A stretch of 35,500 bases of DNA from a virus, in the IMG/VR virus record IMGVR_UViG_3300006810_000159, positions 1-35,500 of that record; one strand, given 5' to 3'. Under the pieces are notes generated by a model, which worked only from the letters and a program-made list of their open reading frames with translations, searched no databases and had not been told where the DNA came from. Every line of letters begins with the position of its first letter. Positions within the stretch are counted from its first letter, which is position 1. The position numbers were made by a program, and so were the translations under genes. Positions 1 to 35,500 of the stretch are shown here, one piece after another.

Positions 1-2
1 TA

Positions 3-248
3 AGTAAAACAGCCAATTTATTAACCAATCCCCAAGTGTATTTGTGGAATTATAGAAATAATGATCACGGAAATAGAATCACCGCAACTTTAAATCAAAG
101 TGGTAACTTACTTACATATTCAAAAGCTATCACTGATTTTGATTCAGATATAAATTTTATAGGTTGTTTTATCAATTTAAATAATTATAGTGGTTCAACC
201 GTTGCTGATTACTATAGAATTCAACCTCCAACGATTACAGCAACATAA
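3..248 (+). CDS. C-terminal part of a tail/fibre-type protein (5' truncated)
   Basis: The reading frame is open from the left edge of the window, so only the last 81 codons are seen. The segment is rich in Asn, Ser, Thr and Ile with alternating hydrophobic residues, as in beta-structured phage fibre or virion proteins. It lies just upstream of the neck genes and overlaps the next gene by one base (TAATG), which suggests co-translation with a second small structural protein. No specific family is recognised. A GTG at 36 is internal to the open frame and is unlikely to be the real start. Confidence 0.5.
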   Translation, partial: SKTANLLTNPQVYLWNYRNNDHGNRITATLNQSGNLLTYSKAITDFDSDINFIGCFINLNNYSGSTVADYYRIQPPTITAT

Positions 249-487
249 TGTCATTAAGAGTAACTCCATTTGGTATTAATAATACAGGGCTGGTTATAGG
301 CCCATTTGGTTTTATTGGCGATGGTACTGCTCCTGCAGGTGACCCCCCTTCTGGAGGTGGTGGGGGTGGAGGTGGAGGTGGATCCACTGAAGTTTATCTT
401 GGATCTTCAGCATTTAGTAGTGTCAGCATTGGTTCGACGGCTGTTTCTGCAATCTATGTCGGTAGTACTCTAGTGTGGGGTTCTTAA
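248..487 (+). CDS. Small Gly-rich virion-like protein with C-terminal short repeats
   Basis: This 79-residue protein has an uninterrupted run of ten Gly around residues 36-45, encoded by a G-rich GGN tract. It is followed by three degenerate ~10-residue units (YLGSSAFSSV, SIGSTAVSAI, YVGSTLVWGS). Tails of the YxGSTxVW type are common at the C-termini of phage tail and virion proteins, so a structural or fibre-tip role is likely. The start overlaps the upstream stop (TAATG). The late promoter for the neck genes begins four bases after its stop, so it ends the preceding operon. The exact role is unknown. Confidence 0.55.
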   Translation: MSLRVTPFGINNTGLVIGPFGFIGDGTAPAGDPPSGGGGGGGGGGSTEVYLGSSAFSSVSIGSTAVSAIYVGSTLVWGS

Positions 488-490
488 CCT

Positions 491-498
491 TATAAATA
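491..498 (+). promoter_or_regulatory. T4-type late promoter upstream of gene 13
   Basis: Exact match to the T4 late promoter element TATAAATA in the short gap before the neck/terminase gene block. It is expected to be read by host RNA polymerase carrying the gp55 sigma factor encoded at 16812 and activated by the gp45 clamp encoded at 20181. Confidence 0.85.
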
Positions 499-525
499 GA
501 GGTAAGATATTAAAGGATATAAAAT

Positions 526-1278
526 ATGGCAATTACTAGCAGGGACGAATTTATTGATTATATAAAAAGAGACCTAGGTGATCCAGTTATAGAAATCAAT
601 GTCGAAGAACAACAGATGGAAGATAGGGTTGATGAGGCCTTAGCATACTGGAGAGAATTTCACTCTGATGCAGTTCACAGAACTTATATTAAACATCAGA
701 TGACTGCAACTGATATTGCTAATCAGTATATCACTGTTCCTTCTGATGCTCTCCATGTAATTAAAATGTTTAGTATAGGATCTAATCTGACATCCTCCAG
801 AAACTTTTTTGATATTAAGTATCAGATGCACCTGAATGATATTGCCGATATTCACACGTATATAGGGGACTTAGCATATTATGAACAGATGCAGCAATAC
901 CTATCATTACTAGATCAAAGATTAACCGGATCCCCACAGGTAAACTTCGCACGTCGTCAGAATAGGCTTTATATTCGAGGCGACATCGACGATAAAGATA
1001 TTCAAGAGGGCGATTATATTGTACTAGAAGCTTATGTCTACATCGATGAAAGCACTTTCACCCAGGTGTGGGAAGACATTTGGCTAAAAGAATATGCAGT
1101 TGCAGTAGTTAAAAGACAGTGGGGCTCGAACCTTATGAAATTCGAAGGTATGCAGCTTCCAGGCGGAGTACAGATTAACGCAAGAGTTATCTACGAAGAT
1201 GCTATAAATGAAATAAATCAGTTAAGAGAAAGAATTAGACTAGAATACGAACTTCCAGTAGATTTTTTCGTGGGATAG
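526..1278 (+). CDS. 13: Neck protein gp13
   Basis: This 250-residue protein matches the T4-like gp13 neck (head completion) protein as known from marine T4-like phages. The N-terminus carries the family pattern DEFIDYIKRDLGDPVIEINV, followed by an acidic helix and an aromatic-rich middle. It is somewhat shorter than T4 gp13 (309 residues). It is followed three bases later by gene 14, its assembly partner at the portal vertex. The ATG has a good Shine-Dalgarno (AAAGGATATAAAAT) and lies just downstream of a TATAAATA late promoter. Confidence 0.88.
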   Translation: MAITSRDEFIDYIKRDLGDPVIEINVEEQQMEDRVDEALAYWREFHSDAVHRTYIKHQMTATDIANQYITVPSDALHVIKMFSIGSNLTSSRNFFDIKYQMHLNDIADIHTYIGDLAYYEQMQQYLSLLDQRLTGSPQVNFARRQNRLYIRGDIDDKDIQEGDYIVLEAYVYIDESTFTQVWEDIWLKEYAVAVVKRQWGSNLMKFEGMQLPGGVQINARVIYEDAINEINQLRERIRLEYELPVDFFVG

Positions 1279-1281
1279 GTT

Positions 1282-2172
1282 ATGGCCACTAATTTTTATT
1301 TTAGCCCAAAGGTAAGATCGGAGCAAAATCTATACGAGGATTTAGTAATAGAATCCTTAAAGATGTATGGTCAGGATGTTTATTATCTTCCAAGGGATAT
1401 AGTAAACGAGGATAGAATTTTAGGCGACGATGTTCCGTCAAGATTTAACTCCTCCCACCGTATTGAGATGTACATCGAGAACATAGAAGGATTTGGTGGT
1501 GAGGGAGATCTGTTTACTAAGTTTGGAGTTGAGATAAGGGATCAGGCAACTTTTGTGGTTTCTAGGAGAAGATGGACGCAATTGGTTGCCCGGCATGATA
1601 ACGAGGTTCAGAGTGTAAGACCTTTCGAGGGTGACCTGATCTATTTACCATTGTCTAATAAGTTATTCCAAATAATGATGGTAGAGCACGAAGAACCATT
1701 TTACCAGTTAAGTAATCTTACGGTATATAAATTACGTTGTGAGCTATTTGAATATAATGACGAAGACTTTGATACTGGTGTGGAAGCAGTTGACGATATT
1801 GAAGAAGAATACGCATATACATACCTATTGACTTTGGATAGTGATGGCGCTGGATTTACTGCTGGCGATATGGTATATCAAGATTTGGCAGATAGCGTAA
1901 CTATGTCTGGTGAAGTTGTTAGATGGAATCCGAATACCAATATATTAAGTCTTGTCCATATTGGAGCAAATGATGGTAAATATCACGAATTTGCAGCAAA
2001 TAAAGTAATATATCAATTATCTTCTGACGGCGAGAAAACTAACAATGTTCTATTGTCATCTGTGAGCGAAGATAATAAAATATCCCAAAATGAACAGAAT
2101 AATGATTTCGAAACCGCTGCAGACGGCTTCTTGGATTTCAGCGAATCTAACCCCTTCGGAGATCCTAGCTAA
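1282..2172 (+). CDS. 14: Neck protein gp14
   Basis: This 296-residue protein is recognised as gp14, the second neck protein, which closes filled heads and joins the tail. The conserved N-terminus (NFYFSPKVRSEQNLYEDLV, then a YGQDVYYLPR segment) is characteristic. It directly follows gene 13 in the usual order. Its stop overlaps the start of the next small ORF (TAATG), indicating a continuous late operon. The C-terminal ~100 residues are acidic and Asn/Ser-rich and look more variable than the rest. Confidence 0.88.
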   Translation: MATNFYFSPKVRSEQNLYEDLVIESLKMYGQDVYYLPRDIVNEDRILGDDVPSRFNSSHRIEMYIENIEGFGGEGDLFTKFGVEIRDQATFVVSRRRWTQLVARHDNEVQSVRPFEGDLIYLPLSNKLFQIMMVEHEEPFYQLSNLTVYKLRCELFEYNDEDFDTGVEAVDDIEEEYAYTYLLTLDSDGAGFTAGDMVYQDLADSVTMSGEVVRWNPNTNILSLVHIGANDGKYHEFAANKVIYQLSSDGEKTNNVLLSSVSEDNKISQNEQNNDFETAADGFLDFSESNPFGDPS

Positions 2173-2465
2173 TGATTGGGTTTAAAACATATATATCAGA
2201 GGGTATTAAGCTAAAGCTTATCCGTGGTAGATCACAAGATGTGCTTAAAATGTGGAATAAAGGTGATAGTAAATGGGTAGAGCTTAGAGGTAAACCGGGG
2301 TTCGAGACGAGATATGACCCAAGAGATCCCTTACATAAAGCGATAACTTCTCTAGGTAAATCTGCCAATATATCGGATTTTGTGAATGGTAATGAGGTAA
2401 GTATAAACCCAAGACACCCTGATGGTAAGAAAGCACTAGCAACTATTAAGAGATTAATGAAATGA
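2172..2465 (+). CDS. Hypothetical protein between genes 14 and 15
   Basis: A 97-residue basic protein with no family recognised. The N-terminus (MIGFKTYISEG) resembles the short starts of several small T4-like virion-operon proteins. The body is rich in Lys, Arg and Gly and has no membrane segment or signal peptide. It is translationally coupled on both sides: one base of overlap with gene 14 and four bases (ATGA) with the next gene. Position among neck and terminase genes suggests a late, possibly packaging- or virion-associated role. Confidence 0.7.
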   Translation: MIGFKTYISEGIKLKLIRGRSQDVLKMWNKGDSKWVELRGKPGFETRYDPRDPLHKAITSLGKSANISDFVNGNEVSINPRHPDGKKALATIKRLMK

Positions 2466-2722
2466 GCGACTTATTTGATTTCGGATTTACAGCGGTAGAT
2501 GAGTCTGAGCTTGAAGCTGTTCAGGCTCTTGGAGCTACGGCTAAAGAAGTTGAAAGTAAAGCAAGTACTACTCAGGATAAGTTAGATAAACTTTACAACG
2601 CTATTGTTCCTCTGTTGAATAATTTAAAAAAGAATCCAGAAAAGGAATATATATTATGGCCAAATAGATTGGCTAAGGTCGAAGAGTTTGAAACTCACCT
2701 ACAATCAATATATAAAGGTTAA
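2462..2722 (+). CDS. Conserved small protein of marine T4-like phages
   Basis: An 86-residue protein beginning MSDLFDFGFTAVDESELE, followed by a predicted helical segment and a PEKEYILWPNRLAKVEEFE block. From memory, the same small protein is found beside genes 14/15 in marine T4-like phages; its function is not known. The coiled-coil-like helix (about residues 30-60) suggests it self-associates or acts as an assembly factor. It overlaps the previous gene by ATGA and is followed after two bases by gene 15. Confidence 0.75.
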   Translation: MSDLFDFGFTAVDESELEAVQALGATAKEVESKASTTQDKLDKLYNAIVPLLNNLKKNPEKEYILWPNRLAKVEEFETHLQSIYKG

Positions 2723-2724
2723 AC

Positions 2725-3519
2725 ATGCTTGGAACACATTTTTATCATCAGAAGCTAAGGAAAAGTGTTGCTGTATTTGGTACACTTTTTAATAACCTTT
2801 ATGTTATCCGTTCTAACTCTTCTGGTCAGGTCATATCGCAGGTTAAGGTTCCACTATCATACGCGCCTCAGCGTAAGTTTCTTGATCGTATTAGATCCCA
2901 ACCAGATCTAATTGAAGATTCTAAAGTGGCGTTGAAACTACCTCGTATGTCTTTCGAGATAACTACCATCGGATATGATCCAGCAAGGCAGCTGCAAAAA
3001 ACTAATAACTTCACACAGACCGGATCGGGTTATGGTAATAGGAACAAGTTCTATAGTTTTGTTCCTTATAATATAGGCTTTCAGTTATCAATCTATGCTA
3101 AAAATCAGGACGATGCGCTTCAGATTGTAGAACAAATACTTCCTTATTTTAATCCTCAATATGTAGTGACAATGAAGCCTTTCGATAGTTATCCTGATAT
3201 AAAAGAGGACGTACCTCTTGCTCTGGTGGGAGTAGATTTTTCTGATGACTATGAAAATGCATTAGAAGCTAGACGGACTATCATCTATACTTTGACCTTT
3301 GATATGAGAATTAATTTCTATGGTCCGATTATAGATTCCAAAGTCATTCGTACTTCTATCGCGGATATATATGAAATTCAGAGGGGTCTGGCAGATTCGG
3401 ATCTTCAGGTAGCCTCGTTTAGAACAAGACCGGATCCATTTGACGTTTCCGCGGACAGTGATTATGGCTTCAACGATTCGTCTGATTACGACTATCTATT
3501 CGACTTTGATGATCCATAG
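2725..3519 (+). CDS. 15: Tail sheath stabiliser and tail completion protein gp15
   Basis: At 264 residues it is close to T4 gp15 (272). The conserved N-terminus (GTHFYHQKLRKSVAVFGTLF) and the segment with APQRKFLDRI identify it. In T4, gp15 forms the hexameric ring that ends the tail and binds the neck. It sits between the neck and terminase genes as usual in marine T4-like genomes. The last ~30 residues are strongly acidic and Ser/Asp/Phe-rich. Shine-Dalgarno AAAGG precedes the ATG. Confidence 0.88.
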   Translation: MLGTHFYHQKLRKSVAVFGTLFNNLYVIRSNSSGQVISQVKVPLSYAPQRKFLDRIRSQPDLIEDSKVALKLPRMSFEITTIGYDPARQLQKTNNFTQTGSGYGNRNKFYSFVPYNIGFQLSIYAKNQDDALQIVEQILPYFNPQYVVTMKPFDSYPDIKEDVPLALVGVDFSDDYENALEARRTIIYTLTFDMRINFYGPIIDSKVIRTSIADIYEIQRGLADSDLQVASFRTRPDPFDVSADSDYGFNDSSDYDYLFDFDDP

Positions 3520-3528
3520 AGGAAGACA

Positions 3529-3879
3529 ATGGTAGATAACGCTGATAATGATTTTGAATATGCTAGACGAAATTATCATGACTTGCTAGCAAAAGGCACT
3601 GATGCGCTCGAGGAAATGATGGAGGTCGCGCGAGCGACCGAGCACCCGCGGGCGTTCGAAGTGTTCTCTAATATGATGAAACATGTTGCTGATATTAATG
3701 GTAACCTAATAGATCTCCATAAAAAACATAAAGAATACAATAAAGAAGATAAACCAGCAGAGCTGGCTAATCAGACTACTAATAATGTGTTTATTGGTTC
3801 CACGAGTGATTTACAGCGTATGCTTCTAGATAATGAGGATAAGGTAGTTGACATTAGCGATTACAAGAAAGATGAATGA
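3529..3879 (+). CDS. 16: Small terminase subunit gp16
   Basis: A 116-residue protein at the gene 16 position with the family's helical core (DALEEMMEVARATEHPRAFE, roughly residues 26-45). Small terminase rings recognise DNA and stimulate the large subunit. Codons about 32-44 use almost only G/C-ending codons and form a perfect hairpin in the DNA, unlike the rest of the gene; see the separate entry. The stop overlaps the preferred gene 17 start. Shine-Dalgarno GAGGAAG supports the ATG. Confidence 0.85.
   Translation: MVDNADNDFEYARRNYHDLLAKGTDALEEMMEVARATEHPRAFEVFSNMMKHVADINGNLIDLHKKHKEYNKEDKPAELANQTTNNVFIGSTSDLQRMLLDNEDKVVDISDYKKDE
3603..3660 (+). other. GC-rich palindromic island inside gene 16 (candidate packaging signal)
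   Basis: Within an AT-rich gene, bases 3622-3660 are 29/39 G+C. They include a perfect 6-bp inverted repeat with a 4-base loop (GGTCGC-GCGA-GCGACC, 3624-3639) and an 8-bp palindrome CCCGCGGG (3645-3652). Eleven of the thirteen codons spanning it end in G or C. In T4, a sequence in gene 16 has been described as a preferred terminase binding/packaging-initiation region, so a pac-like role is plausible but not proven. Confidence 0.45.
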
Positions 3880-5470
3880 CACATATCTAGGTAATATTAA
3901 TATTAAGCGTGATGGTGTTGTTCATAACTTTACCAAAGATGAAGTTATAGAATATAGCAAATGTTTAAATGATCCTGGTTATTTTGCCAAGCACTACTGT
4001 AAAATCATACACCTAGACCTGGGCTTGGTACCCTTTGAACTCTATCCATATCAGGAGCAGATGTTTGATAAATTCAATTCTAATAGATTTAACATTGTAC
4101 TTGCTTGTCGCCAATCTGGTAAGTCTATTTCTAGCGTGGCTTATCTTTTGTGGTATGCGATATTCCATCCAGAAAAAGTTATTGCCATTTTGGCGAACAA
4201 AGGTGCTACGGCACAGGAGATGCTCGGAAGAGTAACATTAATGTTGGAAAACTTACCGTTTTTCCTACAGCCGGGATGTAAAGCACTAAACAAACGATCC
4301 ATAGAATTTAGTAATAACTCACGCATTGTCTCTGCAGCAACATCAGGTAGTTCTATTCGTGGTATGTCGGTCAACCTACTATATCTGGACGAATTTGCAT
4401 TTGTAGAGAATGCTGCAGAGTTCTATACCTCTACCTATCCGGTTATTTCATCAGGTAAGGATACAAAGGTTATTGTTACCTCTACTGCAAACGGTATTGG
4501 TAATCAGTTTCATAAAATATGGGAAGGTGCAGTTCAAGGGATTAATGAATTTATACCATTTCGGGTCGACTGGTGGGATGTACCCGGTAGAGATGAAAGT
4601 TGGAAAGAACAGACCATTGCCAATACGTCACAGCTACAGTTTGACCAGGAATTTGGTAACACTTTCTTTGGAACTGGTAATACATTAATCAACGCTGAAA
4701 CTCTTATGAATTTCAGAGCTAAGCCCCCAAAAAGATTATTGGAGGGAAACAGGGTTTGGGTCTATGAGGACCCGGATCCAAGCCATCAGTATGTGATGAC
4801 TGTGGATGTATCGAAAGGAAGAGGACAGGACTATTCTACGTTTAACGTGATCGATATTAGCTCAAAGCCTTTTAAACAGGTCGCCGTATATCGCGACAAT
4901 CTTATTTCTCCATTACTCTTCCCCAATGTTATTTATAAATTTGCGAGGCTTTATAATCAGGCTTGGGTGGTAGTAGAATCAAATGATCAGGGAAGTTTGG
5001 TAACAAATGGTTTATATCATGAGCTAGAGTATGAAAACCTTTTCATGGAATCTACTGTAAAGTCTGATAGGCTGGGCGTAGAGATGAATAGAAAGGTCAA
5101 GAGGTTAGGCTGTTCTGGTATTAAGGACTTACTTGAAGAGGGTAAGTTAGAGATAGTAGACCAAAACACTATTCTAGAAATATCCACGTTCGTCTCAAAG
5201 GGCCAATCCTATGAAGCTAGTGATGGTAATCACGATGACCTTATGATGAACTTGGTTATGTTTGGTTACTTTGCTACTGGTAATTATTTCCAACAACTAA
5301 CGGATGTTGATATTAAGAATATGTTATTCGAGCAGAAGATGAAAGCTATTGAAGAGGACGTGGTACCATTTGGGTTTATAGATGATGCATCGGATTATAT
5401 TGAACAGATAGAAGAAAAAGATGATTGGCAGACCAGAAAATGGGTCGAAGAATGGGGTACCAACTTCTAA
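3872..5470 (+). CDS. 17: Terminase large subunit gp17
   Basis: The 532-residue packaging motor has both expected domains. The N-terminal ATPase has a Walker A (CRQSGKS, about residues 79-85) and Walker B (LLYLDEFAF, Asp173-Glu174). The C-terminal RNase H-like nuclease starts at VDVSKGRGQD (Asp312, Asp320) and has the acidic pattern NHDDLMM further on. It is shorter than T4 gp17 (610). I chose the ATG at 3872, which overlaps the gene 16 stop by 8 bases. An in-frame TTG at 3848 would add 8 residues but is less likely. Confidence 0.93.
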   Translation: MNDTYLGNINIKRDGVVHNFTKDEVIEYSKCLNDPGYFAKHYCKIIHLDLGLVPFELYPYQEQMFDKFNSNRFNIVLACRQSGKSISSVAYLLWYAIFHPEKVIAILANKGATAQEMLGRVTLMLENLPFFLQPGCKALNKRSIEFSNNSRIVSAATSGSSIRGMSVNLLYLDEFAFVENAAEFYTSTYPVISSGKDTKVIVTSTANGIGNQFHKIWEGAVQGINEFIPFRVDWWDVPGRDESWKEQTIANTSQLQFDQEFGNTFFGTGNTLINAETLMNFRAKPPKRLLEGNRVWVYEDPDPSHQYVMTVDVSKGRGQDYSTFNVIDISSKPFKQVAVYRDNLISPLLFPNVIYKFARLYNQAWVVVESNDQGSLVTNGLYHELEYENLFMESTVKSDRLGVEMNRKVKRLGCSGIKDLLEEGKLEIVDQNTILEISTFVSKGQSYEASDGNHDDLMMNLVMFGYFATGNYFQQLTDVDIKNMLFEQKMKAIEEDVVPFGFIDDASDYIEQIEEKDDWQTRKWVEEWGTNF

Positions 5471-5481
5471 TTTTTAGAAAT

Positions 5482-5489
5482 TATAAATA
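5482..5489 (+). promoter_or_regulatory. T4-type late promoter upstream of gene 18
   Basis: Exact TATAAATA in the 82-base gap between genes 17 and 18, placing the sheath and tube genes under a separate late promoter. This fits the high copy number these proteins need. Confidence 0.85.
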
Positions 5490-5552
5490 GTATTAATTGA
5501 ATATCCGTATAATGAAAACATATAATTCGATCTCTGGAAAAGGAAAATAAAT

Positions 5553-7148
5553 ATGGCAATAGGCGCACCTTCCGAATCTCCAGCCATTGTCGTCAAAGAA
5601 GTAGATCTAAGCGGTGGTGTTCCCAACGTTCAATCTACAACTGGCGCATTTGCTGGAAGTTTCCGTTGGGGTCCAATGGAACAGGCAGTTTTGGTAGACA
5701 ATGAAGCTACACTGGCCTCAACCTTTGGTTCGCCCAACGACAGTTACGCGGTTGACTTTCTAACCGCAGCAAGTTTTTTAAGATACTCATCAGCTTTACA
5801 AGTAGTACGTACTGCAGACAGCGGCGCATTAAATGCCGTAGATAGCGGTGCCGGTGAATTGGTAAAGAACGACGAGGATTGGGATAATGGTACTTGGACC
5901 GCAAATATCCTGGCTAAACATCCTGGGCCTCTAGGCGATAATCTTGCAATTAAAATTGCTGATTCTACCGAATGGTCCTCATGGGATGCATCATATAAAG
6001 CACAATTCGATGCAGCACCAACCGGTCAAGAAACACATGTTTTGGTTCTAGATTCTGATGGTGGTATTACTGGTACAGCAGGTACTGTACTAGAAAGATA
6101 TCCATTCGTTAGCACAACAGCTGGAGCTACAAATGCAGATGGATCATCCAACTATCAAAAAGACGTTGTGAATAGAGGATCTAACTATATTCGTATTAAT
6201 AATGCTCAAACATCTGGGAACTTCGGTCTATCAAATGGTGCCAAAGGCACAAGAACTACAGGAAACGTTAACGATGCACATGATGTGTTCGAGGATAAAG
6301 ACACTATCCAAGTAGATTTCTTGATCGCACCTAATATGAATAACGAAACAAATCAACAGAGTGTTGTAAACGATCTAGTTGCAACAGCTCAACAGACACG
6401 TAAAGACTGTGTGGTTGTTACTTCACCTTATTCAGGTAACGTTGTAGGTAAAGCAGATCCTGTCTCCGCTACTGTTACTGAAGCAGGTGGTTACACATAT
6501 AGCTCATACCTATTTGTTGATAATAACCATCTAAAAGTCTACGATAAATATAACGACAAATATGTTAACATCCCGGCAGCTGGTGCAACAGCGGGTATTA
6601 TGGCAGCTTCAGACGCAAATGCAGCTCCATGGTTCTCTCCAGCAGGTTCACGTCGTGGTTCATATTTGGGTGTTACATCACTTGCTTATACACCAACTAA
6701 ATCTCAAAGAGATACGTTGTACAAAGCAGGTATTAACCCAATCGCAAATCTACCGGGACAAGGTATTTTGCTTTACGGTGATAAAACACATATGAATAGA
6801 CCAAGTGCATTCGATCGTGTAAATGTACGTCGTCTATTTAATGTTGTAGAAAGAGCAATCGCTCTGGCAGCACGCAACACATTGTTCGAATTAAACGACG
6901 AGTTTACAAGAGCAGAGTTTGTGAATATCGTAGAACCGTTCCTAAGAGAGATCAAAGGACGTCGTGGTATTACAGACTTCCGTGTGGTATGTGATGAGAC
7001 AAACAACACTCCAGCTATCATTGATAGAAACGAGTTCGTTGCTAACATCTTCATCAAGCCAGCACGTTCAATCAACTACATCACTCTAAACTTTGTTGCT
7101 GTTAGATCTGGTGTCGACTTCGAAGAAGTCGCTGGACTACAGGTATAA
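5553..7148 (+). CDS. 18: Tail sheath protein gp18
   Basis: A 531-residue contractile tail sheath subunit (T4 gp18 is 659; marine relatives lack part of the variable outer domains). The N-terminus has the sheath pattern ESPAIVVKEVDLSGGVPNVQ followed by GAFAGSFRWGP. The C-terminal core contains NRPSAFDRVNVRRLFNVVE and a final RPARSINYI-type strand (KPARSINYITLNFVAVRSG), which make the intersubunit mesh in the family. It is followed by the tube gene, as expected. Shine-Dalgarno AAGG lies before the ATG. Confidence 0.93.
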   Translation: MAIGAPSESPAIVVKEVDLSGGVPNVQSTTGAFAGSFRWGPMEQAVLVDNEATLASTFGSPNDSYAVDFLTAASFLRYSSALQVVRTADSGALNAVDSGAGELVKNDEDWDNGTWTANILAKHPGPLGDNLAIKIADSTEWSSWDASYKAQFDAAPTGQETHVLVLDSDGGITGTAGTVLERYPFVSTTAGATNADGSSNYQKDVVNRGSNYIRINNAQTSGNFGLSNGAKGTRTTGNVNDAHDVFEDKDTIQVDFLIAPNMNNETNQQSVVNDLVATAQQTRKDCVVVTSPYSGNVVGKADPVSATVTEAGGYTYSSYLFVDNNHLKVYDKYNDKYVNIPAAGATAGIMAASDANAAPWFSPAGSRRGSYLGVTSLAYTPTKSQRDTLYKAGINPIANLPGQGILLYGDKTHMNRPSAFDRVNVRRLFNVVERAIALAARNTLFELNDEFTRAEFVNIVEPFLREIKGRRGITDFRVVCDETNNTPAIIDRNEFVANIFIKPARSINYITLNFVAVRSGVDFEEVAGLQV

Positions 7149-7159
7149 GGAGATAAAAG

Positions 7160-7687
7160 ATGGCAGTTTTAGGCGTAGATGATTTTAAAGCAAAGCTTCG
7201 CGGTGGTGGTGCCCGCCCTAATTTATTTAAGGCAACTATCAACTTCCCGGGTTATGCAAACGGTGACGTAGAACTATCCTCATTCCTATGTGAGGCAGCT
7301 CAGTTACCAGCGTCGACAATGGGTACAATTATTGTTCCTTTCCGTGGTCGTCAATTAAAAATGGCTGGTGATCGTACATTTGATGTATGGACACCAACTA
7401 TCATTAACGATACTGACTTCAGCATCCGTAATTCTTTGGAGCGTTGGATGAACGGTATGAATGCACACAGTGCAAATACCGGTCTGACGAATCCTACAGA
7501 TTACGAAGCTGATTTGGTTGTTGAGCAGTTGGATAAAGACGGCTCATCAATTAAAACCTACAACTTTAGAGGTTGTTTCCCTACTGCAATTAGTCCGATC
7601 GATGTTAGCTATCAAGCAACAGATGAGATCGAACGATTCACAGTAGAATTCCAAGTTCAATACTGGGAAGCAGCAACAACTTCATAA
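7160..7687 (+). CDS. 19: Tail tube protein gp19
   Basis: This 175-residue protein is recognised as the tail tube subunit (T4 gp19, 163 residues). It has the family pattern FKATINFPGYANG, SFLCEAAQLPAST, then FRGRQLKMAGDRTFD and the WMN helix at about residue 98. It lies 11 bases after the sheath gene with a strong AAGGAG Shine-Dalgarno, so the two are co-transcribed. The protein at 13749-14297 shows the same order of motifs and looks like a distant paralogue. Confidence 0.92.
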   Translation: MAVLGVDDFKAKLRGGGARPNLFKATINFPGYANGDVELSSFLCEAAQLPASTMGTIIVPFRGRQLKMAGDRTFDVWTPTIINDTDFSIRNSLERWMNGMNAHSANTGLTNPTDYEADLVVEQLDKDGSSIKTYNFRGCFPTAISPIDVSYQATDEIERFTVEFQVQYWEAATTS

Positions 7688-7689
7688 GT

Positions 7690-7697
7690 TATAAATA
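7690..7697 (+). promoter_or_regulatory. T4-type late promoter upstream of gene 20
   Basis: Exact TATAAATA beginning two bases after the gene 19 stop. The predicted transcript would start just before, or within, the hairpin at 7706-7727. Confidence 0.83.
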
Positions 7698-7705
7698 ACT
7701 AAAAA

Positions 7706-7727
7706 GAGAGACCAGAAATGGTCTCTC
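7706..7727 (+). promoter_or_regulatory. Perfect 9-bp hairpin with GAAA tetraloop in the gene 20 leader
   Basis: GAGAGACCA-GAAA-TGGTCTCTC. On the + strand it lies between the late promoter and the gene 20 start, so it would form near the 5' end of the portal mRNA. It is not followed by a T-run on this strand. Read on the minus strand the same hairpin is followed by TTTTT and could act as a terminator for any antisense transcription. A role in mRNA stability, translation control or termination is inference. Confidence 0.6.
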
Positions 7728-7752
7728 GCTCACTTCAATATTAGGATAAAGT

Positions 7753-9297
7753 ATGGCTGACAATACTGGATTACGTTTATTCGGCTTTGAGATTAAAAGA
7801 GCTAAGGATAAATCCGCAGAAAAGTTGCAATCTATTGTCCCACCAACAGATGATGATGGTGCAGGATACGTCACTGCTTCTGGCTCACATTATGGAACAT
7901 ATGTTAACCTAGGAGAAGGTGATCATTCAAAAGATAATCACCAGAATATTAGGCAATATCGTGCAGTAGCAATCCATCCAGAGGTTGATGCAGCAATCGA
8001 GGATATTGTCAATGAATCTATTACTAATAACGAAGGATCACCGGTTTCGCTTGTCTTGGATGAGGTAGAAGGATTAAGTGATCAGCTTAAAAAAGTAATG
8101 ACTGAAGAGTTCGACCATATCTGTTCCATGTTAAAATTTACAGATTTAGGCCACGATATTTTTAGAAGGTGGTACGTAGATGGTAGACTGTATCATCACT
8201 TAGTTGTAGATGAAAAGAATCTAAAGGCTGGTATCCAAGAGATTAGACCAATTGATGCCTCTAAGATCCGTAAGGTCAAGGAGGTTAAAAAGAAAAAAGA
8301 TCCTCAGACTGGAGCAACACTTGTTGAAAATGTAAACGAATTTTATATTTACCAAGAAAAGCCGGGTCAGCAAGCCCAGGGTATTAAACTAAGTAATGAT
8401 TCAGTGTCATATGTAACATCTGGACTATTAGACGAGACCAGAAAAAAAGTAGTTTCATATCTACATAAAGCACTAAAGCCTATTAACCAATTACGTATGA
8501 TGGAAGACTCGCTAGTCATTTACAGGCTTGCTAGAGCACCAGAGCGTAGAATTTTCTATATTGATGTAGGTAACTTACCACGTGGTAAAGCAGAGACATA
8601 TATGAAAGACATTATGGCTCGTTACCGTAATAAACTAGTATATGATGCCAACACGGGTAATATCAGAGACGATCGTAAGCATATGTCGATGCTTGAAGAC
8701 TTTTGGCTACCACGTCGTGAAGGTGGTCGTGGTACAGAGATTACTACACTTCCCGGCGGTGAAAATCTAGGTCAGATCGATGATATTCTCTACTTCCAGA
8801 AAAAGCTTTATAGATCATTAAACGTTCCAATCAATAGACTAGAACCAGAAGCCCAGTTTAATCTGGGAAGAGCTACAGAGATTACACGTGATGAGCTTAA
8901 GTTCCAAAAGTTTGTGGATAGATTAAGACGTCGGTTCTCAATGTTGTTTACAGAGATCCTGAAAAAGCAATTGATCATGAAGGCCATTATTACCGAGGAA
9001 GATTGGGATAATTGGAAACAGGACGTTTACATCAATTATGTTCGCGATAACCATTTCACCGAACTAAAAGATGCAGAGATATTACAGAATAAACTACAGA
9101 CCCTAGATAATATGCAACAGTACGTTGGCGAGTATTTCTCTAAAGAGTGGGTCATGAAAAATGTTCTATATTTTGACGATGACGAAATTGAGGATATGAA
9201 AAAACAAATAGGTGAAGAAGAGAAAGCTGGAGAGATCAATCAAGATGATGACCAGCCAAAACAAGAATCTGTTATCCATTTAAGAAATAGGAGTTAG
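7753..9297 (+). CDS. 20: Portal vertex protein gp20
   Basis: A 514-residue protein, close to T4 gp20 (524). Typical blocks include the region with IRQYRAVAIHPEVDAAIEDI, the RRWYVDGRLYHH segment, and the EGGRGTEITTLPGGENLG stretch before the stem helices. It forms the dodecameric DNA gate of the head and nucleates prohead assembly with the gp67/21/22 core genes that follow. The ATG has an AGGATAAAG Shine-Dalgarno. Its stop is two bases from the next gene. Confidence 0.95.
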   Translation: MADNTGLRLFGFEIKRAKDKSAEKLQSIVPPTDDDGAGYVTASGSHYGTYVNLGEGDHSKDNHQNIRQYRAVAIHPEVDAAIEDIVNESITNNEGSPVSLVLDEVEGLSDQLKKVMTEEFDHICSMLKFTDLGHDIFRRWYVDGRLYHHLVVDEKNLKAGIQEIRPIDASKIRKVKEVKKKKDPQTGATLVENVNEFYIYQEKPGQQAQGIKLSNDSVSYVTSGLLDETRKKVVSYLHKALKPINQLRMMEDSLVIYRLARAPERRIFYIDVGNLPRGKAETYMKDIMARYRNKLVYDANTGNIRDDRKHMSMLEDFWLPRREGGRGTEITTLPGGENLGQIDDILYFQKKLYRSLNVPINRLEPEAQFNLGRATEITRDELKFQKFVDRLRRRFSMLFTEILKKQLIMKAIITEEDWDNWKQDVYINYVRDNHFTELKDAEILQNKLQTLDNMQQYVGEYFSKEWVMKNVLYFDDDEIEDMKKQIGEEEKAGEINQDDDQPKQESVIHLRNRS

Positions 9298-9299
9298 TA

Positions 9300-9578
9300 A
9301 TGGAAGTTAATATTGATGATTTTATTGATCAGGTACAAAATCAAGATTTTAGCAAAGCTAGTGTTACCTTTGCAGATTTAATGAATGCGAAAACTGCGGA
9401 TGCTCTAGAGCAAGAAAAAATAAGCTTGGCAGATCAAATCTTTAATGGCGCTAGTGACGCAGAGGATGAGGAAGACGATGAAATGGACGATATTTCAGAC
9501 GAAGAACTTATGGCTGCAGCTGATGAAATAGAATCTGAAGAGGAAGAGGACGATCCTGAGCTCGAAGAAGAGGATTGA
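9300..9578 (+). CDS. 67: Acidic prohead core protein (gp67-like)
   Basis: A 92-residue protein whose second half is almost entirely Glu/Asp (from about residue 50). T4 gp67 is a short, very acidic prohead core protein encoded immediately after gene 20, and this gene has the same position, size and composition. Sequence-level homology cannot be judged from composition alone, so the assignment rests mainly on synteny. Shine-Dalgarno AGGAGTTAGTA supports the start. Confidence 0.7.
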   Translation: MEVNIDDFIDQVQNQDFSKASVTFADLMNAKTADALEQEKISLADQIFNGASDAEDEEDDEMDDISDEELMAAADEIESEEEEDDPELEEED

Positions 9579-9607
9579 TCATATAAAAAGATTAGAATTT
9601 ATTTTAT

Positions 9608-9615
9608 TATAAATA
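9608..9615 (+). promoter_or_regulatory. T4-type late promoter upstream of gene 21
   Basis: Exact TATAAATA in the 66-base AT-rich gap before the prohead protease gene. It would serve genes 21, 22 and 23. Confidence 0.85.
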
Positions 9616-9644
9616 ATACCAATAATAAGTAATAGGATTGTTAG

Positions 9645-10307
9645 ATGAAGCTAATTACTGAATATACAGAAACCGACGTTCAGTGCGTCGTTGAAGCAAA
9701 GGAAGATGGTTCGAAGACTCATGTCATCGAAGGGATCTTCGCCATGGCAGATTCTAAAAATCGGAATGGACGTATATACGAAAAGGCTATAATGGAAAAA
9801 GCCGTAAATAAATATGTCACAGAACAGGTTTCCAAGGACAGGGCGGTAGGGGAATTAAACCACCCAGATGGACCAACTGTTAACTTGGATAAAGTATCCC
9901 ATAAAATTACTGAACTCAAAATGGATGGAAGTAATGTTATGGGGAAGGCGCGTATCTTGGATACTCCAATGGGCAATATCGTTAAAGGTTTGCTTGAAGG
10001 CGGTGTTCAACTAGGTGTCTCAACTCGTGGTATGGGTAGCCTCGAGCAGCGCAATGGCGCTATGTATGTCAAGGATGACTTTATTCTTAATACAGTTGAT
10101 ATTGTACAGGATCCTTCAGCACCAAATGCTTTTGTTAATGGGATTATGGAAGGTGTAGATTGGGTCTGGAATAATGGCATTATTGAAGCTCGAGAAATTG
10201 AAAAAATAGAGACTGAAATTAAAAACGCTCCACGTGCGGATCTATATGAGACGCAAGTACGTGAGTTTAAGAATTTCCTCTCGTTAATGAAAACACAGCA
10301 ATATTAA
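9645..10307 (+). CDS. 21: Prohead core protease gp21
   Basis: A 220-residue head maturation protease (T4 gp21, 212). The serine-protease pattern of this herpesvirus/T4-type fold is visible: His in GELNHPDG (His73), the nucleophile Ser in LGVSTRGMG (Ser126), and the NRNGRIYEKAIM segment near the N-terminus. It would cleave scaffold and capsid precursors encoded by the next two genes. The late promoter and an AGGATTG Shine-Dalgarno precede it. Confidence 0.93.
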   Translation: MKLITEYTETDVQCVVEAKEDGSKTHVIEGIFAMADSKNRNGRIYEKAIMEKAVNKYVTEQVSKDRAVGELNHPDGPTVNLDKVSHKITELKMDGSNVMGKARILDTPMGNIVKGLLEGGVQLGVSTRGMGSLEQRNGAMYVKDDFILNTVDIVQDPSAPNAFVNGIMEGVDWVWNNGIIEAREIEKIETEIKNAPRADLYETQVREFKNFLSLMKTQQY

Positions 10308-10317
10308 GGAGTCAAAC

Positions 10318-11259
10318 ATGACTGATCAAATCGAAGATCAAGAAGTTGAGCTCGACGAGGACGAAATCGAAGAAGCTCACGATCCAAAAAATGCTGAAGC
10401 TCAATCAGTAGCATCTGTAGGTGCCGCAGAAGGTAAAGGCCCAAAAGCCAAAGCCCGTAAAGGTGATAAGAGCAACAGCGAACCAATGCAAAAAGTGGCT
10501 GCACCAGCAGGTATGAAGGCAGAAGATGTTAAATTTGATGGGGACTTTAGTGAAGACCTAGATGCTCTGGTGGAATCTGAGGCAACACTCTCTGATGAGT
10601 TTAAAGCCAAAACAGCCGTAATCTTTGAAGCAGCGGTTAAGTCAAAACTTGCCGAAGAGATCGACAGACTAGAAGCAGAATACAAGCAATCGCTTGATGA
10701 AGAAGTTTCAACAGTCAAAGCCGATCTAGTCGAAAAAGTTGATAGCTACCTCAACTACGTGGTTGAGAACTGGATGGAAGAAAACAAAGTAGCGATTCAA
10801 TCTGGACTACGTGCAGAGATCGCAGAAGGATTCATGGAAAAGCTTAAAACGGCTTTCGAAGAGTCTTACATTGAAGTTCCAGAAGGTAAAGTTGACCTCG
10901 TTGATGAACTTGCTACTGCACACGAAGAACTGGAAGAAAAGTTCAATGATGCAGTATCACAAACTATGGAACTGAAGGAAGAGCTAGAAGGTTATAAGCG
11001 TCAAGCGATTATTCGCGAAGCTTCTAAAGATCTAGCAGAAACTCAGATCGAAAAACTAACGAGCCTTGCAGAGTCAGTTTCTTTCGAAAGCGAAGCAGAT
11101 TTCGCTCAGAAGGTTGCAACTCTGAAAGAATCATATTTCGGTCAGAAAACCGCCAGTTCAGCTATCGATCCTGAGGACGAAGAAGAGGGTGATGAAACCG
11201 TCGAGATCTCAGAATCAATGGCACAATACGTTAACGCACTAAGAAAACAAATTAAGTAA
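10318..11259 (+). CDS. 22: Prohead core scaffold protein gp22
   Basis: A 313-residue, highly charged, helical protein between the protease and the major capsid gene, which is the gene 22 position (T4 gp22 is 269). Long Glu/Lys/Ala-rich stretches (about residues 80-260) predict coiled coil, as expected of the major scaffold that is degraded by gp21 before packaging. The N-terminal ~70 residues are an acidic/basic low-complexity region. Shine-Dalgarno AAGGAG precedes the ATG. Confidence 0.88.
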   Translation: MTDQIEDQEVELDEDEIEEAHDPKNAEAQSVASVGAAEGKGPKAKARKGDKSNSEPMQKVAAPAGMKAEDVKFDGDFSEDLDALVESEATLSDEFKAKTAVIFEAAVKSKLAEEIDRLEAEYKQSLDEEVSTVKADLVEKVDSYLNYVVENWMEENKVAIQSGLRAEIAEGFMEKLKTAFEESYIEVPEGKVDLVDELATAHEELEEKFNDAVSQTMELKEELEGYKRQAIIREASKDLAETQIEKLTSLAESVSFESEADFAQKVATLKESYFGQKTASSAIDPEDEEEGDETVEISESMAQYVNALRKQIK

Positions 11260-11274
11260 TTAGGAGATCCAATT

Positions 11275-12609
11275 ATGGAAACTTATGATCGTCTCGTAGA
11301 GAAATGGTCTCCAGTATTGAACGAAGAAGCTGCCGGCACTATTAAAGATGCCCATAAGCGTGCAGTTACTGCAGCAGTTCTGGAGAACACAGAAAAGGCG
11401 TTGAGAGAGCAACAAGATTTGATGGAAACACCAGCAAACGCTACTTCATCAGTAGCTAACTGGAACCCTGTTCTTATCTCACTTGTTCGTCGCTCTATGC
11501 CAAATCTTATGGCTTATGACATTTGCGGCGTTCAGCCAATGTCAGGACCAACAGGCTTGATCTTCGCGATGAAGTCACTTTACAAAACAGAAAAAGCTGG
11601 TATCGCACAAGGTACAGAAGCACTGTTCAACGAAGCAGAAGTCAACTATTCAGGTGATTCATCTGCAACAGGTAACGGCACACGCGGACCATCAGGTCTT
11701 GCAGGTGCAACAGACACAGACGCTGACAGCTCAATCGTCGATTCCGGTTCTACATACGTTCCTGTAACAGGTGACGCATACGATACTGCAGAAGCAGAAG
11801 CACTAGGTAACACTGGTGAGTCATTTGCAGAAATGGGCTTCACAATCGAAAAAGCAACTGTGACAGCAAAGTCACGCGCATTGAAAGCAGAGTACACACT
11901 TGAGCTTGCGCAGGACTTGAAAGCAATCCACGGTCTAGACGCTGAGACAGAATTGGCAAACATCTTGTCAACAGAAATCTTGGCAGAGATCAACCGTGAG
12001 GTTGTTCGTACAGTTAACGCTCAAGCGAAAATCGGTGCACGTCAAGCAAACGTTACCACAAAAGGTATCTTTGACTTGTCATCAGACGCCGACGGTCGTT
12101 GGAGTGCAGAGAAGTTCAAAGGTCTTGGCGTACAGCTAGACCGTGAAGCTAACGTAATCGCAAAAGAAACACGCCGTGGTAAAGGTAACTTCATCATCTG
12201 TTCATCAGATGTTGCAAGTGCACTGGCAGCTTCAGGCATGTTGGATTACGCTCCTGCTCTTTCAACCAACTTGAACGTAGACGACACCGGCAACACATTC
12301 GCAGGTGTTATGAACGGTCGTATCCGCGTATACATCGATCCATATGCAACAACAGATTACATCAACGTAGGCTATAAGGGTACTAACCCATATGACGCAG
12401 GTGTATTCTATTGCCCATATGTACCACTCACAATGGTACGTGCGGTTGGTGAGAATGACTTCCAGCCACGTATCGGGTTCAAAACTCGCTATGGCATGGT
12501 ATCAAACCCATTCGTAGATACAGGTAACGCATCAGGCCGTGACGGTCTTGCAACTAACCGTGAGAACCAGTACTACCGCATCTTCCGCGTAGACAACATT
12601 CTTACATAA
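11275..12609 (+). CDS. 23: Major capsid protein gp23
   Basis: A 444-residue HK97-fold major capsid precursor (T4 gp23 is 521). Diagnostic blocks include WNPVLISLVRRSMPNLMAYD, the GVQPMSGPTGLIFAM segment, and the C-terminal YCPYVPLTMVRAVG / GFKTRYGMVSNPF region. A gp21-type cleavage site (LxE) is visible at Leu49-Met-Glu51, which would free a mature protein starting at Thr52. Codons are more GC-rich and uniform than in neighbouring genes, as for a very highly expressed gene. A strong terminator follows. Confidence 0.96.
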   Translation: METYDRLVEKWSPVLNEEAAGTIKDAHKRAVTAAVLENTEKALREQQDLMETPANATSSVANWNPVLISLVRRSMPNLMAYDICGVQPMSGPTGLIFAMKSLYKTEKAGIAQGTEALFNEAEVNYSGDSSATGNGTRGPSGLAGATDTDADSSIVDSGSTYVPVTGDAYDTAEAEALGNTGESFAEMGFTIEKATVTAKSRALKAEYTLELAQDLKAIHGLDAETELANILSTEILAEINREVVRTVNAQAKIGARQANVTTKGIFDLSSDADGRWSAEKFKGLGVQLDREANVIAKETRRGKGNFIICSSDVASALAASGMLDYAPALSTNLNVDDTGNTFAGVMNGRIRVYIDPYATTDYINVGYKGTNPYDAGVFYCPYVPLTMVRAVGENDFQPRIGFKTRYGMVSNPFVDTGNASGRDGLATNRENQYYRIFRVDNILT

Positions 12610-12615
12610 GAGATT

Positions 12616-12641
12616 AAAAAAGGAGGGGAACCAACCCCTCC
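12616..12641 (-). terminator. Intrinsic terminator for the minus-strand island
   Basis: Read on the minus strand: a 7-bp GC-rich stem (GGAGGGG / CCCCTCC) with a 6-base loop, followed by six T. On the + strand no T-run follows the hairpin. It lies 41 bases beyond the end of the minus-strand ORF at 12683. Confidence 0.8.
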
Positions 12642-12659
12642 AATTCTATCTCCCAGACT

Positions 12660-12684
12660 GGAGCGCTTCGGCGCTCCTTTTTTT
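12660..12684 (+). terminator. Strong intrinsic terminator after gene 23
   Basis: Stem GGAGCGC / GCGCTCC capped by a UUCG tetraloop, followed by seven T (12678-12684). This is a textbook rho-independent terminator ending the gene 21-23 late operon. The T-run overlaps the stop codon of the convergent minus-strand gene. Confidence 0.93.
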
Positions 12685-12883
12685 ACAAGAAGCAGACTTC
12701 TACTACTTCTTTTTCTTTTGTCAAGGTAACAACCCTAGCTTTGCTATGCCTACCCCTGACATGAACTTGAAACCATTCCCTGGCTTCAGTTTCAGCCTCG
12801 CATATGACAGCGCACCATTCAGGCAATTCGCTCTCGACTGCTTGGCACATAGTGCTAAATTGTGTTGTAACTGTCCAAGTCAA
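12683..12883 (-). CDS. Hypothetical minus-strand small protein (TTG start)
   Basis: A 66-residue protein with no recognised family. It has four Cys and several Trp/Glu residues but no membrane segment. The start is TTG, yet its Shine-Dalgarno region (AAAGGATATAAAA) is nearly identical to the one in front of gene 13, which argues that it is translated. A terminator oriented for this strand follows at 12641-12616. It is the last ORF of a minus-strand transcript likely started at 13665. The unusual start keeps confidence moderate. Confidence 0.55.
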   Translation of the reverse strand: MTWTVTTQFSTMCQAVESELPEWCAVICEAETEAREWFQVHVRGRHSKARVVTLTKEKEVVEVCFL

Positions 12884-13026
12884 TTTTATATCCTTTTATA
12901 ATTGTCTAGTTAATACCAGAGCTAGACTACGGCTTATCAGGGTAACCCTCAGACTAAGTAGTTGAACTTCTGCCATCTTATTTGTTCAACTTCTACTTGG
13001 CAACTTGTCTTCTCGTGGTGCCGCTT
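12884..13026 (-). other. Structured non-coding segment between minus-strand genes
   Basis: No ORF of note on either strand. On the minus strand there are two clear hairpins. One pairs AAGTA+GTTGAAC with GTTCAAC+TACTT (12 bp with a GAA bulge, loop ~16 bases). The other is GTCTAG / CTAGAC with a 12-base loop (12904-12927). With the adjacent 22-bp-stem domain it makes about 335 bases of structured, comparatively GC-rich sequence. No tRNA T-arm or other named RNA is recognised. Confidence 0.5.
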
Positions 13027-13220
13027 TAACTCCTTTCCTCATACGCCCAGCTAGTATCTCCAATCTCCCCGCACGGTCTTATTGACGTTGCCGCTCTAGT
13101 TTGATTGAAACTAACATCTCTGGGTTTCACGTCACCGATATTTCACGGGCGAATATATTCACCAGAGATCGTGTTTTCAGGTGGCCTGCCCTCCACACGG
13201 ACGTATGAGGAAAAGAGTCA
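13027..13220 (-). ncRNA. Large structured RNA domain closed by a 22-bp helix (candidate ncRNA)
   Basis: Bases 13199-13220 and 13027-13048 can pair as an unbroken 22-bp helix when read as minus-strand RNA: 19 Watson-Crick pairs plus three G-U wobbles, which would be A-C mismatches on the + strand. The enclosed 150 bases contain an 8-bp stem ATCTCTGG / CCAGAGAT and a 7-bp hairpin TTAGTTT-CAATC-AAACTAG whose last pair is also a G-U on this strand. The closing helix takes in the stop codon of the upstream 58-residue gene. No known RNA family is recognised; a small mobile element with terminal inverted repeats is the main alternative. Confidence 0.55.
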
Positions 13221-13394
13221 TAAGGTTTGTAGTAATAGGTCTGCTAGAATGACCCCAACAATACCACCAGCAAAACCCCAAGCCGCTATACCAAGTTCTT
13301 GTGATACAGATTTAACATCGGTTAACATCTGTGAAATAACTGTAGCACAAGCTCCACCCAGTATAAATCCTACGAAAATTACAAATCCTTCCAT
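13218..13394 (-). CDS. Small membrane protein, minus-strand island
   Basis: A 58-residue protein with two hydrophobic segments (about residues 2-23 and 38-56) rich in Gly, Ala, Ile and Val, separated by a short polar loop. It probably spans the inner membrane twice as a hairpin. I chose the ATG at 13394 because a near-perfect AAAGGAGACAAA Shine-Dalgarno precedes it; a longer frame starting at 13421 lacks one. Ten bases separate it from the upstream 68-residue gene, so the two form an operon. Function unknown; holin-like size but no other support. Confidence 0.75.
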   Translation of the reverse strand: MEGFVIFVGFILGGACATVISQMLTDVKSVSQELGIAAWGFAGGIVGVILADLLLQTL

Positions 13395-13404
13395 TTTGTC
13401 TCCT

Positions 13405-13611
13405 TTACGAAAAGTAGTCATCTACTAAAACCTCGAAGCACTCATAGAGATAATCCATTGAATAGAAATCTCTAAGATCTAAGCAAAGATCTGCATCTAC
13501 GAAGTCCCAATTTAAACCACCTGAAGTGTTGATGTTTTCTGGATTAGTAGTAGCTTTGTTGAAAGCTTCGATTACGTCCAGTTTGATAGCTGATCCATTA
13601 GGTAGTAGCAT
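13405..13611 (-). CDS. Hypothetical acidic small protein, minus-strand island
   Basis: A 68-residue acidic, soluble protein with an Asp/Tyr/Phe-rich C-terminal third. The ATG has an excellent Shine-Dalgarno (AAAGGAGATACCAA). It is the first gene after a well-formed minus-strand promoter (TTTACA-N17-TATATT) and is followed by the membrane-protein gene. No family recognised. Early or middle expression is inferred from the promoter type and from its orientation opposite to the late genes. Confidence 0.75.
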   Translation of the reverse strand: MLLPNGSAIKLDVIEAFNKATTNPENINTSGGLNWDFVDADLCLDLRDFYSMDYLYECFEVLVDDYFS

Positions 13612-13636
13612 TTGGTATCTCCTTTGTTATACTACT

Positions 13637-13665
13637 AATATAATGTATTTCGAATCATTTGTAAA
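13637..13665 (-). promoter_or_regulatory. Promoter of the minus-strand island
   Basis: On the minus strand: GGGGG followed by TTTACA (13665-13660), a 17-base spacer, then TATATT (13642-13637), 26 bases before the ATG at 13611. It shares the GGTTTACA -35 block with the promoters at 16757, 23214, 24447 and 33374. Confidence 0.75.
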
Positions 13666-13678
13666 CCCCCTAAATGCA

Positions 13679-13706
13679 TTTTTTTTCATTTTTTTCGATT
13701 TTTTTT
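13679..13706 (+). promoter_or_regulatory. Three phased T-tracts upstream of a late promoter
   Basis: Runs of 8, 7 and 8 T with centres about 9.5 and 10.5 bases apart, close to one helical turn. Phased A/T tracts bend DNA. They lie between the divergent minus-strand promoter and the TATAAATA at 13711, so they may act as an UP-like or architectural element for either promoter. Confidence 0.5.
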
Positions 13707-13710
13707 CTCA

Positions 13711-13718
13711 TATAAATA
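13711..13718 (+). promoter_or_regulatory. T4-type late promoter upstream of the gp3-position gene
   Basis: Exact TATAAATA, 31 bases before the ATG at 13749. It is followed by TGATAGAAT, an extended -10-like block also found at the gene 55 promoter. Confidence 0.8.
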
Positions 13719-13748
13719 TGATAGAATAGAATAAACAAGGAACAGCGC

Positions 13749-14297
13749 ATGCCCACTTTGAACCCCTCTATATCCGTAGATGTTAGTAATGTCACTAGCA
13801 TATCTGGGTTAAATAATCTTAACTATTTACAGCCTACGTCTTTTAGGCTTACGATTGACCGTAAGCATTTTCCTAACTTAGAGTTCTTCGCTCAGACTGT
13901 GCTGCATCCTAATCTCAGTCTTAACCCAATCGAGGTACCATATAAAAGAATCGGATCGGTTCCTTTTACAGGTGATAAACTAATCTATTCGGAATTAACC
14001 TGTATGATCATTGTGGATGAAAACCTAAATTCATACACTGAGATGTATAACTGGATGAATAGGCTGGTAGAAATTAACGAGCGTCCACCTACCACAAGAA
14101 GCTCAGCCCTACCCCCATCATATTCAGATATTACATTATCAATCCTATCAAGCCATAATAATACGGTAAGAAAAATTAAATATATAGATTGTCTACCAAC
14201 TAACTTGGGAGATATGACCCTGGAATCTACGTTGAGCGATAATACATTTATCACGTTCCCTGCAACGTTTAGATTCTCCAGTTTTGAACTGACCTAA
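13749..14297 (+). CDS. Tail tube-like tail completion protein (gp3 position)
   Basis: A 182-residue protein whose motif order parallels the tail tube protein gp19 of this same phage: a PTSFRLTI strand, a HPNLSLNPIEVPY segment, then GDKLIYSELTCMIIVDE and a YNWMN helix. It is therefore probably a tube-fold protein. Marine T4-like phages carry a tail completion/sheath stabiliser gene annotated as gene 3 exactly here, between 23 and uvsY. gp3 is the best guess; a gp54-like tube initiator is an alternative. Confidence 0.7.
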   Translation: MPTLNPSISVDVSNVTSISGLNNLNYLQPTSFRLTIDRKHFPNLEFFAQTVLHPNLSLNPIEVPYKRIGSVPFTGDKLIYSELTCMIIVDENLNSYTEMYNWMNRLVEINERPPTTRSSALPPSYSDITLSILSSHNNTVRKIKYIDCLPTNLGDMTLESTLSDNTFITFPATFRFSSFELT

Positions 14298-14325
14298 ATA
14301 GTACTATACAATATGGAGTTATATT

Positions 14326-14769
14326 ATGGATCTACAGAGTATCGTAGAGCAATGGCAGGAAGACTGTACAATTGACAATTCTAAATTAGCCGAGGTTTCC
14401 AGGGACACCCCGAAGCTTCACGCTAAATACTTACAGCAGTTATCTTTAGCTAAACTACAGTTAAAGCGCGCTGAGGCCGCTCAAAAAGTGCTGCTGAAAG
14501 ACAAATGGTTATATTACAATGGAAAGATGGACCAAGAAACTATACAAGCAAAAGGATGGGATTATGACCCATTTAATGGTCTTAAAATTCTAAAAGGTGA
14601 AATGGATTATTATTATGACTCCGACCCAGACATACAAAGGTCTGAAGAAAAAATCCAATATTACAAAACTATAGTAGAAACATTGACAGAGATAGTCGAC
14701 TCAATTAAATGGCGACATCAGACAATAGGTAATATTATTAGATGGAAACAATTTGAAGCTGGTGGGTAA
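14326..14769 (+). CDS. uvsY: Recombination mediator UvsY
   Basis: A 147-residue, helix-rich, basic protein (T4 UvsY, 137). The N-terminus (QSIVEQWQEDCTIDNSKLAE) and C-terminal WRHQTIGNIIRWKQFEAGG are typical of the family. UvsY loads UvsX (33441) on gp32-coated single-stranded DNA. It overlaps uvsW by one base (TAATG), as in T4-like genomes where the pair is co-transcribed. Shine-Dalgarno GGAG is well placed. Confidence 0.92.
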   Translation: MDLQSIVEQWQEDCTIDNSKLAEVSRDTPKLHAKYLQQLSLAKLQLKRAEAAQKVLLKDKWLYYNGKMDQETIQAKGWDYDPFNGLKILKGEMDYYYDSDPDIQRSEEKIQYYKTIVETLTEIVDSIKWRHQTIGNIIRWKQFEAGG

Positions 14770-16259
14770 TGGCCGATTTAAATCTTAGACTTTTAGACTA
14801 CAGTATGCTGCATGTAGACTGTGAACCTGGTATTGCTAAAGAACTTTCAGAGTATTTTAGCTTTTATGTTCCTGGATATAAATTTATGCCTGCATATAAG
14901 AATAGGGTCTGGGATGGTAAGATTAGACTTTTTAATCACAATACTCAGGAGATTTCTGCAGGTCTCTATATCCAAATTCAAAAGTTTGCGTCTCAACGTA
15001 ACTACACCGTCGCCATACTGGATAACCCCCGATATGGGTCGCCTGAAGATACGAACAAAATTTCCGAGTTTCGCCAATGGCTTGACATTGAAGAAAAAAC
15101 ATCCCTTCCCTTTTCGGCTCGCAACTACCAAGAAGAAGCGGTAAAAGTAGCACTAAGATCTTCCCGCGCAATTTTATTATCCCCTACAGGTTCTGGTAAA
15201 TCATTTATTATTTATTTAATAATGAAATACTATATGACTATGACCTCAGAAAAAGGTAAGATTTTAATTATTGTTCCAACAACTTCTTTGGTCGAGCAAA
15301 TGTATTCGGACTTTGAATCATATGGTATGCTAGTGAAAAACGCATGTCATAGAATTTATTCAGGTAAAGATAAAGTGACCGATAAAAGGGTTATAATTTC
15401 TACATGGCAAAGCATATATAAATACCCTAAGAAATGGTTTGAACAGTTTGGTATGGTAATTGGGGATGAATGTCATGGATTTAAATCTAAGTCTTTGTCC
15501 TCTATAATGAATAAAGCAACTGAGGCAAAATATAGGTTTGGTACCACAGGAACCTTGGACGGTACGCAAACACATAAATTAGTTCTAGAAGGATTATTCG
15601 GTCCTGTATATAAAGTAACAACAACAAAGAAATTACAGGACGAAGAAACATTAGCGCCCCTAGATATTAAAGTCCTTTTGTTGCAGTATTCCGAGGAGGT
15701 AAGGAAGGACTTTGGAAAGAAAACATATCAGGAAGAAATCGATTTCCTTATTGGAAACCCTGTTCGTAATAGGCTCATTCGTAATCTCGCTCTGGATGCT
15801 AAAGGAAATACTCTCATCCTATTTAATCGTGTGGACGCTCATGGAAAGCCTCTCTATGAAATGATAAATAATAAGGCAGAGGAAGGGAGAAAGGTATTTT
15901 TTGTCTCTGGTGAGGTAGCAACAAGTGATAGAGAAGCCATTCGCAAAATAGTGGAGAAACAAAAAGATGCGATCATCGTCGCTTCCTTGGGAACTTTCAG
16001 CACTGGTATTAATATACGGAACCTTCATAATATTATTTTCGCTTCACCAAGCAAATCCCAAATCAAAGTTCTGCAGAGTATTGGACGTGGTCTTCGAATC
16101 TCAGACGATGGACGAGAAACCAAACTCTTCGATATTGCCGATGATCTGCACTGGAGGTCAAGAAAGAATTATACATTACTCCACTCCGCAGAGCGGGTGA
16201 AAATATACGAGAAAGAACAATTCAAGTATAAAGTTATAAAGGTTGACATTAATGACTGA
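14769..16259 (+). CDS. uvsW: RNA-DNA and DNA helicase UvsW
   Basis: A 496-residue superfamily 2 helicase (T4 UvsW, 503). Seen in order: an N-terminal domain of ~110 residues, the Q-like NYQEEAV, Walker A SPTGSGKS (138-145), DECH box (233-236), GTTGTL motif III and the QSIGRGLR motif VI. It unwinds branched intermediates and R-loops and switches T4 from origin- to recombination-dependent replication. Translation is coupled to uvsY. Confidence 0.94.
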   Translation: MADLNLRLLDYSMLHVDCEPGIAKELSEYFSFYVPGYKFMPAYKNRVWDGKIRLFNHNTQEISAGLYIQIQKFASQRNYTVAILDNPRYGSPEDTNKISEFRQWLDIEEKTSLPFSARNYQEEAVKVALRSSRAILLSPTGSGKSFIIYLIMKYYMTMTSEKGKILIIVPTTSLVEQMYSDFESYGMLVKNACHRIYSGKDKVTDKRVIISTWQSIYKYPKKWFEQFGMVIGDECHGFKSKSLSSIMNKATEAKYRFGTTGTLDGTQTHKLVLEGLFGPVYKVTTTKKLQDEETLAPLDIKVLLLQYSEEVRKDFGKKTYQEEIDFLIGNPVRNRLIRNLALDAKGNTLILFNRVDAHGKPLYEMINNKAEEGRKVFFVSGEVATSDREAIRKIVEKQKDAIIVASLGTFSTGINIRNLHNIIFASPSKSQIKVLQSIGRGLRISDDGRETKLFDIADDLHWRSRKNYTLLHSAERVKIYEKEQFKYKVIKVDIND

Positions 16260-16668
16260 TTTTAGACAATTTAAGCTAACAAATGGTGATGAGATTATTT
16301 GTGAGATTGTCCAATGGCCAGGCGACGACGAGGAAGATATGATTATCCGAAAAGCCATGCAGCTTAAATCTTATGATGACGATGGTAGAGGGATTAGATA
16401 TTATAATTTTAAACCATGGATAACTATGCAAGAAGATACCGATGGATTTCTTTCTTTAAACTATGCACACATCTTAGCTGAAGTTATACCTAGTGATAAA
16501 ATGTTAAAACATTTTTTTGAGGCAGTGGAAAATTCGAGTTTATCACCCGAAGAGATACAGAATAAAATAGATAGCTATTTCGAAAAATTAAAGAAAATGG
16601 CCGGAGAATTAGATAGTGATTTTTCCAATGTTATAGAATTTAATCCAGATCGAAATAAGTTACATTAA
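16252..16668 (+). CDS. Conserved hypothetical, possible LSm-like N-terminus
   Basis: A 138-residue acidic protein. The first 40 residues (FRQFKLTNGDEIICEIVQWP) follow the strand pattern of small Sm-like barrels seen in similar proteins of marine T4-like phages; the C-terminal half is helical. The ATG at 16252 overlaps the uvsW stop by 8 bases; a TTG at 16243 in the same frame is less likely. A terminator begins 22 bases after its stop, so it closes this operon. Function unknown. Confidence 0.7.
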   Translation: MTDFRQFKLTNGDEIICEIVQWPGDDEEDMIIRKAMQLKSYDDDGRGIRYYNFKPWITMQEDTDGFLSLNYAHILAEVIPSDKMLKHFFEAVENSSLSPEEIQNKIDSYFEKLKKMAGELDSDFSNVIEFNPDRNKLH

Positions 16669-16689
16669 CGAGGTATCTAATCCTTCCCG

Positions 16690-16722
16690 AAAATCCTTAG
16701 ATTTATTATATCGGATTTTTTT
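16690..16722 (+). terminator. Intrinsic terminator ending the uvsY-uvsW operon
   Basis: AAAATCC pairs with GGATTTT (7 bp, AT-rich, 16-base loop), followed by further T. It is weaker than the gene 23 terminator but correctly placed between a stop codon and the gene 55 promoter. Confidence 0.6.
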
Positions 16723-16732
16723 ATTTTGTAAA
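16705..16732 (-). promoter_or_regulatory. Possible antisense promoter between uvsW operon and gene 55
   Basis: On the minus strand GGGGGTTTACA (hexamer 16732-16727), 16-base spacer, then a perfect TATAAT (16710-16705). It points back into the preceding operon and its -10 lies inside the terminator loop. No minus-strand gene follows, so it could make an antisense RNA or be fortuitous. Confidence 0.35.
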
Positions 16733-16756
16733 CCCCCTTAATTTTAAAAAAAGTGG

Positions 16757-16785
16757 TTTACATCAAATTATTTCTATGATAGAAT
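16757..16785 (+). promoter_or_regulatory. Promoter of gene 55
   Basis: GGTTTACA, a 17-base spacer ending in TATGA, then TAGAAT (16780-16785), 27 bases before the ATG. The TG one base before the -10 makes it an extended -10 promoter. It forms an 8-bp inverted repeat (TGTAAACC / GGTTTACA) with the opposing element at 16727. Confidence 0.75.
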
Positions 16786-16811
16786 AGTATGAACATTAAC
16801 AGGAATTTATT

Positions 16812-17408
16812 ATGAGTAAAGCTAAAAAGAAAAATCCCCATTATGTAAATAATAAAGAATTTTCTCAGGCGGTTGTGGACTACTGTATCCATGTGCGCGA
16901 GTGTCAGGCAACGGATGACCCACCCCCTAAGGTTCCAGACTATATCGCCCGATGCTTCTTACGTATTGCAGAGGGGTTATCCCATAAGTCTAACTTTATT
17001 GGTTATACCTATCGTGAAGAAATGGTAATGGACGCTGTAGAAAATTGTTTAAAGGCCATTGAAAATTATGATCCAGCAGTGGCAACACGTACTGGTAATC
17101 CGAATGCCTTTGCTTACTTTACCCAAATCTCTTGGTTCGCTTTCCTACGTAGGATTGCTAATGAAAAGAAACAACAGGACATAAAACTAAAATATCTTTC
17201 CCAATCCGGATTAAACGAATATGCTCTACATGGTCAAGAGGATGTGGCTAATGATATTCTAAACAGCTTTATCGACCAATTAAAAAATAGAATCGATAAG
17301 GTAAAAGAGAAAGACCAAGACTTTAAAACATATGCTTTGGAAGAAAAACGTAAAAAACGGATATTTAAAGTAGATTCCGATTTATCTAGGTTTATGGAAG
17401 ATGATTAA
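16812..17408 (+). CDS. 55: Late transcription sigma factor gp55
   Basis: A 198-residue divergent sigma factor (T4 gp55, 185). The central part (YTYREEMVMDAVENCLKAIE, followed by NPNAFAYFTQISWFAFLRRI) corresponds to sigma region 2 and is diagnostic. It directs RNA polymerase to TATAAATA promoters, six well-placed examples of which lie in this window. Its own promoter is of the GGTTTACA type, consistent with expression before late genes. The stop overlaps the gene 47 start (TAATG). Confidence 0.93.
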   Translation: MSKAKKKNPHYVNNKEFSQAVVDYCIHVRECQATDDPPPKVPDYIARCFLRIAEGLSHKSNFIGYTYREEMVMDAVENCLKAIENYDPAVATRTGNPNAFAYFTQISWFAFLRRIANEKKQQDIKLKYLSQSGLNEYALHGQEDVANDILNSFIDQLKNRIDKVKEKDQDFKTYALEEKRKKRIFKVDSDLSRFMEDD

Positions 17409-18469
17409 TGAAACTGGCAATACTAAATGACACTCATTGTGGCGTTCGCAATAGCTCTGACATATTTCTCGATAATGCAGAGAAATTTTATTCTGATGTA
17501 TTTTTTAATTATATGGTGGAACATAATATTCGCCATATCGTTCACCTTGGTGATTACTATGATAACAGGAAATTTATTAACTTCCGGGCTCTTAACAGGA
17601 ATCGTAATGCATTTCTTAAACCGCTCAGAGACCTAGGCATTACAATGGATATTATTTGTGGTAACCATGACACTTACTACAAGAATACCAATGACCTAAA
17701 CAGCTTAAAAGAATTACTCGGTCATTATATGAATGAGGTCCATATCGTACATAAACCAACTGTTATGGATTACGATGGGTTGCAAATGGCGTTGCTGCCG
17801 TGGATATGTGCAGAGAATGAAAAAGAGTCGCTAGAGTTTGTAGCTAATTGTAAGGCTGATATACTAGGCGGACACCTAGAGCTTACTGGCTTTGAGATGA
17901 TGCGCGGCTTAGAGAATAAACATGGTATGAGTCCGGCACTATTCAAACGATTCGAAATGGTCCTTTCCGGACACTTTCACGTCAAATCCCAACAAGATAA
18001 TATTACATATCTTGGTTCACAAATGGAGTTCTTCTGGAGCGATGCGCATGATAAAAAATACTTTCATATATTGGATACGGAGACACGAACTCTCACTCCT
18101 GTCCGCAATCCTCATACTCTGTTCCATCGCATCCGCTATGACGACTCTAATTATGATTACCTAGATTATGATGTAAAGCAGCTTGAGGGTAAGTTCGTAA
18201 AAATAGTTGTAGAAAATAAAGAAAATCAGTTTACATTTGACCGATTTGTTGATAGAATACAGAGTGTAAAGATTCATGAACTAAAGATCCAAGAAAAGTT
18301 CAGCGAATTTATTGGTGAAAATATTGAGGATGAAAACATATCTTTAGAGGATACGTCATCACTTATGAACAGCTACGTCGACACTGTTGAGACTGAATTG
18401 GATAAGGATCGTATTAAGAAAGATATGAATAACCTAATGATTGAGGCGCAGTCGCTAGAAATTGCATGA
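17408..18469 (+). CDS. 47: Mre11-like recombination nuclease subunit gp47
   Basis: A 353-residue metallophosphoesterase (T4 gp47, 339). All metal motifs are visible: DTH (Asp8-His10), HLGDYYDNR (around 47-55), GNHD (85-88), a GGHLELTG loop and GHFHVKS. With gp46 it forms the SbcCD/Mre11-Rad50-type complex that resects DNA ends for recombination-driven replication and degrades host DNA. Its stop overlaps the gene 46 start by four bases (ATGA). Confidence 0.95.
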   Translation: MKLAILNDTHCGVRNSSDIFLDNAEKFYSDVFFNYMVEHNIRHIVHLGDYYDNRKFINFRALNRNRNAFLKPLRDLGITMDIICGNHDTYYKNTNDLNSLKELLGHYMNEVHIVHKPTVMDYDGLQMALLPWICAENEKESLEFVANCKADILGGHLELTGFEMMRGLENKHGMSPALFKRFEMVLSGHFHVKSQQDNITYLGSQMEFFWSDAHDKKYFHILDTETRTLTPVRNPHTLFHRIRYDDSNYDYLDYDVKQLEGKFVKIVVENKENQFTFDRFVDRIQSVKIHELKIQEKFSEFIGENIEDENISLEDTSSLMNSYVDTVETELDKDRIKKDMNNLMIEAQSLEIA

Positions 18470-20181
18470 TTATATTTAGAAACATTCGCTTCCGTAACTT
18501 TTTGTCTACGGGTAATAACTGGACTGAAATTGATTTCGATAAGTTTAAGACCACTCTTGTAGTAGGACATAACGGATCAGGTAAATCAACTATGCTGGAT
18601 GCATTAGCGTTCGCACTGTTCGGTAAGCCTCATAGAAACATTAATAAGCCCCAGCTTGTTAATACCATTAATAATAAAGATTGCATGGTCGAAGTAAAGT
18701 TCGATGTTGCCGGATCTTCCTATAAGATCGTTCGTGGTATTAAGCCACAGAAGTTCGAAATATGGAAAGATGACCAGCTTCTGAATCAGTCGTCACATGC
18801 TAAAGAGTACCAGAGGATCCTCGAACAAAACATCCTAAAGCTAAACCACAAAAGCTTTCACCAGATTGTTGTGCTCGGATCATCCTCCTTTGTTCCTTTC
18901 ATGCAGCTCCCTGCACAACACCGGCGGGATGTTATCGAGGATCTTCTGGACATTAATATATTCTCTAAAATGAATCAGATCCTAAAGGAAAAGAATTCAT
19001 TAATAAAAGAGGAACTTCGTCAATTAGACTATGACTTGGAACTGAAGAAGGAAAAGATAGAGCTGCAGTCCAAGTATATCAAGGAGGTGCAAGCATTAAG
19101 CGATGACCAGATTGAAGAAAAAGAAAACGAAATCTTCCTTGCCGAGGACTCAATTACAAACCTACAGCAAGAGAATGCCACTACATCGGATGAAATCGAA
19201 AAGCTCTCCGAGGGGCTTGAAGAAGGTCTCAAAAAGAACAACGATAAGAAGCAGACACTCCTCCACTATGGAGCAGAGTTTAATCAGAAAATCAAGGCAC
19301 TCGTCCGTGACTCGAAGTTTTACGAGGAAAATGATACGTGCCCCACATGTTCCCAAGATATTAACGAGGATTTACGATCGGAGAAACTCTCCTCCGCCAA
19401 AACTAAAGCATCCGAGATACAGAAAGCTTTGGACGATGTCGCTGAGCAGTCGGCTACTGTGGAATCAGCTCTTGAACGGCTCAACAATGCCTCAAATGAT
19501 ATCCGAACCAAAACCGCACTTATATCTGGCAATAATCGAGAGATCTTACGGTTGCAAGGACAGATTAAAGTTCTCGGCGATGCCATATCAAAGATACGCG
19601 GCAATGATGGTGATGTAGCCAAAGCCAGTGCAGACCTAGATAATTTAAAGCAAGAAAAATCGGATTTATTTGAAAATAGGATGTACATCAACGAAACTTT
19701 GTCGTATAATACAGTTATATTAGAAATGTTAAAGGACACTGGTATTAAGACAAAAATCATTAAGCAGTACTTACCTGTGATTAACCAGCTCATAAATCGC
19801 TACTTACAAATACTAGATTTCTTTATTCATTTTAACTTAGATGAATCATTCTCCGAGACTATTAGGTCGCGCCACCGTGATTCATTCTCATACGATTCTT
19901 TCTCTGAGGGTGAAAAGCAGAGGATCGACCTATCCCTTTTATTTACTTGGAGACAGATAGCTAAGATGAAAAACTCGGTATCGACTAACCTGTTGATACT
20001 GGATGAAACGTTTGATTCGTCATTGGACTATGAGGGCATAGACAATCTAATGAAGATCGTACACACGCTGGATGATGATACAAACGTATTCATCATCAGC
20101 CACAAGGGTGAAATGCTGGACGGTAAATTTGCCAACCGTTTGGAGTTTACAAAAGAGAAAAACTTTAGTAGGATTAAATAA
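18466..20181 (+). CDS. 46: Rad50-like recombination ATPase gp46
   Basis: A 571-residue SMC-type ATPase (T4 gp46, 560). Walker A GHNGSGKS (34-41), a long coiled coil (about 170-430) interrupted by the zinc-hook CPTC (Cys292, Cys295), the ABC signature SFSEGEKQR (478-485) and Walker B LLILDETFD (509-517) are all present. It is the partner of gp47. The coupled ATGA start and the TAATG overlap into gene 45 place it inside one replication operon. Confidence 0.96.
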   Translation: MIIFRNIRFRNFLSTGNNWTEIDFDKFKTTLVVGHNGSGKSTMLDALAFALFGKPHRNINKPQLVNTINNKDCMVEVKFDVAGSSYKIVRGIKPQKFEIWKDDQLLNQSSHAKEYQRILEQNILKLNHKSFHQIVVLGSSSFVPFMQLPAQHRRDVIEDLLDINIFSKMNQILKEKNSLIKEELRQLDYDLELKKEKIELQSKYIKEVQALSDDQIEEKENEIFLAEDSITNLQQENATTSDEIEKLSEGLEEGLKKNNDKKQTLLHYGAEFNQKIKALVRDSKFYEENDTCPTCSQDINEDLRSEKLSSAKTKASEIQKALDDVAEQSATVESALERLNNASNDIRTKTALISGNNREILRLQGQIKVLGDAISKIRGNDGDVAKASADLDNLKQEKSDLFENRMYINETLSYNTVILEMLKDTGIKTKIIKQYLPVINQLINRYLQILDFFIHFNLDESFSETIRSRHRDSFSYDSFSEGEKQRIDLSLLFTWRQIAKMKNSVSTNLLILDETFDSSLDYEGIDNLMKIVHTLDDDTNVFIISHKGEMLDGKFANRLEFTKEKNFSRIK

Positions 20182-20852
20182 TGGAAATAAGTGCTGAAAC
20201 AATTAAGGTGCTATCAAACTTTTCCCAGATCAATGGTAACATTGTTATTAAGCCTGGGAATAAGATCACTACCATGTCTGAGGCCAGAAACGTTTTGGCA
20301 GAAGCGGTAGTACCTGAACAATTTGATACACAAGTCGGTATCTACGACCTGTCAGAGTTCTTGCGGGTCATTAACTTAGTAGATACACCTAATGTAATGT
20401 TTAAAGAAAAGTTTATGAACATTGGTGGTAATGCTGGTCGGGCAATGGTTACATATTATTATTCTGATCCAGAAATGCTGACAACCCCTCAAAAATCTAT
20501 TGTGTTACCAAGTGAAGACGTTTGGTTCGATTTACCGCAACAAACACTTTCTGCTTTGAAGCAATCAGCTTCAGCATTTGGTCACAATCATATGATTATT
20601 GAACCCGATGGTGATGTTATTAAGATCTCCGTTGTAGATCTTGAAAACCCAACTTCTAATAGTTATTCTATATTAGTCGATGGAAATTATAAGGAGAATT
20701 TTAAATTCATTATAAATATCAGCAACCTGAAGATGATCAATGGTGATTATCAGGTTAAAATTTCAAAACAACTTATCTCTGAGTTTACCAGTAAAGATGG
20801 AAATCTAAAATACTGGGTAGCTTTGGAAAAGTCATCAAAATATGGAGAATAA
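20181..20852 (+). CDS. 45: Sliding clamp gp45
   Basis: A 223-residue sliding clamp (T4 gp45, 228), recognised by the N-terminal SAETIKVLSNFSQINGNIVIKPG, the LSEFLRVINLVD segment and the C-terminal KYWVALEKSSKYGE. It forms the trimeric ring that holds gp43 on DNA and serves as the mobile activator of gp55-dependent late transcription. It lies in the standard order before the clamp-loader genes and shares one base with the gene 46 stop. Confidence 0.95.
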   Translation: MEISAETIKVLSNFSQINGNIVIKPGNKITTMSEARNVLAEAVVPEQFDTQVGIYDLSEFLRVINLVDTPNVMFKEKFMNIGGNAGRAMVTYYYSDPEMLTTPQKSIVLPSEDVWFDLPQQTLSALKQSASAFGHNHMIIEPDGDVIKISVVDLENPTSNSYSILVDGNYKENFKFIINISNLKMINGDYQVKISKQLISEFTSKDGNLKYWVALEKSSKYGE

Positions 20853-20853
20853 A

Positions 20854-21075
20854 ATGAGTGATGATAAACAACTGGATCTAGAATCGCACGCACCAGTATA
20901 TGACTTAGCAAACCGTGTGTGTCGTTCATCAGTTGCTGTGGTTGATACTATGGTTCAGCGTGGCGCAGTAAAAGGCGAGGAGCTTTCCACGCTTGGCCAA
21001 CTTCGTGATCAATGTGTGCAGCTTATTCAAATGTGTGAAACTTTTCAACAGGATTTAGCAGCAACACAAGAATAA
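20854..21075 (+). CDS. Hypothetical small protein between clamp and clamp loader
   Basis: A 73-residue soluble, mildly acidic helical protein. No family recognised. The ATG at 20854 has a GGAG Shine-Dalgarno at the right distance; an upstream in-frame ATG at 20842 lies inside gene 45 and is less likely. Its position between 45 and 44 suggests a replication-associated accessory factor, but there is no direct evidence. Confidence 0.7.
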   Translation: MSDDKQLDLESHAPVYDLANRVCRSSVAVVDTMVQRGAVKGEELSTLGQLRDQCVQLIQMCETFQQDLAATQE

Positions 21076-21094
21076 ATTAGGATATTATATTATT

Positions 21095-22033
21095 ATGAGC
21101 AAAGATTTTCTTTGGTGTGAAAAGTACAGACCGAAAACAATATCCGAAACAATCCTTCCAGAAGACCTAAAAAGCACATTCCAAAAAATGGTCGATACCG
21201 GAGAACTTCAGAATATGATTTTCTCTGGTACTCCCGGTCTTGGTAAAACTACAATTGCCAAGGCCATGTGTAATGAATTGGGGTTGGACTACATTCTGAT
21301 TAATGGGTCGGAAGAGGGTAACATCGATACATTGCGTGGTAAGATTAAACAGTTTGCCAGCACTGTATCTTTACAAGGTGGGTATAAGGTAGTTATTCTT
21401 GATGAGGCTGACTACCTTAATCCGCAATCTACGCAGCCAGCCCTGCGTGGGTTTATCGAAGAGTTTTCCGACAATTGTCGGTTTATTCTAACGTGTAACT
21501 TTAAGAATCGTATTATTGGGCCATTACACTCTCGCTGCGGTGTATATGAATTCAACACGTCCAAAAAGATTCTAGCAGATTTAGCAGCGAAATTCTACAA
21601 AAAATTCATAAGTATACTTGAACAGGAAGGTACATCATACGATCAGAAAGTAGCCGCTGATCTTATCATGAAACATGCACCAGATTGGAGGCGAGTATTA
21701 AATGAAGCACAACGATTATCTATTGCCAATTCTAACATTGGCTCTGTTGGGTCAAATAGTGGCGCTGATAACTTTATCGATCTAGCCAAACTATTAAAGA
21801 CTAAAGACTTTAAAGGTATGCGGAAATGGGTTACGAATAATATGGATGTTGACACGTCTGTAATATTTCGTAACCTTTATGACACTTCTTATGAGTTGGT
21901 AGAAAGTAAAAGCATTCCTCAACTGATATTAATTTTAGCAGATTATCAATATAAAGACGCTTTTGTAGCTGATAAAGAGCTAAATACAGTTGCATGCTTA
22001 ACTGAAATTATGGCACAGGTGAACTACAAATGA
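21095..22033 (+). CDS. 44: Clamp loader large subunit gp44
   Basis: A 312-residue AAA+ ATPase (T4 gp44, 319). Walker A GTPGLGKT (45-52), Walker B VVILDEAD (99-106), and the SRC motif (146-148) that marks clamp-loader ATPases are visible, followed by a lid and helical collar. With gp62 it opens and loads the gp45 ring. Its stop overlaps a 33-codon membrane-peptide ORF. Confidence 0.95.
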   Translation: MSKDFLWCEKYRPKTISETILPEDLKSTFQKMVDTGELQNMIFSGTPGLGKTTIAKAMCNELGLDYILINGSEEGNIDTLRGKIKQFASTVSLQGGYKVVILDEADYLNPQSTQPALRGFIEEFSDNCRFILTCNFKNRIIGPLHSRCGVYEFNTSKKILADLAAKFYKKFISILEQEGTSYDQKVAADLIMKHAPDWRRVLNEAQRLSIANSNIGSVGSNSGADNFIDLAKLLKTKDFKGMRKWVTNNMDVDTSVIFRNLYDTSYELVESKSIPQLILILADYQYKDAFVADKELNTVACLTEIMAQVNYK

Positions 22034-22131
22034 GATTAGCAATTGGTCTAGTAATATTATGGTTATTAGCATATGATGATGCTGCATTGTTTAAGGTTTT
22101 GCATGGATTTCTTTTAAACGTTTTAACTTAG
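22030..22131 (+). CDS. Very small hydrophobic peptide (33 aa)
   Basis: ATG overlaps the gene 44 stop (ATGA). The peptide starts MRLAIGLVILWLLAYDD and is followed by a second hydrophobic stretch, so it resembles a single-pass membrane miniprotein. It fills nearly all of the gap between gene 44 and the glutaredoxin gene and leaves room for the GAGG Shine-Dalgarno of the latter. Coupling supports translation; size limits confidence. Confidence 0.45.
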   Translation: MRLAIGLVILWLLAYDDAALFKVLHGFLLNVLT

Positions 22132-22140
22132 AGGAACAAC

Positions 22141-22434
22141 ATGCTAGTAACACTTTATACCCAACCGTTATGTCCATTTTGTGACTTAATGAAATCCATG
22201 TTAGATGAAGCAGGTGTAAAGTATAAAGTAACTGATATTAAATCAAGCAAAACAGCATTAGAATTTATTCGGAATGAAGGACACAGGACTGTTCCACAAC
22301 TGTACCTAGGTGAAGTACATTTAAACAAAAAACCGGACACTCGTGACTATACGCCAAATGAATTATATAATATAGTAAACGCTGCCAGATCCGAAGCATG
22401 GAATTGGCAAGATAGTGGAATAGAAAACTTTTAA
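22141..22434 (+). CDS. Glutaredoxin
   Basis: A 97-residue thioredoxin-fold protein with the dithiol active site CPFC (Cys11-Cys14) after the first strand and the cis-Pro signature TVPQLYLG. It reduces disulfides with glutathione and in phages can serve as electron donor to ribonucleotide reductase; no reductase gene lies in this window. It is inserted between the two clamp-loader subunit genes and overlaps gene 62 by one base, so it is made with the replication proteins. Confidence 0.9.
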   Translation: MLVTLYTQPLCPFCDLMKSMLDEAGVKYKVTDIKSSKTALEFIRNEGHRTVPQLYLGEVHLNKKPDTRDYTPNELYNIVNAARSEAWNWQDSGIENF

Positions 22435-22811
22435 TGAATCCCTTTAATTATTTAAATAGCATTAATGTAACCAAACAAGATATAATGGAGGACGACGTTG
22501 CTGAAAACGGGTATAACAGTTTTCTTATTAATCGCAGCCTTTCTTATTTCAGGGATACTGTTGTTCTTACTAATGTCGTGAACCAGTACCACCACCTAGA
22601 TAAAAAACTTCAATATCATTTTCTCATAAATACCATTAGAAAGCGTAAACGATTTTCGAAATGGAATAAACCAGAAACTGAGAGTGATATTGAGGTGGTT
22701 AAAGAATATTATGGATATAGTAATGAAAAAGCCAAACAAGCCCTCCCCCTCTTATCACCTGAACAAATAACTATAATAAAACAGAAGGTGAATAAAGGTG
22801 GAACAAGATAA
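22434..22811 (+). CDS. 62: Clamp loader small subunit gp62
   Basis: A 125-residue protein with the gp62 N-terminal signature NPFNYLNSINVTKQDIMED, then SFLINRSLSYF and a basic LINTIRKRKRFSKW block. It is shorter than T4 gp62 (187) but of the length usual in marine relatives. It completes the clamp loader with gp44. Its 3' end overlaps the GTG start of regA by 14 bases. Confidence 0.88.
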   Translation: MNPFNYLNSINVTKQDIMEDDVAENGYNSFLINRSLSYFRDTVVLTNVVNQYHHLDKKLQYHFLINTIRKRKRFSKWNKPETESDIEVVKEYYGYSNEKAKQALPLLSPEQITIIKQKVNKGGTR

Positions 22812-23205
22812 TTTTATTCAATGGGCTCCGACGGATATGTTGGAAGTAACCTTAAACGAACCAGATGACTTTCTAAAAGTACGAGAAACATTAACACGGA
22901 TTGGCGTGGCATCCCGTAAGGAAAAGAAGCTATACCAATCATGCCACATCCTACATAAGCAAGGCCGCTATTTTATAGTACATTTTAAAGAGCTGTTTAT
23001 GCTGGATGGTAAGAAAGCCAACCTAGAGCTATCAGATATTCAGCGTAGAAATACTATTGCCACACTTATGAGCGATTGGGGATTAGTAGAGATTCAAGGT
23101 ACTTCGAATTTAGATTGTGCGCCATTGAGATTGATTAAGATCCTACCATACAAAGAAAAGGATCAATGGGAATTATGCCCTAAGTATAACATCGGAAATA
23201 AGTAA
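22798..23205 (+). CDS. regA: Translational repressor RegA
   Basis: A 135-residue RNA-binding repressor (T4 RegA, 122). The conserved core VRETLTRIGVASRKEKKLYQ, followed by SCHILHKQGRYFIVHFKELF, is clear. RegA shuts off translation of many early mRNAs, including clamp and clamp-loader mRNAs in T4. The start is GTG at 22798 within the end of gene 62, preceded by GAAGG. It is followed by a promoter that restarts transcription for hsp20. Confidence 0.93.
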   Translation: MEQDNFIQWAPTDMLEVTLNEPDDFLKVRETLTRIGVASRKEKKLYQSCHILHKQGRYFIVHFKELFMLDGKKANLELSDIQRRNTIATLMSDWGLVEIQGTSNLDCAPLRLIKILPYKEKDQWELCPKYNIGNK

Positions 23206-23213
23206 TAGCAGGG

Positions 23214-23242
23214 TTTACAAAAATTCATAAGTATGTTACTAT
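23214..23242 (+). promoter_or_regulatory. GGTTTACA-type promoter upstream of hsp20
   Basis: GGGTTTACA, 17-base spacer with TATG before the -10, then TACTAT (23237-23242). The -10 shares bases with a late promoter element starting at 23240. Confidence 0.7.
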
Positions 23243-23247
23243 AAATA
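23240..23247 (+). promoter_or_regulatory. T4-type late promoter overlapping the hsp20 promoter
   Basis: Exact TATAAATA overlapping the -10 of the GGTTTACA-type promoter. The small heat shock gene could thus be expressed both before and during the late phase from almost the same start site. Confidence 0.75.
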
Positions 23248-23304
23248 ATATCGAGTGCGGATAACCGGCTCGAAATATTCTTGCTTGATCAAAAGGAGAA
23301 AAAA

Positions 23305-23778
23305 ATGACAGGCTTACAAACACTATTCCCACGTTCATCATTTGTTGGTTTTGACCATCTGTTTAACGAGTTAGAATTTACTGCTAAACACGCTCAGGAC
23401 CATTATCCACCCCACAATATTATCAAGACATCCGATCAAGACTATTTGATCGAAATGGCTGTGGCTGGATTCTCAAGGGATGAGCTTTCTGTTGAAGTCA
23501 AGGATCGCACTTTGACAGTAACTGGTGAGCACGTATCAAAGGGTCGTGATTTTATTCATCGTGGTATTTCTACTAAGAAGTTTAAACGCACGTTCCGGCT
23601 GTCTGAGCATGTAAAAGTGCACGGAGCAGATATTCAGGATGGAATACTTGCAATCGAACTGAAGTACGTCATCCCTGAAGAAATGCGTCCTCGTAAAATT
23701 ACAATTGGAAAATTTAACGAGGTCGAACATGACACAAGCAGTACTGGTAGCCCACAGCTACTTAACGAGAACAGTTGA
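23305..23778 (+). CDS. hsp20: Small heat shock protein Hsp20
   Basis: A 157-residue protein with a complete alpha-crystallin domain (about residues 40-130): YLIEMAVAGFSRDELSVEVK, KRTFRLSEHV and the closing GILAIELKY. It is an ATP-independent holdase chaperone. Hsp20 is a common core gene of marine T4-like phages and absent from T4. The ATG at 23305 is preferred because AAAAGGAG lies before it; a TTG at 23281 in the same frame overlaps that site. Confidence 0.92.
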   Translation: MTGLQTLFPRSSFVGFDHLFNELEFTAKHAQDHYPPHNIIKTSDQDYLIEMAVAGFSRDELSVEVKDRTLTVTGEHVSKGRDFIHRGISTKKFKRTFRLSEHVKVHGADIQDGILAIELKYVIPEEMRPRKITIGKFNEVEHDTSSTGSPQLLNENS

Positions 23779-23956
23779 ACTGTTCATTGAGTTCTTTAAA
23801 TCATTAAAACAAGCACGTAAACTAAACAAACTACAGCGCCAAACATACAACGAATTGATGGCTTTGTCCGATAAAGATTTAAACGATATTGGAATCCATA
23901 GAGGTGATATTAGATATATCGCTTATCAGAATCAAAACCTGAGAGGGTGGGTATAA
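23729..23956 (+). CDS. DUF1127-like small protein
   Basis: A 75-residue basic protein. Its C-terminal half (YNELMALSDKDLNDIGIHRG, followed by DIRYIA) matches the DUF1127 (YjiS-like) pattern 'LSDxxLxDIGIxRxDI'. Such proteins are abundant in Alphaproteobacteria and have been tied to small-RNA turnover and nutrient responses there. The gene overlaps the end of hsp20 by 50 bases in another frame. The ATG at 23729 has a GAGG Shine-Dalgarno. Acquisition from an alphaproteobacterial host is a reasonable inference. Confidence 0.75.
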   Translation: MTQAVLVAHSYLTRTVELFIEFFKSLKQARKLNKLQRQTYNELMALSDKDLNDIGIHRGDIRYIAYQNQNLRGWV

Positions 23957-24153
23957 TGGTGGCACAAGTAACCCACATTTGGTGGTCACTTAGACAAGAG
24001 CTGGTATCTATGCTGTCAGCAGCGTGGAAATCAGTTCAGCGCTTCACATTAGTAGTTGGTCACTCTCGTGCAGCATCAGAGCTTACTAGAATGGGATACC
24101 ATGAGCAAGCTAAGAATGTTATGATGGAATTGAAGAACTTACAAAACAAATAA
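23956..24153 (+). CDS. Hypothetical small protein next to the DUF1127-like gene
   Basis: A 65-residue protein with an amphipathic N-terminal helix (WWSLRQELVSMLSAAWKSVQ) and a basic C-terminal half (SRAASELTRMGYHEQAKNVM). The overall plan, helix then 'xELxRxGYHEQA', echoes small alphaproteobacterial proteins, but no family is firmly recognised. The start overlaps the preceding stop by one base (TAATG), so the pair is co-translated. Confidence 0.65.
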   Translation: MVAQVTHIWWSLRQELVSMLSAAWKSVQRFTLVVGHSRAASELTRMGYHEQAKNVMMELKNLQNK

Positions 24154-24200
24154 TTATGGGCAGAGTAATCTGCCCTATACACAACACACAGGAGACTAAT

Positions 24201-24422
24201 ATGTCAAACAAAAATCCCTTCGAAATCAGAGCAGACATGCTCAAACTTGCAAAAGACTACATGGATCAACAGTACCAAATTAATATGGACTTTTGGAGAC
24301 AGCAGTTCGAAGCAAATAAAGCAACGGTCGAAGAATTTCACAAAGCTTGCCAACCTTATTCTATGGAAGATCTAATGGATAAAGCTAAAGAAATGTACAG
24401 CTTTGTTTCAGAGAAAAAATAA
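24201..24422 (+). CDS. Conserved small helical protein of marine T4-like phages
   Basis: A 73-residue protein starting MSNKNPFEIRADMLKLAKDY, then a Gln-rich helix and EDLMDKAKEMYSFV. Small proteins of this type recur between regA and gene 43 in marine T4-like phages; the function is unknown. The ATG at 24201 is preceded by CAGGAG; an earlier in-frame ATG (24156) has no ribosome-binding site. A terminator follows 13 bases after the stop. Confidence 0.7.
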   Translation: MSNKNPFEIRADMLKLAKDYMDQQYQINMDFWRQQFEANKATVEEFHKACQPYSMEDLMDKAKEMYSFVSEKK

Positions 24423-24435
24423 TTCGGATAAAATG

Positions 24436-24465
24436 AAAAAAGGGGGTTTACAACTCCCTTTTTTT
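24436..24465 (+). terminator. Intrinsic terminator whose loop holds a promoter -35
   Basis: AAAAAAGGGGG pairs with CTCCCTTTTTT (one G-U), loop UUUACAA, ending in seven T. The loop contains the TTTACA hexamer of the next promoter (24447-24452), so the terminator and promoter occupy the same ~40 bases. Confidence 0.75.
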
Positions 24466-24475
24466 ACGATATAAA
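24447..24475 (+). promoter_or_regulatory. Promoter upstream of the 74-aa gene, overlapping a terminator
   Basis: GGTTTACA with hexamer at 24447-24452, 17-base spacer made largely of the terminator's T-run, then TATAAA (24470-24475), 25 bases before the ATG. Confidence 0.7.
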
Positions 24476-24500
24476 GGTATCGTCTACAAAGGAGATATCT

Positions 24501-24725
24501 ATGACAAAAACATTCGAAATCGATATTGCACATGATTGTCCACTTGGCGATTATCTTGAGGCCCTAGAAAAATACAATCTGAAAATCGAATCATTCGTCG
24601 CTATTGGCCCCGCCGGCGGTAATCCCTGTATGACCCTTTCTGGATCTACCGAAAACATCCGCAAATATCTATCAGAATTCCACTTCCTCGATAACGAAGA
24701 AATTGTCGAACTTTATCTACAATAG
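24501..24725 (+). CDS. Hypothetical 74-aa protein upstream of DNA polymerase
   Basis: An acidic protein of 74 residues (N-terminal FEIDIAHDCPLGDYLEALEK; central GPAGGNPCMTLSGS). The alternation of strands and helices suggests a small alpha/beta fold. No family recognised. It is transcribed alone: its own promoter overlaps the previous terminator and its own terminator starts at the last base of its stop codon. The AAAGGAGATATCT Shine-Dalgarno is optimal, so strong expression is likely. Confidence 0.75.
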   Translation: MTKTFEIDIAHDCPLGDYLEALEKYNLKIESFVAIGPAGGNPCMTLSGSTENIRKYLSEFHFLDNEEIVELYLQ

Positions 24726-24747
24726 GGATTTTCAAATCCCTTTTTTT
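24725..24747 (+). terminator. Intrinsic terminator between the 74-aa gene and gene 43
   Basis: GGGATT-TTCA-AATCCC stem-loop directly followed by seven T. It begins on the last base of the preceding stop codon and its loop overlaps the -35 of the gene 43 promoter. Confidence 0.8.
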
Positions 24748-24757
24748 ACATTATAAT
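24729..24757 (+). promoter_or_regulatory. Promoter of gene 43, overlapping a terminator
   Basis: TTTTCA (24729-24734), 17-base spacer, perfect TATAAT (24752-24757), 24 bases before the ATG. As at 24447, the -35 lies in the terminator hairpin. A TTTACA at 24745 is an alternative -35 but is not well spaced to a good -10. Confidence 0.6.
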
Positions 24758-24780
24758 ACTCCGATCTATAGGAGAAATGC

Positions 24781-27249
24781 ATGAGTTTTTATACATCAGT
24801 TGACACATATATGAACCGCGTAGTGTATCGTGGTTACAGTGACATTGGTAAACCAGTTAGTCACAAATATGAATTCAAGCCAACTATGTTCGAATATTGT
24901 CAAGAAGAAACTGGCTGGAAATCTATTCACGGCCACAATGTAAAAGAAAAGGAACTCGCCTCACCAAAGGCTTTACGGGAGTGGGTAAAAGACCGCGAAG
25001 TTCCTGGCAGCAAACCATATTGTGGTATGGATCGTGCCGTCATGCAGTTCATCGCCAAAAAGTTTCCTAATGAAGTTAGGTTCGATGAGTCTAAGATCAA
25101 TGTCGTCAACATCGATATTGAGGTTCATTCCGAAGACGGCTTTCCCACCCCCGAAGAAGCCCTTCATCCTATTACTGCTATTACAATTAAATCCAGTCGG
25201 TCTAATGTTTACCACGTCTGGGCATGCGGTGAATATGACGTAGAGCAATCCCCGCACAAACATCTCCTTATACAATATCATAAGTGTGATTCAGAAGAAG
25301 AGTTATTGGTTAAGTTTCTAAAGTATTGGCAGTCTGATTATCCGGACGTAGTCACCGGTTGGAACATACGCTTCTTTGATATGCCTTATATTATTAACCG
25401 TATTCTCCGTATTGGTACAATGGAAGCGGCTAAGCGGCTATCACCATGGAATGCCGAACCACGTCATAAAGCTGTACAATTCAAAAATATGAACCAGGAT
25501 TCATATATGATTGTTGGCATTAGTCAAATGGACTACTTTGATTTGTTTAAGAAGTTTGGTTATGCCTATGGCCCACAGGAAAGCTATAGCCTTAATCACA
25601 TTTCCAGTGTGGTTCTTGGCGAACGTAAACTCTCATATGAAGAGTATGGTAACCTAAAGAATCTATACAAAGAAAATCATCAGCTCTATATCGACTATAA
25701 TATTAAAGACGTTGAATTGGTCGAGCGTATCAATGATAAGACTGGCCTTATGGGTTTAGCCTTCACTCTGGCATATAAAGCCGGTGTTAACTTTACCGAC
25801 GTCATGGGTACTACATCTATCTGGGATTCTATTGTCTATCGCGAACTGAATAAGAAAAAGATTGCGGTTCCCCCTATGAAACCTCGGGATAAGTTGGCAG
25901 GTCAGACAGTCGCGTTCGCGGGCGGGTACGTGAAAGAACCACAGATTGGTATGCACGAATGGGTGGTTAGCTTTGATCTAAACTCTCTGTATCCTAACAT
26001 TATTGCTCAGTGGAATATGTCACCAGAAACTATTATCTCACAGATGGAGATGGATGCCAATGGTGACTATGCACGGGCTGCTAACAATAGTCATTACCGA
26101 AAAGACTTCGAAGGCATCATGCCTAAGATCATTGTGGACTATTATGCCGAACGTAAGACCGTAAAGAATCAGATGCTGGCTGCACAAAAAGAGTACCAGA
26201 AAAACAAATCTGTAGAACTTGAGCGTGAGATTGTCCGTTGTCAGAACCGTCAAATGGCTATTAAGATTTTGCTCAATAGTTTGTTTGGTGCACTTGGTAA
26301 TAAGTGGTATCGATACTTTGATCTTAGGATCGCCGAAGGCATTACACTTACAGGCCAAAAGGTTATCAAGTGGTGTGAGTCTGCGGTCAATGCAGAACTA
26401 AACAAGCTCCTTGATACTGATAAAGATTATGTTATTGCAATCGATACAGATTCGGTCTATGTTAACTTTTCTGGTCTGGTAAAGAAGTTTAATCCTAAAG
26501 ACCCCGTCCAGTGGCTATCTAAGATCTGTGAGGAACATTTCAATCCTATGTTCGAGCGTTCTATGCAAGAGCTCTTCGAGGAATCTAATGCGTATCAAAA
26601 TCGGATGGTGATGGAACGTGAGGTCATTGCAGACCGCGGCATATGGCAGGCTAAGAAACGCTACATCCTAAACGTACATAACTCTGAGGGTGTACAGTAT
26701 GCTGAACCAAAGATTAAGATCATGGGAATTGAAGCTATCAAATCTTCCACCCCAGAGATCATGCGGGATAAATTTAAACACGTATTTAAGCTTATCATGG
26801 GATCTACGGAATCTGAGGTTCAGAAGTATATTGCAGATTTTAAAAAAGAGTTTTATGCTTTACCCCCGGAGGCAGCAGCGTTTCCCCGTGGGGTTACAGA
26901 GATAGATAAATGGAAAGATCATAAAATGATCTACACAAAGGGTACCCCAATTCATGTCCGCGGGTCTCTCTTATACAATCACTACCTATCCAGGGCTTCG
27001 GTTGGTAACCGTTACGATTACATAAAAGAGGGGGATAAGATTAAGTTCTTGTACCTGAAAGAGCCCAATACTATCAAGGAAAACATTATTGCATTTCCCA
27101 CCATTTTACCGAAGGAATTGGGTTTACATTCCCATGTCGACTATGGTAAAATGTTTACTAAGGGGTTCATCGATCCGTTGCAACCCATCTTGGACACAAT
27201 CAACTGGGAGACCGAACCCAGAGCTACTCTGGACGCGTTCTTTGTATAA
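24781..27249 (+). CDS. 43: DNA polymerase gp43
   Basis: An 822-residue family B replicative polymerase (T4 gp43, 898). The 3'-5' exonuclease motifs are NIDIE (110-114), TGWNIRFFD (192-200) and YNIKDVELV (306-314). Polymerase motifs [11 protein letters not shown] (397-406), [10 protein letters not shown] (495-503) and C IDTDSVY (554-560) are intact. It works with gp45, gp44/62 and gp41. The last codon overlaps the start of the next gene (TAATG). GGAGAAATGC precedes the ATG. Confidence 0.97.
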
Positions 27250-28190
27250 TGTATTCTTTGACTATATTCAAAAGCAGATTTGATAATAAAACTGATAAAC
27301 GTATAGACCTAAATACTTGGGACCAGTTTAAAAATCTACTATACAAATTATCTGAAAGACAGTTAGATGGAAAAGAAGATGCTGAACTTATATCACCGGC
27401 TACTTACTCACCAGATTCTACTCGAGCCAATAAAAACGTATTGGGTTGGGCAGGCTGGGCTGCTATTGACGTTGATGATCATGAATTTAAAGGAAATCTA
27501 AAGGATGAACTTGTTAGCCGTTTTGGTAATTGGGATTTTGTGTGTTATAGTACCGCTAGCAGTAAGGAAAATTTTCCAAAGTTTCGTCTTGTCTTCAGAC
27601 TTGATTCGGAGGTTGAACAATCTAGAATCAAACATTTCTGGTACGCACTTAACACCGAGTTGGAAAGCATCGGAGATAAGCAAACTAAAGATTTATCTAG
27701 AATGTATTACGTCCCTGCAACGTATGCTGGTGCTCACAACTTCATTTTTAGTAATACTGGCGATCCCATACCTGTTGATGATCTTTGCAATAAATATCCT
27801 TATTCCTTAAAAGAACGTGCAGAGAATTTCTTAGACCGATTACCTGACGAGTGGCAGCGACAGATTATGGATCACCGAAAGAATTCACTGGACAATACTC
27901 AATACTCTTGGTCCGGTTATAATGATTGTCCATTCTGGCCTAAGAAGCTTGCATCTGATTATGTTACTATAAGTAATACTGGATGGTACGCTAAAATGTA
28001 TCAGATTATGATAGCCGTTGCAGGTCAGGCAGTTTCTAAAGGCTATCCTATTACTGCTAAAGAAATCGAACAATTATGTAAGCAGTTTGACCATGATACC
28101 GGTAATTGGTATGAGAATCGGCCAATGGAAAAAGAGGCCAACAACGCACTAGAATATGTTTATAGAAATGGAGTCTTTAATGCTACCTGA
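27249..28190 (+). CDS. AEP-like primase / primase-polymerase candidate
   Basis: A 313-residue protein with the layout of archaeo-eukaryotic primase (PrimPol-type) catalytic domains: strand ending WAAIDVDDHE (Asp74, Asp76 as candidate metal ligands), then YSTASSKENFPKFRLVFRLD (100-119), then DLSRMYYVP (148-156). A C-terminal helical domain of ~100 residues has several Trp. The usual motif II His (SxH) is not obvious here. It is coupled to gene 43 by TAATG, so it is made with the polymerase. An AEP-type replication initiator is the best guess. Confidence 0.5.
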   Translation: MYSLTIFKSRFDNKTDKRIDLNTWDQFKNLLYKLSERQLDGKEDAELISPATYSPDSTRANKNVLGWAGWAAIDVDDHEFKGNLKDELVSRFGNWDFVCYSTASSKENFPKFRLVFRLDSEVEQSRIKHFWYALNTELESIGDKQTKDLSRMYYVPATYAGAHNFIFSNTGDPIPVDDLCNKYPYSLKERAENFLDRLPDEWQRQIMDHRKNSLDNTQYSWSGYNDCPFWPKKLASDYVTISNTGWYAKMYQIMIAVAGQAVSKGYPITAKEIEQLCKQFDHDTGNWYENRPMEKEANNALEYVYRNGVFNAT

Positions 28191-28335
28191 TGAAATGGAA
28201 GCCGAAAAGAATAGGAAGATCATTGTATCCCAGGCAGAGACTATTGAAATTTTAAAACGGAATGTTCGGGATTTACAAGAACAATTAAACAATGCTCATA
28301 TTCGAATTAGAGAATTAACGGAGAGTAAATTATAA
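28180..28335 (+). CDS. Small coiled-coil protein
   Basis: 51 residues, almost wholly helical with heptad-like Ile/Leu spacing (AETIEILKRNVRDLQEQLNN), so probably a coiled coil. The ATG at 28180 has GGAG six bases upstream and overlaps the preceding stop by 11 bases; an ATG at 28168 is an alternative. The stop overlaps the next tiny ORF. No family recognised. Confidence 0.6.
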   Translation: MLPDEMEAEKNRKIIVSQAETIEILKRNVRDLQEQLNNAHIRIRELTESKL

Positions 28336-28406
28336 TGAGTGAATATAAACATTTAGTTGATGAATTTCTTAAAAAAGGTGGGAAATTAAAAAGGGTAAAC
28401 CTATGA
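28335..28406 (+). CDS. Tiny ORF (23 aa) in a coupled chain
   Basis: Start overlaps the preceding stop (TAATG) and its stop overlaps the following start (ATGA). The 23 residues are strongly basic near the C-terminus. It may be a real micropeptide or only a translational-coupling leader for the next gene, whose Shine-Dalgarno-like AAAAAGGG it contains. Confidence 0.35.
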   Translation: MSEYKHLVDEFLKKGGKLKRVNL

Positions 28407-28537
28407 AACGAACTAAAGGTATCAGTGTTCAAAAAATGCAACTGGATGCTGAGACCACAGCTGGATGGGAACAGTTTAAAAAAAGTGAAGAAAATTATGA
28501 AGAATATCAAAAATACTTAAAAGGAAAAAGACGATGA
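28403..28537 (+). CDS. Small basic protein (44 aa)
   Basis: A 44-residue charged helical protein (N-terminal MKRTKGISVQKMQLDAETTA; C-terminal Lys/Arg-rich KGKRR). It overlaps the neighbours on both sides by ATGA. AAGGG lies upstream of the ATG. No family recognised; position suggests co-translation with the cupin gene. Confidence 0.5.
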   Translation: MKRTKGISVQKMQLDAETTAGWEQFKKSEENYEEYQKYLKGKRR

Positions 28538-28887
28538 AAGCAGGGAAAGTATGGGGTACTACAGAGCTTATTGAAGCTAATGGTGCTTTAGAGTTTCATC
28601 GTATTCAGATGAATAAAGGAGGTGTTTGCTCTAAACATCTTCATGAGTTCAAATGGAATGGGTTCTATGTCGAAAAAGGTGTAATGTTGGTTCGTGTCTG
28701 GCAGAAAGACTATGATCTGGTGGATGAAACTATTTTGTATGGAGGAGATTATACAAAAATCAAACCAGGTCTTTATCATCAGTTCGAATGTCTAGAGTCT
28801 GGTGTTGCATATGAGCTCTATTGGGCTGAGTTTAACCATAATGATATTGTAAGAGAAACAGTAGGGTTTATGGGCGATGAAATTTAA
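28534..28887 (+). CDS. Cupin-fold protein
   Basis: A 117-residue single-domain cupin. The metal-site pattern is visible in GGVCSKHLHEFKWNGFYVEK (His pair and Glu at about residues 34-38), with a second motif around GLYHQFECLE. It resembles small mannose-6-phosphate isomerase-like cupins. It stands four genes before two enzymes of sugar/nucleotide activation, so a role as sugar isomerase or sensor is plausible, but cupins are too diverse to fix the reaction. AAAGGAAAAAGACG Shine-Dalgarno. Confidence 0.75.
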   Translation: MKAGKVWGTTELIEANGALEFHRIQMNKGGVCSKHLHEFKWNGFYVEKGVMLVRVWQKDYDLVDETILYGGDYTKIKPGLYHQFECLESGVAYELYWAEFNHNDIVRETVGFMGDEI

Positions 28888-29332
28888 AGGTAGGGTCACA
28901 AAAGAGTTTATAGATCGCCGCAATAAGCAGGTCGAGGACGATGATCGCGATGAGGATATAGAATGGAAAGAACGCCAGTGGGACTTTGAATTCCCGGAGC
29001 GCCACCAATCTTCAATTGAAACTTCTGGACATGAGATCCATGAGGGATATGCATATGATACAGTACACAAATTTTTTGGACACTGCGATTTTAAACATGT
29101 AAATAGATTTGATCAGATACATATCTCTCCTTACATACAAAAATGCATTAACGAGGGAAAGATCGATCATATAGTGGCTTGGAAGTTTTCGCCCCATCCT
29201 TCCTTATGGCATAACACTTTGCAGGAAGGAGACGTAGTGTATTACGAGATATTAGATTACATTCCAGCTGATCACGTTTTAAAAAACTTAGAAGGGAAGA
29301 TATTTGATTACGGCAAATATCTAAATGGCTAA
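28877..29332 (+). CDS. Hypothetical 151-aa protein
   Basis: A charged protein: the first ~60 residues are a Lys/Arg/Glu/Asp-rich helical stretch, followed by a His- and aromatic-rich globular part (HEIHEGYAYDTVHKFFGHCD; later FSPHPSLWHNTLQEGDVVYY). The multiple His, Cys and Asp residues could bind a metal, but no family is recognised. It overlaps the cupin gene by 11 bases and the PMM-like gene by one base, so it belongs to the same translational unit. Confidence 0.65.
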   Translation: MKFKGRVTKEFIDRRNKQVEDDDRDEDIEWKERQWDFEFPERHQSSIETSGHEIHEGYAYDTVHKFFGHCDFKHVNRFDQIHISPYIQKCINEGKIDHIVAWKFSPHPSLWHNTLQEGDVVYYEILDYIPADHVLKNLEGKIFDYGKYLNG

Positions 29333-30024
29333 TGCATTATATTTTTGATATAGACGGAACTCTTACCCCATCCAGACAAAGAATGGACCCAGCCTTCAAG
29401 GAATGGTTTATGGAGTTCGCTACAAATAATAGGGTTTATTTTGCGACAGGATCAGATAAGGATGCTAGTGTAGAACAACTAGGATCGGACCTATACAACT
29501 TAGCAATTAGATCCTATAACTGTAATGGTAATGAAGTATGGGAGGGAGATGAACTCATCCGAGCTGAACCCATCGGATGTCTGGATGAACTGGATATAGA
29601 TTTAAATCAAATTTTAAGTGAATCAAGGTTTCATATTAAAAAAGGTGGACACATAGAAAAACGGTCAGGGATGGTTAACTTTACTATTCCCGGCAGGCCA
29701 ACAACCTTAGAAGAAAGATTTCTGTATAAACAATGGGATGAGCATAAAGGGGAAAGAGAATCGATGGTTGAAATTCTTTCCAGAAAATACCCAGGTTTAA
29801 GCTTTGGTATAGCCGGCGAAACGGGTATTGATATTATGTGGCGAGGAAGGGATAAGTCGCAGATTATACAAGACTTTGAGCCTAGTTTGGTTACTTTTTA
29901 TGGTGACAGGATGCAGCCTGAGGGAAATGACTATACGTTGTCTCTAGAGGTAGTTAGGGGTGGTGGAGTAGTCCATCAAGTTAAAGGATGGGAAGATACT
30001 TGGAAGAGATTAAAAGAATTATAG
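29332..30024 (+). CDS. HAD-family phosphatase/phosphomannomutase-like (PMM type)
   Basis: A 230-residue HAD enzyme with the nucleophile motif FDIDGTLTP (Asp6, Asp8) and a cap segment HIEKRSGMVNFTIPGR that is typical of eukaryotic-type phosphomannomutases. Motif IV is in TFYGDRMQPEGNDYT (about 189-203). PMM converts mannose-6-P to mannose-1-P, precursor of GDP-mannose. Followed by a nucleotidyltransferase whose start lies within its last 12 codons. A simple sugar phosphatase activity is an alternative. Confidence 0.8.
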   Translation: MHYIFDIDGTLTPSRQRMDPAFKEWFMEFATNNRVYFATGSDKDASVEQLGSDLYNLAIRSYNCNGNEVWEGDELIRAEPIGCLDELDIDLNQILSESRFHIKKGGHIEKRSGMVNFTIPGRPTTLEERFLYKQWDEHKGERESMVEILSRKYPGLSFGIAGETGIDIMWRGRDKSQIIQDFEPSLVTFYGDRMQPEGNDYTLSLEVVRGGGVVHQVKGWEDTWKRLKEL

Positions 30025-30470
30025 GTATAACAGCCTCCACATTTGATTTATTGCATGCCGGTCATATTGCAATGCTTCGAGAGGCAAAAACTCAATGCGA
30101 CTGGCTAATTTGTTGTTTACAAGTTGACCCTAGCTATGATAGAATAGAAAAGAATAAACCGGTACAGACCTTAGTTGAAAGATGGACCCAGCTCCAAGGT
30201 GTTAAATATGTTGATGAGATTATACCTTATCAGACCGAACGTGATCTGGAAGACATCCTTCAACTATTCAATTTAGACATTCGTATTATTGGCGAAGAGT
30301 ACAAAAACGGTAAGTTCACTGGTCGTGCTATATGTTCTGCACGTGGCATAGAGATTTATTATAATAAGCGGGATCATAGATTCTCGACTACTGACCTAAG
30401 AAAGAGAGTGAGTGATAATGAACAGAGTAAGCGGCAGAACACTAGCAGAGGGTCTGACAAAGCTTCGTGA
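29988..30470 (+). CDS. Cytidylyltransferase-like nucleotidyltransferase
   Basis: A 160-residue protein of the HxGH nucleotidyltransferase family: STFDLLHAGHIAML (17-30) with the signature HAGH (23-26), and RFSTTDLRKR (131-140), the counterpart of the RTxGxSTT motif. Closest in layout to glycerol-3-phosphate or ethanolamine-phosphate cytidylyltransferases (TagD/RfaE-C type), making CDP- or ADP-activated compounds. The ATG used overlaps the PMM-like gene by 37 bases; a TTG at 30000 is possible. The C-terminal 20 residues are low complexity. Confidence 0.82.
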   Translation: MGRYLEEIKRIIGITASTFDLLHAGHIAMLREAKTQCDWLICCLQVDPSYDRIEKNKPVQTLVERWTQLQGVKYVDEIIPYQTERDLEDILQLFNLDIRIIGEEYKNGKFTGRAICSARGIEIYYNKRDHRFSTTDLRKRVSDNEQSKRQNTSRGSDKAS

Positions 30471-31158
30471 AGTACTTTATCGCCAAGGATATGAAATCCA
30501 AACTGGCTCATGGCAAGGCACCAAAGAGCCACCTAAGTTTCTAGAAATTCTCCACGCTGATCTGGTTGCACCAATGTACACAGATGCACAAAAAGCTTCT
30601 GATGAACTTGGTGCATCACAGCCTTGGGCAGATGTACACTTCGATGAACGTACGGGCGGGGCACCGCTAAATCCCCCACCATCCCATACCATGTGGCTAA
30701 AAGATACGGACAAGTATATGTCTGCTAACCAAGCAGCATTTTCCCACTCGTATCCTGAACGTATGTGGGCACCGAGTATGGATGGTATTCGCTTTAAGAC
30801 CGGTAACCTTGGTGATGCAGTAGAGTTACTGAAGAAAGATCCTACTACACGTCAGTGTTATGTGCCTATGTGGTTTCCTGAGGATATCGTAGCAGCGAAC
30901 CAAGGTGAACGTGTACCGTGCTCGTTTGGCTGGCACTTTATGGAACGTGGTGGTCAACTGCACTGTTCGTATCACATGCGCTCGTGTGACGTCGTACGTC
31001 ACCTACACAACGATCTGTACTTTGCCAATCGACTTACACAGTGGATGATTGACCAAAGTGGCATCGATGCTGAAGTAGGGTATTTACACTTTTCTTCCAC
31101 ATCACTACATTGTTTCGCAAACGATCGCTTTGCCCTGGGTCGATTGATAGGGGTATAA
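30418..31158 (+). CDS. Thymidylate synthase superfamily enzyme, possible dCMP hydroxymethylase
   Basis: A 246-residue protein that aligns without gaps to the core of ThyA: catalytic VPC (Cys168), then exactly as many residues to the phosphate-binding RSCD (Arg188) as in E. coli TS. Where TS has the dUMP-selecting Asn (E. coli Asn177), this protein has Asp199, the same change found in T4 dCMP hydroxymethylase. A SLHCF motif near residue 230 corresponds to HxY with Phe for Tyr. It may therefore make 5-hydroxymethyl- or methyl-dCMP. The ATG at 30418 overlaps the upstream gene by 53 bases. Confidence 0.75.
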   Translation: MNRVSGRTLAEGLTKLREVLYRQGYEIQTGSWQGTKEPPKFLEILHADLVAPMYTDAQKASDELGASQPWADVHFDERTGGAPLNPPPSHTMWLKDTDKYMSANQAAFSHSYPERMWAPSMDGIRFKTGNLGDAVELLKKDPTTRQCYVPMWFPEDIVAANQGERVPCSFGWHFMERGGQLHCSYHMRSCDVVRHLHNDLYFANRLTQWMIDQSGIDAEVGYLHFSSTSLHCFANDRFALGRLIGV

Positions 31159-31159
31159 T

Positions 31160-31651
31160 ATGTCAAAGATGAACCCGGCTCTTCGAAAACCTGGTAATAA
31201 TGAGATTTATACCCCTGAATGGTGCGCAAAGGATATGATTAATCATTTCAATCCTTCCGGTAAAATTTTAGAACCATGTAAGGGAGGCGGTGTTTTTACT
31301 AATCTTCTTCCAGGTGCTGATTGGTGCGAGATTAACGAAGGAAAAGATTTTTTTGATTATCATCATAAGGTAGATTGGATTATTAGTAATCCACCTTATT
31401 CTTTAATTAGATTATTTGTTTTACATTCCTTTGGTATCTGTGATAATATAGTATATCTGATTCCCACGTGGAAAGCATTCAATGCTTATGGGTTAGTAAA
31501 AGAAACCTCGAAATATGGAGGGATCAAAGAAATGAGACATTATGGGACTGGTTCTAAATTAGGATTTCCTATGGGGAATGGGATCAGTGCTATATATTGG
31601 AAACGGGATTATTCTGGTCCGATCTATACTTCGTTTTATGAGGAAATATAA
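31160..31651 (+). CDS. N6-adenine DNA methyltransferase-like
   Basis: A 163-residue Rossmann methyltransferase. The AdoMet-binding motif is ILEPCKGGGVFTNLL (36-50) and the catalytic motif SNPPY (76-80) is of the adenine/amino type; the N-terminal IYTPEWCAKDM is common in phage adenine methyltransferases. It is small and has no visible specificity domain, like orphan phage Dam-type enzymes that protect DNA from restriction. It lies one base after the TS-like gene. Confidence 0.8.
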   Translation: MSKMNPALRKPGNNEIYTPEWCAKDMINHFNPSGKILEPCKGGGVFTNLLPGADWCEINEGKDFFDYHHKVDWIISNPPYSLIRLFVLHSFGICDNIVYLIPTWKAFNAYGLVKETSKYGGIKEMRHYGTGSKLGFPMGNGISAIYWKRDYSGPIYTSFYEEI

Positions 31652-31652
31652 T

Positions 31653-32945
31653 ATGTGTGGATTTATTGCAGCAGCATATACGGAAGTGAACGTCGAGGAA
31701 CTATTAGAAGATATATCTTATAGAGGATTACCTGGCTATAAAGGTTATGAAGTCTTTAATAATGCTATTCAGTTTGGCCATTATAGTCTACCATTCGTCA
31801 ATTTAGACCCAAAGGTAGCTATTCAGCCGCAGAATAAATCTTTATTCGTCGGCGAGATATTTAACTACGAGGAGTTGGGGTTTGTCAACGATATAGAATG
31901 TGCGTGGCAGACATTTTGGATTAGAGGAATCCGGGACTTTAATAGGTTCGACGGATTTTTCACTTATGTAACTATTGTCGATAATAGACTATTCGGTGTT
32001 ACAGACCATCTTGGTATTAAGCCTTTATATTATCGTACAGATGTAGAAGCAATGGCATCAGAACCAGATGTATTAAAAGCTTTTGGCCCAGTTACACGTA
32101 ACGAATTATTTCATTCTAATACTATGAAATGGGGCTATGATCCAACCGGTGGTACACCATGGAATGAAATCAAACAACTACCACCAGGATGCTTTGTTCA
32201 CAAAGGTCAGGTCCATAAGTATTGGGACTGGCGTATGGTAGAAACCGATAGACTACACAGTGACATGATAGAGTCAGTCGATCGTCGTCTTGGGGGTCAA
32301 CGTGAACTCTCTATGCTGCTATCCGGTGGACTAGATTCTAGTATTATCCACGGCATCCTTACACAGGTCCTTGGTAAATCTGTTACTTGTATTCATGTAC
32401 ACAATGGCGAAGAAGACTATGCTAAGCTTATTGCCGATGATATGGTTGAAGTAACACTGGATGGTGTAACCGATGAAGAGTCGGTCCGCATTCACCAATC
32501 ACCTGTAGATCTTGGTAGCACTAAGCCACAGATTGCAATGGCTCGTGCACTAAAAGACTTAGGATTCCACGCAGTACTTACTGGCGATGGTGCAGACGAA
32601 CTATTCGGTGGTTACCGTCGAGCAAAAGAATATGATAGCCAAGCATCAGACGTCTGGTGTGAATTACCTTATTATCATCTGCCTAAGCTTGATAGAACCA
32701 TGATGGAAAGTACTATAGAATTAAGAGCACCATTCCTATCACCCAAGATGGTTAAGCATGCTCTTGCGTTGCCATACGGACTAAGAAACGGTGAAAAGAA
32801 GGCATTGAAGCAAACATTTGGTTATTTACTTCCACCGGAAATTATTAACCGTGATAAACATCCACTAAAGACCGACAAGATTCGTAAAGAACCTATGTGT
32901 CAACGTCAACTAAACGAAAGCATTTGGAGTAAGCTCTATGGATAA
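31653..32945 (+). CDS. asnB: Asparagine synthetase (glutamine-hydrolysing), AsnB-like
   Basis: A 430-residue protein with an N-terminal class II glutaminase (MCGFIAAAY with Cys2 as nucleophile; RGLPG; DHLGIKPLYY at 118-127) and a C-terminal synthetase (SGGLDSS at 224-230, TGDGADELFGGYRR, ELRAPFLSPKMV, KKALKQTF). All key motifs are intact; it is shorter than bacterial AsnB (about 550). I set the start at 31653 because the nucleophile must be residue 2; the frame extends upstream without function. It might amidate aspartate or another substrate in the cassette. Confidence 0.88.
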   Translation: MCGFIAAAYTEVNVEELLEDISYRGLPGYKGYEVFNNAIQFGHYSLPFVNLDPKVAIQPQNKSLFVGEIFNYEELGFVNDIECAWQTFWIRGIRDFNRFDGFFTYVTIVDNRLFGVTDHLGIKPLYYRTDVEAMASEPDVLKAFGPVTRNELFHSNTMKWGYDPTGGTPWNEIKQLPPGCFVHKGQVHKYWDWRMVETDRLHSDMIESVDRRLGGQRELSMLLSGGLDSSIIHGILTQVLGKSVTCIHVHNGEEDYAKLIADDMVEVTLDGVTDEESVRIHQSPVDLGSTKPQIAMARALKDLGFHAVLTGDGADELFGGYRRAKEYDSQASDVWCELPYYHLPKLDRTMMESTIELRAPFLSPKMVKHALALPYGLRNGEKKALKQTFGYLLPPEIINRDKHPLKTDKIRKEPMCQRQLNESIWSKLYG

Positions 32946-33369
32946 TTGGGACATAAGATATTTAAAACTCGCTGAACAAGTCGCATCCTGGTCTAAGGAT
33001 CCATCGAGTCAGATTGGGGCTATTGCAGTTGGTCGAAAAGGCGAAGTACTAAGCACAGGATATAATGGATTCCCTAGGCATATAGCAGATGATGATAGGT
33101 ATAAAGACCGAGAACAAAAGTACAAATACATCGTTCACGCAGAGGCTAATTGCATATATAATGCTACATACAATGGAGTAAGCCTTCACAACGCAACTAT
33201 GTATGTCTGGGGGTTGCCATGTTGCTCCGAATGTGCAAAGGCTATAATTCAGGTTGGTATTCATAGAGTTATTATGAAGGGTGATGCTTTTAATCCTAGA
33301 TGGAAAGAGTCGACGGAGCAAACCCTACAAATGTTTAAAGAAGCTGGTCTACAATGGGAATTCCTATAA
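32938..33369 (+). CDS. cd: dCMP deaminase
   Basis: A 143-residue zinc deaminase (T4 Cd, 193) with HAEAN (His67, Glu69) and the zinc ligands in PCCSECAKAI (Cys96, Cys99). SSQIGAIAV and GYNGFPR near the N-terminus are typical of dCMP deaminases. It converts dCMP to dUMP, feeding thymidylate synthesis. It overlaps the asparagine synthetase gene by 8 bases and ends just before the uvsX promoter. Confidence 0.92.
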   Translation: MDNWDIRYLKLAEQVASWSKDPSSQIGAIAVGRKGEVLSTGYNGFPRHIADDDRYKDREQKYKYIVHAEANCIYNATYNGVSLHNATMYVWGLPCCSECAKAIIQVGIHRVIMKGDAFNPRWKESTEQTLQMFKEAGLQWEFL

Positions 33370-33373
33370 GAGG

Positions 33374-33402
33374 TTTACATCGACCTAATAATATGATACA
33401 AT
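33374..33402 (+). promoter_or_regulatory. Promoter of uvsX
   Basis: GGTTTACA (hexamer 33374-33379), 17-base spacer ending TATGA, then TACAAT (33397-33402), 39 bases before the ATG. Very similar in both blocks to the gene 55 promoter. Confidence 0.75.
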
Positions 33403-33440
33403 TAAACCTAATATGGATTAGATAAAAGAGAGTACGATAA

Positions 33441-34487
33441 ATGTCAATTATGGACAAGCTTAAAAAAAATAGTAAGATTAAGACTACAGAGGTCTTAGCA
33501 GATTCTAAGTTCTTTACCGAAAAAGATATGATCCCAACAGATGTGCCTATGATTAACGTGGCACTATCTGGTTCTGTAGATGGGGGCCTTACCCCAGGAC
33601 TTACAGTCTTAGCGGGTCCATCTAAACATTTCAAGACCTCTTTTGCCTTGTTGATGGCTGAAGCCTATATGAGAAAATATCCAGATTCAGTTATGTTGTT
33701 CTATGACTCGGAGTTTGGTTCACCACAATCATACTTTCAACAATTCAATATTGACACATCCCGTGTTTTACACACACCTGTCGCGAACGTGGAAGAGCTT
33801 AAATTCGATTTAATCGGACAATTAGAACAACTTGATCGCGGCGATCGTGTGGTTATCGTTATAGACTCTATTGGTAACTTGGCATCGAAGAAAGAATTAG
33901 AGGATGCTCTAAACGAAAAATCTGTAGCTGATATGTCAAGAGCCAAAGCTCTTAAGGGTTTATTTCGGATGTGCACACCTTATCTGACTATGAAAGATAT
34001 TCCTCTATTAGCGGTGAACCATACGTATCAAGAAATGGGTTTATTTCCTAAAGCTATTGTCTCTGGTGGTACGGGCATTTACTACTCCGCAGATAATATT
34101 TGGATCATTGGTCGTCAACAAGATAAAAAGGGTACAGAAATTCAAGGGTATCACTTCGTAATTAATGTGGAGAAATCGCGATATGTTAAAGAAAAGTCTA
34201 AGATTCCTATCACTGTCAGTTGGGACGGTGGTGTACGTAATTTTTCTGGTTTACTCGATTGTGCTCTTGCCGGTGGTTATGTTAATAAACCTTCTAACGG
34301 TTGGTACGCTGCAGTTGATAGAGAAACTGGAGAGATCGGCTCGAAAGTCCGGTATGAACAAACTTTAGAAAAAGAATTCTGGGATCCAATCTTCGCTGAA
34401 ACTGATTTTAAAGATTTTCTAAAAAAGCAGTATAGTATTGGCTACCAAGCACCGATAGATATGGACACAATTGTGGAAGAGGTATAA
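33441..34487 (+). CDS. uvsX: Recombinase UvsX (RecA-like)
   Basis: A 348-residue RecA-fold strand-exchange protein (T4 UvsX, 391). Walker A GPSKHFKT (59-66) is the UvsX variant of the P-loop; LFYDSEFGSP and VVIVIDSIGNL form the Walker B region, and VNHTYQEMG lies in the L2-adjacent part. It works with UvsY (14326) and UvsW in recombination-dependent replication. The two small genes downstream are the ones usually found between uvsX and 41 in marine relatives. Confidence 0.95.
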   Translation: MSIMDKLKKNSKIKTTEVLADSKFFTEKDMIPTDVPMINVALSGSVDGGLTPGLTVLAGPSKHFKTSFALLMAEAYMRKYPDSVMLFYDSEFGSPQSYFQQFNIDTSRVLHTPVANVEELKFDLIGQLEQLDRGDRVVIVIDSIGNLASKKELEDALNEKSVADMSRAKALKGLFRMCTPYLTMKDIPLLAVNHTYQEMGLFPKAIVSGGTGIYYSADNIWIIGRQQDKKGTEIQGYHFVINVEKSRYVKEKSKIPITVSWDGGVRNFSGLLDCALAGGYVNKPSNGWYAAVDRETGEIGSKVRYEQTLEKEFWDPIFAETDFKDFLKKQYSIGYQAPIDMDTIVEEV

Positions 34488-34489
34488 GA

Positions 34490-34720
34490 ATGTACGAAGA
34501 AGAACAATTTAAGTTTACATATAATAAATTTATAGATTTAGCCAATAATCTCTTAGAAGAAAAAGTTGATGCCATGATGGTTGCTGCTGTTATGTCTACT
34601 ATTGGTATGTCACTTTATAGAACTTCTTTATCTGAAGAAGATTATAATAAAATGGTAAAAACTATGTTTGATTTAAGGGTTGAAGTAAAAACTTTTAACC
34701 CTAGTGAAGTGTTACACTAA
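34490..34720 (+). CDS. Conserved small helical protein between uvsX and 41
   Basis: A 76-residue helical protein (KFIDLANNLLEEKVDAMMVA, later TSLSEEDYNKMVKTMFDL). A small ORF of this type occupies the same place in several marine T4-like phages; function unknown. It starts two bases after uvsX, preceded by GAGG, and abuts the next gene with no spacer. Confidence 0.7.
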   Translation: MYEEEQFKFTYNKFIDLANNLLEEKVDAMMVAAVMSTIGMSLYRTSLSEEDYNKMVKTMFDLRVEVKTFNPSEVLH

Positions 34721-34990
34721 ATGAAAGAGAATATAGATTATGAATTAGTCCCTAACTCCGACAGAGACGATCACTGGAATATCCGAATCCTAACCGGAGA
34801 ATTTGTTGAAACTGTTATTAGTTTTGGTGCAATAAAGGTGGCCGAAGACGGCGAGCATTTAAATTTTGACTTTTCGGTGGATTATTCCCCTGTTGGTGAT
34901 TCTTCTGATAATGTGGATTTACAACTCACCGCAGGTTCGATACTATTAGGCATAATAGAAAATTCAATAAAGGAAAGCGATGAACGCTAA
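34721..34990 (+). CDS. Conserved small acidic protein upstream of gene 41
   Basis: An 89-residue strongly acidic protein with beta-type segments (HWNIRILTGEFVETVISFGA; EHLNFDFSVDYSP) and a C-terminal helix. Function unknown; this class of small ORF recurs next to gene 41 in marine relatives. Its 3' end overlaps the gene 41 start by 11 bases, so helicase synthesis is likely coupled to it. Confidence 0.7.
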   Translation: MKENIDYELVPNSDRDDHWNIRILTGEFVETVISFGAIKVAEDGEHLNFDFSVDYSPVGDSSDNVDLQLTAGSILLGIIENSIKESDER

Positions 34991-35500
34991 CATAGAGCAA
35001 ACAGTCCTGCGCAATGTGCTTACTAACGAGAAGTTCATGCGTAAGGTTTTACCGTTTATAAAGCCTGAATATTTCGATGGTGTTTATAGGCAGCTATTTA
35101 AAGAGGTTGCTAAGTACGTCGCCAAATATAATAGATTGCCTACACAGGAATCTTTTAAAATCGAGGTAGACCAGTCTGATAAATTTAATGACGAACAATA
35201 TCAACATGCTGTAGAGATTATTCCAAACATATTTGCAGTAGAAGCTATTGATGATAAATGGCTCTTTGATACTACCGAGAAGTGGTGTCAGGATCGTGCT
35301 GTGTACAATGCCATTATGGAGAGTATAAGTATCATCGACGGCAAACATAGTACGCTAACTAAAAACTCTTTACCTGATATACTTACAAAGGCACTGGCTG
35401 TTTCTTTTGATACGAATATCGGTCACGATTATATTGAGAACGTAGCTGACCGATATGACTTCTACCATGAGGACTCACCCCGAATCCCGTTTGATCTTGA
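34980..35500 (+). CDS. 41: Replicative helicase gp41, N-terminal part (3' truncated)
   Basis: The frame starts at ATG 34980 with AGGAAAGCG upstream and stays open to the window edge (173 complete codons). It corresponds to the N-terminal domain of T4 gp41: EYF-type segment (IKPEYFDGVYRQLFKEV), a W-L-xx-TEKW block and the diagnostic LAVSFDTNIGHDYIENVADR leading to RIPFDL. The DnaB-type ATPase domain lies beyond the window. gp41 unwinds DNA 5'-3' and partners the primase. Confidence 0.9.
   Translation, partial: MNANIEQTVLRNVLTNEKFMRKVLPFIKPEYFDGVYRQLFKEVAKYVAKYNRLPTQESFKIEVDQSDKFNDEQYQHAVEIIPNIFAVEAIDDKWLFDTTEKWCQDRAVYNAIMESISIIDGKHSTLTKNSLPDILTKALAVSFDTNIGHDYIENVADRYDFYHEDSPRIPFDL

Follow-up and report, generated by a model that had tools for sequence, protein, structure and literature searches.

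The leaders of phage lambda N and E. coli adhE are controlled by RNase III: a long helix lies near the ribosome-binding site, and cutting of this helix would release translation. Phages and prophages also encode the large ornate RNAs ROOL and GOLLD, which self-associate through kissing loops in their solved structures (PMC12286853), and HDV-like theta ribozymes are structured phage RNA motifs linked to tRNA genes (PMC10879173). Judged by sequence comparison, the element described here belongs to a new family of structured noncoding RNAs that phages carry between the genes of operons, and it would be a small addition to the phage RNAs of long-open function (GOLLD, ROOL, and T4 species 1 and 2).

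The window, meaning the whole 35,500-nt stretch that was analyzed, is an IMG/VR virus record (35.5 kb) of a T4-like phage in which a T4-type replication gene set is present. Its gp23 (11275–12609) is 67% identical to that of Phage C48C1 (Kyanoviridae), and a conserved 182-aa gene, nicknamed gp3, is found on the other side of a short minus-strand operon from gp23. The operon runs from a promoter-like site through a 68-aa ORF, a 67-aa ORF, the RNA, and a 66-aa ORF to a terminator-like hairpin. ARAGORN detected neither tRNA nor tmRNA in the window. The features, in the order of the minus strand, are as follows.

13637–13665, minus strand: sigma-70-like promoter TTTACA-17-TATATT upstream of the operon, a consensus match only
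13405–13611, minus strand: 68-aa ORF, the first gene of the operon
13218–13421, minus strand: 67-aa ORF upstream of the RNA, membrane-like, no family match, stop codon within P1
13027–13220, minus strand: whole structured RNA (194 nt), closed by P1; covariance-model match 13026–13221, 155.5 bits
13199–13220, minus strand: P1 5′ arm, UGACUCUUUUCCUCAUACGUCC, overlapping the stop codon of the 67-aa ORF
13171–13198, minus strand: P2 stem-loop
13183–13186, minus strand: palindromic GGCC of the P2 loop, a candidate dimer contact (kissing loop), self-complementary in 42 of 42 copies
13116–13169, minus strand: P3, optional modular stem that is absent, short, or long in relatives
13050–13115, minus strand: P4 stem with a 3-nt bulge
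13071–13097, minus strand: near-invariant P4 tip, AGAGCGGCAAYGUCAAUAAGRCCGUGC
13027–13048, minus strand: P1 3′ arm, GGGCGUAUGAGGAAAGGAGUUA; two-sided changes in 12 of the 22 P1 pairs
13030–13036, minus strand: Shine-Dalgarno (SD) sequence AAAGGAG inside the P1 3′ arm; the start codon is 5–7 nt past P1 in relatives and displaced in the window
12894–13026, minus strand: insert of ~130 nt separating the RNA from the next gene, missing in the closest relatives
12683–12883, minus strand: downstream 66-aa ORF; TTG start in the window, ATG right behind the RNA in L002 and L012
12622–12641, minus strand: terminator-like hairpin and T run, end of the operon

The insert at 12894–13026 contains a strong hairpin, occurs in no other locus compared, and leaves the 66-aa gene of the window with its TTG start.

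The first-pass annotation had proposed that 13199–13220 pairs with 13027–13048 on the minus strand in an unbroken 22-bp helix, the start of which overlaps the TGA stop codon of the 67-aa ORF. Both points were borne out, and comparative evidence makes the pairing certain. The interior stems of 7–8 bp described there exist, but P4 is longer than was noted (13 pairs plus an inner hairpin) and P3 is optional in the family. The region is richer in GC relative to the DNA upstream of it, and the RNA itself can fairly be said to lack an ORF, as stated there, although a plus-strand TTG ORF (13105–13428) that has no homology support spans it. The minimum free energy of the window RNA is −76.5 kcal/mol compared with −51.4 ± 3.9 for shuffled sequences (z = −6.4; 0 of 200 shuffles), and a scan of the window gave a longest ungapped pairing run of 23 pairs on the minus strand vs. 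17 on the plus strand. Maximal helix runs in 30 Markov shuffles of the window were 14–22, with 22 reached once. A 22-bp helix by itself is rare, yet possible by chance, and because the length of the window helix is not beyond chance, the case for an RNA rests on its homologues.

An exact 20-nt core matches 100 stretches in IMG/VR, and the RNA family is present in about 100 IMG/VR contigs from uncultivated phages. BLASTN comparison with relatives delimited the RNA as a discrete module whose flanking sequence is unrelated. A 42-sequence alignment of diverged copies was used to construct a covariance model of 154 positions. Family members are about 134–220 nt and consist of P1 (20–25 bp, ends ACU/AGU), P2, an optional P3, and P4 with its near-invariant tip, the best conserved segment of the RNA. 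P1 is 20–25 bp in 61 of 64 distinct copies, the length being counted ungapped, for which reason two of the three outliers are short; of its ends, ACU...AGU is invariant and CGUC...GGCG almost so, and its middle is rewritten with pairing kept.

RNAalifold identified 46 pairs in the 42-sequence alignment, 19 of them with two-sided changes. For the named structure, which is nearly identical to that of RNAalifold, 98.4% of cells in the 42 copies are paired vs. 90.9% in shuffled and 38–46% in slid controls, the slid control leaning toward the structure because the structure was derived from the same alignment; pairs with two-sided changes number 20, compared with 11.3 after shuffling. The P1 counts (12 of 22 pairs with two-sided changes, in up to 21 of 42 sequences each) are independent of the slid-control bias. 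In the same alignment G-U cells outnumber A-C cells 326 to 11, so the functional strand is the minus strand of the window; a model of the antisense strand produced weak echoes only, from palindromic pairing at the same loci. The proposal of a minus-strand structured RNA is thus supported by compensatory changes as well as by the G-U excess, and where the first-pass annotation had named homologues without compensatory changes in the helix as counterevidence, the homologues do show such changes. The structured RNA is confirmed, and the covariation is so unusually clean that the fold is essentially settled ahead of any experiment.

That the RNA belongs to no known family, as had been suggested, also held. 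None of 4,227 Rfam 15 families matched the window at gathering, and matches at E up to 10 were chance-level and far below gathering; the GOLLD and ROOL profiles were not matched in these scans, nor did the RNA match the Rfam ribozyme families, HDV included. Group I or II intron, retron, and known ribozyme readings were dropped because their core elements are lacking, the models applied being those of Rfam. We found no earlier description in the open literature, subscription papers being mostly outside the search. In the genomes of the cultured relatives C48C1, HTVC008M, Mosig, Melnitz-3, S-SKS1, phiM12, DLP6, and T4, model matches were at chance level only, and BLASTN returned only chance matches from GenBank phages (queried with the window RNA, two other copies, and one type B copy) and from plasmids (queried with one copy). 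One stretch in GTDB genomes contains the exact core; its flanks are unrelated and it has no model match, so it was taken as chance. The family is therefore compact, widespread, and missing from Rfam and the searched phage isolates.

Among 25 records searched whole, 24 carry the RNA, the exception being G017 (147 kb), which was chosen for its gp3. Each carrier has a single canonical copy, including records of 178, 183, 204, and 275 kb, and the loci differ (a second row for G018 is the antisense echo of its one copy). All 28 further carriers likewise have one canonical copy, accompanied in two of them by a tandem sibling. One canonical copy per carrier contig at varying loci speaks for a gene and against a repeat. 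Of the four large records, three encode gp23 (55–69% identity); in the 275-kb record gp23 is undetectable and the replication genes differ, so the RNA is not confined to one phage group. No more than 4 of the 28 gp3 relatives >10 kb, mostly fragmentary contigs, contain the RNA, which is consequently not essential to the lineage. The carrier phages are apparently marine, on the basis of kinship to pelagic phages rather than sample metadata, and some contigs carry a permuted, two-piece alphaproteobacterial-type tmRNA (L096 9467–9844, L111 7460–7922, and L156 6549–6943; RF01849, RF04321; tags such as ANDNVAPSGYALAA), which suggests alphaproteobacterial hosts. Contigs L003, L011, L016, L032, L117, and L173 end within or just past the RNA, a pattern that would follow if assembly stumbled over nearly identical copies located at different loci.

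The 3′ end of P1 contains GGAG in 29 of 64 distinct copies, 28 of which have a start codon 4–11 nt later, whereas ATG or GTG at that spacing is found in 5 of the 35 copies without GGAG, three of them within tRNA-adjacent sequence (Fisher p = 5e-12, relatedness ignored). The lone exception, with an SD in P1 and its start codon displaced by the ~130-nt insert, is the window copy; in L002 and L012 the ATG of the 66-aa gene lies 5 nt past P1. The end of P1 exists in two forms, ACUAUUU/AAAUAGU and ACUCUUU/AAAGGAGU, the opposite arm being altered to keep the helix when the SD is present, and P1 is therefore needed whatever follows, the SD being an add-on. Coupling to translation, which the first-pass annotation had placed at the upstream stop codon, is better supported at the 3′ side, where the 3′ arm doubles as the SD of the gene that follows, as it does in 28 of 64 distinct copies. 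The strict association of an SD in the closing helix with a gene directly behind it provides a testable link between RNA processing and translation. Since an SD is missing from P1 in about half of the copies, control of translation is not a general property of the family. Eight loci (L090, L096, L100, L102, L116, L132, L149, and L177), the window copy not among them, finish 1–5 nt ahead of tRNA genes, and other copies precede promoters, terminators, sibling RNAs, or genes with their own SD. Related junctions exist in RNA-free versions in L244 and L062. The downstream genes have no common theme, being mostly unknown small ORFs and one MazG-like gene, and Pfam and PHROGs gave no assignment for the neighboring small ORFs beyond one MazG-like and one function-unknown PHROG. 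A 68-aa protein family starting MRTVHYVGM (L103 3083–3289, L062 from about 620, and many other loci) lies behind the RNA in many phages; it is also found without the RNA, behind its own promoter, and has no Pfam or PHROG match.

The P2 loop contains a 4-mer that is self-complementary in 42 of 42 rows (GGCC 20, GATC 13, CCGG 5, GTAC 3, and TCGG 1, by wobble), counts to which we attach no p-value because related sequences are non-independent events. Different palindromes occupy the same context, as in GAGGGCA[GGCC]ACCT and GAGGGCA[GATC]ACCT or GAGGACCC[GGCC]GGCT and GAGGACCC[GTAC]GGCT, and in such otherwise identical contexts they differ by compensating double changes. This pattern indicates that the loop palindrome is under selection. 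A search of the 42-row alignment for an intramolecular partner found no site complementary to the loop in more than 40% of rows. Since four adjacent bases are unable to self-pair within one molecule, an intermolecular contact is the natural reading, and the palindrome, as a putative kissing-dimer signature, predicts an RNA dimer. A self-pairing loop with interchangeable codes offers a direct and cheap test of RNA homodimerization.

Sibling RNAs retain parts of this architecture. Type B siblings (L031, L034, L264, L267, and L268; 54–79 bits) keep P1, P2, and the P4 base and have a different P4 tip. Two others, L102 421–529 and L106 5902–5993, keep P1 and P2 and have P4 replaced; each stands in tandem behind a canonical copy, with the loop code CCGG vs. 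GGCC (L102) or GATC (L106) in the canonical neighbor. The sibling at L163 461–554 keeps P1 and a P2-like hairpin from which the palindrome is absent. Other conserved elements occur nearby. One of ~100 nt, which has a GGGGAGG...CCUCUCCC hairpin at its end (L156 182–283, minus strand; also in L165, L132, L100, L102, L185, L135, L263, and L163), is often directly upstream of the RNA or near tRNAs. A distinct 120-nt RNA (L190 884–1003, minus strand; also in L134 and L139) lies directly upstream of the canonical RNA and is closed by a 21-bp ACUCUUU...AAAGAGU helix, its outer helix ends identical to those of the canonical RNA and its interior unrelated. GC-rich stretches beside the RNA (L104 8916–9014 and 9152–9215, L184 3001–3099) resemble more structured RNAs; the first L104 stretch is common to L184, and the region contains a tRNA.

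We consider it somewhat probable that the element is an operon-embedded phage noncoding RNA that is excised by RNase III at P1 and acts as a dimer, and we infer its processing, dimerization, and function as follows. Host RNase III or a similar double-strand nuclease would cut the two-turn P1 helix, releasing an RNA of roughly 100–190 nt; such excision would require this arrangement, a conserved RNA closed by a two-turn helix whose length hardly varies. The same cut would create a new 5′ end on the mRNA or tRNA that follows and expose the SD; ahead of a tRNA gene, it would leave the tRNA for RNase P. Two freed copies could then associate via their palindromic P2 loops, and the dimer would present the near-invariant P4 tip to a partner. 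The invariant ACU/AGU ends of P1 could alternatively serve a phage protein. A more tentative and rather unlikely extension is a modular platform that moves between unrelated phage groups, combining a nuclease-cut P1, P2 loops with private palindromic codes for self-type pairing, and exchangeable P4 tips, with the helix lent as a ribosome-binding site before genes; if so, the differing codes of tandem siblings in one genome would confine pairing to RNAs of the same type.

A cis-acting translational switch, riboswitch- or leader-like, in which the fold hides the SD in P1 until a ligand, protein, or temperature opens it, would account for the SD at exact spacing to the start codon in 28 of 64 distinct copies and for a highly conserved, aptamer-like core. 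We nevertheless regard it as distinctly unlikely, because thirty-odd distinct copies without an SD in P1 stand ahead of tRNAs, promoters, terminators, other RNAs, and genes with their own SD, the genes that do follow belong to unrelated families rather than sharing a theme in nearly all copies, and the window copy is no longer coupled to its gene. The presence of the same RNA at many unrelated intergenic sites, the related junctions without it (L244 and L062), and the invariant ACU/AGU ends would suit a mobile element with the 22-bp arms as terminal inverted repeats and the RNA fold as a by-product. This is very improbable: carriers have one canonical copy each, even on contigs of 178–275 kb, tandem pairs are variant siblings only, and the two arms of any one copy covary, tolerating G-U but avoiding A-C, a behavior not expected of DNA repeats; an incidental rather than systematic look noticed no target-site duplication, linked transposase, or homing nuclease. 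It is also highly doubtful that the element is purely a processing signal, offering a place to cut between two genes or ahead of a tRNA, with the interior as passenger. In favor of that reading are the near-constant length of P1, its placement directly ahead of tRNAs and SDs, and, in L134, L139, and L190, the presence beside the canonical RNA of an unlike one whose helix (ACUCUUU/AAAGAGU) is 21 bp. A passenger would drift, however, whereas the P4 tip is the most conserved part and the loop palindrome is under selection.

Among known RNAs, GOLLD, ROOL, and T4 species 1 and 2 come nearest in type. The excised, dimerizing RNA that we favor would resemble ROOL and GOLLD in being phage-encoded and often near tRNA genes, with self-pairing here predicted from a palindromic loop. 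In contrast, ROOL and GOLLD form nanocages and are much bigger, GOLLD often exceeding 800 nt, whereas this RNA is about 134–220 nt, is also found between protein genes, and can hold an SD in its closing helix. T4 species 1 and 2 (rnaC and rnaD), which are stable, are likewise small RNAs of a T4-type phage, and some copies of our RNA lie directly beside tRNA genes as they do; their predicted folds differ in that the 22-bp closing helix is absent, and the best model match in the T4 genome (11 bits, E = 2.9) does not indicate homology to rnaC or rnaD. HDV-like theta ribozymes share with it the linkage of a structured phage RNA to tRNA genes. The HDV-like ribozyme fold is a nested double pseudoknot, unlike the plain junction with a 22-bp closing helix found here. 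A parallel to the proposed processing may be the lambda N and adhE leaders, in which a long helix also lies near the ribosome-binding site and a cut would free translation; each of those, however, is an isolated leader that lacks a conserved and transferable RNA domain, whereas here the helix closes a conserved RNA and also occurs free of an SD.
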